DNA of 64,000 nt from positions 1 through 64,000 of the IMG/VR virus record IMGVR_UViG_3300042566_000706; one strand, 5' to 3'. Positions within the stretch are counted from its first letter, which is position 1, and each line of letters opens with the position of its first letter. The notes under the pieces are model-generated. The model worked only from the letters and a program-made list of their open reading frames with translations, did not search any database and was not told the origin of the DNA. Shown here piece after piece: positions 1 through 64,000 of this stretch. A program made the position numbers and the translations under genes. This stretch comes from a virus.

Positions 1-89
1 CTATCGATACTTGATTCTTTTACTTGGTCAAAATTTATTGAACCAGTTGTGCTTGTTGGTATTACTAACCATCTTCTATTTTCTAACAT
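1..89 (-). CDS. Partial gene, N-terminus of unknown protein
   Basis: An open frame starts with ATG at 89 and runs off the left edge of the window; the visible N-terminus begins MLENRRWLVIPT. It lies 10 bp downstream of the LamG-like gene and has the same strand and spacing as the neighbouring fibre genes, so it is probably another tail or fibre gene. Only 29 codons are visible and no family can be named. Confidence 0.6.
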   Translation of the reverse strand, partial: MLENRRWLVIPTSTTGSINFDQVKESSID

Positions 90-99
90 ATTTTTAATT

Positions 100-774
100 T
101 TAAGTTAATCCGTATCTTGATTTTTGAGCATTATAATTATTTAAAACTTCATCCGCTGTAAAATCTCGGTCATATACCTTTATTGAATAAACGGCCCCAT
201 TTAATCTCTCACCACCAACGCCGCCTGCACTAGTTGTGTCAGCACCGATTCTATAATTTGGTCCGGCAGTTAAACTTCCAGTTAATGTTCCGGTATTAAC
301 AGCTACACCATTTTTGTATAAAACAGTGTACCCAAAACTTGTTCTAGTTACTGTCATGCAATATGTACCGGCACCAAGGGGGTATCCGGGATAATAAACA
401 GCTCCCCCAATATAAAACCCATATTCACCAGATATCCAAACATAACTTGATGATGAATATCCTGAACCATAGGTTCCAAATATTTCACCACCACCATTAA
501 ATGCATTGATAGTATAAAAACATTCAAATGTAAATGGATTGGTTCCTAAAAGTATGTCATTTCTATTTAACTCAACATAGTCATTTGATCCATCAAAAGT
601 TAAACCACCACCTTTGGCAGTTGTGTAACCAACACCATTATATAGTGTACCAACACTATTACCTCTAATAGCTGTCCAAGATGTTCCTGTACCAGGATAC
701 GATCTTGAGGTTCCAGCATCTAAAGCAAATGTTAAACCTTCAGTAAATATTTTTGGTCCTCTATATAAACCCAT
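100..774 (-). CDS. LamG/concanavalin A-like tail or fibre protein
   Basis: A 224-residue protein with the layout of a LamG (laminin G / concanavalin A-like) jelly-roll domain. Near residues 60-75 is the F-D-G-S-N-D-Y-V element, then alternating beta strands. The C-terminus (about 190-222) reads NGAVYSIKVYDRDFTADEV followed by an N-Y-N-A stretch, a typical ending of phage and bacterial LamG_3 domains. Such domains usually bind glycans, so a role in host surface recognition is inferred. No signal peptide is seen, as expected for a virion protein. It is the second-to-last gene of the fibre cluster, next to three C1q-like genes. The family assignment is fairly secure; the ligand is unknown. Confidence 0.7.
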   Translation of the reverse strand: MGLYRGPKIFTEGLTFALDAGTSRSYPGTGTSWTAIRGNSVGTLYNGVGYTTAKGGGLTFDGSNDYVELNRNDILLGTNPFTFECFYTINAFNGGGEIFGTYGSGYSSSSYVWISGEYGFYIGGAVYYPGYPLGAGTYCMTVTRTSFGYTVLYKNGVAVNTGTLTGSLTAGPNYRIGADTTSAGGVGGERLNGAVYSIKVYDRDFTADEVLNNYNAQKSRYGLT

Positions 775-777
775 AAC

Positions 778-785
778 TATAAATA
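778..785 (-). promoter_or_regulatory. TATTTATA motif
   Basis: Reads TATTTATA on the coding strand, 3 nt before the ATG of the LamG-like gene. One of a recurring set. Here it is so close to the start codon that, if it were a -10 element, the transcript would be essentially leaderless; a translational role cannot be excluded. Confidence 0.35.
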
Positions 786-801
786 GAATAAAATTTGTTA
801 T

Positions 802-1383
802 TTAACCGATTAATATCCCGCAGAATAAGTGATAATCAGTATATATTCTTCCAGAACCACCACTACCCCAATAAATTAAATTACTGCAATAATCACCAAC
901 GTTTAGATACATTATACATGAGTTAACAACGCCATCAACGTGATTTGCAACGGTGCCATGACCATATATTGTGTGACTACTTTGGCTAGCGTTCCAACTA
1001 GAAGAACCATTTCTGGAAAAATTATAATGTATGTAGTTCGATGTACTATTACTGTCATTATGGTAATAATCTGATGTGTAAAAAAGATAATATCCAGCAA
1101 CTGGTGCGGTATATCTACCAGTACTATTACTAAAGCCGTATGAACCAGCGCCTTGTTGGTTATTTGTCCATGACATTGTTGAACCCATTTCCCTCCAACC
1201 ATTTACACCACCAAAATCTGACGCATATCTCCAAGCACCTGCTGCACCTCTAGAATTAAACCAAGGTTGACCAGATGACTTTAAATCTGTACCAATAGTT
1301 AGATTACCAGAAATGTTTAATATCCCACCTGTTGGTGTGAATATCGTTGAATCATATGTTGTACCGCCTACGTTAATTCCCAT
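802..1383 (-). CDS. C1q-like receptor-binding protein (copy 1)
   Basis: A 193-residue protein. Residues 1-60 are a short beta-rich stem (MGINVGGTTY...) and about 60-193 form a C1q/TNF-like jelly roll. Diagnostic elements are STGRYTAPVAGYYLF, the later NVGDY element and the terminal F-C-G-I-L-I-G. It is clearly homologous to the next gene (1387-1959) and, more distantly, to 2278-2910. C1q domains trimerise, which suits a tail-fibre tip, so a host-recognition role is inferred. It ends 27 bp before the LamG-like gene and starts 3 bp after the stop of the upstream copy, so they are probably co-transcribed. Confidence 0.75.
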   Translation of the reverse strand: MGINVGGTTYDSTIFTPTGGILNISGNLTIGTDLKSSGQPWFNSRGAAGAWRYASDFGGVNGWREMGSTMSWTNNQQGAGSYGFSNSTGRYTAPVAGYYLFYTSDYYHNDSNSTSNYIHYNFSRNGSSSWNASQSSHTIYGHGTVANHVDGVVNSCIMYLNVGDYCSNLIYWGSGGSGRIYTDYHLFCGILIG

Positions 1384-1386
1384 AAT

Positions 1387-1959
1387 TTACATGATTAAAT
1401 GTGCACAAAATAATGTGTGGTAAGCATACAATCTACCGCCACTCCCAGCCCAATATGGACGTATACTCACATAATCACCTTGACTTAAACTAATGACACC
1501 AGATACGTTAATACCATCCGCATAGTTGGCAACTTCTCCGTGAGCATAAATGTTATATGGAGTACTTCCGACATTCCAACTTGGTGAACCATTCACACCA
1601 AAAAGCCAATGTATATAATTTGCTGTACCGTTACTGTCATTGTAATAGTGTGTAGATGCGTGAAAATAATATTTTCCTGTTATTGGTGCGGTGTATCTGC
1701 CATTACTATTATTAAATCCATAAGAACCTGTGCCTTGCTGTGTGGACACCCAACCCATTCCAGAACCTAATTCACCCCATCCAGCACCTGAAAAACTACT
1801 ATTATAAAGCCAACCACCAGTACCTCTAGCGTTAAATGCTGGTTGTCCACTAATACTAACGTTCCCAGTAATAGCAAGATTACCACTGACACCAAGTGAG
1901 TTACCTGATGCCGTGTAAGTTGATGATGTTAATGTGCTATTACCAATATATGTTGCCAT
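1387..1959 (-). CDS. C1q-like receptor-binding protein (copy 2)
   Basis: A 190-residue paralogue of the 802-1383 product. It has the same stem, a GTGGWLYNSSFSGAGWGELG segment matching the WRYAS...GWREMG segment of copy 1, NGRYTAPITGKYYFHAS, and a C-terminal F-C-A-H-L-I-M. The match runs over the full length, so it arose by gene duplication followed by divergence. Its start overlaps the stop of 1959-2249 by one base (TAATG arrangement), implying translational coupling. It probably forms a trimeric adhesin tip; the ligand is unknown. Confidence 0.75.
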   Translation of the reverse strand: MATYIGNSTLTSSTYTASGNSLGVSGNLAITGNVSISGQPAFNARGTGGWLYNSSFSGAGWGELGSGMGWVSTQQGTGSYGFNNSNGRYTAPITGKYYFHASTHYYNDSNGTANYIHWLFGVNGSPSWNVGSTPYNIYAHGEVANYADGINVSGVISLSQGDYVSIRPYWAGSGGRLYAYHTLFCAHLIM

Positions 1960-2249
1960 TATACGAAAGGATCTGGGATTATATTAGTTATTCCATAAAT
2001 GTCTGGTGGTGGGTCAGATGCTCTTTCAGCAGCACTTCTAATATTAGCTGCTAAAACAATTTCTTCTTTAGTACCAGTTATTGATTCACCCGCAGCAATC
2101 TTTCTTTCAACTTCTAATTGAAAAATTTCTTGAATTGCGTTTTCGCATCTTGCTTTAATTGCATTTTCCATCCAATCTTGTTGTGATAATGCGACATATC
2201 CTAATGCTTTGTCTTCTGCATCTGATAATGTAATTGTGTATGTTACCAT
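1959..2249 (-). CDS. Small conserved phage protein between fibre genes
   Basis: A 96-residue soluble, mainly alpha-helical protein beginning MVTYTITLSDAEDKALGYVA. It is acidic, with no membrane segment and no enzyme motif. Similar short proteins beside fibre genes occur in environmental T4-like phages, but I cannot name a function. A fibre-assembly or chaperone role, or a short fibre linker, would fit the position between two C1q genes. The stop overlaps the start of the downstream C1q gene by one base. Confidence 0.6.
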   Translation of the reverse strand: MVTYTITLSDAEDKALGYVALSQQDWMENAIKARCENAIQEIFQLEVERKIAAGESITGTKEEIVLAANIRSAAERASDPPPDIYGITNIIPDPFV

Positions 2250-2260
2250 ATTTTACTTTT

Positions 2261-2274
2261 TATAAATATAAATA
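2261..2274 (-). promoter_or_regulatory. Double TATTTATA motif
   Basis: Two overlapping copies of TATTTATA on the minus strand (2261-2268 and 2267-2274), 11 nt upstream of the ATG at 2249. They lie in the 28-bp gap after the upstream C1q gene. Confidence 0.4.
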
Positions 2275-2277
2275 TTA

Positions 2278-2910
2278 TTAACCAACTAGTGCACCAAAAA
2301 ACGTAGTATATGGTGCATAAACTCTTGTTGAATTTGCGTTTATATACATATGCATCTCAACGTAGTCACCAACAGCAAGTTGCATAACACCATTTACTGT
2401 TGCGCCATCTGCATAACCACTACTAGCCCCAGAATTACCTCCTGCAGCACCATACATATAAATCGTTAATGGGTTATACCCGTTGTTCCAATCTCTTGAC
2501 CCATTTTTGGCAAATTGTAAGTGAATATAACCTGAACCAGTGTTATATGGCGCAGCTAAATCATTTAACGCATATGCACTTGCACTAAACACATACCAAC
2601 CAGCTACAGAAGCGGTAAATCTCCCTGTTGAGGTGCTAAAATCACTACCTCTTTGTGCATCTGTTACCCAACCAATTTTTGACCCAGTAAACACTTGCCA
2701 ATTACCAGCACCATCCCACCCAGTATTGTTTGGATATTGCCAACCATTACTATAAGCACCACCAGTACTTCCATTAGCACTAAATGCTTTTGTTGTGCCT
2801 TTTGTTACATAACCAGTTCCAGATAATTCCGTACTTGATAATGTAAACAATCCACTTGTAGGTGTAATTGTTGAGCTACTTAGGGTTGTACCACCAATAT
2901 TGAAAGCCAT
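2278..2910 (-). CDS. C1q-like receptor-binding protein (copy 3)
   Basis: A 210-residue protein with an N-terminal stem (MAFNIGGTTLSSSTITPTSG) matching the stems of the two other C1q-like genes, then a jelly roll. Key elements are STGRFTASVAGWYVFSASAY, YIHLQFAKNGS, DGATVNGVMQLAVGDYVEM and a terminal F-F-G-A-L-V-G. It is more diverged than the other pair. It starts 3 bp after the stop of the collagen-like fibre gene, so the four genes probably form one fibre operon. Trimeric C1q tips on a collagen-like shaft are a known theme; which protein is the tip of which shaft is not shown by sequence. Confidence 0.75.
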   Translation of the reverse strand: MAFNIGGTTLSSSTITPTSGLFTLSSTELSGTGYVTKGTTKAFSANGSTGGAYSNGWQYPNNTGWDGAGNWQVFTGSKIGWVTDAQRGSDFSTSTGRFTASVAGWYVFSASAYALNDLAAPYNTGSGYIHLQFAKNGSRDWNNGYNPLTIYMYGAAGGNSGASSGYADGATVNGVMQLAVGDYVEMHMYINANSTRVYAPYTTFFGALVG

Positions 2911-2913
2911 ATA

Positions 2914-5900
2914 TTATTCTATTTCCGTTAGATTGATTTTGAACTTTTTACCATTCTTATTATTGATAATATACAGATTTTCTTCCCCTTCCTGAATAGT
3001 CCAATTACCAGTTGTACCATCAATTTCATTCCCACCTTCTTTACCTTCATTACTTAAGTGTAAGTCATTCGTAAAAACGTTTGCCCATCTAAGTGCTGAT
3101 GTACCTAAGTTATAGGTGTTGTTAACTGATGGGAATATATGATATCCAAAACTAGTACCATTTGTTGTATTAACATTTATGAATGGTATACCTGATATAT
3201 CTGAAATAGAGAATATGTCACCAGTTAAATCATCTGTTACCGAGAATAACTGCCCACTAGAACCTTGAATATCAACAATTGTTCCACCAGAACCATATAC
3301 TTGTAATGGTAGTGTTGGTGTTGTGACGTCAGATTCACCATAACCGATTCTAACATCATTTGCCACTGTTAATCTACCGTCAGTAGTTAATGCCATAGCA
3401 CCTTGTGCTGTTGAATGTCCTTCGTCACCCCACCAGAATCCTCTGCCGCTGTCGTTGTTAAATTGGAAGGTCATTCCCCAGTCATTTAAACCACCATAAG
3501 TGATTGCTGATTGCATACCAATAGCGTAAGGACTTGCACCCGTTGAATAAACGTTATATTTGTTTCTACTTGATGACGCATTTGTATTATACGTACCAGT
3601 AGCGGTAACGTTACTCGTTGATAATGTTGAACCATCAAATGTTAAATTTGATTCACCTTGAATTAGTCCGGCGGTACCTGTTGCTGTTAAAACATAATCG
3701 TTTACGTTACTATTAATTGTCGCAGCGCCTGATGAACCAGAACTTCCTGATGAACCTGATGAACCTGATGAACCACTAGATCCAGAACTTCCAGAAGACC
3801 CACTAGAACCTGAAGTACCTGACGAACCAGAACTTCCTGATGAACCACTAGATCCAGATGAGCCAGAACTACCACTAGAACCAGATGTCCCAGAAGACCC
3901 GCTAGAACCAGATGTTCCAGAAGACCCAGAACTTCCTGATGAACCTGATGAACCACTAGATCCTGAGCTACCTGAAGACCCACTAGATCCAGAAGTGCCT
4001 GACGAACCAGAAGAACCTGAACTGCCCGATGTGCCGCTAGAACCACTAGAACCTGAAGTACCGCTTGACCCGTTTGATCCCGAACTACCACTTGAACCTG
4101 AAGAACCCGACGTTCCACTAGAACCCGATGTACCACTAGAACCAGAAGACCCAGACGTTCCGCTTGACCCTGAACTACCTGACGAACCTGAAGTACCACT
4201 AGTACCTGATGATCCAGAACTACCTGAAGTTCCACTAGAACCATTAGAACCGGATGTTCCACTTGTTCCAGACGTTCCTGAACTACCAGAAGACCCAGAT
4301 GTTCCACTTGAACCTGAACTACCTGATGTTCCACTAGTGCCCGATGTTCCACTTGAACCTGAAGAACCTGATGTACCAGATGACCCTGAACTACCTGATG
4401 TTCCAGATGAACCCGCAGTTCCCGATGAACCGGATGTTCCAGACGTACCACTTGAACCTGATGTACCCGAAGTACCTGAAGTAGCAGCAGTATATGAAGT
4501 TCCGTTAATAAATAAATTTGAAGTTACTCTTAACGTACCTGTTATTTCTGTATTTGAATTTATTGATACTAAAGTACCCGTATCAGTTATATTTGAATCG
4601 TTAAGATGGTCACCACCTGCCGATTTTGCTATTTTACCACTTGTTAACGATAATTCAGACCCTAAAGACCCTGAACTACGTGGTCCAGATAAAAACATAC
4701 CCCCACCATAACCAGCATCACTTGAATTTTGATATATCCATCTGTTATTAACAGAATCCCAAAGAATTGATCCGGTGGCATTATTAATTGAACCAGAATC
4801 AAATACCTCTAAACCACCAAATCTGGCGCCTGGATTTGAAGTGTTAACTGTGATAATATTATCTGCAATTCTAAGTTGTGATGATGTTACATATAATATT
4901 GAAGAAGAACCTAATACTGTAAAGTCGTTTGTAACAATTAATGAACCTGATATAGTTTCATTGCCGACAACCGTTAGTAATGAGCCATCAAATCTTAGAT
5001 TACTTTCAACTGTAGCATTTGGTGAGGAACCATTAAGTGTTAAGATACCGTTATCTTGTGTTCCAGTCATTGTTACAGTACCGCTAGATCCACTAGAGCC
5101 AGATGTACCACTGGTACCACTTGAACCCGAAGAACCTGATGTTCCACTAGATCCACTTGATCCCGATGTTCCACTAGATCCACTTGATCCCGATGTACCA
5201 GAAGTTCCACTTGTTCCAGAACTACCTGAAGAACCTGATGTTCCACTAGAACCTGAACTACCACTAGTACCACTAGAACCTGACGTTCCTGAGCTACCAG
5301 AAGACCCTGATGTACCACTAGAACCAGAAGACCCTGACGTACCTGAAGTGCCACTTGTTCCAGATGAACCTGAACTACCTGATGTACCACTAGATCCTGA
5401 AGACCCGGATGTGCCACTCGTCCCAGACGTACCACTTGACCCTGAACTACCACTTGTTCCAGAACTACCTGAAGAACCTGATGTACCACTAGTGCCAGCC
5501 GTTCCACTAGAACCTGAACTTCCAGATGTTCCAGACGAACCCGAAGAACCTGAAGTTCCGCTTGACCCCGAACTACCAGAAGAACCTGACGTTCCACTAG
5601 TGCCAGATGTACCACTCGTTCCTGACGAACCAGAACTTCCTGAAGACCCACTCGTACCTGAAGTACCACTCGAACCAGAAGACCCAGACGTACCTGAGGT
5701 TCCACTTGTTCCGGAAGACCCAGAACTTCCTGATGTTCCGCTTGAGCCACTAGAACCCGAAGTACCAGCAGTTCCTGAACTACCAGATGTGCCTGACGTA
5801 CCACTAGAGCCGGCAGTTCCTGATGAACCACTAGTTCCTGATGAACCAGAAGTACCTGATGTTCCGCTTGTTGCTGAAGTATAAGATGTTCCGTTAATAT

Positions 5901-6117
5901 TTAACGAACCGCTAATAGATAATGAACCTGTAAATTCATGAAAATCGTCTGAAGTGTTACCAAATTTGGTTGAACCACTTTCATATAGTACTGATGAACT
6001 AACAAGAGAGATGTTTACCAAATCCGCTGTTAAGGTACCACGTACGATTAAATTATTTTCAATTTCTGCTGATCCGGACACAACAAGTCCGTTCTTAATT
6101 TTAAATTCGTTTGCCAT
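2914..6117 (-). CDS. Collagen-like long tail fibre
   Basis: A 1067-residue fibre. N-terminal residues 1-80 are a beta-rich stem. Residues about 80-346 and 543-797 are uninterrupted Gly-X-Y triplets, almost all Gly-Thr-Ser or Gly-Ser-Ser, with occasional Ala or Asn and no proline. Both blocks are preceded by near-identical N-G-T-S-Y-T-(S/A)-A-T-S-G-T-S-G leaders, so stem plus collagen block looks internally duplicated. Between them (about 360-470) is a beta module (ADNIITVN...GGLEVFDSGS...GSILWDSVNNRW) also found in two other fibres here. The C-terminus (about 990-1067) ends in WTIQEGEENLYIINNKNGKK, an ending I associate with marine T4-like fibre proteins. The collagen blocks should form a trimeric shaft. 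Confidence is high for a fibre role, low for the exact position in the virion. Confidence 0.8.
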   Translation of the reverse strand: MANEFKIKNGLVVSGSAEIENNLIVRGTLTADLVNISLVSSSVLYESGSTKFGNTSDDFHEFTGSLSISGSLNINGTSYTSATSGTSGTSGSSGTSGSSGTAGSSGTSGTSGSSGTAGTSGSSGSSGTSGSSGSSGTSGTSGTSGSSGSSGTSGTSGSSGSSGSSGTSGTSGTSGTSGSSGSSGSSGTSGSSGSSGTSGSSGSSGTAGTSGTSGSSGSSGTSGSSGSSGTSGTSGTSGSSGSSGTSGSSGSSGTSGTSGTSGSSGSSGTSGSSGSSGTSGSSGTSGSSGSSGTSGSSGSSGTSGTSGTSGSSGSSGTSGSSGSSGTSGSSGSSGTSGTSGSSGSSGTVTMTGTQDNGILTLNGSSPNATVESNLRFDGSLLTVVGNETISGSLIVTNDFTVLGSSSILYVTSSQLRIADNIITVNTSNPGARFGGLEVFDSGSINNATGSILWDSVNNRWIYQNSSDAGYGGGMFLSGPRSSGSLGSELSLTSGKIAKSAGGDHLNDSNITDTGTLVSINSNTEITGTLRVTSNLFINGTSYTAATSGTSGTSGSSGTSGTSGSSGTAGSSGTSGSSGSSGTSGSSGSSGTSGTSGTSGSSGSSGTSGSSGSSGTSGTSGTSGSNGSSGTSGSSGSSGTSGTSGSSGSSGSSGTSGSSGSSGTSGSSGTSGSSGSSGSSGSNGSSGTSGSSGSSGTSGSSGSSGSSGTSGSSGSSGSSGSSGSSGSSGSSGSSGTSGSSGSSGTSGSSGSSGSSGSSGSSGSSGSSGTSGSSGSSGSSGSSGSSGSSGSSGSSGSSGAATINSNVNDYVLTATGTAGLIQGESNLTFDGSTLSTSNVTATGTYNTNASSSRNKYNVYSTGASPYAIGMQSAITYGGLNDWGMTFQFNNDSGRGFWWGDEGHSTAQGAMALTTDGRLTVANDVRIGYGESDVTTPTLPLQVYGSGGTIVDIQGSSGQLFSVTDDLTGDIFSISDISGIPFINVNTTNGTSFGYHIFPSVNNTYNLGTSALRWANVFTNDLHLSNEGKEGGNEIDGTTGNWTIQEGEENLYIINNKNGKKFKINLTEIE
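3722..4494 (-). repeat. Collagen-like coding repeat, block 2
   Basis: Degenerate 9-bp-based repeat encoding about 255 residues of Gly-Thr-Ser / Gly-Ser-Ser triplets. Codons vary synonymously between copies, so the protein pattern is conserved more strictly than the DNA. Confidence 0.9.
5079..5875 (-). repeat. Collagen-like coding repeat, block 1
   Basis: Second tract of Gly-Thr-Ser / Gly-Ser-Ser triplets, about 265 residues, N-terminal in the fibre. It has the same composition as block 2 and follows an equivalent leader peptide, consistent with an internal duplication. Confidence 0.9.
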
Positions 6118-6200
6118 AATCTATTAGTTTCACTTTCCACTAATGTGTTACTAATAAATACTAATTTTAAACGAATTAAATGGGTATTAAATAATTAATT

Positions 6201-7670
6201 TTAAGAGCACCCGCCAATCGCTCTATAAAATATTTCAACAACCCAAGTTCCAGTTGTGAAATTGGCTGTAACAGCCCCAGTATTGTTAATTGTAAATGTA
6301 AATTCGCTAGTATCTCCAATATCCATTGTTGACGTTTCACTATATTTTACAGTGCTTCCATTCCATACACCCATAACATTACCTGCTCGCATATTACCAC
6401 TTTTTTTGATAACATAATCTATATTCACACCATCAAATGTGCTTAAATTTAAAACAGTCGTTGTTGACGCTAAAGACACACAAGTTGTTCCTATTTTTGC
6501 GTTGTTAATGGTTAAGGTTCCATTAATTGTTTGATTAGCTGTAAATGTGTTTGAACCAGTAATTGCATAACCAAATTCAGTTATTTGTAATGAACCACTA
6601 ACGATTCCAGATTTCCAAGAAGGTACTGTCCCATTATTTGATAATACATAACCAGCATAACTCGCACTAATTTCCGGCAAACCACCACCAACTGTTGCTG
6701 TAACCGTACCAGATTGTGCACTTGAGAATGTGATAATCATTTGGTTATTACTGTATGCCAATATATTGGTAGGAATAACCACATAACCTAAACTGTCATA
6801 AACAGTAACTTCTGGGTATTGTTCTCCTAAATTGTGGTTAAATGTCCAAGTTGTTGCAGGTGATGATTGTGTTAGTTTAGCTGTCCTACCTTCGGCACCA
6901 CCTCCAGCATTTAACGCAAATGAAGCAGTTAAGGCATATGATGAACTTAACACGGTCATTGATCCTGTTTCACTTGTTAAAACTACACTTGATGTGAATA
7001 AATTTAAAGAATCAACGGAACCTGTTATAATATCTAATGTTGTGATGATAGATGATGATAAACTAGTAATCGAACCAGTTATAATATCAATTCTATCATT
7101 TAGTGATGACGATAATGATGTCGCGCTAATGTTTAATTCTTTAACATAACCATTACCATTAGTATCACTAGTTGATGTTGTAATTTCAATCCCACCTGCC
7201 GGAATAATTTCAAAAGCATCAGAACCTGTTGCTCTTAATATTGATGAACCAGACACAAATATGTCTTTGAAGTGTGAACCGATTGAAACGAATGCTGTGC
7301 CTGGATCTGTTTCTTCAACATTTAATCCAGTACTATCATCAAATTGTAACTTTGTAAATGTTTTATTTACTGTTGTTCCACTAATATCTGAACCAGATAT
7401 GTGAAATGGTACTGTTGTTAATCCGCTAGCATTACCAATAAATGAACCTGAAAAGTTTGACGCTGTTACAGCTCCAGTAAGATGTATTGAACCTGTATTA
7501 ACCGTGTTTGTTAAAATTAATTCCTCAACCGATGGCCCGAGAGAACCAGATTTAGCCATATAAACCTTACCGTCAGTAGTGTTTAATGCTAATTCTCCCA
7601 ATTGTAAATTCGAGTTAGTGGGTTTTTGACCGGATACACTACTCCTACGCAGTTTTACTATTTGTGCCAT
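6201..7670 (-). CDS. Tail fibre / virion adhesin with MAQI-type N-terminus
   Basis: A 489-residue protein. The N-terminus MAQIVKLRRSSVSGQKPT, then LQLGELALNTTDGKVYMAK, is a widespread phage fibre cap. The gene at 7888-10626 begins similarly, so both may attach to the same virion site. Residues 180-250 are Ser-rich with S-S-S-Y-A-L-T-A-S-F-A-L-N motifs. About 265-330 carries a beta module (TTWTFNHNLGEQYPEVTVYD) common in phage fibres. The C-terminus (about 370-489) is a separate beta domain ending in G-G-C-S. The gene has its own leader with two hairpins and a TATTTATA motif, and follows the terminator of the upstream fibre gene, so it probably heads a transcript running into the collagen fibre. 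Confidence 0.7.
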   Translation of the reverse strand: MAQIVKLRRSSVSGQKPTNSNLQLGELALNTTDGKVYMAKSGSLGPSVEELILTNTVNTGSIHLTGAVTASNFSGSFIGNASGLTTVPFHISGSDISGTTVNKTFTKLQFDDSTGLNVEETDPGTAFVSIGSHFKDIFVSGSSILRATGSDAFEIIPAGGIEITTSTSDTNGNGYVKELNISATSLSSSLNDRIDIITGSITSLSSSIITTLDIITGSVDSLNLFTSSVVLTSETGSMTVLSSSYALTASFALNAGGGAEGRTAKLTQSSPATTWTFNHNLGEQYPEVTVYDSLGYVVIPTNILAYSNNQMIITFSSAQSGTVTATVGGGLPEISASYAGYVLSNNGTVPSWKSGIVSGSLQITEFGYAITGSNTFTANQTINGTLTINNAKIGTTCVSLASTTTVLNLSTFDGVNIDYVIKKSGNMRAGNVMGVWNGSTVKYSETSTMDIGDTSEFTFTINNTGAVTANFTTGTWVVEIFYRAIGGCS

Positions 7671-7694
7671 ATATATGGTTCTCTCCTATGTTTT

Positions 7695-7732
7695 GTGGTA
7701 TGTACCACGGTTAATTAGACCTATGTAGGTCT
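7695..7732 (-). promoter_or_regulatory. Twin-hairpin mRNA leader
   Basis: Two perfect dyads lie side by side in the leader of the 6201-7670 gene: GTGGTATGTACCAC (7695-7708) and AGACCTATGTAGGTCT (7717-7732). On the transcribed strand each forms a stem of 5-6 bp closed by an ACAT tetraloop. The first would fold at the very 5' end of a transcript started from the adjacent TATTTATA motif. They could protect the 5' end or bind a protein; function is inferred only. Confidence 0.5.
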
Positions 7733-7735
7733 TCT

Positions 7736-7743
7736 TATAAATA
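7736..7743 (-). promoter_or_regulatory. TATTTATA motif, candidate promoter
   Basis: TATTTATA on the minus strand, 65 nt upstream of the ATG at 7670. It sits between the terminator at 7841-7867 and the twin-hairpin leader, the expected place for a promoter of the downstream fibre operon. Confidence 0.45.
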
Positions 7744-7840
7744 CATAAAAATTAGGATTAAATAAACGAAATCCAAGAAAAATTATCTTACTTAGCTCAT
7801 ATTAAAAATGATTGAAGCTGAATAAACTATATAAACAAAA

Positions 7841-7867
7841 AAAGGGAGAGTATTAAACTCTCCCTTT
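7841..7867 (-). terminator. Rho-independent terminator
   Basis: A perfect 10-bp stem (AAAGGGAGAG with CTCTCCCTTT) and a 7-nt loop, followed on the minus strand by a run of seven T. It lies 20 bp after the stop of the 7888-10626 fibre gene and should end that transcript. Confidence 0.85.
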
Positions 7868-7887
7868 TGTATTATTGAAATTCTATG

Positions 7888-10626
7888 TTAATACGAACCA
7901 CCGTCAATTAAGTCGGAGAATACTAGTGCACCATTAGATACTTTGTAACCTAATAAACCATCAGTTACTTCTGTAACAACAGTTGTTGAAACGTAACCAA
8001 GTACATTCGAACCGTTTTTGAAAACAATCGCAGATGTTTTAGATCCGTTATCGGTTCCACCTGAGTAAGATAATGTAACGTTACCAGCAATTAAAGTATT
8101 TCCGTTTGTTGATGTTACTTGGAATTTATTTGTATTATAACTTAATGTTGTACCATCATCTGTTAATGAACTATCACCGATTGTATTAGAACCAGTTGCT
8201 TTAGGGATTGTACCACTAGTTAAACTTGTTTCAGAACCATAAGTTCCCGCAGTTGTACCAAGTAATTTACTTGATTGACCACTAGCAGAAACAAACATCC
8301 AATAATCATTTAATGAATCCCATACCAAAGATGCTGAAACACCAGAAGAACCTGAATCGATAACTTCAAATCCGGCATATCTTTCAAAAGGTGAATATGC
8401 GTTTAATCTAATTATATTATCATCTAATTCAATTGTTTGTGATTGAATGTGTACTTCTGTAGCTGATCCTAAAACTTCTAAGTTACCTGAAACATATAGG
8501 TTTGCTTGTAATTGTGTGTTACCTGTTACTGTTAGTACACCATTTATTGTGGTGTTACCATTAATTGTTTGCCCACCATTAACAGTTAATGAACCTGATG
8601 TTCTAATATCGCCATCATTTGTGTCTACCTCAAATTGACCATTTCCAATTTTGAAAAGAGTGCCATTATATGTAAATCCTGAACTGTCAATTAATGAACC
8701 GCCCACACCTACTGTAACAATTCTATCCTGTGTTAAATCTTCAACTGTTGCAGATGATAAAGTTGCTTCACCATCAACATTAATTGTGGATTTAAATTGA
8801 GCTGAACCTGTTACATCCAAACTTGAGTTCATACCTACAGCACCTTTAAGTTCTGATGTTGAATCAACCTGTAATGTTGATTTTAAAATTGCTGAACCTG
8901 TTACATCCAAAGTTGAGTTAAGTCCTGTTGCCCCTTGAACTTCTAATGTTGATTTTAAAATTGCTGAACCTGTAACATCCAAAGTTGAGTTAAGTCCTGC
9001 TGCTCCTTTAACTTCTAATGTTGAATTTAAAGTTGTTGAACCTGTAACATTTAATGATGAACTAATAAACACACCGTTTACACCAACAATTGTTGCTGTT
9101 TGTGCACTATCATTAATCATTAAGTAATTGGTGTCGTCACCAAAGAAACTTAAACCATTACTAGATTTAATGTGTACATCACTTGCGCCTGTGTTATAAA
9201 TTTCAAAATATCTTCCGTCGATTTGATCGGGTTGTAAATAAAGTGAACCAGTACCTAAAATTTTGTCAGTGAACACTGAACCAGTTACTTGTAATGAAGA
9301 ACTAACAATTACACCATTTACACCAACAATTGTTGCTGTTTGTAATGAGTCATCTATTTTTAAGTAATTTATGTCATCACCAAAGAAACTTAACCCACCA
9401 TTAGATTTAATGTGTGTGTCAACTGTTGATGTATTATAAATCTCAAAATGTCTTGAATCATTTTTATCTGCCTTTAGATATAATGAACCGGTACCTTGAA
9501 TGTTTGTTACTTCAAGAGCACCAGATAAATTTAAATTACCGTTATCAAATGTTAAACCACTATAATCAGTTAATAAACCATCAGCACCCACAACAACCAT
9601 TCTCTTTTCAGTCAATTGATCATTATATAATGAACCACTAATAACGGTTACGTCACCACCATTACCTAAATAAGTGCTACCACTTACAACTAAGTCAGTT
9701 AAGATTCCTAAGTTATTAAAATTAACTTGTTGTGCTTCTAAAGTATTGATATATGCAGTTCCACTTACGTGTAAATTTCTCCAGTTTTTATTCGTTGAAC
9801 CTAAATCAAACGAATTATCCACAATTGGTATAATTGAAGAACTAACTTCACCACCAAATTGGATAATATCTGTTGTTTGATCACCAATTGTAATGTTACC
9901 ACCTAAAACGATGTTACCCGTTAAATCTATTGATCCTGTTTGGATGGTATTACCGCTAATTAAAAGATCACCATTTAAATTAGTTGTACCTGTAACTGTT
10001 AAAGTTCCACCAGTTATATTTGTAACAAATGCGTTACTACCAGTAAGTGATGTTATATTACCATTTGTACTTGTAAGTGTAGTTCCAGTAATATTTGAAA
10101 TATTAGCGTTACTACCTGTAAGTGATGTAATATTAGAATTAAAACTAGTAAACGTGTTTCCTGTTAGATTCGTGTAATTCGCGTTACTACCAGTAAGTGA
10201 TGTTATATTACCATTTGTACTAGTAAACGTGTTTCCCGTTAGGTTTGTGTAATTCGCGTTACTACCAGTTAAATTGTTAATTGTTACACCAGAAATTAAA
10301 TTTCCTTCGATGTTACCTGTTAAATCTAATCTACTGTTACCGTCTTTACTTAATACGTACAATGATTCATTTCCTGACGCATAAAATGGTGTTCCATCAA
10401 GTACCGAACCATGTGAACCAACAGTTAATGTTGGGGCGGCTGAACCCTGATAAATTTTTGAAGTTGGGCGGTAAGCACCTGCTGCACCTTCTGTTTCACC
10501 TACAAATAGGAAAGGTCCGTTTAAGTCACCGATTGATCCGGTGGCCATAACCAGTTCACCTATTCTAGCTGTAACATCTTTCAGTTGTGTGACGCTACCC
10601 CTTCTGTGTTTAATTATTTGTGCCAT
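7888..10626 (-). CDS. Repeat-rich tail fibre
   Basis: A 912-residue fibre. The N-terminus MAQIIKHRRGSVTQLKDVTA plus an I-G-E-L-V-M element matches the cap of the neighbouring fibre. Residues about 115-220 hold four 25-residue repeats built on L-T-G-S-N-A-N-Y-T-N-L-T-G. Residues about 360-525 are two copies of an 80-residue unit (FEIYNT...HIKS..GLSFFGDD..YL), followed by short S-T-L-(E/D)-V-(K/T)-G repeats. Near 735-800 is the shared D-D-N-I-I module ending in SLVWDSLNDYW. Rich in Thr, Ser, Asn and Gly, with no Cys; fits a fibrous beta-helical shaft. It is transcribed after the 10668-11459 fibre and ends at a strong terminator. Confidence 0.7.
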   Translation of the reverse strand: MAQIIKHRRGSVTQLKDVTARIGELVMATGSIGDLNGPFLFVGETEGAAGAYRPTSKIYQGSAAPTLTVGSHGSVLDGTPFYASGNESLYVLSKDGNSRLDLTGNIEGNLISGVTINNLTGSNANYTNLTGNTFTSTNGNITSLTGSNANYTNLTGNTFTSFNSNITSLTGSNANISNITGTTLTSTNGNITSLTGSNAFVTNITGGTLTVTGTTNLNGDLLISGNTIQTGSIDLTGNIVLGGNITIGDQTTDIIQFGGEVSSSIIPIVDNSFDLGSTNKNWRNLHVSGTAYINTLEAQQVNFNNLGILTDLVVSGSTYLGNGGDVTVISGSLYNDQLTEKRMVVVGADGLLTDYSGLTFDNGNLNLSGALEVTNIQGTGSLYLKADKNDSRHFEIYNTSTVDTHIKSNGGLSFFGDDINYLKIDDSLQTATIVGVNGVIVSSSLQVTGSVFTDKILGTGSLYLQPDQIDGRYFEIYNTGASDVHIKSSNGLSFFGDDTNYLMINDSAQTATIVGVNGVFISSSLNVTGSTTLNSTLEVKGAAGLNSTLDVTGSAILKSTLEVQGATGLNSTLDVTGSAILKSTLQVDSTSELKGAVGMNSSLDVTGSAQFKSTINVDGEATLSSATVEDLTQDRIVTVGVGGSLIDSSGFTYNGTLFKIGNGQFEVDTNDGDIRTSGSLTVNGGQTINGNTTINGVLTVTGNTQLQANLYVSGNLEVLGSATEVHIQSQTIELDDNIIRLNAYSPFERYAGFEVIDSGSSGVSASLVWDSLNDYWMFVSASGQSSKLLGTTAGTYGSETSLTSGTIPKATGSNTIGDSSLTDDGTTLSYNTNKFQVTSTNGNTLIAGNVTLSYSGGTDNGSKTSAIVFKNGSNVLGYVSTTVVTEVTDGLLGYKVSNGALVFSDLIDGGSY
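9053..9532 (-). repeat. 240-bp tandem duplication in fibre gene
   Basis: Two consecutive copies with a 240-bp period (for example equivalent positions 9061 and 9301), each encoding an 80-residue unit with FEIYNT and GLSFFGDD. They keep long stretches of near identity, indicating a fairly recent duplication. Confidence 0.85.
9975..10274 (-). repeat. 75-bp tandem repeat, about four units
   Basis: Units with an exact 75-bp period (equivalent positions 10031, 10106, 10181 and 10256) encoding the 25-residue L-T-G-S-N-A repeats. The last unit toward the C-terminus is diverged. Confidence 0.85.
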
Positions 10627-10647
10627 TTTTTAATTTTAGTTGTTTTA

Positions 10648-10655
10648 TATAAATA
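10648..10655 (-). promoter_or_regulatory. TATTTATA motif
   Basis: TATTTATA on the minus strand, 21 nt upstream of the ATG at 10626, in the 41-bp gap after the 10668-11459 gene. Confidence 0.4.
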
Positions 10656-10667
10656 CTTTATTTTTAA

Positions 10668-11459
10668 TTAGAAAAATCCATCACCACAATCAAAAATTGC
10701 AAACTGATTAGCGTCAGCTAACCTACCTAGTCCTTGTATTGCTAATGATGCGGAAATAACTTGTGAATTTATTTGATTTTTAACGATATTCATTGCCCCG
10801 GATACAATTAAAGATTCTCTATTAGGATCAGTGGTTTGAATTAACGTAGTTGTACCCTCAACTCTTAAATTACCCTTAATTGTTAACGAACCAGTTAATT
10901 CTAAATCGTTTGTTGTTGCATAAAATGAGCCGGTTGGTCTCCAAATACCGCTTTCATTGATTGCTATTGCGACTGAACTAGAAAAAGCGTCATAATCACC
11001 TTGTAATATTATCGCTTCCTCAAACCCTTCAGGGCCTGCAATCCATTGGTCATTTACAGTGTCCCATAATAATGAACCTGAGATAGTATTTGGCGCAGTT
11101 GGGTCTTTTATCAATAAACCACCAAAAGTAGCTGCTGAACCATTTAATTCAATGATGTTATCACCTATACTAACAGTGTTTGACTGTATCGCTGTAGTTG
11201 TACCTTTAACCAATAAGTCACCCTTGATTGTGACATTTGAACCAGTAAGTTCAATAGCGCTTTTTAATGATGCTGTATATAAATTTAATTCGTCAGTTCC
11301 TGATCCAGCAATGACTTCGGCTAACGTTTGCCCTGAAATATATAAATTATCTGCGTAAACCGCATGCAATGCTCCGGAGATAGCCCCCAAATCAACAATC
11401 GACCCCGATGGGACGTTTGCTGTATCAATTTGTAACCAATTTATCTGTTGTAAAGCCAT
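10668..11459 (-). CDS. Short tail fibre / fibre-base protein
   Basis: A 263-residue beta-rich protein. Residues about 95-160 carry the shared fibre module (IGDNIIELN, then GGLLIKDPTAPN, then SGSLLWDTVNDQW). A second T-G-S-L-T-I-K-G-N-L-R-V-E-G-T-T-T element repeats near residue 190. The C-terminus ends F-A-I-F-D-C-G-D-G-F-F. No enzymatic motif. It is the first gene of a fibre transcript, 54 bp beyond the terminator of the glutaredoxin operon. A structural role in the fibre or its base is inferred from the shared module and location. Confidence 0.65.
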   Translation of the reverse strand: MALQQINWLQIDTANVPSGSIVDLGAISGALHAVYADNLYISGQTLAEVIAGSGTDELNLYTASLKSAIELTGSNVTIKGDLLVKGTTTAIQSNTVSIGDNIIELNGSAATFGGLLIKDPTAPNTISGSLLWDTVNDQWIAGPEGFEEAIILQGDYDAFSSSVAIAINESGIWRPTGSFYATTNDLELTGSLTIKGNLRVEGTTTLIQTTDPNRESLIVSGAMNIVKNQINSQVISASLAIQGLGRLADANQFAIFDCGDGFF

Positions 11460-11512
11460 TTATGTCTAGGTACTTTAACATAAATACTTTTATTATGTTT
11501 CTTGACATAAAA

Positions 11513-11535
11513 AAAGGGGATTTTTCATCCCCTTT
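11513..11535 (-). terminator. Rho-independent terminator
   Basis: An 8-bp stem (AAAGGGGA with TCCCCTTT), 7-nt loop and a minus-strand T run, 12 bp after the glutaredoxin stop. It ends the NusG - AAA ATPase - thioredoxin - glutaredoxin run. Confidence 0.85.
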
Positions 11536-11547
11536 ATTAAAATAATC

Positions 11548-11820
11548 TTAATTAATGTATTTTAGTATCTTTTCTAGCAGTTCTTCTTTGCTCTGATAAT
11601 CTCTCCCAGGAACAAAAATTGGTCCGGCACCTGTTTCAGGATTTTGTAAATATGTTGTTGGTAATGAGTTTTTACCAGTTAATTTAACAATCTCATCAAA
11701 AGTTGATTTATGTTGTGAAATTTCAAGTTCGTTAAATGTGATATTATTTTCCTTTAACATTTTTTTTAATTCAACGCAGTGACTACACCCATTTAATGTA
11801 AAAATATTAACTGTATACAT
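11548..11820 (-). CDS. Glutaredoxin
   Basis: A 90-residue thioredoxin-fold protein with active site C-S-H-C near residues 12-15 (FTLNGCSHCVELKKML), the cis-proline element N-S-L-P-T-T-Y (about residues 51-57) and a C-terminal helix. It corresponds to class I-type glutaredoxins (usual motif CPYC; CSHC is a variant). The likely role is reducing the phage ribonucleotide reductase or other disulphides in the cytoplasm. It follows thioredoxin by 2 bp in the same operon and is closed by a terminator. Confidence 0.85.
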   Translation of the reverse strand: MYTVNIFTLNGCSHCVELKKMLKENNITFNELEISQHKSTFDEIVKLTGKNSLPTTYLQNPETGAGPIFVPGRDYQSKEELLEKILKYIN

Positions 11821-11822
11821 AA

Positions 11823-12128
11823 TTAAAGTTTTTCCAAATGTTCTATATAAAACTTATCTGGATTTGCCCCAGCAGATTGATTGATTAACGTTTCACCATC
11901 ATAAATTTTAACTGTTGGGACAGACCTAATACCACTCTCCGCCATATACGATTGATTTTGGTCAACATCTATTTTAACAAATTGAATATGTGAAAATTCT
12001 TGTTCTAATTTTTCTAATCTAGGCATTAACGACTTGCAGGGTCCACACCATTCAGCGTAAAAGTCCACTAGTAATTTTTCCCCGTTATTTAATTTTGTTT
12101 TTAATTGTTCTGCTGTTATTAATTTCAT
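11823..12128 (-). CDS. trxA: Thioredoxin
   Basis: A 101-residue thioredoxin. Active site W-C-G-P-C-K at about residues 27-32, preceded by LLVDFYAEWCGPC, the buried Asp of V-D-F, and the cis-Pro loop S-V-P-T near residue 70. Full-length for the family and cytoplasmic (no signal peptide). It probably donates electrons to the phage ribonucleotide reductase encoded at 61-64 kb; T7-style use as a polymerase factor is possible but unsupported here. It abuts the AAA ATPase stop with no gap. Confidence 0.92.
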   Translation of the reverse strand: MKLITAEQLKTKLNNGEKLLVDFYAEWCGPCKSLMPRLEKLEQEFSHIQFVKIDVDQNQSYMAESGIRSVPTVKIYDGETLINQSAGANPDKFYIEHLEKL

Positions 12129-13193
12129 TTAAAATCCTATTTTACTTGTATTTTTATTTGTTGATTTGATAAGTTCAATGTCTATATTATATATATCCGC
12201 AAGTGTCATTGCTTCTTCTGAAACAATATCTTTTTTTAGATGCTTTAATAAATTGTTTGTATCCTCAATTGCTAGTTTCTCAAATTTATGTTCAGCAATT
12301 AATCTACCTTTTCTTAGTAATGCTTGGTCAATACGTTCTCTTTTCATGTTAAACGTTGCAATTATTTGGATGTTCAAACAATCACCCAAAATACCGTCTG
12401 TTATGTTTAAAACATTAGACACACCGGCCGGAGAACCATTACCCTCTCTATCTGAGATTACACGTTCAGCATCTTCAATTACTAAAATACTGTCACGATG
12501 TTCCATTAAGAATGGTATGATTGATGGTTCAGATAATGCTTCAGCTAATGATGGCGGAATAAATAAAATATCCTTTTCGGTTATTAACTTGGTAATGTAC
12601 TTTAGATAAGATGTTTTTCCAGTACCTGGCTCACCGTGTAATAAAATAATACCCTTACCTCTTGGTTTATTTAGTTTTTCAATAATAACATCGTGAACCT
12701 TTAAGAAATCTTTACCGTAGTTTAATCCCAAATCAATATCTGGTATTGGTAAATCATAATCTTGCGTTTCTAAATGTCCCATCTCACTTTTAACCAACGA
12801 AATGTTTGCTTTAATTTTTTTCTTTTCGTATTTTTTCAAATCTAAAAAAGAGAATTGCTCATCCCTTTTACCCTTTTTAATATTGTAAAAAAACTCTATT
12901 TGGTATAAGTCAGGATCTTTTTCTGAACAGCTAGAAATCTTAATCATAATCTCTTTTTCCTTGTGTACTAAAAGATTATCATTATAGGTGTCATGTCTAC
13001 GATTTCTAACATTACGACATTCAATTTCAAAACCATTCTCCGTAAAGTGCGTGAAAACAAATGGGTTATAATATTCTTTACCCGTCTCTTTTGAGACCAC
13101 AGAATCAAAATAAAGTAAAAATAATTGTTCTGATGGTATATCAGTACCATATGTTGTCTCGTATATTTTTAGTTCTACTGGAAATTTTCTCAT
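12129..13193 (-). CDS. AAA-family ATPase
   Basis: A 354-residue protein. The N-terminal half (about 1-170) is unrecognised. An AAA module follows with Walker A G-E-P-G-T-G-K-T near residue 190, Walker B S-I-L-V-I-E-D-A-E near residue 235, a sensor region IQIIATFNMKRERIDQALL and an arginine-containing R-K-G-R-L box near 290. The arrangement resembles BCS1-like or Vps4-like single-AAA proteins, which remodel or unfold partner proteins. No protease or DNA-binding domain is visible. It is co-transcribed with NusG upstream and thioredoxin downstream. The substrate is unknown. Confidence 0.75.
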   Translation of the reverse strand: MRKFPVELKIYETTYGTDIPSEQLFLLYFDSVVSKETGKEYYNPFVFTHFTENGFEIECRNVRNRRHDTYNDNLLVHKEKEIMIKISSCSEKDPDLYQIEFFYNIKKGKRDEQFSFLDLKKYEKKKIKANISLVKSEMGHLETQDYDLPIPDIDLGLNYGKDFLKVHDVIIEKLNKPRGKGIILLHGEPGTGKTSYLKYITKLITEKDILFIPPSLAEALSEPSIIPFLMEHRDSILVIEDAERVISDREGNGSPAGVSNVLNITDGILGDCLNIQIIATFNMKRERIDQALLRKGRLIAEHKFEKLAIEDTNNLLKHLKKDIVSEEAMTLADIYNIDIELIKSTNKNTSKIGF

Positions 13194-13229
13194 AAATTAA
13201 AGATACGTAAAAAAAGTGAAAAGTGAAAC

Positions 13230-13523
13230 CTAATTCAATGAAGTTGGTGGATAATCGTTAAAAATAAAATAGATTCCTTCTTGTCTATACTTCGGCCTTT
13301 CGTCCACAGTTTCTAATACAACGTTTAAACGCAAGGATTCCATTTGCTCTTTTGTCAATTCTGGTTCTCCGTTCTTTTTAAAATTTTTTTCTGAAATGTT
13401 TGATAGTTGGGTGAAAAATTTATCTTCATTACCATTAACAATGAAATAGTTTCTAGCATCTTCATTTATTTTAAGGAAATGTTTAATGCGTTCTACATAT
13501 ATTAAAACTTCTGGGTTACTCAT
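13230..13523 (-). CDS. Small conserved protein, unknown function
   Basis: A 97-residue soluble protein rich in Glu and Lys, starting MSNPEVLIYVERIKHFLKIN. The C-terminus (Y-F-I-F-N-D-Y-P-P-T-S-L-N) is aromatic and proline-containing. No known motif. Its start codon overlaps the stop of the nusG-like gene by 4 bp, indicating translational coupling with it, so a partner role is conceivable. Confidence 0.65.
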   Translation of the reverse strand: MSNPEVLIYVERIKHFLKINEDARNYFIVNGNEDKFFTQLSNISEKNFKKNGEPELTKEQMESLRLNVVLETVDERPKYRQEGIYFIFNDYPPTSLN

Positions 13524-14044
13524 ATCTTTTTAATATTTTGAATGTCTATTGTTACAGGTGTTAAGCGACCAAAAATTTTAACTTGCAATTCCACTTTGTC
13601 ACCTTTAATTTCCATAATGGTACCGTTGAATGAAGCAAATGGTCCGTCTGTTAGTACAACATCCTCACCCGCTACAAAGGTAATTGATTTTACATACTTA
13701 TGTTCATTTAACATCTCATCTTTAATAATTTTACCAATATCGTGTCTACCCATCAATCTAGGTTTCTTATCCCCTAACATAGACATAACAAAAGGATGGC
13801 TTGAGATTTCTTTTAATTCATTATCGTTTAATTCTCTTGGTGTTTCAAAATAAAGATATCCGCTATACAATATTTTATCCCTTAAAACCTTCTTTTTTCT
13901 TAATACAACAAACTCCTTTTCCATTGGGCATATGAATCTATTTACGTAACCCATTCTATCTAATGCGATTAACGTATTAAAATTTTCATTCATTTGTCTT
14001 TCTTTTCCTGGTGTTACTTTTAACACATACCATTTGTTTTCCAT
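13520..14044 (-). CDS. nusG: NusG-family transcription elongation factor
   Basis: A 174-residue protein with both NusG domains. The NGN domain (about 1-110) starts K-W-Y-V-L-K-V-T-P-G-K-E-R and holds S-G-Y-L-Y-F-E. The KOW domain (about 120-174) reads G-E-D-V-V-L-T-D-G-P-F-A-S-F-N-G, then V-K-I-F-G-R-L-T-P-V-T. These match the bacterial NusG consensus closely, and the length is normal for NusG. NusG binds RNA polymerase and affects pausing, termination and coupling to ribosomes. A phage copy could replace host NusG or act as a specialised paralogue like RfaH. It is the first gene of its minus-strand operon. Confidence 0.9.
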   Translation of the reverse strand: MENKWYVLKVTPGKERQMNENFNTLIALDRMGYVNRFICPMEKEFVVLRKKKVLRDKILYSGYLYFETPRELNDNELKEISSHPFVMSMLGDKKPRLMGRHDIGKIIKDEMLNEHKYVKSITFVAGEDVVLTDGPFASFNGTIMEIKGDKVELQVKIFGRLTPVTIDIQNIKKI

Positions 14045-14144
14045 TCTAATAAATATTTTTAATTAGATTATTAAATATATTACAAAAAAAACAAAAAAAG
14101 AAATATTGGGTTGAAATATATATAATAAACCACTATATTACCTT

Positions 14145-14294
14145 ATGTCATGTACAAGTTGTAAAAAGAAAGAATTAAAAAGACAGTTTGATGAGGTTAG
14201 CGAATATACCACAAAATCAGCTATTTGGTTCCTCGTTATCTGGTCAGCATTTGCTGTTTATGGGATTTATTCTTTAATCACCAAATTCATATGA
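14145..14294 (+). CDS. 49-residue membrane protein with CxxC
   Basis: A short plus-strand frame, M-S-C-T-S-C-K-K-K-E..., with a C-x2-C pair at residues 3-6 and one predicted transmembrane helix at about 27-46 (AIWFLVIWSAFAVYGIYSLI). Its stop overlaps the start of the next gene (ATGA), supporting translation. It lies 100 bp from the divergent nusG-like gene, so that gap should hold promoters for both directions. Function unknown. Confidence 0.65.
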   Translation: MSCTSCKKKELKRQFDEVSEYTTKSAIWFLVIWSAFAVYGIYSLITKFI

Positions 14295-14938
14295 AGCAGA
14301 ATTTTAAGTATTTCATAATCTTATATCTAAATGGTGTAAAGAAGAAAGTTCTACATAAGTGTGCAAAACGTAGCACTATTATGGACTACTGGTCAGAGTA
14401 TAAAACGCAAAGAAAACCAACATATTGTGCTGAAATTAGAGGTAGAAAGCGCACTAAGTTAAATTTTGAATTGTTCCTAGTTTACCCCATCAATAGATGG
14501 TCAACTACTGATAAAGCATATAAAAAAGACGAACTAGGTAGAAATATCGAGGTGTCCTTGGATGATCCTAAGTTTAGGGTTAAAGAAATAATACCTTGGT
14601 GGGAAGAAGAACGTATCTATGATTTTGAACAAAAAAAACACATCCGTTATCACGAAATGATGTTCAAACTTAATAGGATTGAGGAGATTTGTCAGATATT
14701 CACATTGAACAATAAAATATTCGTTCAAATAGAAAATGATGTCAAAGTGTTTGGTAACAAAAATCTACATGATACTGATAGATTATTTGAATTGGTAAAA
14801 AATGATTTACATAAGAAGAAAAGAAGGAACTTTCTTTTCATTAAAGATATCACAACCTACCAAAGAAAACTACTCTATGATTTTTTAATCACGAAGGGTT
14901 TTAGTAGGCATGAATTGTTTAGGCATTATTCATATTAA
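14291..14938 (+). CDS. Conserved phage protein, unknown function
   Basis: A 215-residue, Lys/Arg-rich, soluble protein on the plus strand. I place the start at the ATG at 14291 (MKQNFKYFIILYLNGVKKK) because it forms an ATGA overlap with the preceding small gene; the frame stays open 66 bp further upstream. The middle has W-W-E-E-E-R-I-Y-D-F-E and the C-terminus ends F-S-R-H-E-L-F-R-H-Y-S-Y. No catalytic motif recognised. The final 20 bp overlap the convergent gene at 14919-15152. Confidence 0.65.
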   Translation: MKQNFKYFIILYLNGVKKKVLHKCAKRSTIMDYWSEYKTQRKPTYCAEIRGRKRTKLNFELFLVYPINRWSTTDKAYKKDELGRNIEVSLDDPKFRVKEIIPWWEEERIYDFEQKKHIRYHEMMFKLNRIEEICQIFTLNNKIFVQIENDVKVFGNKNLHDTDRLFELVKNDLHKKKRRNFLFIKDITTYQRKLLYDFLITKGFSRHELFRHYSY

Positions 14939-15152
14939 ATAATATGTTAACCTCGCCTATTTGAATATTAAAAGTGTCTTTTGGCATACCGCCGCTCATT
15001 TTAGTTTTACGAGTAACTAAAGTATAAACTTTTTCAAACTCTGCTCTGTTTAATTCAAAAACAATTGTACTTGAGACACTAACCAAGTTACACCTTTCAA
15101 CTAAATCAGATATTATCGCTAATTGATTAAATAAGTCACCCTTTTTTTCCAT
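14919..15152 (-). CDS. Small protein, unknown function
   Basis: A 77-residue soluble protein (MEKKGDLFNQLAIISDLVER...), ending N-I-L-F-N-M-N-N-A. Probably a small alpha/beta fold. It overlaps the preceding gene by 17 bp at its start and a convergent plus-strand gene by 20 bp at its end. No family recognised; accepted as real from position and coding-like composition. Confidence 0.5.
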   Translation of the reverse strand: MEKKGDLFNQLAIISDLVERCNLVSVSSTIVFELNRAEFEKVYTLVTRKTKMSGGMPKDTFNIQIGEVNILFNMNNA

Positions 15153-15339
15153 ATCCGAAAATCATTAATATCTTATCTAATATAGATATCTTTTTCTTTG
15201 GTTTAGGTTGAAAGAATTTTGATTTATCTATTTTTTTTATTTCTTCTATTACTTTTTGCTTATGCAAATCAATCTCCGTCTGGTCCTTCCCCATCTCCCG
15301 ATTCAACCAGTCCAGCCCCTGTTTTATCCGTTTCTCCAT
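15136..15339 (-). CDS. Small Lys-rich protein, unknown function
   Basis: A 67-residue protein, very basic, ending K-P-K-K-K-I-S-I-L-D-K-I-L-M-I-F-G-Y-G-K-K-G, so the C-terminus looks amphipathic or membrane-associating. The first ATG (15339) gives a 71-bp overlap with the upstream gene. A second ATG at 15294 (M-G-K-D-Q-T-E-I-D) would shrink the overlap to 26 bp and may be the real start. No family recognised. Confidence 0.5.
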   Translation of the reverse strand: MEKRIKQGLDWLNREMGKDQTEIDLHKQKVIEEIKKIDKSKFFQPKPKKKISILDKILMIFGYGKKG

Positions 15340-15751
15340 CTTCTTTTTGAATATTAATTCCTTTTAATTTATCTAATGGTTCGCTTTTAAATTGATCCTG
15401 TAATTCTCTAATCTTGTTTTGATATTCTTCTTGCAATTGCCTTTGCTTATCCTTAAATAATATTTCCTTTTCTTCTAATTCAAGATTGTATTTAATTATT
15501 TCTATGGCACATGACCTTGCAGTGTTATACCCCTCTTGTGTTGCTAATGCAATTAATGAAACTAATTGGTATTTGTCGTTCTTGTCTTGAACTTTATACC
15601 CCATTGATTTATATTGCGACACAACTTCTTGGATATGTTCTATCCTCCAGTTTGTTGGTATTTTTAGGTCTAAGCTGACATTCTTTTCAATCTCTCGCAA
15701 TGAAAAGAAATATGGTCGTAAATCTGATATTAGTTCGTACACGTTATACAA
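15269..15751 (-). CDS. Predicted coiled-coil protein with non-ATG start
   Basis: A 160-residue protein with an N-terminal helical domain (about 1-90, containing NWRIEHIQEVVSQYKSMGYK) and a Glu/Gln/Lys-rich coiled coil (about 90-130), ending in an acidic, Gly-rich tail (G-D-G-E-G-P-D-G-D). An in-frame stop lies four codons before TTG 15751, so the start is TTG at 15751 or GTG at 15742; no early ATG exists. It overlaps the upstream small membrane-protein gene by 8 bp. Function unknown. Confidence 0.6.
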   Translation of the reverse strand: MYNVYELISDLRPYFFSLREIEKNVSLDLKIPTNWRIEHIQEVVSQYKSMGYKVQDKNDKYQLVSLIALATQEGYNTARSCAIEIIKYNLELEEKEILFKDKQRQLQEEYQNKIRELQDQFKSEPLDKLKGINIQKEDGETDKTGAGLVESGDGEGPDGD

Positions 15752-15923
15752 TAATAAATGTTATCACATATGAAATTGCTAAATAAATGAACACTTGATT
15801 CACTTTAGCAATCTCTATGGGTTTAGGATTTTCATCTCTTAATTTAAGAAGAAACTCAATAGCAAACCTTAATAGGTATACTAAACTGAGCACCAATAAA
15901 AAAGTTTCGATTTGTTTAATCAT
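15744..15923 (-). CDS. 59-residue two-helix membrane protein
   Basis: Frame MIKQIETFLLVLSLVYLLRF..., with two predicted transmembrane helices at about residues 7-26 and 44-59 joined by a charged loop (KLRDENPKPIEIAK). It starts inside the last codons of the H1-like gene (8-bp overlap) and its stop overlaps the next gene, the tight packing typical of this genome. It could be a small holin-like or regulatory membrane protein; nothing decides this. Confidence 0.6.
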   Translation of the reverse strand: MIKQIETFLLVLSLVYLLRFAIEFLLKLRDENPKPIEIAKVNQVFIYLAISYVITFIIV

Positions 15924-16095
15924 GTTTTTTAATTTCTTCTAGAATATCTTTTCTGTATACACCTAATAGTGCTTTAATTTCTTGTGCATGTTTTCTTGCT
16001 CTAATAGATGCACTTCGATTTCCCTTTTCAAACACTTTTTGGGTATCAACAGACATCTTTTCGACAAGCTCTTTGATTTTCTTTAAAGTTTCCAT
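15916..16095 (-). CDS. Histone H1-like (Hc1 family) DNA-binding protein
   Basis: A 59-residue basic protein, METLKKIKELVEK...; residues 20-55 contain V-F-E-K-G-N-R-S-A-S-I-R-A-R-K, then A-Q-E-I-K and R-K-D-I-L-E-E-I-K-K. The E-K-G-N-x-(A/S)-A-x-R-A-R-K core and length match the Hc1 family common in Bacteroidota, which binds DNA non-specifically. In a phage it could condense or coat DNA, or displace host nucleoid proteins; this is inference. It is the upstream member of a chain of overlapping small genes. Confidence 0.8.
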   Translation of the reverse strand: METLKKIKELVEKMSVDTQKVFEKGNRSASIRARKHAQEIKALLGVYRKDILEEIKKHD

Positions 16096-16121
16096 AGTAA
16101 TTATTTTGATCTAATGTACAT

Positions 16122-16161
16122 AAAAAAACCCGGTTTAACAAGTCAATATCGAGGTTTTTTT
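16122..16161 (-). terminator. Probable rho-independent terminator
   Basis: Inverted arms AAAAAAACC (16122-16130) and GGTTTTTTT (16153-16161) with a long 22-nt loop and a terminal T run on the minus strand, directly after the stop at 16162. The GC core is only 2-5 bp, so it is weaker than the other terminators here. Confidence 0.45.
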
Positions 16162-16623
16162 TTACTTTTTGATATTTGACTCGAATACCTTGTATATTTC
16201 CGTTAGGATATCTAACTCAGATCTGGTTTTTTTGTAATTGAATGTGAATAACTTATAAAAATAATCTTTGATTCGATTGTTCTTACCTTCAACCTCATTT
16301 ATATAGAATGCTTCGTGGAAAAAAGCCCAAAAATAGTCATAGTGGGCACCACTTTCTTTAAAATGAATGTTCTCTTTCTCGAAATTAGATAGGGTTTTTC
16401 TCCAGCACCAATCGAAATGCCCCTTTTGATCCTTGTCTTCATTTAGAACATCAGGACCCAAGTAGGTTTCTTCGATAATAGTGTGTAAAGTTGTGATTAA
16501 ATCGTGAAACAATTCAACCTTTTCGCGTATAATATTATAAGCGCGATACCAAACCTCCACTTGATTTTTGTAGTTTTCCGAGGAGATAAATTCTAAATAC
16601 CCTTCCTGTTTTCTCATACCCAA
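16162..16623 (-). CDS. Conserved protein, unknown function
   Basis: A 153-residue soluble, largely helical protein, MGMRKQEGYLEFISSENYKN..., rich in aromatic residues (H-F-D-W-C-W-R-K near 70 and A-H-Y-D-Y-F-W-A-F-F-H-E-A-F-Y near 95). No catalytic motif recognised. It has its own downstream hairpin and a 42-bp gap from the upstream gene, so it may be a separate or terminal cistron. No function proposed. Confidence 0.65.
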   Translation of the reverse strand: MGMRKQEGYLEFISSENYKNQVEVWYRAYNIIREKVELFHDLITTLHTIIEETYLGPDVLNEDKDQKGHFDWCWRKTLSNFEKENIHFKESGAHYDYFWAFFHEAFYINEVEGKNNRIKDYFYKLFTFNYKKTRSELDILTEIYKVFESNIKK

Positions 16624-16665
16624 ATATATTAAAATATGCGGATAAAAGGAAAATTTAAAAGGTTA

Positions 16666-17991
16666 TTATTGAGTTTTTTTATTGTACTGAACCATATCCT
16701 TCATTCTTTTGATTTCCTCATTAAGAACTGATTTGGTTTTTAAAGATTCATTAACCGACGATGTTTCTTTCGATGGTTGAATATCTTTTTTGTACAATGG
16801 CATCTTTTTAACGTTTTCTTTTTTTCTTTCTACCGCTTTCGCTATTTTTTTACCTAAATCACTTTTGATTACATTAGCAACGTCACCATCTTGTGCGTTT
16901 CCAGTTGTTTTGTCACCTTCTAATGCTTTCTTTAATCTATCTTTAAATTGATCTGATGGCTCACTATCATATTTTAAATCTAACATTGACCCACCTCTCC
17001 AATCTTGAACATATTCATCTTCATCTTCTGAATTTGTTCTAGCTGCTTTTTCTTTTTCTTTACCTATTTGATTAGGGAAATCTGGATTATTATTATTCTC
17101 AAAATTTAATGACTTTTTGATTTTATCACCAGTTTCTTTGTTTGCGTCAGTATTAATTTTACCACTTTTACTTTTCATATCAGTAGCAATTCTTAAACCT
17201 GGAACAGATTCTTTTACTATTTTATTAATGAAGTCAACTAATTCACTTTCAGTTAATTTAACCTTTCTTTTCTTGCTTTCATTCATTGCGCCACCACACT
17301 CATTACACACACCTTCGTACATTTGAGAACCGCACTCAGAGCACATTTGAGCATCATCTTCTGATACTTCACCTTCTTCTGATTTTGGTTCAAATTTTAA
17401 TTTATTGAATGAATATTTGTCTTCAGAGTCGCCCATTGATTCATTATGTTCTTCAGGTGTTTTATCTTTTGAAGTTTTAGTATTTATGTTCTTTAAAAAC
17501 TTATATTTTGAAGTATCTATTGCCATATCAAATTTTTTGCTGTGTTCAGAGTCATCACCTTCTTTCATATTTGAACCACATTCCATACACTCATCTTCTT
17601 CCATTTGTTTGGACCAGCATTCTTCAACATCATATTCTTTACCATCTACTGTGAATGATTTTTCACCAGCATCTTTAGCTGCTTTAAGAGCTCCTGTGAA
17701 CTCATTTCCTTCCATTGGTTGTTTTTCTGTTTCCATGTTTTCTAAATTTTCACCCATTTCGTCTAATTCGTCAATGGATGGTTTTGGTTCTTTTTCGATG
17801 ATGAATTCTTTACCTGATTTTTGGTAGCTATCTAATTTTTCGTCTGCTTCTTCTTGAGTTGCACACATTTCAATAGGTTCACCTTCTTTATTTTTTATTA
17901 TATATACTTCGTCAGCACTTTCTAATATTGCTTTTTTAACCTCTTTAGCAAGGGTATTTTCTATTAGTTGTTTTAATTCGTTAACTTTCAT
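16666..17991 (-). CDS. Acidic protein with Cys-x2-Cys knuckles, virion or scaffold candidate
   Basis: A 441-residue, strongly charged (Glu/Lys/Asp/Ser-rich) and probably largely disordered protein. Three C-x2-C knuckles are visible: E-C-M-E-C-G (about 137), M-C-S-E-C-G (about 217) and V-C-N-E-C-G (about 228). The latter two could form one zinc ribbon. Helical segments N-E-L-K-Q-L-I-E-N-T-L-A-K-E near the N-terminus and K-L-T-E-S-E-L-V-D-F-I-N-K-I-V-K-E near 245 look like a repeated short docking helix. Composition resembles scaffold or prohead core proteins, but that is a guess. It is followed after 1 bp by the ParB-like gene in the same operon. Confidence 0.6.
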   Translation of the reverse strand: MKVNELKQLIENTLAKEVKKAILESADEVYIIKNKEGEPIEMCATQEEADEKLDSYQKSGKEFIIEKEPKPSIDELDEMGENLENMETEKQPMEGNEFTGALKAAKDAGEKSFTVDGKEYDVEECWSKQMEEDECMECGSNMKEGDDSEHSKKFDMAIDTSKYKFLKNINTKTSKDKTPEEHNESMGDSEDKYSFNKLKFEPKSEEGEVSEDDAQMCSECGSQMYEGVCNECGGAMNESKKRKVKLTESELVDFINKIVKESVPGLRIATDMKSKSGKINTDANKETGDKIKKSLNFENNNNPDFPNQIGKEKEKAARTNSEDEDEYVQDWRGGSMLDLKYDSEPSDQFKDRLKKALEGDKTTGNAQDGDVANVIKSDLGKKIAKAVERKKENVKKMPLYKKDIQPSKETSSVNESLKTKSVLNEEIKRMKDMVQYNKKTQ

Positions 17992-17992
17992 A

Positions 17993-18883
17993 CTAAATAA
18001 ATATCTGTTTTATTTCATTTAATACTAATTTTTCAACTTCTTTAGGTGAAAACCCGTGTTTTTTTGCAACTTCGTTAATTGCTTCCTTTAAACCCTCTAC
18101 TTCCGAAATAAACTCTAGTGAATTAATATCCCCTTGGTTACAATAAGGAAACTTTTTACATTTTTCCTTTACCGCAACATAAACACCTCCAGGACCACCC
18201 CACTTAGGAAAATTTTTATCTTTAACCGCTCTACTAGTTTTAACACTGCTTGGTCCACCAATCTTTAATGGTGATTTACCACCAGCGCCGAATGGTACAT
18301 CATAAGCCCCGGATGATGAAGCGTCAGTAGCTTCGTCCATATCTTGCTCAACATTGTATTTCTTGCTGTTTTTAAGCCCAGAAATTGGTTTCTTTATAAC
18401 TTTACCAAGACCTTTGTTTTTAGCGCCTAGTGGGGCTGAAAATGCTCCAGATGACGATGCGTCGGTTGATTCTTTATTCTCTTTTTTCATAATATTTTTA
18501 CTTTCTTCTATTGGGTCTTCAACATCTATCTTATCCGTCGCATCTATTACCCATAGTTTTGGGTTTATGTTGTTTTTAATCAAACCGGCTAACCTTGTGT
18601 TACCACCTACTAAATCGTAATAATCCTCGTATATTTTAACAGCTATCGGTATTTCAATAACACCTTTCTTAAAGTCCCTTTCAAAGCGTATTTTCTTATC
18701 TTTATCTAAATTTTCATAATCTAAATCAACATTACCTAATTGGTCTTTAATTGATTCATAATTTAAAATCTGAAAATTTTTACTAGCAAACTCAACCCAC
18801 GCCTTCTTTCCCATTTTTTTTAAAAATGAGTATCTACGTGCTTCATTCCATTCGCGGTTTAAATTTGGCTTAGTATACTGCAT
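17993..18883 (-). CDS. ParB/Srx-like domain protein
   Basis: A 296-residue protein. Residues about 70-105 read I-P-I-A-V-K-I-Y-E-D-Y-Y-D-L-V-G-G-N-T-R-L-A-G-L, the core G-G-N-T-R pattern of ParB N-terminal / sulfiredoxin-like folds, which bind nucleotides. The middle is low complexity and carries the duplicated element T-D-A-S-S-S-G-A-(F/Y) (about 140 and 188). The C-terminus has a C-K-K-F-P-Y-C-N-Q-G-D motif (about 240) and a terminal helix pair. No helix-turn-helix is evident, so a partition role is not indicated. Overlaps the upstream gene by one base. Substrate unknown. Confidence 0.55.
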   Translation of the reverse strand: MQYTKPNLNREWNEARRYSFLKKMGKKAWVEFASKNFQILNYESIKDQLGNVDLDYENLDKDKKIRFERDFKKGVIEIPIAVKIYEDYYDLVGGNTRLAGLIKNNINPKLWVIDATDKIDVEDPIEESKNIMKKENKESTDASSSGAFSAPLGAKNKGLGKVIKKPISGLKNSKKYNVEQDMDEATDASSSGAYDVPFGAGGKSPLKIGGPSSVKTSRAVKDKNFPKWGGPGGVYVAVKEKCKKFPYCNQGDINSLEFISEVEGLKEAINEVAKKHGFSPKEVEKLVLNEIKQIFI

Positions 18884-19122
18884 TATTTAACGCTTTTAAG
18901 TGCTGATTCCCAGAAACCTTTTCTTTGCCATAAGGTTTTGAATAACTCAACAACAACTTTAGTTGACAACTCAACTATCTTATCATCAATTTTTTTTGAA
19001 CCTAGTTCTTTCTGAATGATTTTAATTACAATTTCGTGTGCCTTAGTTGTGTCTAAGAAATCCTTGATTTCCTTTTTGGCTATTTTTTCAATTTCCTTCT
19101 TATCGTCGTTACTTAATGCCAT
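18883..19122 (-). CDS. Small helical conserved phage protein
   Basis: A 79-residue Lys/Glu-rich, all-helical protein, MALSNDDKKEIEKIAKKEIK..., ending in L-F-K-T-L-W-Q-R-K-G-F-W-E-S-A-L-K-S-V-K. The conserved-looking Trp-rich end suggests a docking surface. I associate such short proteins with the virion/prohead gene blocks of environmental T4-like phages, but no function is established. One-base spacing on both sides shows operon membership. Confidence 0.65.
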   Translation of the reverse strand: MALSNDDKKEIEKIAKKEIKDFLDTTKAHEIVIKIIQKELGSKKIDDKIVELSTKVVVELFKTLWQRKGFWESALKSVK

Positions 19123-19123
19123 T

Positions 19124-19636
19124 TTAATTGTTTTTTCTATTTAAAATGAAATCATTAGCGGAATCACTAAATGTGTGATAGAATTTTTCAAGTTTATCCA
19201 TTACTTGAATAACTTCTGGTTCTAACTTAGTCATGTCGCAATTAACATACACACCACTCTCAGATCCAATAACAAAGACAAAACTAATATCGTTGTCTGG
19301 TATTGTACCATCTAATCTAACCTCATCTGTGGTGATGTTAAATCCCTCTTCAAATTCTGCTAATTCAGCTACTTGCTGACGGAAATTATCAATTAATTGT
19401 GAAATTGCTTGTTTCTCTTCGTCTGAAATCATTAAATCTTTTTCATCGGATGAGTGAATTTTCACCTCAACGTCGTTTATTACTGTGTAATCAACCCCAT
19501 TATCTGGTGTTGGTTCAGTTTGTTGGATATCTTCTTTAAGGATTGACGATGTGTTTGACTTAGATTCGTTTAACGTTCTAAGTTTGTTTAACATCTTTTT
19601 TGTATCATCGTATCCCCAGTTCTGCTTGTTTGACAT
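19124..19636 (-). CDS. Acidic protein, unknown function
   Basis: A 170-residue acidic protein. N-terminal helix MSNKQNWGYDDTKKMLNKLR, a disordered Ser/Thr/Pro linker, then an alpha/beta region (about 55-150) with E-E-G-F-N-I-T-T-D-E-V-R-L-D-G and F-V-F-V-I-G-S-E-S-G-V-Y-V-N. It overlaps the amidase-like gene by 32 bp. No recognised family; probably belongs with the two preceding genes. Confidence 0.6.
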   Translation of the reverse strand: MSNKQNWGYDDTKKMLNKLRTLNESKSNTSSILKEDIQQTEPTPDNGVDYTVINDVEVKIHSSDEKDLMISDEEKQAISQLIDNFRQQVAELAEFEEGFNITTDEVRLDGTIPDNDISFVFVIGSESGVYVNCDMTKLEPEVIQVMDKLEKFYHTFSDSANDFILNRKNN

Positions 19637-20231
19637 GTTCTTCGAATATATTAAAATTAAATGAAGGGTTTATATCAGTATAAATATTCGAGAAATTGGA
19701 TTTACTTAATATTCCGCGGAACTTTTCACAATTTTCAATATAACCAGATGATGGTACGCAGTGATAGTTAATATCGTACTCAACACAGAGTACCATACAT
19801 AACTCCGCCAAGGAATTCATTTGAGGTTCGGTGTACCTATCCCAAAAACTATAATTGCGCCAATTCTTAATGTAGGGGTCGGCTCTATATGGGCTATTAA
19901 TCCAATTAAAAAGTATACCAGTTACACTATGTTTATTTAACCAACCTAGATTTTCAATGGCAATTTTAATTTGCCCATTATCTATTTTAGGTATCTTAAA
20001 TGTGTTTGATGAATATTCTGGTTCAAATATTTTATAGATATTACCTAGTTTATCAATACAAAAATGGGGAATATCTTCATATTTCCCATCCTTTCTATGT
20101 TTTAACATCATAATGTACTCATCTAACCGTCTATGAGTGTCATGTAATAATATTTGTGTTTTTTTAGATTTTCTTTTTTTGACATTCAAAAGTGTCTTAT
20201 CTAAAACCTCTACGTTTCGTATTTCTAACAT
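19605..20231 (-). CDS. Putative N-acetylmuramoyl-L-alanine amidase (endolysin)
   Basis: A 208-residue protein with the outline of an Amidase_2 domain: a first beta strand I-L-L-H-D-T-H (H30, candidate zinc ligand), then I-P-H-F-C-I-D-K-L-G-N-I-Y-K-I (about 54-68, the substrate-strand motif) and I-A-I-E-N-L-G-W-L near 90. The C-terminal zinc ligands are not obvious; H-C-V-P-S-S-G-Y-I-E-N-C-E near 160 is the likely region. It would cleave the peptidoglycan amide bond for lysis. No signal peptide, so it would need a holin. It sits beside several small membrane-protein genes that could supply one, and overlaps the upstream membrane-protein gene by 35 bp. Confidence 0.55.
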   Translation of the reverse strand: MLEIRNVEVLDKTLLNVKKRKSKKTQILLHDTHRRLDEYIMMLKHRKDGKYEDIPHFCIDKLGNIYKIFEPEYSSNTFKIPKIDNGQIKIAIENLGWLNKHSVTGILFNWINSPYRADPYIKNWRNYSFWDRYTEPQMNSLAELCMVLCVEYDINYHCVPSSGYIENCEKFRGILSKSNFSNIYTDINPSFNFNIFEEHVKQAELGIR

Positions 20232-21741
20232 TTCTAGGTATTATTTTACTTCCACCTCTTGGAAAAATAGAACCAAAAGGATTAAATTGTTCCGATTCTT
20301 CAATTGGTGATTCGTTTGTGTTGTCTTCGTAAGTTACTTGTGTTGGTGATTCATCATCAACTAATGGGATTGGGTTTTCACCGGATTCCCAATATAATGA
20401 ATCGGTATCTCGATTTAATTGTGTTTCAGTAGGCGTTGGGGTTGGCGTAGGTGTTTCAACAATTTCAATTGATGATGTTATTTCTAGCTCATCTTTTTTT
20501 TTTAAGTCGTCTTCTTCGTTATCAATAACCTCATTAACGTCATTTAATATTTCGTTAATTGCTCGAATATCTATTTTAAACGTTTCAACCTCTTCTGGCA
20601 TTACAAATAACTCAGGAACTTGTTCTTCTGTTCTTAATTCCTGATTATCGACATCTTCAATAAGTTCATTTAATAAATTAGAAATCACTTCTTCAGGAAC
20701 CAAAGTTTCTGTGGTATTATCTTGGAAAATATTCTCCGTTTCAGGTTCTATAATGGAAAAATTTACATGGATTTCTTCCTCTGTTGGTTCTTCTTGGAAA
20801 ATATTCTCCGTTTCTTTTTCAGTGAAAAATGGTTCTTCATCTTCTAACCCATCCATTAGCGTCACATCCCAATCAGAAATATCTTCTTCTGGTTCTTCTT
20901 CAACCAATTCTAAATCAACTTGTGGTTCAACAGGTGTTGGTATTGGATTTTCATATAATGGTTTACTATATTCATCCGTATACTCCACTTCTTTAGGGAA
21001 TATGCTTGCACCAGCATAAGGTTCTTCATCATATAAACCCAACTCTTGGTCGTTCTTCATTATTTCCTTTAATAACTCACCTCTTCTTTTGCGTTCTTCA
21101 GCCGCCTTTAATAACGCCTCGTTTGGTGGTGGTGGATTTAATAATGCCTCTTCAAGTATCTTTAAATCATTTTCAGATAAACGTAATCTTGTTGTTTCAT
21201 CAACAAAATCTTTTAATTGTTCGATTGTTTGTGTAGGTTCAACTGGTTTAGTTTCTTCTTTAGATTGAATAACTCTATCTTCTTCTGTGAATTTAACCAA
21301 CATATGTAAGAAAGATAAAGATATTATTGGTAACATACCCCCAGCAAAAAACGCTAAAAATCTTTTATGACCAACAAAGTCAGTTGATTCAACCCCAGTT
21401 AATTCTAATAACGGGGAAACTAAACCCACCCAATCCTGGAAAGATTTTGAATCAATATCAATGTATGAATATGCAAAAAATACATTACCAATAAATTGAA
21501 CTAGGGTAACGATTGCAAATGGGAAATACACCTTCTTGCCCATGTTTGCTGAGATGGCGGCTAATGCCGATAATGCTGCAATCTCAATACCTATTGAAAG
21601 ATATATTGCCCAGCTAATGGGATTTGATATCCCGTACCATTGGGTAACGTGAGATATTGAAACTATTGCCACAGTTATGATTGGTATCAAAAACGCAGCA
21701 ACAATTAATGTTTTATAATGTGTATTAAGCCAATGTTTCAT
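20197..21741 (-). CDS. Multi-span membrane protein with long acidic tail
   Basis: A 514-residue protein. Four hydrophobic helices at about residues 10-32, 42-64, 70-92 and 128-150 form a membrane domain. The remaining 360 residues are strongly acidic (Glu/Asp/Thr/Pro-rich), including a duplicated E-N-I-F-Q-(E/D) element and a T-P-T-P-T-P-T-E stretch, then a short basic end (N-V-R-N-T-K-R-R-G-F-R). No signal sequence or enzyme motif. It overlaps both neighbours (4 bp upstream, 35 bp downstream with the amidase), so a link to lysis or host-membrane takeover is plausible. Not assigned to a family. Confidence 0.65.
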   Translation of the reverse strand: MKHWLNTHYKTLIVAAFLIPIITVAIVSISHVTQWYGISNPISWAIYLSIGIEIAALSALAAISANMGKKVYFPFAIVTLVQFIGNVFFAYSYIDIDSKSFQDWVGLVSPLLELTGVESTDFVGHKRFLAFFAGGMLPIISLSFLHMLVKFTEEDRVIQSKEETKPVEPTQTIEQLKDFVDETTRLRLSENDLKILEEALLNPPPPNEALLKAAEERKRRGELLKEIMKNDQELGLYDEEPYAGASIFPKEVEYTDEYSKPLYENPIPTPVEPQVDLELVEEEPEEDISDWDVTLMDGLEDEEPFFTEKETENIFQEEPTEEEIHVNFSIIEPETENIFQDNTTETLVPEEVISNLLNELIEDVDNQELRTEEQVPELFVMPEEVETFKIDIRAINEILNDVNEVIDNEEDDLKKKDELEITSSIEIVETPTPTPTPTETQLNRDTDSLYWESGENPIPLVDDESPTQVTYEDNTNESPIEESEQFNPFGSIFPRGGSKIIPRNVRNTKRRGFR

Positions 21742-22031
21742 TTAGATTCTTGTTCTTTTTTTAGATTTTCTTTAACGATAAAATGTAATTCCATTAACTG
21801 CGGTCCTCTATCTTTTTGTGTAATCCAATTATCGTAAAAACTATGAATTGCGATTTTGTCATTTTTATGTGCAATATTGATACTATCTATTGTCGCAATA
21901 TTTTTCTTTTCATTTTTTTCTAACTTAGTCACTTTACTTGAATTACTACAAGAGCGAAAGAAGAAAAAAAGTGTTAAAACTACCAATATTTGTAGTTTAT
22001 ATGTTTTAATTAAATCAATTAACTTTTTCAT
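21738..22031 (-). CDS. Small membrane-anchored protein
   Basis: A 97-residue protein with one N-terminal hydrophobic segment (I-L-V-V-L-T-L-F-F-F-F at about 15-25) followed by R-S-C-S-N and a charged soluble domain of about 70 residues. The Cys after the helix could be a lipobox-like site but the context is not canonical. An anchor plus periplasmic helix layout would suit a spanin or lysis accessory. ATGA overlap with the next membrane gene. Confidence 0.6.
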   Translation of the reverse strand: MKKLIDLIKTYKLQILVVLTLFFFFRSCSNSSKVTKLEKNEKKNIATIDSINIAHKNDKIAIHSFYDNWITQKDRGPQLMELHFIVKENLKKEQESK

Positions 22032-22048
22032 GTCTTTAATTTTTACTT

Positions 22049-22879
22049 TTATAAATAGTTTAGGAGTCCAAAACTCTCGTTTCGCAATTTCTTAATTGCT
22101 TTATCTTTTAATTGTCTAATACGTTCTTTGGTGCAACCAAATTCTTCACCTAGGTCATCTAGGTTTCTTTCGGTACCACACAAACCAAAATAACCCTCAA
22201 TAATGGTTTTCTCTCTGTCATCTAGGATTGCTAACATATACTTCATCTTTTTCTTAATCTCATCAAGATTATTCATAGATTCCATAGGGTCAATTGAATT
22301 AGGATTAGCAATAACTTCTATTAATGTGTCACCATCTTCATTTATTTCTTTATATAAATCAACTGTTGTTGGAATACCGATTAAAACATTATCATTGTAT
22401 TCGATAAGGTAACTATCCTCTTCATTTTTTATTTTCTTTTGCTTTTGAATATCTTGCAAAACGTTTGACGGTATTCTTATTGTTCTTGAATTTTCCGTTA
22501 ACGACTGCATTATAGATTGTTTCACCCACCACACAGCATATGATATAAATTTAAAACCAGAAGTAACGTCAAATCGATCAATGGCTTTCATCAAACCAAT
22601 ATTGCCTTCTGAAATTAAATCCAATAAATCCATTCCTTGATTTTGATACATCTTAGCAACGGAAATAACAAATCTTAAATTACCTAAAATCAATTCTTCA
22701 ACTAAAGCGTTTTTTTGTTCTTTAGTTGTCTCTTTGTTTTTAAACGCCATGAAAATTTCAAATTCTCTTTGCGCTTCTATTACTGGGATTCTTTTTAAAT
22801 CCTTGATGTAATATTTTAGTTCTTCGGTTTTAACCATTGGGCTGGTATTTTTCATTCGTTTTTGGGTTTTGTATAGCAA
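22049..22879 (-). CDS. RpoD-like sigma-70 factor
   Basis: A 276-residue sigma factor with regions 1.2, 2, a shortened 3 and 4, but no 1.1. Region 2 includes N-L-R-F-V-I-S-V-A-K-M-Y-Q-N-Q-G, L-I-S-E-G-N-I-G-L and F-I-S-Y-A-V-W-W-V-K-Q-S-I. R-T-I-R-I-P follows. Region 4 holds D-D-R-E-K-T-I-I and C-T-K-E-R-I-R-Q-L-K-D-K-A-I. This is close to the primary sigma of Bacteroidota (about 285 residues, also lacking 1.1) rather than to T4 gp55. It should direct host RNA polymerase to phage promoters. Start codon uncertain: ATGs at 22879, 22855 and 22837. Confidence 0.92.
   Translation of the reverse strand: MLYKTQKRMKNTSPMVKTEELKYYIKDLKRIPVIEAQREFEIFMAFKNKETTKEQKNALVEELILGNLRFVISVAKMYQNQGMDLLDLISEGNIGLMKAIDRFDVTSGFKFISYAVWWVKQSIMQSLTENSRTIRIPSNVLQDIQKQKKIKNEEDSYLIEYNDNVLIGIPTTVDLYKEINEDGDTLIEVIANPNSIDPMESMNNLDEIKKKMKYMLAILDDREKTIIEGYFGLCGTERNLDDLGEEFGCTKERIRQLKDKAIKKLRNESFGLLNYL
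22050..22057 (-). promoter_or_regulatory. TATTTATA motif
   Basis: TATTTATA on the minus strand, 18 nt upstream of the ATG at 22031, overlapping the last codons of the sigma-factor gene. Confidence 0.35.
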
Positions 22880-22896
22880 TAGTACGATTTTTCCAG

Positions 22897-23334
22897 TTAT
22901 TTTCCAAAATCATCCAGAAATTTTTTTTCTTCTAGTGTCAAGCTCTCAATCCCCCCATTTTCAATCTTTTCTAAGATGTCATCTAGGTCGTGTTTTTGAT
23001 TACGATTAGCCGTTATTTTAAGTTTAACATTCTCGTTTTCTAGGGGTTTAAATATGAAATCTTTGATGGTTTCAGGTAAAAATACGGATACCACTGACGC
23101 CCGTTCAAATAGAAAATAGAAGTTTATTTGCTCAATATCCAATAAATCCTCTAAATCAGAATCTAATTTATCCTTATCTTTATCCGATTCGAATATTATA
23201 ATACAATTACCGTCCTTTTCAATGACGTATTTAACTCCTCTTTCAGATATTTGAGAGAAATGTTCGGTACAAAAGAACTCGACGTCCTCGTGATCCTCAA
23301 AATTTGCATAAATAAACAATATGTAAGTTACCAT
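22897..23334 (-). CDS. Acidic protein, unknown function
   Basis: A 145-residue acidic protein (MVTYILFIYANFEDHEDVEFF...) with an apparent alpha/beta fold. The C-terminus L-D-D-I-L-E-K-I-E-N-G-G-I-E-S-L-T-L-E-E-K-K-F-L recalls a short motif at the end of several Bacteroidota proteins. It sits 17 bp upstream of the sigma gene on the same strand, so a role tied to sigma activity (for example an anti- or co-sigma) is possible but unsupported. Confidence 0.6.
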   Translation of the reverse strand: MVTYILFIYANFEDHEDVEFFCTEHFSQISERGVKYVIEKDGNCIIIFESDKDKDKLDSDLEDLLDIEQINFYFLFERASVVSVFLPETIKDFIFKPLENENVKLKITANRNQKHDLDDILEKIENGGIESLTLEEKKFLDDFGK

Positions 23335-23377
23335 CTCGCATAATATAACTATTTATTATAAATTAGTATATAATTTT

Positions 23378-23857
23378 ATGCCAAAAACAATAAAATTAAA
23401 AAGAAAACAGGTTCAAAACTTAGCTGAAAACCTATCTAAAGGTCTTATCAATGAAAGTATAGGTAAGGATTTACTTGATTTCAGAACCGATGTTGAGGTT
23501 GAAATTGAACATCCGCGCCAATATGATGGGCAAAGAATTTATAATGTTAACCCAATTGGTAAAATGAATATTGTCTATGACCTATATATGACTTTAAGGG
23601 GTTGGGGGATTGATTCTATTGAAATAACCAATGTGCGCGGTCCTAGGGATATTGAAGTGGAAATTGAAGTTGAACCATTAACCGATGATGGCGAAGATAC
23701 ATTTGAACACATTCTTCAATTAGATTGGAGTGAATATATAGTTGATAGTGAAGGTAGTAGGGATGTTCATTTAGGTATTGAAAGAGTCACCCTATTATTG
23801 GACGAACATCTATTTGTGGTGGGGGTTACCTTACACCCTTGGAATTTTATTGAGTAA
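23378..23857 (+). CDS. Conserved protein, unknown function (plus strand)
   Basis: A 159-residue acidic protein starting M-P-K-T-I-K-L-K-R-K-Q-V-Q-N-L-A-E. It contains an alternating charged strand (V-E-V-E-I-E-H-P-R-Q-Y-D-G-Q-R near 38 and I-E-V-E-I-E-V-E near 90). It is divergent from the 22897-23334 gene across 43 bp, with TATTTATT at 23350-23357 in its own orientation, and convergent with the 23862 gene. No family recognised. Confidence 0.6.
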   Translation: MPKTIKLKRKQVQNLAENLSKGLINESIGKDLLDFRTDVEVEIEHPRQYDGQRIYNVNPIGKMNIVYDLYMTLRGWGIDSIEITNVRGPRDIEVEIEVEPLTDDGEDTFEHILQLDWSEYIVDSEGSRDVHLGIERVTLLLDEHLFVVGVTLHPWNFIE

Positions 23858-23861
23858 TTAA

Positions 23862-24503
23862 TTACCTTCTTGTTTTTATCTTAAAATAAACACCGCCGTC
23901 AACATATGGGGTAAATTTTCCGGTCGTCCCGTCTAAGATTCTGTTTGCCACACCAATACCTAGATGATATATCTTATCTTCTTTTGTTTTATACATTATA
24001 CCAGTGCCAAGATGTGAAACTACATCAGGTTTACTTAAACTACCATTAAATCCAAAGTACATTTGACCTTTCTTAGGTTCTTTTGTGTAAACTGTATCTT
24101 TAATAATCATTTGTTTAATGTCACTAATAAACTTTCTGTTAACAATACTATTTTTAGATATTGTATCCATAATCGTAATAGTCCCAACATTGTTAGGTAA
24201 TGTTAGCACATCTTTATGTTGGATTTTCGCAAAATAAATCTTTAAAATTTCTGTTGTGTCAACTGGTGTTAATACCTGTACCTCTACTCTTTTTTCAACC
24301 TCCACCTCAACTGGAACCTCAATTTCAATTTCTACCTCAATTAAACTATCCACTGATATTGTATCGTGTACGGCATAACCTATTGAATCAACCCTTGTGA
24401 TTGTTCTATTTGGTAAATGCCCGCCTGGATTGTAAAAAGCCAAGAATAATAAAATTATTAAAATAACAATAATAAAATTCTTGGCTGTTAAATGTTTTTT
24501 CAT
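23862..24503 (-). CDS. Membrane-anchored protein with beta-rich C-terminus
   Basis: A 213-residue protein. One N-terminal transmembrane anchor (F-I-I-V-I-L-I-I-L-L-F-L-A-F-Y, about 10-24), a stalk with a repeated E-(V/I)-E motif (about 55-80), and a C-terminal beta domain (about 145-213; G-Q-M-Y-F-G-F-N-G-S-L and F-T-P-Y-V-D-G-G-V-Y-F-K) that resembles phage-encoded envelope or lysis-cassette accessories. It follows two membrane or secreted genes by 1 bp. Function unknown. Confidence 0.6.
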   Translation of the reverse strand: MKKHLTAKNFIIVILIILLFLAFYNPGGHLPNRTITRVDSIGYAVHDTISVDSLIEVEIEIEVPVEVEVEKRVEVQVLTPVDTTEILKIYFAKIQHKDVLTLPNNVGTITIMDTISKNSIVNRKFISDIKQMIIKDTVYTKEPKKGQMYFGFNGSLSKPDVVSHLGTGIMYKTKEDKIYHLGIGVANRILDGTTGKFTPYVDGGVYFKIKTRR

Positions 24504-24504
24504 A

Positions 24505-24930
24505 TTACTTAATCAATAATATACTAGTAGCAATTATCCCGACATAAGTTCCAACTTTATATAAAAATGTTTTGGTTCTTTGCCCTTTAAGTTCTTTTAA
24601 TAAACTTTCAGATTTTTGTCTTTCTAAACCAAACTGTTCATCTTTCTTAGAAATAATAACTTCTAAGTTTGTTATTTTTTGGTCTTTTAAAGTGTCTTTT
24701 TGTTTAAACAAACCAATTTGTTCGTCTTTTAGTGTTATTACTTTATTTAACTCAATAATTTCTAACTTAGCACCGTCGTAACGAAGCAAATCTTGAAATA
24801 CTAATCTAGCAACTTTTGTTGGTATAGTAACTTTAGTAGTATCTAATACAATAACTTTAGTTGTATCTGTTTGCGAATAACTGCTCAAGCTCAACATTAC
24901 CAATAGTAGTAATAGAATTAACTTTTTCAT
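24505..24930 (-). CDS. Secreted coiled-coil protein, possible spanin subunit
   Basis: A 141-residue protein with a clear signal peptide (M-K-K-L-I-L-L-L-L-L-V-M-L-S-L-S-S-Y-S-Q), a central coiled coil (about 50-115, with the repeated K-D-E-Q-(I/F)-G-L-(F/E) element) and a C-terminal hydrophobic helix (about 122-140). Overlaps the preceding gene by 74 bp in another frame, like Rz/Rz1 spanin pairs. There is no lipobox cysteine, so it is not a classical outer-membrane spanin. Disruption of the outer envelope at lysis is a reasonable but unproven role. Confidence 0.6.
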   Translation of the reverse strand: MKKLILLLLLVMLSLSSYSQTDTTKVIVLDTTKVTIPTKVARLVFQDLLRYDGAKLEIIELNKVITLKDEQIGLFKQKDTLKDQKITNLEVIISKKDEQFGLERQKSESLLKELKGQRTKTFLYKVGTYVGIIATSILLIK

Positions 24931-25192
24931 CTGTGTTGTTTTTAATAATAGTTATGTTTTTTGTCACGTTGTCGATATCTTTATCAACATTAACAATGTG
25001 ATTATCAACTTTTTCGATTTGATTGTCTATTTCTTTGTTTGCAATATAAACCGAATCAATTTCCTTTTGTAAGGATTCAATTTTAGCGTTATAACCCGCA
25101 ACGTCAGTTTTTATACCTTGATTTTGAAATATGGTATAGCCAGCCAAACAAGCAATCAAAACTAATAGGATGTTTGTTTTATCAATCTTCAT
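24857..25192 (-). CDS. Membrane-anchored coiled coil, possible inner spanin
   Basis: A 111-residue protein from the ATG at 25192 (M-K-I-D-K-T-N-I-L-L-V-L-I-A-C-L-A-G-Y). It has an N-terminal transmembrane helix then a long coiled coil with K-E-I-D-(S/N) and V-D-x-x-I-x-N-V-D heptads, ending E-L-E-Q-L-F-A-N-R-Y-N. The frame is open further upstream to 25228, but that would place the start inside a terminator hairpin and the TATTTATA motif, so I reject it. Its last 74 bp overlap the next gene. The layout matches an i-spanin. Confidence 0.6.
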   Translation of the reverse strand: MKIDKTNILLVLIACLAGYTIFQNQGIKTDVAGYNAKIESLQKEIDSVYIANKEIDNQIEKVDNHIVNVDKDIDNVTKNITIIKNNTDEKVNSITTIGNVELEQLFANRYN

Positions 25193-25206
25193 ATTATCTG
25201 TTTTAT

Positions 25207-25214
25207 TATAAATA
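25207..25214 (-). promoter_or_regulatory. TATTTATA motif, candidate promoter
   Basis: TATTTATA starts 4 nt after the terminator hairpin at 25219-25238 and 14 nt before the ATG at 25192 (minus strand). The terminator-motif-gene order is a strong positional argument that this is a promoter element. Confidence 0.5.
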
Positions 25215-25218
25215 CAAA

Positions 25219-25238
25219 GAGGTCGCAAAAGCGACCTC
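25219..25238 (-). terminator. Rho-independent terminator
   Basis: A perfect 8-bp stem GAGGTCGC / GCGACCTC with an AAAA (TTTT) tetraloop, followed on the minus strand by a T-rich stretch. It lies 25 bp after the stop of the zinc-ribbon gene. Confidence 0.8.
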
Positions 25239-25263
25239 AGAGTTAGACCTTGTGATTAGTTTA

Positions 25264-26061
25264 TTAGTATTTTGTACCACATTGTGGGCAGAACTTATAT
25301 GTGTCTTTTTTCCTTTTCCCGCCACATTCAGTGCAATATGTAGCCAAATCATCCATTGTTACCAATTGAGTTGATTTGGGTTTTATTTTCCACCAATTTG
25401 TGTTAGACGCCCAACTATTGAAAGATGTGCTATCGTATGTAAAGGATTGATTAGAATTGGAACCCTTTTCAACTCTACCTGTTTCAACCTGTCTTTTAGA
25501 TTTTTTAACCTTATCGGGGTTGTTTAAGAATGTATTTGAGGTACTAAACGTTCCACTTGTTAAAGACGCATTGTAAAACGTACTTGTACTTGTTGTGGAA
25601 AAGTTTGGAATGTTGTAATATTGTGTTCCCGTGTTGTTTATCCAACCTGGGTTAGATATCGTTAACGTGCCTGAATTACCGCTATAATATGTCGGTGGAG
25701 GAGTTTCGTTATAGAACTTAATAACCACATCACCATTATCAGCAATTGCTTCTTGTACTTCTAAATTATCACCATTTACAACATATGTTTCAAATAAAAA
25801 CTTCTTTGCCTCATCAAGATATCTTTCGAGGAAAACGCGTTCACCTGGACGAATTATAATACCATTACCAACGGCATTACCATTCATCTCAATTTTTGCT
25901 AAAACTTTATTGTGTGTTGGATTAAAAAGTTCGATTTCGAACTCATCACCGTTATTAAGATATACGGTGTCAATGTGCTGTTTTAATCTTTGTTTACCTT
26001 TAGTAATGAAAGATTGTGGTACAGCAAGACCAGTTGTGTTAACTGAAATTCTTCTGTTCAT
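25264..26061 (-). CDS. Beta-sandwich protein with C-terminal zinc ribbon
   Basis: A 265-residue protein. The N-terminal 120 residues form a beta domain (F-E-I-E-L-F-N-P-T-H-N-K-V-L-A-K-I, I-I-R-P-G-E-R-V-F-L-E-R-Y-L), a type I have seen in phage and giant-virus proteins of unknown function. The middle (about 120-190) is Ser/Thr/Asn-rich linker. The C-terminus is a zinc ribbon, Y-C-T-E-C-G-G-K then F-C-P-Q-C-G-T-K-Y. It forms its own transcript, bounded by terminators, with a structured 100-nt leader. Probably abundant or specially controlled; function unknown. Confidence 0.65.
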   Translation of the reverse strand: MNRRISVNTTGLAVPQSFITKGKQRLKQHIDTVYLNNGDEFEIELFNPTHNKVLAKIEMNGNAVGNGIIIRPGERVFLERYLDEAKKFLFETYVVNGDNLEVQEAIADNGDVVIKFYNETPPPTYYSGNSGTLTISNPGWINNTGTQYYNIPNFSTTSTSTFYNASLTSGTFSTSNTFLNNPDKVKKSKRQVETGRVEKGSNSNQSFTYDSTSFNSWASNTNWWKIKPKSTQLVTMDDLATYCTECGGKRKKDTYKFCPQCGTKY

Positions 26062-26063
26062 TT

Positions 26064-26171
26064 CCTTATATTTTTTTTGTATTTGAACCCGAATTCGTTG
26101 GTATTAATTCCAACTCAAATGCCTCTGGGACACTTCGACTTCAACCACAAGGTCTAGGAATAAATATAAGG
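26064..26171 (-). ncRNA. Structured tRNA-like leader RNA
   Basis: In the leader of the zinc-ribbon gene a 10-bp perfect inverted repeat (CCTTATATTT, 26162-26171 on minus; partner 26064-26073) encloses three hairpins in order. First, GAC/GTC with a G-G-containing 12-nt loop (26137-26154). Second, a 7-bp stem with two G-T pairs (26117-26135). Third, a 5-bp stem GTTGG/CCAAC (26097-26114). Then comes GGGTTCAAAT, like a T-loop. The order resembles a class II tRNA (D arm, anticodon arm, long variable arm), but acceptor and T stems do not pair properly. It may be a cis-acting element or a decayed or unusual tRNA. Confidence 0.45.
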
Positions 26172-26180
26172 GAATAAATA
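26159..26180 (-). promoter_or_regulatory. Two TATTTATT motifs after a terminator
   Basis: TATTTATT occurs on the minus strand at 26173-26180 and 26159-26166, right after the terminator at 26187-26205 and at the head of the structured leader. Probable promoter of the zinc-ribbon transcript. Confidence 0.45.
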
Positions 26181-26186
26181 AAAAAA

Positions 26187-26205
26187 GGGAAGTTAAAAAC
26201 TTCCC
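26187..26205 (-). terminator. Rho-independent terminator
   Basis: A perfect 8-bp stem GGGAAGTT / AACTTCCC with a 3-nt loop, followed by seven T on the minus strand, 36 bp after the clpP stop. Confidence 0.88.
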
Positions 26206-26240
26206 GATTTGTTGAAACCAAAATGTTGAATAAATTAACC

Positions 26241-26912
26241 CTATTTTCTTTTGACAACTTCGTCAATAATACCATATGCTAAAGCATCGTCAGAACTCAA
26301 CCAGAGATCCCTAGATGCATCTTGTTTAACTTGTTCACCTGTTTTACCACAATAACCACCTAATAGGTCAAATAATGTGTTATTTAATTTATCCCACTCA
26401 ACCATATCAATCTTAGCATCTTGGATGTTACCTCTAAAACCTCCAGATGATTGGTGTAACATTGTTCTTGAGAATCTCAATGAACCACGTTTTCCCTTTG
26501 TTCCTGCTCCTAAAAGGATTGAACCCATAGATGCGGCCATTCCAGTATTAATCGTCCTAATATCGGACTTAATGTAATCCATAACATCAACCATTGATAA
26601 ACCAGATTTAACGCTTCCGCCTGGGGTATCGATATGCATAGTTATGTCATTAGTATCTAAACTGTCTAGGAACATTAACTGTGCTTGAGTAATCACTGAC
26701 ATATTATCGTTAACCTCACCAGCAACCCAAATGATTCTTTCCATCATTAAACGTGAAAAAACATCCATTTGTGTGACATTCATTTGTCTTTCTTCTAAGA
26801 CATACGGTGTTAAACTATCCTCAATACTTTTTTGATGATAATGCATGTTTAAGGAACTAATCCCACGGTCTTTTGCATATAAACCAAAATCTTTGTAATC
26901 TTTGGGTGTCAT
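26241..26912 (-). CDS. clpP: ClpP-family serine protease
   Basis: A 223-residue ClpP/crotonase-fold peptidase (family S14). Visible elements: I-W-V-A-G-E-V (about 60), H-I-D-T-P-G-G-S-V-K-S-G (about 93-104), G-M-A-A-S-M-G-S with the catalytic Ser (about 123-130), M-L-H-Q-S-S-G-G with the catalytic His (about 152) and a C-terminal D-D-A-L-A-Y-G-I-I-D-E-V. Length is near normal for ClpP. In phages this fold can be the prohead maturation protease or a partner of host ClpX/ClpA; no capsid genes lie beside it here to decide. Single-gene transcript ending in a strong terminator; divergent from the exonuclease gene. Confidence 0.9.
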   Translation of the reverse strand: MTPKDYKDFGLYAKDRGISSLNMHYHQKSIEDSLTPYVLEERQMNVTQMDVFSRLMMERIIWVAGEVNDNMSVITQAQLMFLDSLDTNDITMHIDTPGGSVKSGLSMVDVMDYIKSDIRTINTGMAASMGSILLGAGTKGKRGSLRFSRTMLHQSSGGFRGNIQDAKIDMVEWDKLNNTLFDLLGGYCGKTGEQVKQDASRDLWLSSDDALAYGIIDEVVKRK

Positions 26913-26966
26913 AGTATCTATCTTTTTAACAAATATATGATTTTAACCCCAATAAAAAAAATTTCA

Positions 26967-26974
26967 TATTTATT
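26967..26974 (+). promoter_or_regulatory. TATTTATT motif (plus strand)
   Basis: TATTTATT in the coding orientation, 3 nt before the ATG at 26978. It shows that the motif follows gene direction on both strands. Confidence 0.35.
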
Positions 26975-26977
26975 ATT

Positions 26978-27772
26978 ATGATAAAAATCTTAGACGTGCT
27001 AAATGAGGAGATTGTTTCTCCGGGTGCTAATAAATTATTAAGGTGGTTTGCAGACCACGCTGATCACACATATGTGTTCTTCGACACCGAAACAACCGGC
27101 CGTGGACCCTCAAGTGGTGACCAATTAACCCAAATTGGAGCCATAGCGACATTCTTTAATACCGAAACCCTAAGGTTTGCTGAAATAGATAGATTTAATG
27201 TTAAAATTAAATTAAATCCAGAAATGTTAGCCAAGGTTAATGATGAACCTGATAGAGAATTGCCAGATGACCCAGAAAGATTAAAAAAGATGTTTAGTTA
27301 TTCTAAAAAAGCAATTTTAAAATATAACCATTACGATTTAGCAAACTCAGAATCATTTACTGAAGAAAGAGAAGCACTAGAAGAATTTGATAACTATCTA
27401 GATTCTCATGGTGATGTTATTTTATTTATACATAATGCACCATTTGATTTGCCGTTTGTTGAAATAAGTGAAGTGTTTAAAACAAAAAACCGTTTGGTCT
27501 TTGATACACTAGAATTCTTTAGATATAGATTTCACCCAATTTTAGCTGAATTATCAAAGACAAGTGATAGACATAAAACATTGTACAATCAAATTCCAGG
27601 CGAAAATAAAAAATCAAGCGCACTCGCTGATTTAGTGAAAGGGTTTAACCCAGATCCAGATGAGTATGCTAAGAAATTAGAAATGGCTCATGAAGCGTTA
27701 ACTGATTGCGAGAACACTATTGACGTATTTCAAAAAGCATTACTCGCAATCTATCAACATCTTAATACCTAA
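26978..27772 (+). CDS. DnaQ-like DEDDh 3'-5' exonuclease
   Basis: A 264-residue exonuclease. Exo I motif F-F-D-T-E-T-T-G (about 34-41), Exo II H-N-A-P-F-D-L-P-F (about 150) and Exo III H-E-A-L-T-D-C-E-N (about 238-246, H-x4-D), the full DEDDh set. It lacks a polymerase domain, so it resembles the DNA polymerase III epsilon / RNase T type: proofreading or DNA-end/RNA trimming. One of only four plus-strand genes; it ends with a 4-bp convergent overlap with the gp46-like gene. Confidence 0.88.
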   Translation: MIKILDVLNEEIVSPGANKLLRWFADHADHTYVFFDTETTGRGPSSGDQLTQIGAIATFFNTETLRFAEIDRFNVKIKLNPEMLAKVNDEPDRELPDDPERLKKMFSYSKKAILKYNHYDLANSESFTEEREALEEFDNYLDSHGDVILFIHNAPFDLPFVEISEVFKTKNRLVFDTLEFFRYRFHPILAELSKTSDRHKTLYNQIPGENKKSSALADLVKGFNPDPDEYAKKLEMAHEALTDCENTIDVFQKALLAIYQHLNT

Positions 27773-30108
27773 TTCATTTTAGCCGTCACATAGTCGATTG
27801 ATGATATGTTATCATCTTTCTTAACCATGATAATATTATCTGACCAGTTTCTAATTAATGGGTTGTGTGATATTACAAAAATGTGTTCAAAGTAATTCTT
27901 AATCTTTTTAAAGAACTCACCAACCATTTCTAAATTTTCATCAGCTATCTTACCAAATACTTCGTCCATCACTACAATGTTTGGTTTAGGTAGAGATGAC
28001 ACTTTAGTTAATACACTTCTTAATGCTAATGACGATATTGTTCTTTCATAACCAGAGCCAGCATTAAGTGGTTTAACCACTCTTGTTTCATTATCAATCA
28101 TAATGAATTCAACTTCATTCTTGTCATTGATATTCAATTCTAGTGTGAAGTATGAACTATCTAAAAGCAATCTTGATAATTCTTGATTTAGAAGTGGTAT
28201 CATATTTTTCAAGATAACTTTTGAAATACCATTCTTACCAAACACCATCAAGTAGGTTTTGAACACTTGCAAATATTCTTCCTCGCCTTTAATTTTTTCA
28301 ATCAACTTAATATTGTTTTCAATCTTTTCTTTAAGATTGCTAATATTATTTTTATGTCTTTCAATATTGTTTAAGGTTTGTTGAATATCCGCGTTTGCTG
28401 TTTCAATCTTAGTTCTTAAAGTAATGATTTCTGCCTCAATCTTTTGGTTATTTTCCAATTTAGATTTGTTGCTATCATAGCGGTCTAACTTTGATTGTTT
28501 AGAATCAATCTCAACTTGTTTTTGTTCAACCTCTAATTCGAATCTACTTTTACGAAGTTTATTTCTTTCGTATTCGTCATATTCTTTTTTAATCGCAGCG
28601 TATAACTTTTCAGCGTCATTTGCTTCGGTGTATTGAGATTTTAGTTCCCCTTGTTTAGTTTTTAAATCCTCAATCTCTTTCTTGATTTTTTCAATCTCAC
28701 TAGTGTGGTCAACCTCATCTAACGCTCTGTGACATGTTGGACATACACTACCTTTTTCTAATTGATTAACTAAATTTTCATTACGAGTAATGGTTTCACT
28801 AACCAGTTTACCTTCAACAACGATTGAATTAACTTTATCTTTTAACTTATCGTGTTCTTCGTCTAAATAATACTGCGATGGCTCCACAACACTTACCGCA
28901 TCGCCTTGGCTCTTACTAGATGATTGAAGACGCTTAAGGTCATCAATCTCTCTTTGCAATAAAGTTGGGTTAGTTCTTATAAGATCATCATCGATGTCGT
29001 TATTCTTTTGACCCAATATAAAATCTCGTCTATCTTCTAGATTTTTTAAGGCGTCTTTAAAACCATCTAAAGCTACACCTAATTCACCAATCTGCGTATT
29101 AGAATTTTCAATTGAATCTTCAAACGTTTTAATCTGATCCTCTAAATCTGTTTTGTTGTTGGTGTTAGAAACTAATTTCTTACTCCATTCACTATACATT
29201 TCTTTAGCAATATCCTCTTTTTGTTTTAAGGATTCTAACCCAAGAAATTTAGTGATGATTTGTCCTCTAGCAGTTGGTTTACTTTCAATAAGTTCTTCTA
29301 AGTTATAACCAGTTGTTAAAATTGTAGATAAGAAATCTTCTTCAGTTCCAATAGCGGATGTAATTAATATCTCTGTCTCTCTTCTTTGTTCACCAGATAA
29401 ATTAATCAATTCACCTTCTGGTGATTTCTTAAAGAACTCCAAATCATTTTTAACCGTGTATTCACCTGACTTACTTTTTTTGCGAGTAATAGTTCTACTG
29501 ATAAGATAATCATCACCATCAATTGTAACCTCACCTTTTACCTTAACTTCATCTGAATCGGAAAACTTGTTGAATATCTCTCCGTTAGTTTTTGTTTTGG
29601 TTGTTGAATTAAAGAACAAAAACATCAATAAATCAACAGTTGCGGTTGACTTACCACCAAAATTTTTAGGTGTTGATTCAATTACTGTGATGCCGTCTAA
29701 ATCTGTAAAATCAATTACATTCCCTTCACCATAGGATAGGAAGTTTGAGAATTCAACCTTTTTAATAAACCATTTATTATATCTAACCTTGTTCTGATTT
29801 AATTTATCGATTTCACCATTAACACGGTCATCTAAACGATTTATAAAATCCCATTTAATCGTTGACTGGTTCTCAGTTAAGAACTCCTTTACCAAGTTTT
29901 TTTGATATTGAGGGTCCAATATATTATCAGACGCCTCTAACGATTTCAACTTCGCATTGGATGAGTTGTTGATTGTCTTTGTAACAATCTTAACATTCGT
30001 GCTATTGTATTTGTTTTGGAAATACGATTTAACACGTTTGATTCTTTCTTGGGTAAGATTCTCTGGAGTATCTTCCCACTCAACTTTAATAAAAGGGTTA
30101 TTATACAT
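27769..30108 (-). CDS. Recombination nuclease subunit gp46-like (Rad50/SbcC)
   Basis: A 779-residue SMC-type ATPase. Walker A region T-P-K-N-F-G-G-K-S-T near 150, long coiled coils (about 290-440 and 480-620) joined by a zinc hook V-C-P-T-C-H-R near 456, signature A-G-S-G-Y-E-R-T-I-S-S-L near 687 and Walker B N-I-V-V-M-D-E-V-F-G near 711. With the gp47-like nuclease at 31928-32746 it should resect DNA ends for recombination-dependent replication. Walker A normally lies near residue 35; here a 110-residue N-terminal extension precedes the usual start (F-S-N-F-L-S-Y-G). Overlaps the upstream gene by 8 bp. Confidence 0.92.
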   Translation of the reverse strand: MYNNPFIKVEWEDTPENLTQERIKRVKSYFQNKYNSTNVKIVTKTINNSSNAKLKSLEASDNILDPQYQKNLVKEFLTENQSTIKWDFINRLDDRVNGEIDKLNQNKVRYNKWFIKKVEFSNFLSYGEGNVIDFTDLDGITVIESTPKNFGGKSTATVDLLMFLFFNSTTKTKTNGEIFNKFSDSDEVKVKGEVTIDGDDYLISRTITRKKSKSGEYTVKNDLEFFKKSPEGELINLSGEQRRETEILITSAIGTEEDFLSTILTTGYNLEELIESKPTARGQIITKFLGLESLKQKEDIAKEMYSEWSKKLVSNTNNKTDLEDQIKTFEDSIENSNTQIGELGVALDGFKDALKNLEDRRDFILGQKNNDIDDDLIRTNPTLLQREIDDLKRLQSSSKSQGDAVSVVEPSQYYLDEEHDKLKDKVNSIVVEGKLVSETITRNENLVNQLEKGSVCPTCHRALDEVDHTSEIEKIKKEIEDLKTKQGELKSQYTEANDAEKLYAAIKKEYDEYERNKLRKSRFELEVEQKQVEIDSKQSKLDRYDSNKSKLENNQKIEAEIITLRTKIETANADIQQTLNNIERHKNNISNLKEKIENNIKLIEKIKGEEEYLQVFKTYLMVFGKNGISKVILKNMIPLLNQELSRLLLDSSYFTLELNINDKNEVEFIMIDNETRVVKPLNAGSGYERTISSLALRSVLTKVSSLPKPNIVVMDEVFGKIADENLEMVGEFFKKIKNYFEHIFVISHNPLIRNWSDNIIMVKKDDNISSIDYVTAKMN

Positions 30109-31054
30109 TTTGTGTTTCCTTTGGAATATAGGTTAAAGAAATGATATTTTGTCCTGTGTAATTAATTGTCATCACATTTTCATATAATGATGCCGGGTTT
30201 TGCGTAATATCTTCTGGTAATTCATTACCACTGTAACCACCATATTTGTGACTATTAAGTTTAATATTCTTATCCATGTTTATTTTAGTAAAATCCATAC
30301 CTAAGTTTTGGAATGGTAAAGATAAGTGATTTAATTTCTCTTTTACCAAAGATAAACGAGTTTCTTCGTCAATATTTTTACTGTTTAAACGTTTATTAAA
30401 GAATTCATAACCACCAAACATCTTTTTTGCTTCGTTTAATAAGCGTTCTGTGTCTTTTGAGAAACTAAATTTTTTAAATAATACCTTTAAAAATTTATCT
30501 TGAAATAAATCGTTTTTAAATAATTTATCTGCCCAGTTCTTAAAGTTTGTGGGGTATTTGTTTACCGTATTATATACCGCATCTGAAATATACAGAAGTT
30601 GTAATAACTCTTTTGATTCAAATAACTCAGGAAGATTTAATTCTTCTGAATATAATTCAATTAGATAATGTGCGGTACCAAACGGGTACTTACCAGTATA
30701 TTCTTTTACGGTTACACCAAACTGATAGTTAGGGTTTAAACAATTAACCAATCTGTCTTTAATTTCCTCGTAAACTTTAGGGCTTGTAATGTTATTATGA
30801 TTACCAACAGATAATACATCTGGTAAGAACATTTCAACGTCAACAAAAACATAATCACTTAGCTTGTCGTTTTCATCAATACCATAAATGTTGTTATATA
30901 AATCCGATACGCCAACAACATCTAATCCTGTTAATCTACTAATAATAAACGCGGAATATAATCCGTCAGGGTCTAACTGTGCTATAATACCTTTTTTGGT
31001 TTTAGCGGTTTCCAACCATTTAATTTTTTTTACTTCAAATTCACTTGATGTCAT
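30101..31054 (-). CDS. DHH-like phosphoesterase candidate beside gp46
   Basis: A 317-residue protein. The N-terminal part shows I-I-A-Q-L-D-P-D-G-L-Y-S-A (about 23-35), Y-V-F-V-D-V-E-M (about 68-75) and S-V-G-N-H-N-N (about 82-88), in the order and spirit of DHH-family motifs (D-x-D-G, x-x-D, D-H-H). The match is incomplete: G-N-H-N replaces D-H-H. The rest is helical and unrecognised. It overlaps the gp46-like gene by 8 bp, so a nuclease or accessory role in recombination is plausible. Confidence 0.5.
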   Translation of the reverse strand: MTSSEFEVKKIKWLETAKTKKGIIAQLDPDGLYSAFIISRLTGLDVVGVSDLYNNIYGIDENDKLSDYVFVDVEMFLPDVLSVGNHNNITSPKVYEEIKDRLVNCLNPNYQFGVTVKEYTGKYPFGTAHYLIELYSEELNLPELFESKELLQLLYISDAVYNTVNKYPTNFKNWADKLFKNDLFQDKFLKVLFKKFSFSKDTERLLNEAKKMFGGYEFFNKRLNSKNIDEETRLSLVKEKLNHLSLPFQNLGMDFTKINMDKNIKLNSHKYGGYSGNELPEDITQNPASLYENVMTINYTGQNIISLTYIPKETQNV

Positions 31055-31074
31055 TTTTTGTTATTTTATTTATA

Positions 31075-31392
31075 TTATTTTATTCTACTTTCTTCAAAAA
31101 ATTCAACTATTCCGTTTATAGCCCAGACGATGCCGGCCGTATACATACCATCAAAAAATATTGCTGGAATCCAATTAATGTCAAATATTTTAGTTGACAG
31201 CCCGCCCAAAACTAATGATAAGAAAAATCCGCACCAAGTTGATGTACAAAGCATACAACCAACAAGATCTCCAAAAAATTTTGAGTGTCTCTTAATGAAC
31301 TCCCTAGGTTTATCGAATATTGATCCGTAAACAATTATTGTTGTCATACCGTAAGCCATAAAAGCCCAGAAAAATAATAATGTCATATTCAT
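31075..31392 (-). CDS. Small membrane protein with Cys/Trp motif
   Basis: A 105-residue protein with three or four hydrophobic helices. The central C-M-L-C-T-S-T-W-C-G-F-F-L-S (about 46-59) recalls the C-x2-C-x3-W-x-G pattern of the DUF1360 family of small bacterial and phage membrane proteins. No function is established for that family. A holin-like role is possible but there is no specific evidence. It sits between the DHH-like and coiled-coil genes. Confidence 0.6.
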   Translation of the reverse strand: MNMTLLFFWAFMAYGMTTIIVYGSIFDKPREFIKRHSKFFGDLVGCMLCTSTWCGFFLSLVLGGLSTKIFDINWIPAIFFDGMYTAGIVWAINGIVEFFEESRIK

Positions 31393-31449
31393 ATGTTTTT
31401 ACTAATATACTTTATTTACCACATAATAAAAAATAACCGTTGCCCGATT

Positions 31450-31971
31450 TTATTCGCCATACAAGTCATTTAAGTCGCTGTTTTTAAGGTACTTGGCTTT
31501 ACCCATCTTATCCAACGCTGTGGTTATTTTATTTAAATCATTTGTAAGTTTTTGATTTTCCTCTGTTAATTTTTGAATTGTTTTATCCTTTTCAACATCT
31601 GGGATTATTTTATCTACAAAGACCTCTTTAATAACTTCTTTAGTTACAATTTGAGTTTCCCCTTTCGTTTTAACTGGAACTTCTTTTATAATTTCCACAA
31701 TTTTCTCAACAGGTATTTCTTTGATGACTTCTACTAATTTCACCACCTCTACAATCTTTTCAACAATTACTTCTTTGATAACTTCCTTCTCCACAATTTT
31801 CTCTTTACCCTGTACCCCATTAGGGGTTTCACCGTACTTTATGATTGAGAAACCTTGATTAAATATTCTTTTAGCAAATGATTGTTGATCCTCTATATTG
31901 TTGAGTTTGCAGTATTGTATAAAATCATCATCCAAGATTAACGAGATGCTCTTTTTGCTCTTCGATATCAT
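31450..31971 (-). CDS. Lys/Glu/Val repeat protein
   Basis: A 173-residue protein. An N-terminal helical segment (S-I-S-L-I-L-D-D-D-F-I-Q-Y-C-K, with R-I-F-N-Q-G-F) may be a small DNA-binding-like domain. Residues about 58-125 are a run of V-E-K-(I/E)-V and K-E-V-(I/P) elements with a period near 8-10. The C-terminus is a short coiled coil. The repeats resemble an extended charged beta or helical spacer, not an enzyme. Overlaps the gp47-like gene by 44 bp, so the two are tightly coupled. Confidence 0.6.
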   Translation of the reverse strand: MISKSKKSISLILDDDFIQYCKLNNIEDQQSFAKRIFNQGFSIIKYGETPNGVQGKEKIVEKEVIKEVIVEKIVEVVKLVEVIKEIPVEKIVEIIKEVPVKTKGETQIVTKEVIKEVFVDKIIPDVEKDKTIQKLTEENQKLTNDLNKITTALDKMGKAKYLKNSDLNDLYGE

Positions 31972-32746
31972 TTATGTCTGTGATTTTAAAATGTAAAAAT
32001 GGTTGTTCAACTTGTAAGTTTTTAAACTCATATGTGTTTGTATTAACATCATAGACGCCATAACCATGATGATTAACTGTCTCACCGAAATTCTGTTGTA
32101 TTAAAGAACCAATCATTACACCTTTACCACCGCTAGGCAATGTAAAGGTTTGTCTTTTGTGAATGTCGCCACATAGTAATAAATCTAAATCTCTAAAATT
32201 TAATTGGTCATATGCATCTTCAAACTCAAAACCTAAATCAGTTGATAATCCTTGAATTGGTCCGTGAAATAATCCGATGTGTAGTTTACCTTCTTCTTTT
32301 TCAAATTCAGGTCGTTGATTATGCTGATATAATGAATACACAACCCAATTAACATTATCATCTTTATAAACACCCATGTCTCTATAATAAACAATATTTT
32401 TATTGTTTAACAATTCTATAATAGGTGTTATACTGTCTAAACGCTCGTGGTTATTCTCTAAGAAGTCGTGATTTCCAGGGATGATAACAACCATACCATA
32501 ACTTGATAGTTGATTTAAGAACCAACTAGTTAATAGTAATTGTTCGTTGGATATATTAATCTTTTGATGTGCTATGTCACCAGCAATTACAATGCGAATT
32601 TCTTCCCATCGAATACCTTCTGAAGTCCATTGTGCTGCATGTTCACGTACTTCTTCAATTAACTTATCAAACTGTGTTTTATACAACTCGTGCATTTGAT
32701 ATGTACGGATGTGTAAATCTGCGATATGAATTATTTTTTTTATCAT
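31928..32746 (-). CDS. Recombination nuclease subunit gp47-like (Mre11/SbcD)
   Basis: A 272-residue calcineurin-type phosphoesterase with the full motif set: I-A-D-L-H (about 7-11), V-I-A-G-D-I-A-H (about 50-57), P-G-N-H-D-F (about 94-99), L-F-H-G-P (about 157) and G-D-I-H-K-R (about 191). It lacks the extended C-terminal capping region of larger Mre11 proteins. It pairs with the gp46-like ATPase at 27769-30108; three other genes separate them. Start codon overlaps the upstream nuclease gene by 4 bp. Confidence 0.92.
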   Translation of the reverse strand: MIKKIIHIADLHIRTYQMHELYKTQFDKLIEEVREHAAQWTSEGIRWEEIRIVIAGDIAHQKINISNEQLLLTSWFLNQLSSYGMVVIIPGNHDFLENNHERLDSITPIIELLNNKNIVYYRDMGVYKDDNVNWVVYSLYQHNQRPEFEKEEGKLHIGLFHGPIQGLSTDLGFEFEDAYDQLNFRDLDLLLCGDIHKRQTFTLPSGGKGVMIGSLIQQNFGETVNHHGYGVYDVNTNTYEFKNLQVEQPFLHFKITDINDIEEQKEHLVNLG

Positions 32747-33600
32747 TTTCTTGTGTATTTGCTTAAATCCATTCTTAAAATTGTTGAACTAATAACAGGC
32801 GGTACCTTATATTCAACATATGTTCCGTCGTCTTTTAATAATACAATTACACCGCCTAGTAATTTTAAATCGGCATATTTTGTTCCACTTAACATTTTTA
32901 ACAATAAACGAACATAAAGAGGTAGTTGTAAAAAATAATGACCTAATGCATTATCATGATAATCATTAAATGGTGGATACAATTTACCAGTATAATGATG
33001 AACCTCGAAGTTTTTTGGTTGATTTGTTTTCCAATCAGTAATTACGATTCCGTAATTGGTGTTATCCTTATTCATCATTAACCAAACCTTATCTGGTTGT
33101 CCCGTATAGCCCAGCTCATTATCACCTAAAATAATTTCAGTATCTAATAGAACTGCTCCACGTTCAGCCATTAAATCTAAAAATGAATTACCAGCTTTAA
33201 TCATGTTGTCGCCTTTAATAATTTGACTTTCATCACAATTGAAAATTGGTTCTCTAACCTCTTTATAACCACCATAACGTTGGATTGTCTCCGACTCTAA
33301 AACATAGTGAACACGACTACCCATATTTGTTGAGTAGTCCCCAGCCGCTCGCCATTCACCCAATAATTGTTGTTGTTTCGTCCTGTCACCTTTAGACATT
33401 TCTAATGCTTTGGCCGGTGCGTCAAATGCTTTGTGAAATCTTTTAATTACTCTAGAAACAGATGGGAAGTCATCTCTGACAATACCATCAAGATCCTTCA
33501 TATAATAAATGTGTTTGTCCTCAACAAAGGTGAGTTCTAATTCATTTCTTCTTTTAGTCAATAATTCATTTATCTCTAACGAGATTTCTTTTAAATCCAT
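32743..33600 (-). CDS. PD-(D/E)XK nuclease (RecB/Cas4-like)
   Basis: A 285-residue protein. Catalytic core: T-E-I-I-L-G-D-N-E-L-G-Y-T-G-Q-P-D-K-V (about 153-171, with the metal-binding D) and V-I-T-D-W-K-T-N (about 188-195, the D-x-K strand), plus Q-L-P-L-Y-V-R-L-L (about 227, the Q-x3-Y motif of RecB-type nucleases). No iron-sulphur cysteine set. It is likely a DNA exonuclease in recombination or DNA degradation, placed between gp47 and primase. It overlaps gp47 by 4 bp and starts 1 bp after the primase stop. Confidence 0.8.
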   Translation of the reverse strand: MDLKEISLEINELLTKRRNELELTFVEDKHIYYMKDLDGIVRDDFPSVSRVIKRFHKAFDAPAKALEMSKGDRTKQQQLLGEWRAAGDYSTNMGSRVHYVLESETIQRYGGYKEVREPIFNCDESQIIKGDNMIKAGNSFLDLMAERGAVLLDTEIILGDNELGYTGQPDKVWLMMNKDNTNYGIVITDWKTNQPKNFEVHHYTGKLYPPFNDYHDNALGHYFLQLPLYVRLLLKMLSGTKYADLKLLGGVIVLLKDDGTYVEYKVPPVISSTILRMDLSKYTRK

Positions 33601-33601
33601 G

Positions 33602-34540
33602 TTACTTTAATTGAAAGGGTTTATAATTTTCTAATTTTCCTTGTAAGTCAGCGATATCTTTATCAATATCTAGTTTTACTATCCAAACTTTACCAAATAA
33701 TCTACCGCCATTTAATTTATGATATACTCTTTGTGCATCTTCCCACGCATCCCCATCTAATAATATCGTAATCCCGGTTGCGTTATCATATATCTTATTG
33801 AAAACAAACTCACTAACAAATTTACCAAGTAATGGTATTGAGTTTGGTACGAATATACTGTCAAATGCACCTTCAACAATATAAATTGGTTTAGTCCAAT
33901 CAAGCAAATGTTCATTAAAAATCAAATCCTCTTTTCTGACATCTGGATTTTTATATTTTAATTTAGTGTTTGGGGCATATGATCTGGCAATGAAATAGTT
34001 TAACATTAAATCATGCCCATATGATGGAATTATGATTCTACTAGCGTATAAACCAGTGTATGCAAATCCTATTCGATATTTTTCAATCATTTCGTCAGTA
34101 ATATTTCTACTACGTAAATAATTCATCGCCTGTTTATAGTAATGAGTTAATTTTAAACCCATACTAGCGTCTTTTAATGGAATGTACTCGTTTGGTAACC
34201 TCGCAACCTTAGTTACTTTTCTTAATTCACCAATATCATCTGGTCTCAATAACTCATAACGTTTTGTATGTTTAGGTCGACCATATTTTTTGATTAACTT
34301 ATATAGCCCACCGTGAGTATCGTGTGTTTCACTACACGCCCAGCACTTATAAACCCCAAAACGATAGTTAATTTCTAAATTACCCTTACCATCCCCTTCA
34401 TCTAACCCCTTTAACTCATACGAGCAGACAGGGCAGTCAAAAGATATTTGACACCTATAGTCATTGTGCATATGTGGTTCTCCCAATATGTCCTCTAAAA
34501 GGTCAACAATAGCTGAATAGTCGATTTCGGTTTCCGGCAT
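33602..34540 (-). CDS. DNA primase (zinc ribbon plus TOPRIM)
   Basis: A 312-residue primase from the ATG at 34540 (M-P-E-T-E-I-D-Y-S). Zinc ribbon F-D-C-P-V-C and Y-K-C-W-A-C (about 32-70), a DnaG-like core with R-N-I-T-D-E-M-I-E-K-Y-R-I-G (about 152), and TOPRIM motifs V-E-G-A-F-D (about 228) and L-L-D-G-D-A-W-E-D-A (about 263). No helicase domain, so a separate helicase must exist elsewhere. The frame stays open upstream to 34591, but that ATG lies in a terminator loop, so I reject it. Confidence 0.88.
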   Translation of the reverse strand: MPETEIDYSAIVDLLEDILGEPHMHNDYRCQISFDCPVCSYELKGLDEGDGKGNLEINYRFGVYKCWACSETHDTHGGLYKLIKKYGRPKHTKRYELLRPDDIGELRKVTKVARLPNEYIPLKDASMGLKLTHYYKQAMNYLRSRNITDEMIEKYRIGFAYTGLYASRIIIPSYGHDLMLNYFIARSYAPNTKLKYKNPDVRKEDLIFNEHLLDWTKPIYIVEGAFDSIFVPNSIPLLGKFVSEFVFNKIYDNATGITILLDGDAWEDAQRVYHKLNGGRLFGKVWIVKLDIDKDIADLQGKLENYKPFQLK

Positions 34541-34576
34541 ATGCCTAATATATGTAAAATATGTGAGAAAAAAAAA

Positions 34577-34600
34577 TCCCCTGGACACCACCCCAGGGGA
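34577..34600 (-). terminator. Rho-independent terminator
   Basis: A perfect 8-bp GC-rich stem TCCCCTGG / CCAGGGGA, 8-nt loop and nine T on the minus strand. It ends the resolvase transcript about 93 bp after its stop and separates it from the primase, whose start lies just beyond. The 34601-34692 stretch holds nothing else I can name. Confidence 0.88.
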
Positions 34601-34692
34601 ACACCAACCAGATGTACATTTCTGTGCACCCGATTTGCTGTATTGTATACTAATATACGCTATTAATAATTAATAACAAAATACTAGTTGCC

Positions 34693-35295
34693 TTATTCTT
34701 TTAACATGTTAATATAGCCGATTACCGCTGTTGCAGCATCACTCATATCATAGTTTTCTTTTCTTAATGAACCGGTTTTACCATATAACCAAGTAACTTC
34801 TGGGCAAACAGCGTTTACGTGTTCCCAAACCACATGTTTCTTATCAATATCTTTAGGATAACCGCCAAATAGAACATTTCTACCTTTATCATTTGGACCA
34901 ACTAAATCTGGGAACGCAAATTTTCTTGCATTATATGTGGAAATAAATGTCGGAACAATACCCAAAATATCGTATACTATCTTGCAAATCATTGTGTTAT
35001 ATCTTAATAATGTACCTACTGTGTAGATATTATTAGAATTTAATAATGGTTCTTCAATGATAACTTTAACAATACCCATATCACGATAACCCTCAAGTTG
35101 TTTCTTGAAAGCATCCGCTTTTTTCATTAATTCCTCTAATTTGTCTTCTGGTAGGGGTTTAACCTTTGGTGAGAAATGTGTTAACTCTAACAACTTCTTA
35201 CCGGCTAAATCGAATAGTGCCCAACCAATAGTTTTGGTTGAGATATCTAATCCTAAAATTTTAGATTTGTTTTTGAATTTTGTTTCCATAAACAA
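34693..35295 (-). CDS. RuvC-like Holliday junction resolvase
   Basis: A 200-residue RNase H-fold nuclease. First Asp in I-L-G-L-D-I-S-T-K-T-I-G-W-A (about 13-26), Glu in V-I-I-E-E-P-L (about 79-85) and the C-terminal Asp in M-S-D-A-A-T-A-V-I-G-Y (about 184-194), the RuvC catalytic set. Expected to cut branched DNA before packaging. It stands alone between the virion-gene block and the primase, with its own terminator. The start is ATG 35295 or ATG 35289. Confidence 0.82.
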   Translation of the reverse strand: MFMETKFKNKSKILGLDISTKTIGWALFDLAGKKLLELTHFSPKVKPLPEDKLEELMKKADAFKKQLEGYRDMGIVKVIIEEPLLNSNNIYTVGTLLRYNTMICKIVYDILGIVPTFISTYNARKFAFPDLVGPNDKGRNVLFGGYPKDIDKKHVVWEHVNAVCPEVTWLYGKTGSLRKENYDMSDAATAVIGYINMLKE

Positions 35296-35326
35296 GAATA
35301 ACTATAGATATTAAAAATGTAAATGG

Positions 35327-37429
35327 TTAAAAATCAATTTTTAGTGCAAAAACTTGTACTCCAGACCTTATCACTGGTTTAGCTGTTTTTGACATCGCCA
35401 ACACATTTTTACTTGCATCTAGTAATGCTACCTCTGTAATTCTTTTGGTTGCACCAGAAATATACGTAGGATTCTGAGTTTGTGTGAATTGTGATGACGG
35501 TAAGTTAATCATAAACGTCATAACCTCTAAGTCAGACGCCCTAGTTAACTTAACGCTACCTGGAAATGGTTGACTATCACCAAATTGTGGAAGTGTAGCA
35601 TCACCGCTAGTCAATGTTGGTTGATAACCAATTAAATTATCTGTTGTTGACGTATTTGTTCCGATTGAATATAAAGAACCACCATCTAACATATCTTGAC
35701 CAATAACAAACTGATAGTCACATAAATTATCGGGATCAATTAAATTACCAACTGTGTGGTTAGGTATTTGGTCTGTTAAATCTATTACAGTCCAAGAATC
35801 TGATTCTGGTTGTGTACTTCCTGAAACTATTTGAACTAATGCTTTAAACTTATTTGCTCTAAATCCGCTGGTGCTACCAACTAAATTGGTATTATTATTC
35901 ATATACTTGAAATCATCAGTATTGAATTTAATTGATGCATTCACAGATATACCAGTAACACTATTATAGTAATTACAATGTATCCCACTTAATGCTGTAT
36001 TTCCTGTTAGTTCTAATTCATATGTAATGTATGCTGTTTCACCACTTGTTATCATTGGTAAATCTCCAACAGTACATGGTAAATCAACCGGAACCGCACT
36101 AACTCTTGGTGATGGTAGTGTGAATCTTCTGTTTGATTTATATTCTAATGCCGCTATAATTTCTTGATCATCAAATACTATTATCTTTTTACCTGTGAAA
36201 ACTTTACCAACTTTATAACCTTGTTCATCTAAAAGATATCTGAATACAACATTATTAGTATTTGGTTTATCGTTCTTACTTGATGTTACATAATAATTTG
36301 TTTCGCCCATAGTAAACACTGCACCAATAGTGGTACCAGTATTTCTATGATATAACATAAACGGAATGTACACTTCGAAACTTAAAATATCATCTTCAGT
36401 TTCAGATGCGATGTAATCATCGTATTTAAAAAATCTTTCAGGGTCGTTAACTGAATCACCTAATTCTGAGTAATGTAATATTGCTATTACTCTTTGGTCT
36501 TCTGGTTTAACATTAACTTCTTCACCAAATGAATTAACAAATGTTGTTGGTGTTGATAGTGTTCCTCCAGTAAAATTTGTAAATGTTTGACCTGATGTGC
36601 TATTATACCCTAAATATTCTTTTGTTGATGCGTATTGTGTTCCAGTATATCCTGTTAAACTTTCATTTGATGCATTTAATCCTGCTGGTTTTTCTGTCCA
36701 AACGATTTCCATTCTCCACGGATCATGTGCTGCTGATGGATCTACAGGTGATGGTGAACAAACAGTTGTTGTTGTAGTATCAGACCCAAATTCAACATCA
36801 CAATTATGACATATCACTTGCGCATAACCACTTAATGATGAGAAGTTTGGCATAATTCTATCAAACGCTAACTCATTACCTGTTATACCTGTAATTTTAT
36901 AAACCAAACTATTTGTTTCGCCAGTTAATGTTGGTATCTCACCACAGGTTCTACTGTTAAAAAGAATTGTAACATATTCACAACCATTGTATGTTGCACC
37001 AGTTAAAACTGTTAATAAATTAGTACCATCAACTTGTGATAACGATATTTCTTGTATCTCACATGCAATTGTTGTTCCAGTACAATCCACTGAATCATAT
37101 TCAACGTAATCTGAAACGAAACCTGCCGGTCCCATAACATTTTTAATTGTATCTAACGTATTTTGTTTTATTGGGTTACCGTATGTTAAACTTTCAGATG
37201 ATGTTAATTTATATGGATACTTTACTTGAGCATCTTTATCCATTGGCGCCAACACTTTTTGATGTGGTGTTACGCCATTCCCAGTGAATCCTGTGAAGTT
37301 GTAATCAAATTCAGAATCACCTATTTGGAAATAACTTATTACAAAATTACCCTCAGCGATAGATTTTCTACCTTTTTGGGTAATTCTTGCTGTTAAAAAT
37401 TCTGAATTATTACTGTTTAAAAAGCTCAT
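35327..37429 (-). CDS. Large virion structural protein
   Basis: A 700-residue beta-rich protein. The N-terminus M-S-F-L-N-S-N-N-S-E-F-L-T-A-R-I-T-Q-K-G-R with I-S-Y-F-Q-I-G-D-S-E-F-D-Y is a cap I recognise from uncharacterised structural proteins of environmental T4-like phages. The body contains paired cysteines (C-x-G-T-T-I-A-C near 117; C-H-N-C near 208) and many Gly-Thr-Ser loops. No enzyme motif. Probably a baseplate or tail-surface protein at the base of the stalk proteins that precede it in the transcript. Confidence 0.6.
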   Translation of the reverse strand: MSFLNSNNSEFLTARITQKGRKSIAEGNFVISYFQIGDSEFDYNFTGFTGNGVTPHQKVLAPMDKDAQVKYPYKLTSSESLTYGNPIKQNTLDTIKNVMGPAGFVSDYVEYDSVDCTGTTIACEIQEISLSQVDGTNLLTVLTGATYNGCEYVTILFNSRTCGEIPTLTGETNSLVYKITGITGNELAFDRIMPNFSSLSGYAQVICHNCDVEFGSDTTTTTVCSPSPVDPSAAHDPWRMEIVWTEKPAGLNASNESLTGYTGTQYASTKEYLGYNSTSGQTFTNFTGGTLSTPTTFVNSFGEEVNVKPEDQRVIAILHYSELGDSVNDPERFFKYDDYIASETEDDILSFEVYIPFMLYHRNTGTTIGAVFTMGETNYYVTSSKNDKPNTNNVVFRYLLDEQGYKVGKVFTGKKIIVFDDQEIIAALEYKSNRRFTLPSPRVSAVPVDLPCTVGDLPMITSGETAYITYELELTGNTALSGIHCNYYNSVTGISVNASIKFNTDDFKYMNNNTNLVGSTSGFRANKFKALVQIVSGSTQPESDSWTVIDLTDQIPNHTVGNLIDPDNLCDYQFVIGQDMLDGGSLYSIGTNTSTTDNLIGYQPTLTSGDATLPQFGDSQPFPGSVKLTRASDLEVMTFMINLPSSQFTQTQNPTYISGATKRITEVALLDASKNVLAMSKTAKPVIRSGVQVFALKIDF

Positions 37430-37433
37430 ATGT

Positions 37434-37441
37434 TATAAATA
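37434..37441 (-). promoter_or_regulatory. TATTTATA motif
   Basis: TATTTATA on the minus strand, 4 nt before the ATG at 37429, in the 31-bp gap after the upstream stalk gene. Confidence 0.35.
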
Positions 37442-37460
37442 TCTTTTTTTATTTTTATCA

Positions 37461-38855
37461 TTAAGGTGCGCATATACTATATCCGACTTGTGCACTATAA
37501 GAATTTATTACTCTTGTTTCATTTTCACAATTAGCTTGTCCATTATCTACAGGTACTGATGTATCAATGGTAAGCGTGCCCGAACTTGTTCCACTACTTA
37601 TTTCAATTGGATATTCATATGTATTTTCCTGCTCGTAAAGGACATTTACCGTAACATTAACATAGGCATATACATCACCAACAGCATTCATTGCATTACC
37701 ATTACCATCAGTTAATAATGCTGTAATAACGGTATAGAAATATGGTACAGTATTAGATAAACATTCAGTGGTACTTTGTGAAGAATATTCTGTTATTGAA
37801 ATACATGCTGATCCCGGTGCCCCGCCCGCACTAGGTGTTAATGTCGGTGTTGCTGTTAATGTTTGTGTTGGGGTTGGTGTTTGTGTTGAACCAAAACAAT
37901 CAACATAACTTGAACATGAACCATCTGGTCCTGTTGTTAATATTTCTTCTGGCGTTGTTGTACCTACACCAGTTGATATATTAACATACTCTGGTATACT
38001 AGCACTACATACATAATAAATTGCGTTAAAACTTGGACCAGGTCCTTGTTCCGCGAATAATCCGTTAAATGGTATATCTTGTACTGGTTGACCAGGTATT
38101 TGAATTCTTAAACCATAACCACTTGTATTATATGTTGATGGTATAGAAAAACTATAACATTGTCCCGCCATTTGCGTAGGGGTAAGAGTAGGTGTTGCTG
38201 TTGGGGTTGGGGTTGAAGTTGCTGGATTACATTCACATCCACCGCCCGCTAATGTTCCTGTTCCACCATCTAACGATATTGGTAAATTACTTGAACTACA
38301 GATACATATTGGACTATCTCCGGTTGTAAAATAATCATATCTCTCATTTCCTTCACAATCAGTCCAATAGAAATTACCTGCAGCGGTTATATTATATTCT
38401 TTAGGTACACATGTTACTGTTGTTGATGTAGGGGTAGGGGTTGATGTTAAGGTTAACGTTGGAGTATTTGTCGGTGTAGTTGTTAGCGTTAATGTTGGCG
38501 TGGCCGTTGGAGTCGCACCTTCGGTTGTTGTATTTGTAGGTGTTTGTGTATTTGTAGGTGTTGGTGTGTTTGTAGGTGTTGCTGTTAAAGTTGGCGTCGG
38601 CGTGTTTGTTGCTATAGGTTCTATTAGTGAAACCAAAAATATTTGGTCGTCACAACCATTACAATTAATTTTTACATAAACTTGTGTTAAAGTGTCACTT
38701 AAACCTGTTAAAGTACAACTGCTAGCGGTTATCCCATTACATATTGTAGTTCCAGTCACATTATCAGCAGTTAAACCAGTATAAACATACTGAGGAAAAT
38801 TTGATTGTGAATGATCCGAATCTATTGTAAAATTTATTGTTACTCCTTTAGCCAT
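37461..38855 (-). CDS. Thr-Pro stalk adhesin
   Basis: A 464-residue protein. N-terminal beta domain (about 1-80, ending V-K-I-N-C-N-G-C), a Thr-Pro-Thr stalk (about 82-145; T-N-T-P-T-P-T-L-T), a Cys-containing domain (about 148-208, W-T-D-C-E-G-N-E), a short stalk, a second beta domain (about 225-315), another short T-P-T-L-T linker and a final domain (about 340-464) ending S-I-C-A-P. This beads-on-a-stalk layout suits an extended surface adhesin on the virion. No signal peptide, as expected of a virion part. One of six similar genes at 37.4-43.5 kb. Confidence 0.65.
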   Translation of the reverse strand: MAKGVTINFTIDSDHSQSNFPQYVYTGLTADNVTGTTICNGITASSCTLTGLSDTLTQVYVKINCNGCDDQIFLVSLIEPIATNTPTPTLTATPTNTPTPTNTQTPTNTTTEGATPTATPTLTLTTTPTNTPTLTLTSTPTPTSTTVTCVPKEYNITAAGNFYWTDCEGNERYDYFTTGDSPICICSSSNLPISLDGGTGTLAGGGCECNPATSTPTPTATPTLTPTQMAGQCYSFSIPSTYNTSGYGLRIQIPGQPVQDIPFNGLFAEQGPGPSFNAIYYVCSASIPEYVNISTGVGTTTPEEILTTGPDGSCSSYVDCFGSTQTPTPTQTLTATPTLTPSAGGAPGSACISITEYSSQSTTECLSNTVPYFYTVITALLTDGNGNAMNAVGDVYAYVNVTVNVLYEQENTYEYPIEISSGTSSGTLTIDTSVPVDNGQANCENETRVINSYSAQVGYSICAP

Positions 38856-38865
38856 TTATTTATCT

Positions 38866-39156
38866 TTAACATGGAATTAATTCCACTAATCTTATTTGAT
38901 ATCCCCCCTGTTTTTTAGGCGTTGCATTTGGTACTGATGTTATATGGTCATCACAATGTTCAACAAAAACACAAACATATTTTGATGCGCCAGAATATAT
39001 TATTTGAAATGTTTTTCCATTTAATGGTATGGCAACATCAGAAAAAAGCGGTGTTGTTGGTATTGTTTCCCAAGTAGTTCCGGTATAAATGTTATAAACA
39101 CTACACGGTGTTGTGCTTCCGCTTATATTCGATATTGTTATATTATATGTTGCCAT
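38866..39156 (-). CDS. Single-domain paralogue of the stalk adhesins
   Basis: A 96-residue protein that is essentially only the N-terminal domain of its neighbours: M-A-T-Y-N-I-T-I-S-N-I-S-G-S, then V-F-V-E-H-C-D-D near 73. It lacks stalk and tip domains, so it is either a minimal member or a remnant. Start and stop are intact and spacing (10-12 bp) is regular, so it is probably functional. Confidence 0.6.
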   Translation of the reverse strand: MATYNITISNISGSTTPCSVYNIYTGTTWETIPTTPLFSDVAIPLNGKTFQIIYSGASKYVCVFVEHCDDHITSVPNATPKKQGGYQIRLVELIPC

Positions 39157-39168
39157 TATTAATAAATA

Positions 39169-40329
39169 TTATATACATTCTACATTACCACTACATCCTC
39201 CTAATGGCCCGAATCTATAAACACCGTTAGGTACCGCTCCACCAGTTCCCGAAGTAGATGTTGTCATTATAAGCCATGTTGGTTCCTCCGAACTACATAT
39301 TGAATATGTGAAATAATCAACACCCTCAATTGTTGCTATCCCTGGATCCAAAGTATCGAGGCGATTGTCAGTTGAAAGTGATCCAGGATATCTGTATCTT
39401 ATACCATATTCTGATGTGCTAACAGGCGCAGCTTGTGCAACACGATATGTGTAACATTGACCAAGTGATGCTGTCAGTGTCGGTGTCGGAGTTGGTGTTG
39501 GTGATCCTAAACAAGTAAATGTTACCGACCATCCGTCTGAAGGGTTTGGTGGGTCTGCAAGTGGATTCGATGGACCCACATCAACACGTAATTCATAGGA
39601 CATTCCACTTTGATATGTAAATGTAAATGAACCGGTACCGTCAGGGTCAGCTAAACTTCCAGCCGTTCCCCAAGGACCCGCATACGTATTATCAGCACCA
39701 ACCCATCCACTATTTTCAATTAACATTCCATTTCCGTAAATATTAAATCTATTTGGTCTATCGTACGCAACGTATCCAACGCTTATTATTGATTCATCAG
39801 TAGCTTCAGATAAATCTAATGCTTGTGTTTGAATCGTAAAACCTGTTGGTATATACGTTCCTGTTAATGTATCACCACAACCTGGCAATGGTTCAGCCAA
39901 ACTAGTTGTCGGTGTTGGTGTTTGTGTAGGTGTTTTAGTTAATGTTAAAGTAGGTGTCGGTGTTGATGTTAAACCAATGCTAGCGGTTAATGTTTGTGTA
40001 GGTGTGCTTGTTAAGGTTAAAGTAGGTGTTGCTGTTGGCGTTACCGGTGGAGGAACACATGAAGCACTTAAATCAAAATCTATTGTGTCATAGAATGGAT
40101 GTGCTTTACTATCGTGAATATATATATTTTCAATAATATATCTATTTGTAACCAAATCTGTCAGTTTAATATAATATTGCGTGTCGAATTCAAATGGGGC
40201 ACCACTAATTGTTGCTGTGGATGTCGTACCTGTAAGAGCTGTTGTAAATGAACCGTATGGCGAGGTTGAATACGCCACGCTATACGATGTTGACCCACTA
40301 ATATTAATTAATCTTATTGAAACACCCAT
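39169..40329 (-). CDS. Thr-Pro stalk adhesin
   Basis: A 386-residue protein. N-terminal beta domain (about 1-92), Thr-Pro stalk (about 95-145), a beta domain (about 150-275; C-G-D-T-L-T-G-T-Y...F-T-C-L-G) probably closed by its two cysteines, a short T-P-T-P-T-P-T-L-T linker and a final domain (about 292-386) ending L-G-G-C-S-G-N-V-E-C-I. The last domain resembles one in the 37461-38855 product (C-Y-x-(F/Y)-x-(I/V)...Y-G-(L/I)-R), showing domain exchange between genes. Confidence 0.65.
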   Translation of the reverse strand: MGVSIRLINISGSTSYSVAYSTSPYGSFTTALTGTTSTATISGAPFEFDTQYYIKLTDLVTNRYIIENIYIHDSKAHPFYDTIDFDLSASCVPPPVTPTATPTLTLTSTPTQTLTASIGLTSTPTPTLTLTKTPTQTPTPTTSLAEPLPGCGDTLTGTYIPTGFTIQTQALDLSEATDESIISVGYVAYDRPNRFNIYGNGMLIENSGWVGADNTYAGPWGTAGSLADPDGTGSFTFTYQSGMSYELRVDVGPSNPLADPPNPSDGWSVTFTCLGSPTPTPTPTLTASLGQCYTYRVAQAAPVSTSEYGIRYRYPGSLSTDNRLDTLDPGIATIEGVDYFTYSICSSEEPTWLIMTTSTSGTGGAVPNGVYRFGPLGGCSGNVECI

Positions 40330-40334
40330 AATAG

Positions 40335-40342
40335 TATAAATA
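40335..40342 (-). promoter_or_regulatory. TATTTATA motif, candidate promoter
   Basis: TATTTATA on the minus strand, 5 nt before the ATG at 40329 and 22 nt after the terminator at 40365-40390. Another terminator-motif-gene arrangement. Confidence 0.45.
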
Positions 40343-40364
40343 CCTTTACATATAATTTAAATAA

Positions 40365-40390
40365 AAAACCCCTTAAAATAAAGGGGTTTT
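40365..40390 (-). terminator. Rho-independent terminator
   Basis: A perfect 10-bp stem AAAACCCCTT / AAGGGGTTTT, 6-nt loop and T-rich tail on the minus strand, 21 bp after the stop of the 40412-40930 gene. Confidence 0.85.
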
Positions 40391-40411
40391 AATCAGTTAT
40401 AAGTCAAAAGA

Positions 40412-40930
40412 TTATGGGGTACTACCGCTACAATCACTTATTGTTGAAATCATGCCTCCTGCCGCAACATTAAATAATCCAAATGTTAAACCATCGTTGA
40501 AATAGTAACCCGAACTTAATGGTGTGCCAGTTTGGTCTTCATATAAATAATCTCCTGACATTAATGCACTTAAAAGACCGTCGTAGAATACTGTTACAGG
40601 TAATGCGGTTCCTACGTTACAAGCATTTACACTTGATGTACCATAATAGAATACGCTATTTGATGTGTGTTCGCCGCCACCGCCGCCACCACCACCACCA
40701 GTTACCGAACTAATGTCCACTGTATCTAATGTGCTACAAGTTCCAGAACTTTCTACTCTAATAGATTCGTCTAAAGAAGTTATATTTTGAATCAAATATC
40801 CACTTAATATTGTTGCTCTAGTAACATTTGAAAATGTTTGTGTTGCGGTATTACTACCATCTCTAACGGTAACCGTAAAAGGTCCCACAGATAATGATGG
40901 TGTTGTTGAAAAACTAATTGTTATGTCCAT
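40412..40930 (-). CDS. Small adhesin with polyglycine hinge
   Basis: A 172-residue protein. N-terminal beta domain (about 1-77; M-D-I-T-I-S-F-S-T-T and G-P-F-T-V-T-V), a run of nine glycines (about 78-86) in place of the Thr-Pro stalk, and a C-terminal beta domain with D-G-L-L-S-A-L-M-S-G-D-Y-L-Y and a final D-C-S-G-S-T-P. Same N-terminal architecture as the neighbours, but with a flexible rather than rigid linker. Followed by a strong terminator. Confidence 0.6.
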   Translation of the reverse strand: MDITISFSTTPSLSVGPFTVTVRDGSNTATQTFSNVTRATILSGYLIQNITSLDESIRVESSGTCSTLDTVDISSVTGGGGGGGGGEHTSNSVFYYGTSSVNACNVGTALPVTVFYDGLLSALMSGDYLYEDQTGTPLSSGYYFNDGLTFGLFNVAAGGMISTISDCSGSTP

Positions 40931-40959
40931 GTTTTATATTTTATATTTTATGTTTTATG

Positions 40960-42048
40960 TTATGAAATACACACTGCGTATTCTATTAATTTACAAGTTG
41001 GTGTTTCTGGATCAGATGTATCTAAAACATATCCACTTGCGCAACTATAATTAGTACAGAAACCTTGTCCGTATTTTGAACCAGCGCCTACGTTTTCAAT
41101 AAATTGAACGGAGCCCGCCGAAGCAGATGTTGTTACACCAGATATCGCCCTAGCTGGTAAATAATCACCAGTTGAGAATATAATATTTAAACTACTTGCT
41201 GAAGTTGCTCCAGTTAATTGTGCCAATGTGTTGTCATATATTTCCGCTGCGTAATCTCCAACAGAACCAGCATTATAGTTTGATAATTCAACAATATTTG
41301 GTCCGGCGTTTAATACATATGGATAAACGTGCCAATATTTAAAGTTGTTTGTCGGAGTTGTAGATCCGCCAACTGTCGTTCCACCTGCTGGTTGGTCTAC
41401 TATTGTTGTTCCATTAACTTTAATCATAATTTCATTATCACCAGCAATACCTATATAATAAACCTTGGTTGTTGCAACATTTATTGTTGTACAAAAACTA
41501 AGTGTACCAATATAATTTGGGTTTCCACTAACCCAAACTCCGTTATAATTCATTCTATTAGCCCAGAATAATTCACTAACTGTCATACTAGCGTTAGTTC
41601 CAAAATAACTACCGTTATATGCGTAATTACCACTAGTTGAACTACCATTTAAATTGAAATCACTAACATTATATATCAAAACACCAAAATCGCCATAAGC
41701 ACCGTTAGCGGCGCCAGTTCCTGGTTGTTTTGTGTCTACTGACGTTGCACTTGTTATTGTTACTTTATAACAACCTAAACCATCATTTGTCACCGTATAT
41801 CCCTCATCACACAAGCAAACAGGTCCACTATCAAATGTATATGGTCCAACACTATTATTACAAGTACCTGAACTAGTTAAAGTAATACCAGTATATATCC
41901 CCATATCAATATCATATACTTGACCAGTTGATAGGTCGTTATACGATTGAGTTGAAAATAATAAAGTGTTCCCAGGTGTGCCAATTATATCAAAAGGCCC
42001 ACTATTTGTGGAAGATCCAGCCGCTAATGTTATTGTTACGTATGCCAT
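40960..42048 (-). CDS. Multi-domain adhesin without stalk
   Basis: A 362-residue protein. N-terminal beta domain (about 1-80; M-A-Y-V-T-I-T-L-A-A-G-S...G-P-F-D-I), a C-L-C-D-E-G-Y-T-V-T element near 92 and a large central beta-sandwich (about 105-300). The stretch Y-Y-I-G-I-A-G-D-N-E-I-M-I-K-V-N-G (about 193-209) with a following W-H-V-Y-P resembles carbohydrate-binding PA14-like or lectin folds. The C-terminal part repeats a C-x-x-G-Y-V-L motif. Probably a receptor-binding virion protein; the fold call is tentative. Confidence 0.6.
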   Translation of the reverse strand: MAYVTITLAAGSSTNSGPFDIIGTPGNTLLFSTQSYNDLSTGQVYDIDMGIYTGITLTSSGTCNNSVGPYTFDSGPVCLCDEGYTVTNDGLGCYKVTITSATSVDTKQPGTGAANGAYGDFGVLIYNVSDFNLNGSSTSGNYAYNGSYFGTNASMTVSELFWANRMNYNGVWVSGNPNYIGTLSFCTTINVATTKVYYIGIAGDNEIMIKVNGTTIVDQPAGGTTVGGSTTPTNNFKYWHVYPYVLNAGPNIVELSNYNAGSVGDYAAEIYDNTLAQLTGATSASSLNIIFSTGDYLPARAISGVTTSASAGSVQFIENVGAGSKYGQGFCTNYSCASGYVLDTSDPETPTCKLIEYAVCIS

Positions 42049-42058
42049 ATTTGTCTAT

Positions 42059-42066
42059 TATAAATA
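42059..42066 (-). promoter_or_regulatory. TATTTATA motif
   Basis: TATTTATA on the minus strand, 10 nt before the ATG at 42048, in the 46-bp gap downstream of the 42095-43525 gene. Confidence 0.35.
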
Positions 42067-42094
42067 TACTATTATTTCAAATTATTCTAAAGGT

Positions 42095-43525
42095 TTAACA
42101 ACCAAAACAACTATTAAACGCGACTAATCCAATTATGTAGTTTTGTGAACCACTTGATGCTGGGTTTACATCCATAATCCAAGCATCAGTTATTATTTCA
42201 TAATTTTGTAAAGCTGGCCCATTTACAGTACTAACACAAGAATAACCATTAAGTATTGTTATAGTATGTGCGGTATTAGTACCTAAATCACCAATTATTC
42301 TCACATCAACGGTAACATTTGTGTTCACCGAAACATCGGAATTTACTTGTACCGTTGTACTATTATTACCACCGGCCATTACACAAGCACTAATTACAAC
42401 ATTTGTTGCATTTGGATTACACTCAATACATCCAACTGGTGGTGTTGAGTAGTATTCACAACCGTATCCACAATTGTAATAACCTAGATAAGCTGTTGTT
42501 GTTGGTGTAGGTGTTGGTGTTGACGTTAAGGTTAACGTTGGTGTGTTAGTAGGTGTTGATGTTAATGTTGGTGTGTTTGTCGCTGTTAATGTAGGTGTAC
42601 TTGTTGATGTTTGTGTTGGAGTGTTTGTTGCGGTTAATGTAGGTGTGTTTGTTGATGTTTGTGTTGGTGTGTTTGTAGGTGTTGATGTTAACGTAGGTGT
42701 ATTAGTTGCAGTTAATGTAGGTGTACTTGTTGCAGTTAATGTTGGTGTATTAGTCGCGGTTAATGTAGGTGTACTTGTTGATGTTTGTGTTGGTGTCGGA
42801 GTTGGTGTTGGTGTGTTAACAACATATTGAATGCTAAAGTCACAATCAACAGTTGGGGTATTAGTAGGCGTACTAGTTAAAGTTAATGTTGGTGTATTTG
42901 TTGGTGTTTCCGTAGGCGTTAACGTAGGTGTTAATGTTGGTGTTAACGTTGGTGTGTTAGTTGCGGTTAATGTAGGTGTGTTTGTAGGTGTGTTTGTCGG
43001 TGTTTCCGTAGGTGTACTTGTCAACGTTAATGTAGGTGTATTCGTAGGCGTTAATGTAGGTGTCGGAGTTGGTGTTGGTGTTGCAGTATTAACAACGTAT
43101 TGAATTGCAAAATTACAATCAATAGTTGGGGTATTAGTAGGTGTACTAGTTAAAGTTAATGTTGGGGTATTCGTAGGTGTTTCAGTCGGGGTTTCTGTAG
43201 CTGTTAAGGTTTGTGTTTGAGTTGGTGTATTCGTAGGAGTTAATGTAGGTGTAGGTGTTAACGTAGGTGTTGCTGTTGGTAACATATACACATCTTCGGT
43301 AACACAAGAAACGTTTTCATTTTTTAATATTAAAGATGTTACTCCATCTGGAACAAACACATTTACACCATTACCAGTTATTAAACTAGTATACGTCATC
43401 CCGGTTGCAGGTTGACTTGATGATGTTATCGTGGCAATAGTAACCGGATTCACACTGTTGTAGTAAACTGTGTAAGGTCCAGAAGCTGTTCCTGATGTTA
43501 TCTTTATATCAAAATACCTTGCCAT
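42095..43525 (-). CDS. Long Thr-Pro stalk adhesin
   Basis: A 476-residue protein. N-terminal beta domain (about 1-80; [10 protein letters not shown]), then a stalk of about 260 residues built of T-P-T-L-T, T-N-T-P-T and T-E-T-P-T units, interrupted twice by the spacer D-C-(N/D)-F-(A/S)-I-Q-Y-V-V-N that also occurs in the giant neighbour. The C-terminal domain (about 345-476) is Cys-rich ([14 protein letters not shown]) and ends F-N-S-C-F-G-C. Shared spacers imply sequence exchange with the 43582 gene. Confidence 0.68.
42495..43285 (-). repeat. Thr-Pro stalk coding repeat
   Basis: Dense short-period repeat (units of 12, 15 and 18 bp) encoding Thr-Pro-Thr-Xaa runs, with two copies of the 10-residue D-C-x-F spacer near 42825-42860 and 43090-43125. 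Confidence 0.9.
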
Positions 43526-43581
43526 TTATTTTTATTTTTTATGTATATTTTTTTTCATTTTATTTATTATAATGCTTTTTT

Positions 43582-46500
43582 TTAACTAGGTGTACAGTTA
43601 GTGTCGCTTATATTATTATATGATAATGAGTTATTTGTTACATTATATGTGAAATATCCAATTTTTACATAAGTAAATTGCGCAGAGCATACTTTAGAAC
43701 TATCATTTGTAAAATATGATTCAGATAATGATGTGCTAAAATCTACTCCGTTATTAAGTGCTGTGTCAATTAGGTTAGTAGATTTTATTGAACGTTTAAC
43801 TGTTACAGTTTCATCAACTGCCGTTAATCTAGTTCCATATAAATCAAATGTATATGTTGTTACACCTTCATAATCACTCTTTAATTTAGCACTATTGATT
43901 GCGAATCTATAAAATCTAGTACTACCATTTATTGATTCACTTTGTCCAGCGATTAAATTAGAAGTGGTTGCTGAAGTTGATTCTGTTGGTAAATGTCTAT
44001 TTGAATCAACGTTTGAAATTGATACATATGAACCATAATCTGCAACCCCAGTAGTTGATTGATATAATCTAAAATTATGAGTATCGTACCCCGCGTTATT
44101 CATTAACAAGTCAATGAAAATTGCGTTTACTGTTACTGGTTCACCAACTGGTGCGCCTGTTTCGGTAAATGACGCCTCAAATAAACAATCAATAGTTGGT
44201 GTAGGCGTACTTGTTAATGTTTGTGTTGGTGTGTTTGTTGGTGTTAATGTTGGTGTAGGTGTAGGTGTAGGTGTTGCGGTATTAACAACGTATTGAATAC
44301 TAAAGTCGCAATCAATAGTTGCCGTTGGTGTTAATGTCGGAGTATTAGTTGGTGTTTCAGTCGGTGTTTCAGTTGGTGTTAATGTTGGAGTGTTTGTTGG
44401 TGTTTCAGTCGGGGTCTCTGTTGGTGTTAATGTTGGAGTATTAGTCGGAGTTTGTGTTGGTGTAGGCGTTGGGGTATTAACAATCACATCAAAATCAAAA
44501 TTACAATCAACAGTCGCTGTTGGTGTGTTAGTTGGGGTTAATGTAGGTGTTGTTGTTAAAGTTTGAGTTGGTGTAGGCGTAGGTGTGTTAACAACATATT
44601 GAATTGAGAAATCACAATCAACAGTTGCTGTTGGTGTTAATGTAGGTGTTTCAGTAGGTGTTTGTGTAGGTGTTTCAGTAGGTGTTAATGTTGGGGTATT
44701 GGTTGGTGTTTCAGTAGGTGTCTCTGTTGGCGTTAACGTAGGTGTATTAGTTGGTGTAGATGTTGGAGTCGGTGTTGGGGTATTAACAATTACATTAAAA
44801 TCAAAAGTACAATCAACAGTTACTGTAGGTGTATTAGTTGGGGTTAATGTAGGTGTTTCAGTAGGTGTCTCTGTTGGCGTTAACGTAGGTGTATTAGTCG
44901 GTGTTTCTGTTAATGTTGGTGTAGGTGTAGGTGTTGGGTCATTAACAATATATTGTATACTAAAGTCACAATCAACAGTCGGTGTAGGTGTTAATGTAGG
45001 TGTTTCAGTAGGTGTCTGTGTTGGTGTCTCTGTTGGTGTTAACGTTGGTGTGTTAGTTGGCGTTTCAGTCGGTGTCTCTGTTGGCGTTAACGTTGGAGTA
45101 TTAGTTGGGGTGCTAGTCGGTGTAGGTGTTGGTGTGTTAACAATTACATCGAAATCAAAAGCACAATCTACAGTAGCCGTTGGGGTTAACGTAGGTGTAT
45201 TTGTTGGAGTTTCAGTTAAAGTTGGTGTAGGTGTCGGTGTTGGTGTGTTAACAATATATTGAATTGCGAAATCACAATCAACAGTCGGTGTTGGTGTTAA
45301 TGTAGGTGTCTCTGTCGGTGTTAATGTAGGCGTCTCTGTCGGTGTTAAAGTCGGAGTATTGGTCGGAGTGCTAGTTGGTGTTTCAGTTGGTGTTAACGTT
45401 GGAGTATTAGTTGGGGTGCTAGTCGGTGTAGGTGTTGGTGTGTTAACAATTACATCAAAATCAAAATTACAATCAACGGTTGCCGTTGGAGTATTAGTTG
45501 GGGTTTGTGTAGGTGTTGTTGTTAAGGTTTGTGTAGGTGTTGGTGTTGGAGTATTTACAACATATTGAATACTAAAATCACACTCAATTGTTGCCGTAGG
45601 CGTTAACGTAGGTGTTTGAGTTGGTGTCTCTGTAGGTGTACTCGTCAACGTTAATGTTGGGGTATTCGTAGGTGTTTCAGTTAACGTCGGAGTTTGAGTT
45701 AAAGTTTGAGTTGGTGTAGGCGTAGGTGTGTTAACAACATATTGAATTGAGAAATCACAATCAACAGTTGCTGTTGGTGTTAATGTTGGGGTATTAGTTG
45801 GAGTTGACGTTAGTGTTAACGTAGGTGTGTTAGTTGGTGTTAATGTTTGTGTTGATGTAGGTGTTGGTGTTGGAGTATTTACAACATATTGAATACTAAA
45901 ATCACACTCAATTGTTGCCGTAGGTGTTTGTGTGGCTGTTAAAGTTAACGTTGGTGTATTTGTTGGTGTTGTTGTTAAGGTTTGTGTTGGTGTAGGTGTT
46001 GGAGTATTAACAACGTATTGAATGCTAAAGTCACAATCAATTGTTGCCGTAGGTGTTTGTGTAGCTGTTAAAGTTAACGTTGGTGTATTTGTTGGTGTTA
46101 AAGTTGGTGTTAAAGTAGGTGTAAACGTTGGTGTAGACGTTAACGTTAACGTAGGCGTATTAGTTGGTGTACTAGTTACAGTTTGTGTTGGTGTACTAGT
46201 TGGTGTGCTAGTTAAAGTTTGAGTAGGCGTACTTGTTGGTGTACTTGTTGGCGTCTTTGTTGGTGTTACCGTAGGTGTTAATGTAGGTGTAGGTGTAGGT
46301 GTTCTTGTTTGTGCAACATATACTTCACCACATTCAACAACTGGTGTGTTATCACAATCCTCAACACCCATTTCTCTAGGGAAATAGTTTGTGTTAGAAC
46401 CATTTACATATAATTGTTCTAAATCAAAGTTTAATGAAACAAATTTATTTTGTGTGAATGATAATAAGATTTGTTTGTTATTGTCACCATTAAAAAGAAC

Positions 46501-49500
46501 CACATCACCTGTACCGTTCCAGTTCAAGTGATAGAATATGCTTCTTGAGCAATAATCCAATTCAACAGTTTCAACTTCAATTGGGAAACCAAGCTGGTCC
46601 AATAACATATCTCCAGCGAATCCGTCATAATATGATGTATTAACATCACAACAAGGTTCTTCTGGTGGTGTTTCTTTTAATAATAAATCTTCTGGAAACG
46701 CACTTGTGAAATTACCATCACGCAAAATTCTTAATTCTGTTGTTGGTAAAACTTCAAATTGGTTGTTAATTAAATGTTTCTTAACCGAACCCAAACAATC
46801 TTTATTTGTTATTTGAATTAGTTTATATGTAAAGCTAAATGAGTATCCATTTGTTGCTGCGTTTCTAAAATCTGTTGTGGCAAATGGGCATGGATTAAAA
46901 TCTGCGGATAATATATAATCACCAATGTTTACGTTTTCAATTGTTGTTTCAATTAAAGCACCAGAAGTAATCGCAGCATCAACAATCGCTTTAGTTGATA
47001 CGTTTACAGTGCTACCGGTTGCTTTTAAAACAATTGACCCGTGCTTAATACCATAATTAAATGTTTCACGATATTGAACTTTAGGTTGTATTGTATAACC
47101 AGTGTAGTTGTCACAAAAAGTAACACCTGACATTGTTGATAAAACTAAAGCGTCTTTTGTACCAATTAACTCAAAGAATTGTGTATGTGATCTACCATAT
47201 CCTAGTGGATATGGATCGTGCTCTACTTTAAGTTGTAGACCTTCAATTTTTATTTTTTGTTCGCAGTTTGCTGCGTCTGTAAATAATAATTCAATTGGAT
47301 TACCATCAATATCCCCATCTTCGTAAACGTCTGGTATGATAAACATACATGGCTCACCAATAATTTGTTGAATTTCTAAACCACTAATATTCTCGTTGAA
47401 ATTCTCAGCATTTTCTCCGCAATCATAAAATATGTTAACCGGCCAAGAAGTTACATCGTCTTGATTTCTAGTGGCTCCGCTAATTGTAATGTAAACATCA
47501 CTTTTAAGTCGACAATCTTCGGTACCTTCTTCATATATGTCGCAAGGTGTTGAAACATAAACTTGCATGCATAGTGGCTCTTCATATAAAAATTCTGAAG
47601 AGAAGAAGAAATCAATTTGTTTTGTACAAACACCATCAGCGTTTTTTTGTGAAAAGAATTTAACTTTTTCAATACCGTCAGTGTCAACAAAAAACTCATG
47701 AGATAATATTGGTAAATCAACATTACATGTTGCTCCTGATGTAATTGCACTATATGGTATATAATCAGTTATACATCCTGCACTATCTCTTGTGTGTGTT
47801 GTATTAATCTGGTCAATTAAATCTGATAAAGCATTTTTCCAAGAAACTTTTATGGTCGAAATATCTAAACCAATCCATTCTTTAAAGTCACAAATAAGTG
47901 GAGCATAAGATGTTCCAGACACAAATGAAGTGCAACCAGTTTTTGGTGTGAATTGATCAAATAGTGTGGTACCGGTTAAATTAACTTTAGTGTCTCCAGT
48001 ATATTCTACCCCGTCAACGTCAACAATTAAATGGTATGTTACCCCCGTAAGTTTTAATAAACCTCTTAAATTTGATTCAGTACCGATTAAAGTTTCTAAA
48101 TCCTCTTCAATAGCTGTTTCAAATTCAGGATATAAATTATCAACAAACTCTGTTGGTGTACATGGTTTAACGTATTGATATTTTGGTCTACCGAAAACAT
48201 TATTCTCTGTTAAGTTACCACCTAGCCATAAAGTTGTTGCTGGAATAATTTGATTTAAGATGTTAGGCCAATAAGGACCCATCTTGTCAACAAATTCGTA
48301 AACACTAACAAAATCGTATGATGTAAAACCAGAATGTGAAATGTATTCACGATAGATTTCTTCTAATGCGATGTAATTCTTTTTGTATTTTATTACATGA
48401 GAATTTCTAATATGATTTTTTAATACGTTATCAAGATACTCAGCAAAACTAATCTCGGTTTGAACATCTAGTGTGCCAAAAGATAATGTTAAGTTTTGTG
48501 ATTTTCTCCAAATATCATAATCAATTGCTTTTGAAGATGATACGAAAACGTTTATATTTTTTCTATTTAATATTAAATTAGTTGAATCTAAATCGTCAAC
48601 TATTTGTCCTTTAACATTATCAATACTACTTCTTAATTCATAACCGTAATCTAATCCTGGTAATGTTCTATAATAATTGTAGAAGTCCTCACCATATGTG
48701 AATTCTCTAGATTTGGTTTTTAATGTTTTAGTTCTACCCGTTGTAATTGAATTAGCTTCATCTAAAACATCATATGATCTGTGGTCTAATGTTTCCTCAT
48801 ACCAACCAGAACCCATTTGAAAGAACACGTTCTCATCATTTGTTGTTGGTGATATTGGTAACCCAGTATTTTCATCAACAGGGAAATCGGTTCTAGAACT
48901 AAATGATGTTGATGCCGTTTCTTCAACAATGTCATATGTGTAACCAGTAGTGTTAAAGGTTAACGTTTTATTGACTTTGTTGCCTTGCATAACATCAAAG
49001 ATATCTTGCTCAATTGTTGAACTAGGTAAACTTGATTCAACGTTATAAACGAACTCATCAATTTTTACCATTTGTGGTGGTGCACCTATAAACCTTAAAA
49101 AGAAATCTAAACTACTTCTAGTACCTTTAGATTTATAGATATGTGCTAGGTTAACAACAATTCTTCTATAAAATTCAAGTTCTGCTTCAACTAAGTTTTT
49201 ACCTATTGAAACCCCGTCGTATGTTTGAATTGAAGCGTTATATATTTGATCTTGTAATGTTTTCTCATCAAACATATTAATTGTATTAAAACCTAACGTG
49301 TTTGCTAAGTTTTTTAAGAATACATCTGGTATGTTATTGATGGTATCATAACTAACATTACGCATGTATGCAATGTTGTCAATATATTTTTTAACCTTAT
49401 CAAAATTTTGACCATATAATTGGAAAATTTTATTGGTTTTTTGGTCATCTGTATCAAATTCAAATAATTGTGGTGATGATAGAAATCTAATTATTAAATC

Positions 49501-50472
49501 AGATTTGTACTCATCTACCTCAATCGCAATTGAGTTAACAGTGTCAATATAGTTTTGGTATTCTAAACCAACAATTCTAATATTCCAACCGTCTTTAGAT
49601 ACTGGCCAATTAACTTCAACTGGAATAATTTCGGTTTTTGTTCCGCCGGAAGTATCTCTAGGTATTTGAAACGTTGTCTTATATATTGGTAGTGTTTCTC
49701 TATTTAAAATTGTTTGTTCTAAATCGTCTAACCCTATATAAAACTCTTCGACAACGCCGTTATTTGGGCGAATTAAATATGAACTTGTATATGTTGAACC
49801 AGTAAATGGCTTACCAATAACTTCGAACCCAACAACATTATTAACATCTGGCTCCGTATATTTTGTTACAGTATAAGTTGTGTTGTTAACATCAACGGCA
49901 TATTTTTTATATGCTGAATATAAATTTCTTATACTATTTGTTGTTTCTCCAGTAACAACAACTGTCGGTTCAACTAAAACAACATCTAATGGATTATACA
50001 TTAATGATGTTTGTAATGTAAACGTAGTTCTATTTGTGATTATATTGTAAACAATATTTTCAGCGGTGTTTTTGTTAACACCAACAGGTGATGTACTATC
50101 TGCTAAAAGTGCTGCTGGGAAATTATTAATAATCCTAGCTGTTGAAACTCTAAATCTTTCTCTTAATGAACCATATAATGATTTTCCGGCATCTGCTTTA
50201 GAATCGTTAAATTTGATTGGTCTTTTTTCACCTGTCGACTGTGTAACAGTTGTTGGTGATTCTGTTTCAATTTTTAAATCTTCTAATGTTAAAAAATCTG
50301 AAAACGGCGCAGTTTTAAACGATTTTGAATCTTTTTCTGGTATGATTTTATCTAAAGCAAAATTGGTATTGGTCAATTGACTAGTTCCATCGGTAATTTG
50401 ACTACCGATAATACTGTCGGAAAATGTTTGATTTCCGCTCGTTGCTTGACTTGGTACCTTATATTTTGCCAT
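43582..50472 (-). CDS. Giant tail/baseplate protein with Thr-Pro stalk
   Basis: A 2296-residue protein. Residues 1-1380 are a folded tail part. Near 375-480 is L-A-N-T-L-G-F-N-T, then [21 protein letters not shown], the hallmark of baseplate proteins related to P2 gpI-type tail proteins. Residues about 1390-2095 are a Thr-Pro stalk divided by 12 D-C-x-F spacers. The last 200 residues are a separate beta domain ([12 protein letters not shown] to D-T-N-C-T-P-S) that probably forms the tip. So a baseplate subunit carries a long extended arm. Overlaps the upstream gene by one base. Confidence 0.72.
44190..46305 (-). repeat. 2.1-kb Thr-Pro stalk repeat array
   Basis: Repeat array encoding about 700 residues of Thr-Pro units with 12 spacers. 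Spacers are of two kinds, A ([11 protein letters not shown]) and B (D-C-x-F-D-F-D-V-I-V-N). N- to C-terminal order is A A A A B A B A B A B A, so an A-B pair appears to have been amplified in tandem. Confidence 0.9.
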
Positions 50473-51377
50473 TATTCTGTAATATCATTAAAGTTTAAAG
50501 ATTCATCAATAGTTGTTCTCTCTTCACGAACTTCATATAATGTTTCATTAAATTCGTCTTTAACTTCGTAAAGATTAAATTGTTTGTATATATAATTTTC
50601 TTTATTGTATATGCTGTATATACCACTATTAATTGCTTTAGTTTGATTACCATAAAGAGCAAGTGCTAATGTCGATGCATCATGTTCAACCATTTCAACC
50701 TCAATTGTTGTTGGGTTAAAGTATGTATTTGTAATGATTATTTCTTGGTTTGGCTGACCAATAAAAGGTATTGTATTCGGTCTGTTTGCTGGAGACGATG
50801 ATGGTGTCACCGTCAAAAACATTAAATTACTAGCAGAATCAGTATATCTATAACGAATCGCTTTTTGTGACGAGTTTGTTAAATTAGATGTGATTGGCTC
50901 ACAATAAAATGAAGAAGTCACTATTCGGTAAAAATTAGGAACTTTTTTATGATTAGCATCTAGATATTCAATTCTGTGACCAATTAGACCTTGAGGTGTG
51001 AACTTGTTTCTATCCTCTGTTTCAATATTACCTAAATCTACAATAATACCTCTAACTGATGGTAATGACGCTAAAACCCCACAATCAGCTATTAATGTTC
51101 TAATTTGTTTAGGTCTAATATGTAATGTATATATTCCAATATCTGTGAAATCTGACGATTCTAATTTTAGATTGTACATACCACCTAAAACTTCAACACC
51201 ATTTGAAGCACCCGTACTATCATTATGATATACTGGAGTTAAAATATCTGTTGCAGATAATTTTTTCAAAATTGGGGCGGAATCTGTCGACCTTGTCGCC
51301 GCATAATGGTAGATGATTTCAACATCTTCTGGTGATGCGTCTGCTGGTCTAACTATTCCGTATGATCCTACTGCCAT
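50472..51377 (-). CDS. Tail/baseplate structural protein
   Basis: A 301-residue beta-rich protein, [18 protein letters not shown], with a central [12 protein letters not shown] (about 83-94) and an acidic C-terminal tail. No enzyme motif. Located in the unbroken run from gp25 to the giant protein, with one-base overlap to the latter, so a baseplate role is inferred from context only. Confidence 0.6.
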
Positions 51378-51401
51378 GTGTTTTAATAATAAATATAATT
51401 T

Positions 51402-52316
51402 TTATTGTTTTCTTACTGTAAAAAATCCATTTCCATACACTTCTAACTCACCTAAACTGTCAACTTCACCTAATCTTAAGTTATATTCACAAACACCCTG
51501 CTTTCCTCTTTCAACAAAAATGTCAGAATATATCACAGGATCATCAATAAACCCTAAAAAATGTTCATTTCTGGTTAACATTGCGTTTATTGTTGATTCT
51601 ATTTGAAATGACGCCGTGTTCCCAGAAATATATGTAGAACCATCAGATAAATCTTTATATTGTAATCCATCTAATGTGTATCCTGTATATGCGTATGTTT
51701 CACCTTCAACTGTTGTTGTTCCGGTTGTAATTCCACTGTACGAATTTCCTGAACCATATAATTTTAATTCGTCTACTCTACTAGTACCAACTCCTAAGAA
51801 AGTGGTGGTACCCGTATGTCCGGTAGCATAATCATAATCGTTCAAGTAATCTTGTGTAACTCCAGTAATGCTTGTATATGGCACATCAAACGTTAGTGTT
51901 CCTAATGCATTTGTGCCGGTATACCCACTAACCAAAGGTACCTGTATTGTTTTTTCAACCTCTTGAACACCCCAGGGGCTATCCATTGTTATTGTTATTG
52001 TTTTTTCACCGCTACTAGTATATGTGTGTGATGTATTTGATAGTAATGTAAATCCGGTTAACAATGCACCGTCACCCCAATCAACTGTAAATTCGGCTTC
52101 AACAAGTTTTTTTAACCTATTTGTACTTCCGGTATTATAAACTGTAATCGCATTACCATTTCCTGAATAAGTAAAATTACATAGCTGTTCTATTTGTTCT
52201 AATTCACCATCAAATTCCACCATTACCCCCATCTCATCCAAATCTGCCTCTAAAAATATTGGTACATTGAACGTTTTTCCGGTATTTTGTAATATTTGAA
52301 ATTGATTTTTATTCAT
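51402..52316 (-). CDS. Structural protein with PKD-like domain
   Basis: A 304-residue protein. Residues about 75-130 contain F-T-V-D-W-G-D-G-A, then S-H-T-Y-T-S-S-G-E-K-T-I-T-I-T-M, the conserved W-G-D-G and H-T-Y elements of PKD (immunoglobulin-like) domains. Further Gly-Thr-rich beta segments follow (about 150-250). PKD domains are extracellular spacers or ligand-binding units, fitting an exposed tail or baseplate component. It is separated by 24 bp from its downstream neighbour and directly abuts the upstream one. Confidence 0.68.
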   Translation of the reverse strand: MNKNQFQILQNTGKTFNVPIFLEADLDEMGVMVEFDGELEQIEQLCNFTYSGNGNAITVYNTGSTNRLKKLVEAEFTVDWGDGALLTGFTLLSNTSHTYTSSGEKTITITMDSPWGVQEVEKTIQVPLVSGYTGTNALGTLTFDVPYTSITGVTQDYLNDYDYATGHTGTTTFLGVGTSRVDELKLYGSGNSYSGITTGTTTVEGETYAYTGYTLDGLQYKDLSDGSTYISGNTASFQIESTINAMLTRNEHFLGFIDDPVIYSDIFVERGKQGVCEYNLRLGEVDSLGELEVYGNGFFTVRKQ

Positions 52317-53075
52317 TTATTCTGGTATTTCATAAAAATTTATTGGTGTTGTTCTTAAACCCTTTCTAGATCCAGTTGAACCATTATACTCATAAATAAC
52401 ATATGAATGATTTGTCATATCTGTTTGCACTTCATAATACAAGTCATCATCTTGATTTAATTCTGATCCAATAATATTTTTATTGGAAAAACTTAAAATT
52501 GAACCATCCTCAGCATTAAAAAATCTAGCTGAAATGTAAAAAGTGTCACCAGAATAAACGGAATTATCTTGGAACCAAAAGAAGTACATGTTTTCACTAT
52601 TCCTGTAATTGTTACCAGTAAAAACTGGAACATGGATATAGTCACCTAAAGAGGTATAGAATACTTTTTGACCTAATGGTAATGATAATGTTTTGGCAAA
52701 TATTAATTTTTGTGTTTCCTTTTTTGGTGTGCTATAAAATTCTATTCTGAAGAAACTCTTAACAGTATGTGCTAATAACATAGCATTCTCTTCTGGAGAT
52801 ATACCAACTAGATTATAATCTAAACCATTTGAATACCCATTATTAGCGTCTAAAAAATAAAAGTAAAACCAAATATCGCTTTGATTGATTCCTGAATTTA
52901 AATATGGTTCATGTATGTATCTGGTCGTTTCGTAGTTATCAACTTGATTGATAATTTTTTTCATCGTTTCTTTTTCATAACTAGCAAAGTTTTCTTCCCA
53001 ACCAGCATTAGTTTTGAAATCAACGGATTGTGGAATGTTTAAATAAAAATCATCAGTTGTTTTTAAAATTTTCAT
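52317..53075 (-). CDS. Tail/baseplate structural protein
   Basis: A 252-residue protein (M-K-I-L-K-T-T-D-D-F-Y-L-N-I-P-Q) rich in aromatic residues and Asn, apparently mixed alpha/beta. No signal peptide or catalytic motif. Lies between the PKD-like and 581-residue proteins with 0-1 bp spacing; the role is inferred from operon position only. Confidence 0.58.
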   Translation of the reverse strand: MKILKTTDDFYLNIPQSVDFKTNAGWEENFASYEKETMKKIINQVDNYETTRYIHEPYLNSGINQSDIWFYFYFLDANNGYSNGLDYNLVGISPEENAMLLAHTVKSFFRIEFYSTPKKETQKLIFAKTLSLPLGQKVFYTSLGDYIHVPVFTGNNYRNSENMYFFWFQDNSVYSGDTFYISARFFNAEDGSILSFSNKNIIGSELNQDDDLYYEVQTDMTNHSYVIYEYNGSTGSRKGLRTTPINFYEIPE

Positions 53076-54820
53076 TAACAGATAGTTTTCTTTTTACCAA
53101 ACGCTCTAATGCCATTTGTTTTATTTAAATATTCCTTCTCATTTCTCATATAGAAATTAATATCTTGCATAACATAATGTTGACCATTAACAAATGGAAA
53201 ATTTGTTCCGTTACCTTCGTCATCGATATATCCGTGGTCATAAACGTCTCTCCATTTCCAAATACCTTCTTTTGGAAAATATTGTACGTTATCTGGTAAA
53301 TCATATATATTATCCGTATTTGAAGTTTCAATATATGGCGAAAGTTGTCTTAATTTAATTCTATAATGTGGTTGATAATATAACCCCATTTTATTTTGTG
53401 CGCTATTACCCACATAATAAACAGAATCATCTTGATTAAAGTCGAATATTGAAACTGGGTTAGTGATTTTATGTAAAGATTCACTAATAATTCTTTCTTT
53501 TAAATTAACTGGGTCATATTCCACAAAAGCACCAATTAATACAGTGCCTTTTGGTAATGTTGTTCCACTACTAAATGTATAAGTGTCTGATCCTTGAGTT
53601 CTTGTAAATGTTTGACCAGACATTCCGGTTTCATTAGATGTTGATCCGCTGAAGTGTTCATCAACCCATGAATTATGTAAGTGAAACTTATATCCCACTT
53701 TTGGTGGGTATTCAAAATATCCAGAGCCATTTTTAAAAACAACAGACAAGTAAACTTCGCTTGGTGTAAAATCTAAATTGTTAGTAATACCAGTTAAAAT
53801 AAATGGTTCCCTAAAATCAAATATCACTGACTCCATTCTATTTTTCTCAACTAACACATCGTTTTCTTGCGCGCTATTTTCAAATAATAATTTTTTTTCA
53901 TCCTCAAATATTGGCGTTTCAAATCCTGCCTTATCCATTATATAAGCTGAATTATCTGTAAGTGTTTTATGTTTATGTACATAATACGAACAAGTTGTTC
54001 CTGTTACGTCGTTATCACTTAAACATCTTTTAATCATAATCACACCACTAATAGTGGTTCCACTTAATTCGGTTTTGTCAACATTAATAACATACTTTTC
54101 AGATTCATAAACTTCATCACCAATACTTTTAATTGAATGTGCCGTACCATTGATAACCACAAATTCTTTTTGTTCAATTCCGTGAGGGACTGGTGTTGTT
54201 AACTTATAATAACTTCCTTTATCGGTTACTCTTGCCGGTATTCCGTGTTTAGCTTTATTTCCACTTGGTGTTTTTACCCCGCCGGTTAATGTATACGCAA
54301 TAGGGTATTCGGGGTCAGAACCATAAACATAACTAAGATATAAATTCCAGTTATGGTATGGTGCGTCCATAGTTGATATTGACGCATGGTTATTGTTTCC
54401 TGTAACGCTAACACCATAACCACTATACGTGCCCATGGTTCCAGCATTTACATCTGGCTCTGTTATGACTTCACGCAATAAATCACGTCTTAAAAAAGCA
54501 AATTCATCATATGGTAAGTAACCTTCATTTTGTGCACCAGTTGCTCCGTCACCATTTAGATATAACGACTTTTGTAATTTTGCATATCCTGTTGTTCCAG
54601 AATATAGATTTCTAAAAATCATTTTTAATTTACCATATATTTTATACTTAGGACTTTCGTTTCTCTCCTCACCAAATAATTCTTGAACATCCAATAATAT
54701 TGTTTTGTCACCTTCTCTTAACAATTCTTCAGATGTATTCAAACCAATTTTAGTCACCAAATCTTTTTCTGGTGCTTTAGCGTATTCCTTTTCTGGTAAT
54801 ATAATTTGTCTCTTTTCCAT
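53075..54820 (-). CDS. Large tail/baseplate structural protein
   Basis: A 581-residue beta-rich protein. N-terminal linear segment (M-E-K-R-Q-I-I-L-P-E-K-E-Y), then a region with Y-L-P-Y-D-E-F-A-F-L-R-R-D-L (about 100-114), several Gly/Thr loop repeats and a C-terminus F-G-K-K-K-T-I-C. No domain I can name. One-base overlaps at both ends bind it translationally to the genes on each side, consistent with fixed stoichiometry in the baseplate. Confidence 0.6.
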   Translation of the reverse strand: MEKRQIILPEKEYAKAPEKDLVTKIGLNTSEELLREGDKTILLDVQELFGEERNESPKYKIYGKLKMIFRNLYSGTTGYAKLQKSLYLNGDGATGAQNEGYLPYDEFAFLRRDLLREVITEPDVNAGTMGTYSGYGVSVTGNNNHASISTMDAPYHNWNLYLSYVYGSDPEYPIAYTLTGGVKTPSGNKAKHGIPARVTDKGSYYKLTTPVPHGIEQKEFVVINGTAHSIKSIGDEVYESEKYVINVDKTELSGTTISGVIMIKRCLSDNDVTGTTCSYYVHKHKTLTDNSAYIMDKAGFETPIFEDEKKLLFENSAQENDVLVEKNRMESVIFDFREPFILTGITNNLDFTPSEVYLSVVFKNGSGYFEYPPKVGYKFHLHNSWVDEHFSGSTSNETGMSGQTFTRTQGSDTYTFSSGTTLPKGTVLIGAFVEYDPVNLKERIISESLHKITNPVSIFDFNQDDSVYYVGNSAQNKMGLYYQPHYRIKLRQLSPYIETSNTDNIYDLPDNVQYFPKEGIWKWRDVYDHGYIDDEGNGTNFPFVNGQHYVMQDINFYMRNEKEYLNKTNGIRAFGKKKTIC

Positions 54821-57800
54821 TATTCTGCTGATGGGAATGCTCCTTTCGGACCAAATCTTTCAATAAACTTATCCAAGCCGGTTTTGCCTGGTCTTAAACC
54901 GAAATAAAATAAAAATGGTGTTGATAAAATCTGTTTTGAACTACTATAATAATCTTGTGTTTTTCTAATTATAAAGTCATCGGTATAATCCCATGATTGT
55001 GAATGCCAACCTACTATTCCATCTGTTCCTGCATTACCATATCTTGTATATAACGTACCTGATGTTGGTTCTATTTGAGTACCACTAGTATAATATAGAT
55101 AAGTAAATCCTGGATACTCACCATTATATGATGCGTGACCATCAGATGACGATACCACATCAAATTCAACTGTTGTTGTTACATCAATACCACCAATAGT
55201 TAAACCAGAGAATGTATATGTCATTGGTAATAACAGATATTTGTCAGAAGAATCATCCGCCGCCGATGTTAAATTATAGCCATAAGTCATTCCTTGTAAA
55301 GGTTGTACTTGAACATTTCCATAATCCCATCGTTGATTATCTAACGTTGTTTCATTATGTGGTCCAAATCCGGTTCCGCCTTTTTCCCATAAATAAAATG
55401 GTACTGGTTGAGCCGATTCTGTCAATCTACCCTGTACAAGTGTTAACCCGTCATTTGCGATATGTGTTGGTTCATTTAAGCAAGCTCTTTGTCTTTCGCC
55501 GTCTTCGGCAAATTCAAAAGTTACTGGTAATGGTCCATACACATTTGTTCCGTTTTTAAACACACTAGGGTATACATCTGGATCTAATACTTGATATGAA
55601 TACCCAAGATATTTTGGGCTTTGTAAATCAAATGGTTCAATACCAACTTCATTATTAATGGATATTAATTGCATAATATCACCATCCAACACCTTATTAA
55701 TACCGTTTACTTTAAATCCTTCATTATCAAAAAAATTATTAATATCATGTTCATTGTTACTAACATCCATTCTATAGTTAATTGCCAACCCTAACAGTTC
55801 ACCAAAATTTTTATATGATGTTGGACCAATCTGTCTACTAACAGAACAGTTTGGGTCTAAATTTGGATCAGTGCAAATTTCTTTAATGAATTCATCTCTA
55901 GGACCTAAATCAACAAATGTTGTTGGGCGATTAATTCTTTTTTTGGTAAAAAATAAACTAGCGCCTGCCCCCCAAGCACTTGTACTAGGATTATACGGGC
56001 ATGATCTGTAATAAAATATATTTTGATCTGGCGCCCATTTTATAATATCTTTACAATAATCAGCATCTGTTGATGTTTTATTCTTAGCTTTAAATGCAAA
56101 GAAATATAACGAACCAGATAACCAGTTATCAACAAATGAATAATTTACGATACCACCACAAAAAAGTTTACCAACACGTTTTCTTCTTCGATATTCTCTC
56201 AGTATCTCCCAAACCCTTCTTGTTGATTGGGATCCAGGGACAATGGTGAAAACACCATTTTCAAATTCAGACATACCACTACGGGTAAATTTTTCATAGG
56301 AATCACCACCAAAAGATGTAACTAATGGAACACCTGAACTAGGATAAAAAATAATATCGTCTGTACCTGAAAGTGTTGAAGTATAAGCATCTGTTGTTGC
56401 ACCATATCCGGTATTGGTAATGTTTGTTGCAACAACTGATGTTGTACCAGCATTATAACTTGCTGGTGATATTACACCCGATTGACTGTAATTAGTGTAA
56501 CCGGTTGTTGGATAATACCAGCTAACAATACTTTCATCATATGGTGTATCATATAATTCACAACCAGATTCTAATTGAACTAATGTTGATGTGTCTGTAC
56601 CTTCTTTTTCTGTTGCGCTTCTAATTGTTAATGTGTATGATATTGGTTCACCTAATGATGCTTCTATATCTTCAAATGTTATATTGCTATAACTAATAGT
56701 ATTACCGCTAATATCTAAAACAGGTGTTCCCGAAAATTGATTGGTTAAATTTTGGTTTCCATAAGTCACACTAGATAATAGATAATTTGACTGATTATTT
56801 ATAAAATAAAGAATACCTGTACCGCCAGAAATTAATGCGGCGCCTAAGGCATCTAAATCTTCGCCAGAACAATTACCTGTTGACGATGGTGCAAATGTTA
56901 ATGATGTCACATTTAACGTTCTACTATTTTCTAAATAATCTCCAGTTATTGTTACACTACCAACTGAACAATAATCACTACTAGTTCCAGTACCGCTTAC
57001 AACAGAGCCATAAGTGTCATCACCGTTACATTCCTCACATTCTGGATAGTTTATTAGATATAAACGTCTTTGACCATTTTCTTGTGCTCTAAATGCTGCC
57101 TTTTTAATGCTTTTGGCTAATTGTCTAATAGGTCTAAAATCTGCACCATCCCCAATTGTAAATAATAAACGCACTAAAGAATTTGTAAACGTCAATGTTA
57201 ATAGATTTATTAAATGCTCTAAAAATAATAGAACCTCAGCAATTAATAATGTGAAAGTTACATTTTTAGTACCAAAGTTAACTGGGAATGTATTTGCCGA
57301 ACTTGTACAATCTTCTTCTTCTGCCGGAACAATTTCTTTAATTGCTAAGAAATTATCGGTTGAGAATGGTACGTTTTTAAAATATGAACTTTGGAAAGAT
57401 GAAACAGTATAAACTTTATTATATGAAAATCTATAGAAATAATCTTGTGGGTAATTAAACCCGTCGACATTGTTTAATATGTCGCCCATAGCAGATGCGG
57501 GGTAATCAGAATATTCGGTTGACCACGCATACGATTTCATTTGGTCGTTACTATACTCTTTAATGTTTGGTAAAAGATAACTTGCGGTTGTTCTAACCCT
57601 ACCCAATGTTTCGTTCTTAACAGACATTCGCATTCTATAAATGGCTGACGTTGGAATACCTTTGTTTGGGTCATTTGTAAACTCGTTTTCACCAAATTCA
57701 TTTGTATAGACATAGTCCATATTCATTTCAATTGGCATTACGAATGAACCACTTTCGTCAATATCTTCTTTTGTTTCAATAAGTTCTAATATTGGTCGAT

Positions 57801-58710
57801 TACTTGAATCTCTCTGTGTTGTAAATCTAATTGATTCGATAGTGGAATTAACTGTTACCAAATCACACTTTCTACCCATTTGTCTTCTTGGTTGGCAATT
57901 CTTATTAATTGCATTACTATCCTTGTCAGTAAATAAACCACCGATAACAAATGCTTTTGGTTGTATTTTAACCCCTTGACTAGACAAATCAAAGTCGCTT
58001 CTAGTAATTCCTAAAGTACATAGTTCGACATTTCCCCAGAAAGGGTGCACTTCAACGGTTCTATCAAAAGAAACGACTTGTGGTAGTGAATCTAAATCTA
58101 CGCTTGGTTTAAACTGATATGTTGACTTAAATTGGTCAACCCCATAACCATTCCTTAAAAAATCATCTGGGCGTAATGAGAAGCAACCAATGTCAGATAA
58201 ATCAACATCCACGTGTATTGTTTGTTCACCTAGGGGTACCCCCCAAATCATAAAATCACCTGAAGTATTTGTTTTAACAGTATATTTGTAATATTTCTCA
58301 TATACCTCTAGAACTTCTTCTCTTGTTAAAATATCTGTCTGGTCTGGAAATGTTCCTGTTGGTTCATGACCGCCGTGTTGTTTTCTTGCTGGAAGTAGAT
58401 TATAGCGATATCCGTTCTCATTTTTATCTTGTGCTGATTTAAATGGGTATAAAGCTGATACCACTGGGTCATCTTCGTCTTCTTGTGCTAATGGAACAAA
58501 TATGGATACTCTAGCATTAGGAACGCCAAATCCGTTGTTTACTGATATTCTACCACAAACAACGCCATAGTCGGCGCACAATGATGCGTAAGTGTCTTGT
58601 TGAGTAAATTTTAATGAAAGTATCTCTAATAAATCGAATTTCTGTTGTAATTCAACAGTAACCAATTTATCCTTCCCAACATTTGTTAAAATTCTATGTT
58701 TTTGAACCAT
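54820..58710 (-). CDS. Very large virion protein with internal hydrophobic segment
   Basis: A 1296-residue protein. Residues about 45-175 contain G-R-I-S-V-N-N-G-F-G-V-P-N-A-R-V-S-I-F-V and N-T-S-G-D-F-M-I-W-G-V-P-L-G-E, typical of carboxypeptidase-regulatory-like beta domains. At about 480-530 is a strongly hydrophobic helical pair (L-L-I-A-E-V-L-L-F-L-E-H-L-I-N-L-L-T-L) followed by a basic helix and a C-E-E-C motif. The C-terminal half is beta-rich with two hydrophilic enzyme-free domains. A role in the tail or baseplate follows from its place after gp6; the hydrophobic segment hints at membrane contact. Confidence 0.6.
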   Translation of the reverse strand: MVQKHRILTNVGKDKLVTVELQQKFDLLEILSLKFTQQDTYASLCADYGVVCGRISVNNGFGVPNARVSIFVPLAQEDEDDPVVSALYPFKSAQDKNENGYRYNLLPARKQHGGHEPTGTFPDQTDILTREEVLEVYEKYYKYTVKTNTSGDFMIWGVPLGEQTIHVDVDLSDIGCFSLRPDDFLRNGYGVDQFKSTYQFKPSVDLDSLPQVVSFDRTVEVHPFWGNVELCTLGITRSDFDLSSQGVKIQPKAFVIGGLFTDKDSNAINKNCQPRRQMGRKCDLVTVNSTIESIRFTTQRDSSNRPILELIETKEDIDESGSFVMPIEMNMDYVYTNEFGENEFTNDPNKGIPTSAIYRMRMSVKNETLGRVRTTASYLLPNIKEYSNDQMKSYAWSTEYSDYPASAMGDILNNVDGFNYPQDYFYRFSYNKVYTVSSFQSSYFKNVPFSTDNFLAIKEIVPAEEEDCTSSANTFPVNFGTKNVTFTLLIAEVLLFLEHLINLLTLTFTNSLVRLLFTIGDGADFRPIRQLAKSIKKAAFRAQENGQRRLYLINYPECEECNGDDTYGSVVSGTGTSSDYCSVGSVTITGDYLENSRTLNVTSLTFAPSSTGNCSGEDLDALGAALISGGTGILYFINNQSNYLLSSVTYGNQNLTNQFSGTPVLDISGNTISYSNITFEDIEASLGEPISYTLTIRSATEKEGTDTSTLVQLESGCELYDTPYDESIVSWYYPTTGYTNYSQSGVISPASYNAGTTSVVATNITNTGYGATTDAYTSTLSGTDDIIFYPSSGVPLVTSFGGDSYEKFTRSGMSEFENGVFTIVPGSQSTRRVWEILREYRRRKRVGKLFCGGIVNYSFVDNWLSGSLYFFAFKAKNKTSTDADYCKDIIKWAPDQNIFYYRSCPYNPSTSAWGAGASLFFTKKRINRPTTFVDLGPRDEFIKEICTDPNLDPNCSVSRQIGPTSYKNFGELLGLAINYRMDVSNNEHDINNFFDNEGFKVNGINKVLDGDIMQLISINNEVGIEPFDLQSPKYLGYSYQVLDPDVYPSVFKNGTNVYGPLPVTFEFAEDGERQRACLNEPTHIANDGLTLVQGRLTESAQPVPFYLWEKGGTGFGPHNETTLDNQRWDYGNVQVQPLQGMTYGYNLTSAADDSSDKYLLLPMTYTFSGLTIGGIDVTTTVEFDVVSSSDGHASYNGEYPGFTYLYYTSGTQIEPTSGTLYTRYGNAGTDGIVGWHSQSWDYTDDFIIRKTQDYYSSSKQILSTPFLFYFGLRPGKTGLDKFIERFGPKGAFPSAE

Positions 58711-58715
58711 ACTAA

Positions 58716-58723
58716 TATAAATA
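58716..58723 (-). promoter_or_regulatory. TATTTATA motif
   Basis: TATTTATA on the minus strand, 5 nt before the ATG at 58710, within the 57-bp gap after the gp6-like gene. Confidence 0.4.
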
Positions 58724-58767
58724 GAAACCTACTGATTTTCTAATGTAGAATATAAGTAAAAAAACTA

Positions 58768-60597
58768 TTAGTATGTAGTGGAACCTAAGGTTTTAACTCT
58801 TATTTTAATATCTTTATTTGGAAATCTGATTTGAAATATCTGATTTGCTTTCATATATATGGTTGAATCAGATTGTACAATTTCTTTTGTTACAGGATTT
58901 GACTCTTGAGCAACCTGCGCTGTTGAATATTCTCCACCAATTTTGTTAAAAACTCTAATACTAACCACGTTAACAATACCAGAAATATCGTTGATTTCTT
59001 TTTGCAAATCACCCACAAATAACGGGTCTCCCATCTTACGTTTGTCGATTGAGAAATAAGCTGTTATTTTAGTAATTGCTTCTCTTAATAAATCCGCTTG
59101 GTTTTGGTTTTTATCAACCACCAAATCGATTTCTAAACCCATATCAATAACCTCACCACTAACAATATCCAAATAGTCGTTAATCATTCTATATTCCGAC
59201 AAGTAATTTAAAATATTGTTTTTTAGGGTGTTAGAAACGGTATCACTTAAGTTACCATTCTCATCATATGATAATAACTTAATTCTCACTCTGTTGTTTT
59301 CTTCCATAACATTAACTTTGGCCGGAGCCCCGAATGTTGATGGCATATTTTCAATCAATGATTTATAGTCATTAAGGGTAACTGCTCTGTTTTGTGCCGC
59401 AAAATTATATGCAACCATATTTCTTAATTCTTCAACAGTTGGTTGATCCGCCCCACCGACAGCCGGTGTTACGTTTGTAACTTGTAATGATTGAGATACT
59501 TGGTTATTTATAGAACTTAAAGGACCCGTCATCACAAAATCAACATTTTCTACCGTTGTTAAAACACCAACCCCTAGATTACTTTCCTTACCACCACCAA
59601 TCCTATATTTTACAAATAAGGTTGTGTTTGCTTTAGGAATTGTACCCATTGACATATTATTTAGATATGTTCCTAGGTTAACCTTTAAATTACTTGTAAT
59701 ATAGTTGTCCAAATTATCTAACGGATCAACATTACCTGAACCAAATGTTAATGAGAAATAACCTTCTGGTGTGTATTCTGTAATAAATTTATTTGAAACC
59801 TTAACATTTGTACCTGCAACAAAATTCTTTTTGTCAGAAGTGCTTGTAGGGTCTTTAATGAATACTTTATCTTGTATTAGTGTTTTAACCTCATACCATT
59901 TATTAGTTGAACTAATAAATTCAGAAGCATTTGGATTAGCACCGAAAGACGTTCCTTCTTTATGTATAATTGAAGTAACTCCTAGAACATTTTTTTCAGG
60001 TAAATAGAGTTTTAAGAATGGTTTTTGGTCTCTTTGCGTGATTGCTCTTCTAAAAATTTTAGTAACACCATTAACAACAGCTTCTCTTTTTGTAATCGTA
60101 TATGAAATCAATTTATTATTGGCATCAGAATTTGGTATTTTTAATCTGTTTGGTTCTCCTCTGTCATTAAATGGGTTAGAAAAATCAATATCAGAAATTG
60201 TTTCAAATATTTGACCACCCCCAGACACTTGAGCGCCAGCTCTTAAGATACCTTCGTATCTTTCATCATCCTTATCACCTCTAACTGGTACATTAATACT
60301 AAAATCACATAATGAAACGGCCGGTCTTTGACCTGGAACCCTAATTCCGTATGTTTTTGCTATATGAAATAATGATTGTTTTTGTTGAGCAAAGTCCAGC
60401 ATAGTTTCTTGCCAAACCCTATCTATATGGTAATGTAAGTTATCCGCAACAGCGGCATTTAAATCCAATGACACCGAAAATATTGATGCGTCATTTGTAT
60501 TTTTAATTAATTCGGGATAGTAATCTTTTGTTAAATTAACTAACTCTTCTCTAATTCCCGCGAAATCTCTATTCGTGTACGATATTTTTTTACTCAT
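58768..60597 (-). CDS. Baseplate wedge protein, gp6/J family
   Basis: A 609-residue protein. N-terminus K-K-I-S-Y-T-N-R-D-F-A-G-I-R-E-E-L, then D-A-S-I-F-S-V-S-L-D-L-N-A-A-V-A-D-N-L (about 37-55), the start typical of T4 gp6 / P2 gpJ baseplate proteins. The middle beta region contains G-I-L-R-A-G-A-Q-V-S-G-G-G (about 117), and the C-terminal half has V-T-L-N-D-Y-K-S-L-I (about 398) and D-V-V-x-I-R-V-F-N-K type strands. It should dimerise around the tail hub to form the wedge ring. It abuts the gp25-like gene (1 bp), the usual pairing. Confidence 0.88.
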   Translation of the reverse strand: MSKKISYTNRDFAGIREELVNLTKDYYPELIKNTNDASIFSVSLDLNAAVADNLHYHIDRVWQETMLDFAQQKQSLFHIAKTYGIRVPGQRPAVSLCDFSINVPVRGDKDDERYEGILRAGAQVSGGGQIFETISDIDFSNPFNDRGEPNRLKIPNSDANNKLISYTITKREAVVNGVTKIFRRAITQRDQKPFLKLYLPEKNVLGVTSIIHKEGTSFGANPNASEFISSTNKWYEVKTLIQDKVFIKDPTSTSDKKNFVAGTNVKVSNKFITEYTPEGYFSLTFGSGNVDPLDNLDNYITSNLKVNLGTYLNNMSMGTIPKANTTLFVKYRIGGGKESNLGVGVLTTVENVDFVMTGPLSSINNQVSQSLQVTNVTPAVGGADQPTVEELRNMVAYNFAAQNRAVTLNDYKSLIENMPSTFGAPAKVNVMEENNRVRIKLLSYDENGNLSDTVSNTLKNNILNYLSEYRMINDYLDIVSGEVIDMGLEIDLVVDKNQNQADLLREAITKITAYFSIDKRKMGDPLFVGDLQKEINDISGIVNVVSIRVFNKIGGEYSTAQVAQESNPVTKEIVQSDSTIYMKANQIFQIRFPNKDIKIRVKTLGSTTY

Positions 60598-60598
60598 C

Positions 60599-61051
60599 TT
60601 ATATGTTAATAATTATAAAATCACTTGAACCAAATGCCCCATTATTTACTGTATAATCAATTCTTACTTTTGCTGTATAAGGTTTGTTTGATGAATCAGA
60701 TGTTCTAAATAATCGACTATCTTCATCTTCACTAACACTAACCTGTTCATCTGGATCATTTTCAGCGTTAACAACCTTTATTGAATTTATATCTAAATTT
60801 GGAATGTATTTTTTTACCGATTCTCTTATTTCGTCTTCAATATGGTTAAAGGTGATAACATCATTTTGGTCAAAAATATATTCATAAATTCTAGTACCAA
60901 AATCTGGTAAAAAATATCTAGTACCCCTCTTTGTTAATATAAGGTGTATTAGGTTCGCTCTAATCTCTTGCTCGGGGGTTTTTGTCATTCTAACAAAGTC
61001 ACCGACCATACTATCCCTAAATGGGAAATCTATACCATAGGATGTTGCCAT
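60599..61051 (-). CDS. Baseplate wedge protein, gp25 family
   Basis: A 150-residue protein of the GPW/gp25 family. Hallmarks: I-D-F-P-F-R-D-S (about 7-14), R-A-N-L-I-H-L-I-L-T-K-R-G-T-R-Y-F-L-P-D-F-G-T-R split across about 32-54, then the helix I-E-D-E-I-R-E-S-V-K-K-Y-I-P. A slightly longer acidic loop (about 105-120) is inserted before the final strand. It should bridge the baseplate wedges to the sheath. First gene of the baseplate transcript, downstream of the nrdA terminator. Confidence 0.9.
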   Translation of the reverse strand: MATSYGIDFPFRDSMVGDFVRMTKTPEQEIRANLIHLILTKRGTRYFLPDFGTRIYEYIFDQNDVITFNHIEDEIRESVKKYIPNLDINSIKVVNAENDPDEQVSVSEDEDSRLFRTSDSSNKPYTAKVRIDYTVNNGAFGSSDFIIINI

Positions 61052-61094
61052 ACCAATAAATATAAAGAATACCGAAATGGTAATAAATAAAAAA

Positions 61095-61123
61095 TCGCGA
61101 CACTTTATTAAAAAATGTCGCGA
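61095..61123 (-). terminator. Rho-independent terminator after nrdA
   Basis: A perfect 8-bp stem TCGCGACA / TGTCGCGA with a 13-nt loop and a minus-strand T run. A second copy of one arm lies at 61148-61155, so an alternative, longer-looped hairpin can also form. Confidence 0.8.
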
Positions 61124-61165
61124 TAATTGTGACGCTTTATTAAAAAATGTCGCGATAATTGTGAC
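61103..61165 (-). repeat. 32-bp tandem duplication at the nrdA terminator
   Basis: CTTTATTAAAAAATGTCGCG and the following bases occur twice with a 32-bp period (61103 and 61135). The unit includes one terminator arm and the loop, so the array is a partial terminator duplication. Confidence 0.9.
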
Positions 61166-61187
61166 TTTTTAGGTGCCACCCATTATA

Positions 61188-63599
61188 TTATGAACCACAA
61201 CCAACACATTCAAATGGTGAATCGTCTGGTTTTGCGGTCAAGGTTGCATCGTTTTGTTCAAAATGTATTGAATTCGTCGTTTGTGCTTGCACTGGTTCTG
61301 GTTTTGGTGTTGTGGCTGAAATATCCACCCCTAAACTTTTTATAGCGTCTACCGCTGAACGAGTTCTTAAATAATACATTCCGGTTTTTAAACCCATTTT
61401 CCAACCATAAATGTGTGCCGCCAATAATTTTGGTTTTGTCACATTGTCCATAAATAAATTCATAGATTGTGATTGGTCAATATAAACAGCGCGATTTGCT
61501 GCCATTTGGATAATTCTTTTTTGTGACATTTCCCAAACGGTTTTATATATCTCTTTTAATTCTGTAGGAATTTCTGGGATATTTTGAACAGAACCATTTT
61601 CCATAATTAATTTATTTTTGATGGTATCGTTCCACATACCAATCTTTAATAAATCTTTTACTAAATGTTTGTTAATTACAACAAATTCTCCACTTAAAGT
61701 TCTTCTCAAGTAAAGATTTGTTGTGAATGGTTCAAACGCTTCATTGTTACCCAAAATTTGTGCTGTAGATGCCGTTGGCATAGGTGCAACCAATAAAGAG
61801 TTTCTAACACCAAATTTGATGATTTGTTTTCTTAGTGATTTCCAGTCCCATCTACCTGAAGTGTCCTTATCAGTTTTACCCCACATTTGATATTGTAAAA
61901 TACCTTGAGATAAAGGTGATCCTTCAAATGTTTCATAAGCACCTTCTTTTTGTGCTATCTCCATTGAAGATGTTAGTGCTGCAAAATAAATTGTTTCAAA
62001 AATTTCCACTTGGATTTTATCCGCCAATTCACTTTCAAATGCAATACCTAACAAACAGAAAATATCTGCTAAACCTTGAATACCTAAACCTACTGGTCTG
62101 TGTCTAAAGTTAGAGCGTTTAGTTTCTTCTGTCGGGTAGTAATTTAAATCAATCACATTGTTTAAGTTCCTAACAATTTGCTTAGTAGTTTCATATAACA
62201 ATTCATGATTGAACTCACCATTAATAATATATTTTGGTAAAGCGATTGACGCTAAATTACAAACTGCTTGTTCATCGGCAGATGAATATTCAATAATTTC
62301 AGTACATAAGTTAGATGACTTGATTGTACCTAAATTCTTTTGGTTTGATTTATAATTTGCAGGGTCTTTGTACAACATGTAAGGTGTACCTGTTTCTATT
62401 TGCGCTTCTAAAATCTTATCCATCAATTTTCTTGCCTTTACAACTTTACGCGCTCTACCTTCTTGTTCGTATTGTTCATATAATTTTGTAAAGTTCTTTT
62501 CTTCTGGTGTGTCATATGTATCAGATAAACCTGGAGCTTCGTCTGGTGTGAATAGTGACCAATCACCATCTTCCTCAACTCGCTTCATGAATAAATCTGG
62601 AGTCCACATTGCTAAAAATAAATCTCTAGCACGCATCTCTTCTTTACCAGTATTTTTTCTTAATTCAATAAATTCAAAAACGTCTGAATGCCAAGGTTCT
62701 AAATAAATCGCAAATGAACCTTTACGTTTACCACCTTGATTAATCCAACGAGCAATTTCATTGTATGTCTTCATCATAGGGATTAAGCCATCAGATTCAC
62801 CGCCTGTACCCTTTATATACGCACCCTTTGCTCTAACATTGTGAACGTGTAATCCAATACCACCGGCCCATTTAGATATGTGTGCAACGTCTTTAATTGT
62901 TGAAAACAACCCCTCGATACTGTCGTCTTTATTCGCTAATAAGAAACATGATGACATTTGTGCCTTTGGTGTTCCGGCATTAAACAATGTTGGTGTTGCG
63001 TGTGTATATAAATGAGTAGACAAATCATCATAGATTCTTAAGCCCATTTCTAAATCACCATTACAAATACCCATAGCAACTCGCATATAAAGATACTGTG
63101 GTCTTTCAACTATTTTTTCGCCAATCTTTAATAGGTATGATCTTTCTAAAGTTTTAATCCCAAAAAAATCAAAATCTAAATCCCTTTCGATATCAATCGC
63201 TGAGTCAATTACTTCTTTGTTTTCCAAAACAAAATCATATAAATTTTTTGAAATCAATGATGATTCTTTTCCAGTTTTAGGTTCATTGAAAGAATATAAT
63301 TGTTTAATACATTGTGAAAATTTATTTGGTGTTGATTTATGTAAATTTGAAACAGCAATTCTACCAGCTAATTTTGCGTAATCTGGATGAGTTGTTGTCA
63401 TTGATGCGGCGGTTTCAGCCGCTAGTTTATCTAACTCTAATGTACTAATTCCATCATATATCCCTTGCGTTACTTTAAGAGTGATGTATGTTGGGTCAAT
63501 ATATTCCAAATTTAAGTCATGACAAAGGGCACTAATTCTTTTAGTAATTTTGTCATATCTCATTTCTTCTAATTCACCGTTTCTTTTTTTTACCTTCAT
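61188..63599 (-). CDS. nrdA: Ribonucleotide reductase, class I large subunit
   Basis: An 803-residue NrdA. N-terminal ATP-cone (about 1-90), M-S-S-C-F-L-L with the first active-site Cys (about 216), N-L-C-T-E-I with the radical Cys and catalytic N and E (about 428-433), P-M-P-T-A-S-T-A-Q (about 607) and a C-terminal C-V-G-C-G-S pair that takes electrons from thioredoxin or glutaredoxin. Reduces ribonucleoside diphosphates for phage DNA synthesis in the cytoplasm. It lies 11 bp after nrdB. The intact ATP-cone suggests allosteric control by ATP/dATP. Confidence 0.95.
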   Translation of the reverse strand: MKVKKRNGELEEMRYDKITKRISALCHDLNLEYIDPTYITLKVTQGIYDGISTLELDKLAAETAASMTTTHPDYAKLAGRIAVSNLHKSTPNKFSQCIKQLYSFNEPKTGKESSLISKNLYDFVLENKEVIDSAIDIERDLDFDFFGIKTLERSYLLKIGEKIVERPQYLYMRVAMGICNGDLEMGLRIYDDLSTHLYTHATPTLFNAGTPKAQMSSCFLLANKDDSIEGLFSTIKDVAHISKWAGGIGLHVHNVRAKGAYIKGTGGESDGLIPMMKTYNEIARWINQGGKRKGSFAIYLEPWHSDVFEFIELRKNTGKEEMRARDLFLAMWTPDLFMKRVEEDGDWSLFTPDEAPGLSDTYDTPEEKNFTKLYEQYEQEGRARKVVKARKLMDKILEAQIETGTPYMLYKDPANYKSNQKNLGTIKSSNLCTEIIEYSSADEQAVCNLASIALPKYIINGEFNHELLYETTKQIVRNLNNVIDLNYYPTEETKRSNFRHRPVGLGIQGLADIFCLLGIAFESELADKIQVEIFETIYFAALTSSMEIAQKEGAYETFEGSPLSQGILQYQMWGKTDKDTSGRWDWKSLRKQIIKFGVRNSLLVAPMPTASTAQILGNNEAFEPFTTNLYLRRTLSGEFVVINKHLVKDLLKIGMWNDTIKNKLIMENGSVQNIPEIPTELKEIYKTVWEMSQKRIIQMAANRAVYIDQSQSMNLFMDNVTKPKLLAAHIYGWKMGLKTGMYYLRTRSAVDAIKSLGVDISATTPKPEPVQAQTTNSIHFEQNDATLTAKPDDSPFECVGCGS

Positions 63600-63610
63600 T
63601 TTTTATTATT

Positions 63611-64000
63611 TTAAAAATCCATGTCAGAAAATGCGCTGTCAAGTTCTTCTTCAGCTTTATTATGTACTCCTGCTTTTTGGTACTCAGCAACTCTTTTTTC
63701 AAAGAAATTGGTTTTACCTTGAATAGCGATATTCTCCATGAAGTCAAATGGATTCGCTACGTTGTATACTTTAGAACAACCTAAAGCAACTAATAATCTG
63801 TCTGTGACAAATTCAAGATACTGAGACATTAAATCTGAGTTCATACCGATTAATCTAACAGGTAACGCCTCTAATATAAATTCCTTCTCAATTTCTAATG
63901 CGCTAACAATGATTTCTTTAAGTTTCTTTTCAGGTATTTTTTTCTCAATATGACTGTTGTATAAATGACAAGCAAAATCACAATGCATACCTTCGTCTCT
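63611..64000 (-). CDS. nrdB: Ribonucleotide reductase small subunit, C-terminal part
   Basis: Partial: the frame continues past the right edge (no start in the window). The visible 129 residues begin [11 protein letters not shown], the conserved helix carrying iron ligands E and H of NrdB, then [16 protein letters not shown] and N-P-F-D-F-M-E-N. The tail ends S-A-F-S-D-M-D-F, the NrdA-docking peptide. Supplies the tyrosyl radical to NrdA encoded next door. Confidence 0.93.

Follow-up and report, generated by a model that had tools for sequence, protein, structure and literature searches.

The 64 kb of DNA analysed (the window) come from a virus record of 90,962 b in IMG/VR, in which there is one match to NusG. 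The record is confirmed as that of a phage by its T4-type genes, among them a tail sheath, a ribonucleotide reductase and an SbcC/SbcD-type nuclease, together with a UvsX/RecA-like recombinase, a gp41-type helicase and an RNase H that were assigned by reading the open reading frames (ORFs). The nearest named phage tail sheaths are 28-38% identical to that of the record, indicating that it has no close cultured relative in the collection compared. The nusG gene, for which the original prediction gave no strand, lies on the minus strand in a cassette that also encodes an AAA ATPase, a thioredoxin and a glutaredoxin (Table 1).

Table 1. Features of the nusG locus and other genes of the window discussed in the text
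Feature	Position	Strand	Remarks
nusG, 174 aa	13520..14044	-	ATG start; stop TGA at 13520-13522
NGN domain, residues 4-106	13727..14035	-	predicted to bind RNA polymerase; PF02357 match and fold match
KOW motif, residues 126-155	13580..13669	-	in C-terminal beta-barrel; PF00467 match and modelled strands
I157-F158-G159-R160 loop	13565..13576	-	Rho and S10 contact; aligned with I164-F165-G166-R167 of E. coli NusG
Conserved ORF, 97 aa	13230..13523	-	no family match; ATG overlaps nusG stop (ATGA)
AAA ATPase, 354 aa	12129..13193	-	syntenic neighbour
Thioredoxin	11823..12128	-	same cassette as nusG
Glutaredoxin	11548..11820	-	same cassette as nusG
Terminator-like hairpin and T run	11513..11535	-	after glutaredoxin gene; possible operon end, weak
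ORF, 49 aa	14145-14294	+	divergent from nusG; by reading of sequence
Sigma-70-type factor	22049..22879	-	regions 2 and 4
Protein, 514 aa	20197-21741	-	antitoxin TacA1 match
Protein, 2296 aa	43582-50472	-

The overlap of the nusG stop codon with the start codon of the 97-aa ORF suggests that the two are translationally coupled. Three terminator-like hairpins were found, as against 1.8 expected by chance. No Shine-Dalgarno-like sequence was seen before the nusG start codon, which would fit a Bacteroidota host but does not prove one; none of secE, rplK and rplA adjoins nusG in the window; and a search with Rfam found no RNAs. The GC content and GC3 of nusG are in line with those of the neighbouring genes, in a phage genome of 33.6% GC. 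The nearest named matches of the AAA ATPase are in Pseudomonas and Xanthomonas jumbo phages (42-45% over the C-terminal two thirds). Elsewhere in the window, the 514-aa protein matches antitoxin TacA1 (PF08681) at residues 177-218 and has no PHROG match, and the 2296-aa protein, which has no Pfam match, adjoins several proteins that share PHROG 15511.

The original prediction of a full-length NusG homologue with both NGN and KOW domains is borne out by the 174-aa ORF, which aligns to all 172 of the 172 positions of the TIGR00922 nusG model and contains both of the motifs that had been quoted, DGPFASFNG and IFGRLTPV. The Pfam NusG family (PF02357) is matched at 38.9 bits against a cut-off of 22.2 (model positions 2-92 of 93; residues 4-106), and KOW (PF00467) at 20.1 bits (E 5.6e-4), slightly below its cut-off of 22.3. 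PHROG 6386 ('transcription antiterminator') aligns over residues 2-173 (positions 12-178 of 179; E=3.4e-20), and a phmmer search of the PDB matched Aquifex NusG at E=2e-17. The TIGR00922 score of 104.4 bits is below the equivalog cut-off of 135.7; the protein belongs to the NusG superfamily and falls on its housekeeping side, without being a certified equivalog. Because the score falls below this cut-off, and because the stem branch of its clade is long (see below), the function may have shifted from that of housekeeping NusG. The profiles of the specialized paralogues all score far below TIGR00922: LoaP (NF033641) reaches 50.4 bits where at least 125 are needed, UpxY (NF033644) 46 bits where at least 100 are needed, and RfaH (TIGR01955) 27.5 bits where at least 144.5 are needed.

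Alignment of 42 phage sequences, numbered as in E. coli with a Salmonella NusG (L358) as the reference row, reveals that W9, Y10, G17, E19, P45, G67, Y68, G131, G139, F141, F144, F165, G166 and R167 are invariant and that F65 is replaced by an invariant Tyr. In the I-F-G-R loop, F, G and R are found in 42 of 42 sequences and position I164 is either I or V; I164, F165 and G166 are contacts of NusG with Rho that RfaH has lost (PMC7593976), and S10 is bound by the same KOW region as Rho (PMC7819879). The clade also has fixed changes of its own, which adjoin the polymerase-binding patch: the proline of 'FPGY' is never P (S, N, T or G instead); a 'PGKER' loop contains an invariant P; Cys occupies E. 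coli position 44; and 'GYLYFE' is found as against 'GYVLVE'. As regards binding to RNA polymerase, W9, Y10 and Y68 are unchanged throughout and F65 is Tyr. The interaction residues open to comparison are conserved, and the loss of contact surface that would have spoken against the original prediction did not occur.

An AlphaFold model of the protein, of moderate confidence (mean pLDDT 78.7; pTM 0.53, at which the arrangement of the domains is unreliable), combines an NGN domain with a KOW domain of beta type, whose strands are E128-131, E140-147, E150-157 and E160-167. The KOW domain is predicted to be a beta-barrel and not the alpha-hairpin that RfaH has when free. Solved NusG structures rank best in a Foldseek search with the model, and the top viral match is F5B3X4. 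The modelled NGN domain alone superimposes on RNA polymerase-bound NusG of Bacillus subtilis (8ehq_G) over 111 columns with an rmsd of 2.7 Å and a TM-score of 0.78 by target.

The phylogeny that the original prediction had called for, against host NusG, RfaH and UpxY-type paralogues, included 13 Chitinophagia-type and 14 other Bacteroidota NusGs, 8 others, 12 UpxY-type paralogues, RfaH and other phage NusGs. The clade of the window NusG is monophyletic (100/100) with a long stem of 1.07 changes per column, and a 99/93 branch parts UpxY and RfaH from this clade, which falls on the side of housekeeping NusG; the tree places it on that side only and does not fix its exact position among housekeeping NusGs. 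Among the matches listed, the best bacterial ones are mostly from Bacteroidota and are 28-39% identical, a measure of similarity rather than placement, and a scan of the bacterial-genome collection with the clade alignment found no close relative. The gene was probably acquired in the distant past from the housekeeping nusG of a bacterium, and the donor was probably, though not provably, a member of the Bacteroidota.

As a single-sequence query over viral contigs, the window NusG had no match. Relatives were reached through scans with the neighbouring sigma factor and ATPase, which yielded 147 related loci on contigs of up to 335 kb; a NusG alignment query, run later, matched 68 loci. The resulting set contains 42 distinct NusG sequences including that of the window, to which the others are 41-66% identical. 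Of the 69 ATPase loci of the relatives, 43 carry NusG. In every case it lies immediately before the 97-aa ORF, in the order NusG, 97-aa ORF, AAA ATPase, thioredoxin, glutaredoxin, and in most cases it is preceded by a D12-class (Dam) methylase. In the other 26 loci, with one exception (L136), the methylase directly abuts the 97-aa ORF or the ATPase, leaving a clean empty site. The 97-aa ORF itself is conserved in almost every relative, where it separates the AAA ATPase from NusG (or Dam). Searches of 28 whole records found exactly one NusG in 11 and none in 17, the latter including contigs of 310, 310 and 288 kb.

On the tree of the ATPase, the presence and absence of NusG require 3 changes, compared to 11.5 for shuffled labels, and there is one starred NusG-minus clade of 11 rows. 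Distances between NusG sequences correlate with those between ATPases (Mantel r=0.83; none of 2000 permutations as high), and dN/dS of the closest NusG pairs is 0.035-0.11; by these comparisons, nusG is under long-term purifying selection and co-diverges with the neighbouring ATPase. Synteny, co-divergence, dN/dS, GC3 and the lack of a close bacterial relative together indicate that nusG is old, vertically inherited, selected and sometimes lost. On an outgroup-rooted ATPase tree, built to polarize gain against loss, NusG is found on the deep branches L152 and L131; early presence with later losses is favoured but not proven, as the outgroup is too distant to settle the deep nodes. The retention of nusG in the same place throughout dozens of related phages makes it probable that the gene is a genuine working component of transcription in these phages.

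The original prediction linked NusG with the sigma factor of the window as joint control of initiation and elongation. This is unsupported as stated: the sigma factor is present in 21 of 21 records searched, and 9 of these same 21 have no NusG, so the two are separable. NusG is neither universal in the lineage nor tied to sigma; joint action of the two is a conjecture, and the data do not require a coupled scheme. A second, weaker protein with sigma-70 region 2, of approximately 235 aa and possibly a late sigma factor like T4 gp55, is encoded in 14 of the 21 records (G019-G023, G026, G027, G001-G004, G006, G008 and G009).

No homologue of the RNA polymerase beta or beta' subunits (Rpb1 and Rpb2 domains) or of NusA was found in 16 records that include contigs of 198-335 kb, which may be incomplete and in which a very divergent polymerase could be missed. 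The partner of the phage NusG should therefore be the RNA polymerase of the host. In known cases, the NGN domain attaches to the clamp helices and the gate loop, and KOW provides a link to S10 or Rho (PMC7819879). By analogy, the NGN domain of the phage protein may bind the beta' clamp helices and the beta gate loop of host RNA polymerase, displace or supplement host NusG on phage transcription complexes and suppress pausing. On long, AT-rich operons of the phage, the KOW domain may tether the leading ribosome through S10, with Rho as a further potential partner. The observations as a whole are probably best explained by a phage NusG that was anciently captured, is inherited within a lineage of large T4-like phages and acts with the host polymerase; against this stand the score below the equivalog cut-off, the long stem branch, the fixed changes next to the polymerase-binding patch, the moderate confidence of the model and the subclade of relatives that does without NusG. 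Host NusG is most likely replaced by the phage protein on phage transcripts; the balance between antitermination and pro-termination cannot be read from sequence. A more specific proposal, which we advance tentatively and with more doubt than conviction, is that the lineage swaps the host elongation factor for its own NusG, whose tuned polymerase patch would beat host NusG and which would still tether ribosomes. If so, these phages would take over the elongation stage by replacement of a paralogue and not by small modifier proteins.

It is unlikely that the phage NusG is a decoy for host takeover rather than a working elongation factor. Such a decoy would be produced in surplus, so as to displace host NusG by competition and to tie up Rho or S10 through its intact KOW loop, and would thereby shut down host expression or block the Rho-dependent silencing of phage genes. 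Retention of the Rho/S10 loop throughout the clade, despite its loss by RfaH and its absence from the UpxY rows, is what such a decoy would show, and the AT-rich genome is of the kind that Rho silences in E. coli (PMC7819879); however, the NGN domain, with which a decoy working purely by KOW could dispense, is equally conserved, and the location of the gene in a redox/ATPase cassette beside tail-fibre genes gives no sign of early host-takeover timing. Rather less likely still is an operon-specific antiterminator of the RfaH, UpxY or LoaP kind, brought to particular long operons of the phage by a signal in DNA or RNA. Specialized NusG paralogues commonly drive long gene clusters (PMC7819879), and some genes of this phage are very long (up to 2296 aa), but the tree groups the window NusG with housekeeping NusG, the profile scores of the three paralogues are far below their cut-offs, the KOW domain is predicted to be a beta-barrel and the Rho loop, which RfaH has lost, is retained. 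The lack of Rpb1 and Rpb2 domains in the 16 records makes it very improbable that NusG serves a multisubunit RNA polymerase encoded by the phage rather than that of the host. Such polymerases are encoded by some huge phages. That nusG came into the record by a recent, accidental insertion from a host, or through a chimeric assembly, and does nothing for the phage has a negligible probability: although some records in phage collections are really bacterial contigs (MaAM05 and a Salmonella contig), synteny and phylogeny rule it out here, there being 42 distinct homologues in the same slot of related phage contigs, co-diverging under purifying selection, with no close relative in the bacterial-genome collection and none of secE, rplK and rplA alongside; the random host insertion absent from related phages that might have undone the original prediction is thus not what was found.

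The NusG of ancient capture and lineage inheritance that we favour resembles bacterial housekeeping NusG in length, in NGN and KOW domains, in the IFGR loop and core NGN residues, and in its side of the tree, but differs in that the gene lies outside a secE-nusG-rplK-rplA operon and the FPGY proline is lost. UpxY, RfaH and LoaP belong to the same superfamily and are antiterminators of long operons, whereas the window clade keeps the Rho/S10 loop and groups with housekeeping NusG. Full-length NusG is also encoded by the T4-like cyanomyoviruses S-CRM01 (g104), S-CREM2 (gp183) and S-B68, which differ in their cyanobacterial host, in gene order and in forming a separate clade (approximately 24% identity to the S-CRM01 protein). 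Huge phages of 634-735 kb (LR756501, LR745206, LR756502 and LR756504) encode full-length, unannotated NusGs of 30-36% identity that branch outside the window clade, at a point that the tree does not fix, and have other neighbours (nuclease-like and deaminase-like ORFs in locus L007).

Most known phage control of elongation is exerted by small proteins, which act on complexes of the host that include its own NusG and modify them. Antiterminators of the Xp10 p7 and lambda N type are phage proteins that alter elongation by the host polymerase; they are small and unrelated to NusG, and modify host complexes rather than copy NusG. Two reviews of NusG treat phages only as users of the host protein, a literature search of incomplete coverage found no dedicated study of phage-encoded NusG, and the S-CREM2 paper does not mention NusG. 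The statement in the original prediction that phages usually hijack NusG rather than encode it needs qualification: an encoded NusG is less unusual than this implies, being already annotated in the cyanophages S-CRM01 and S-CREM2 and covered as a family by PHROG 6386. What is added here is a large and unusually well-conserved NusG lineage, which shows fixed synteny and signs of selection. A single-copy, phage-borne nusG and close relatives without nusG at the same slot offer a natural comparison of infection with and without the gene.

Several other 'phage' matches were set aside as bacterial nusG: 'Microcystis phage MaAM05' (MW495066.1) and a Salmonella contig on account of a secE-nusG-rplK-rplA context, and matches from Listeria and faecal fragments by similarity to host NusG only. 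In S-CREM2 (L354:2986-4187) and S-B68 (L355:2986-4260), nusG is no more than approximately 1 kb from a glutaredoxin gene and near RNase H, which may be a coincidence. MW495066.1 (L010:7582-9916) has, besides the secE-nusG-rplK-rplA operon, a tRNA and many metabolic genes, and looks like a segment of a cyanobacterial chromosome deposited as a phage.
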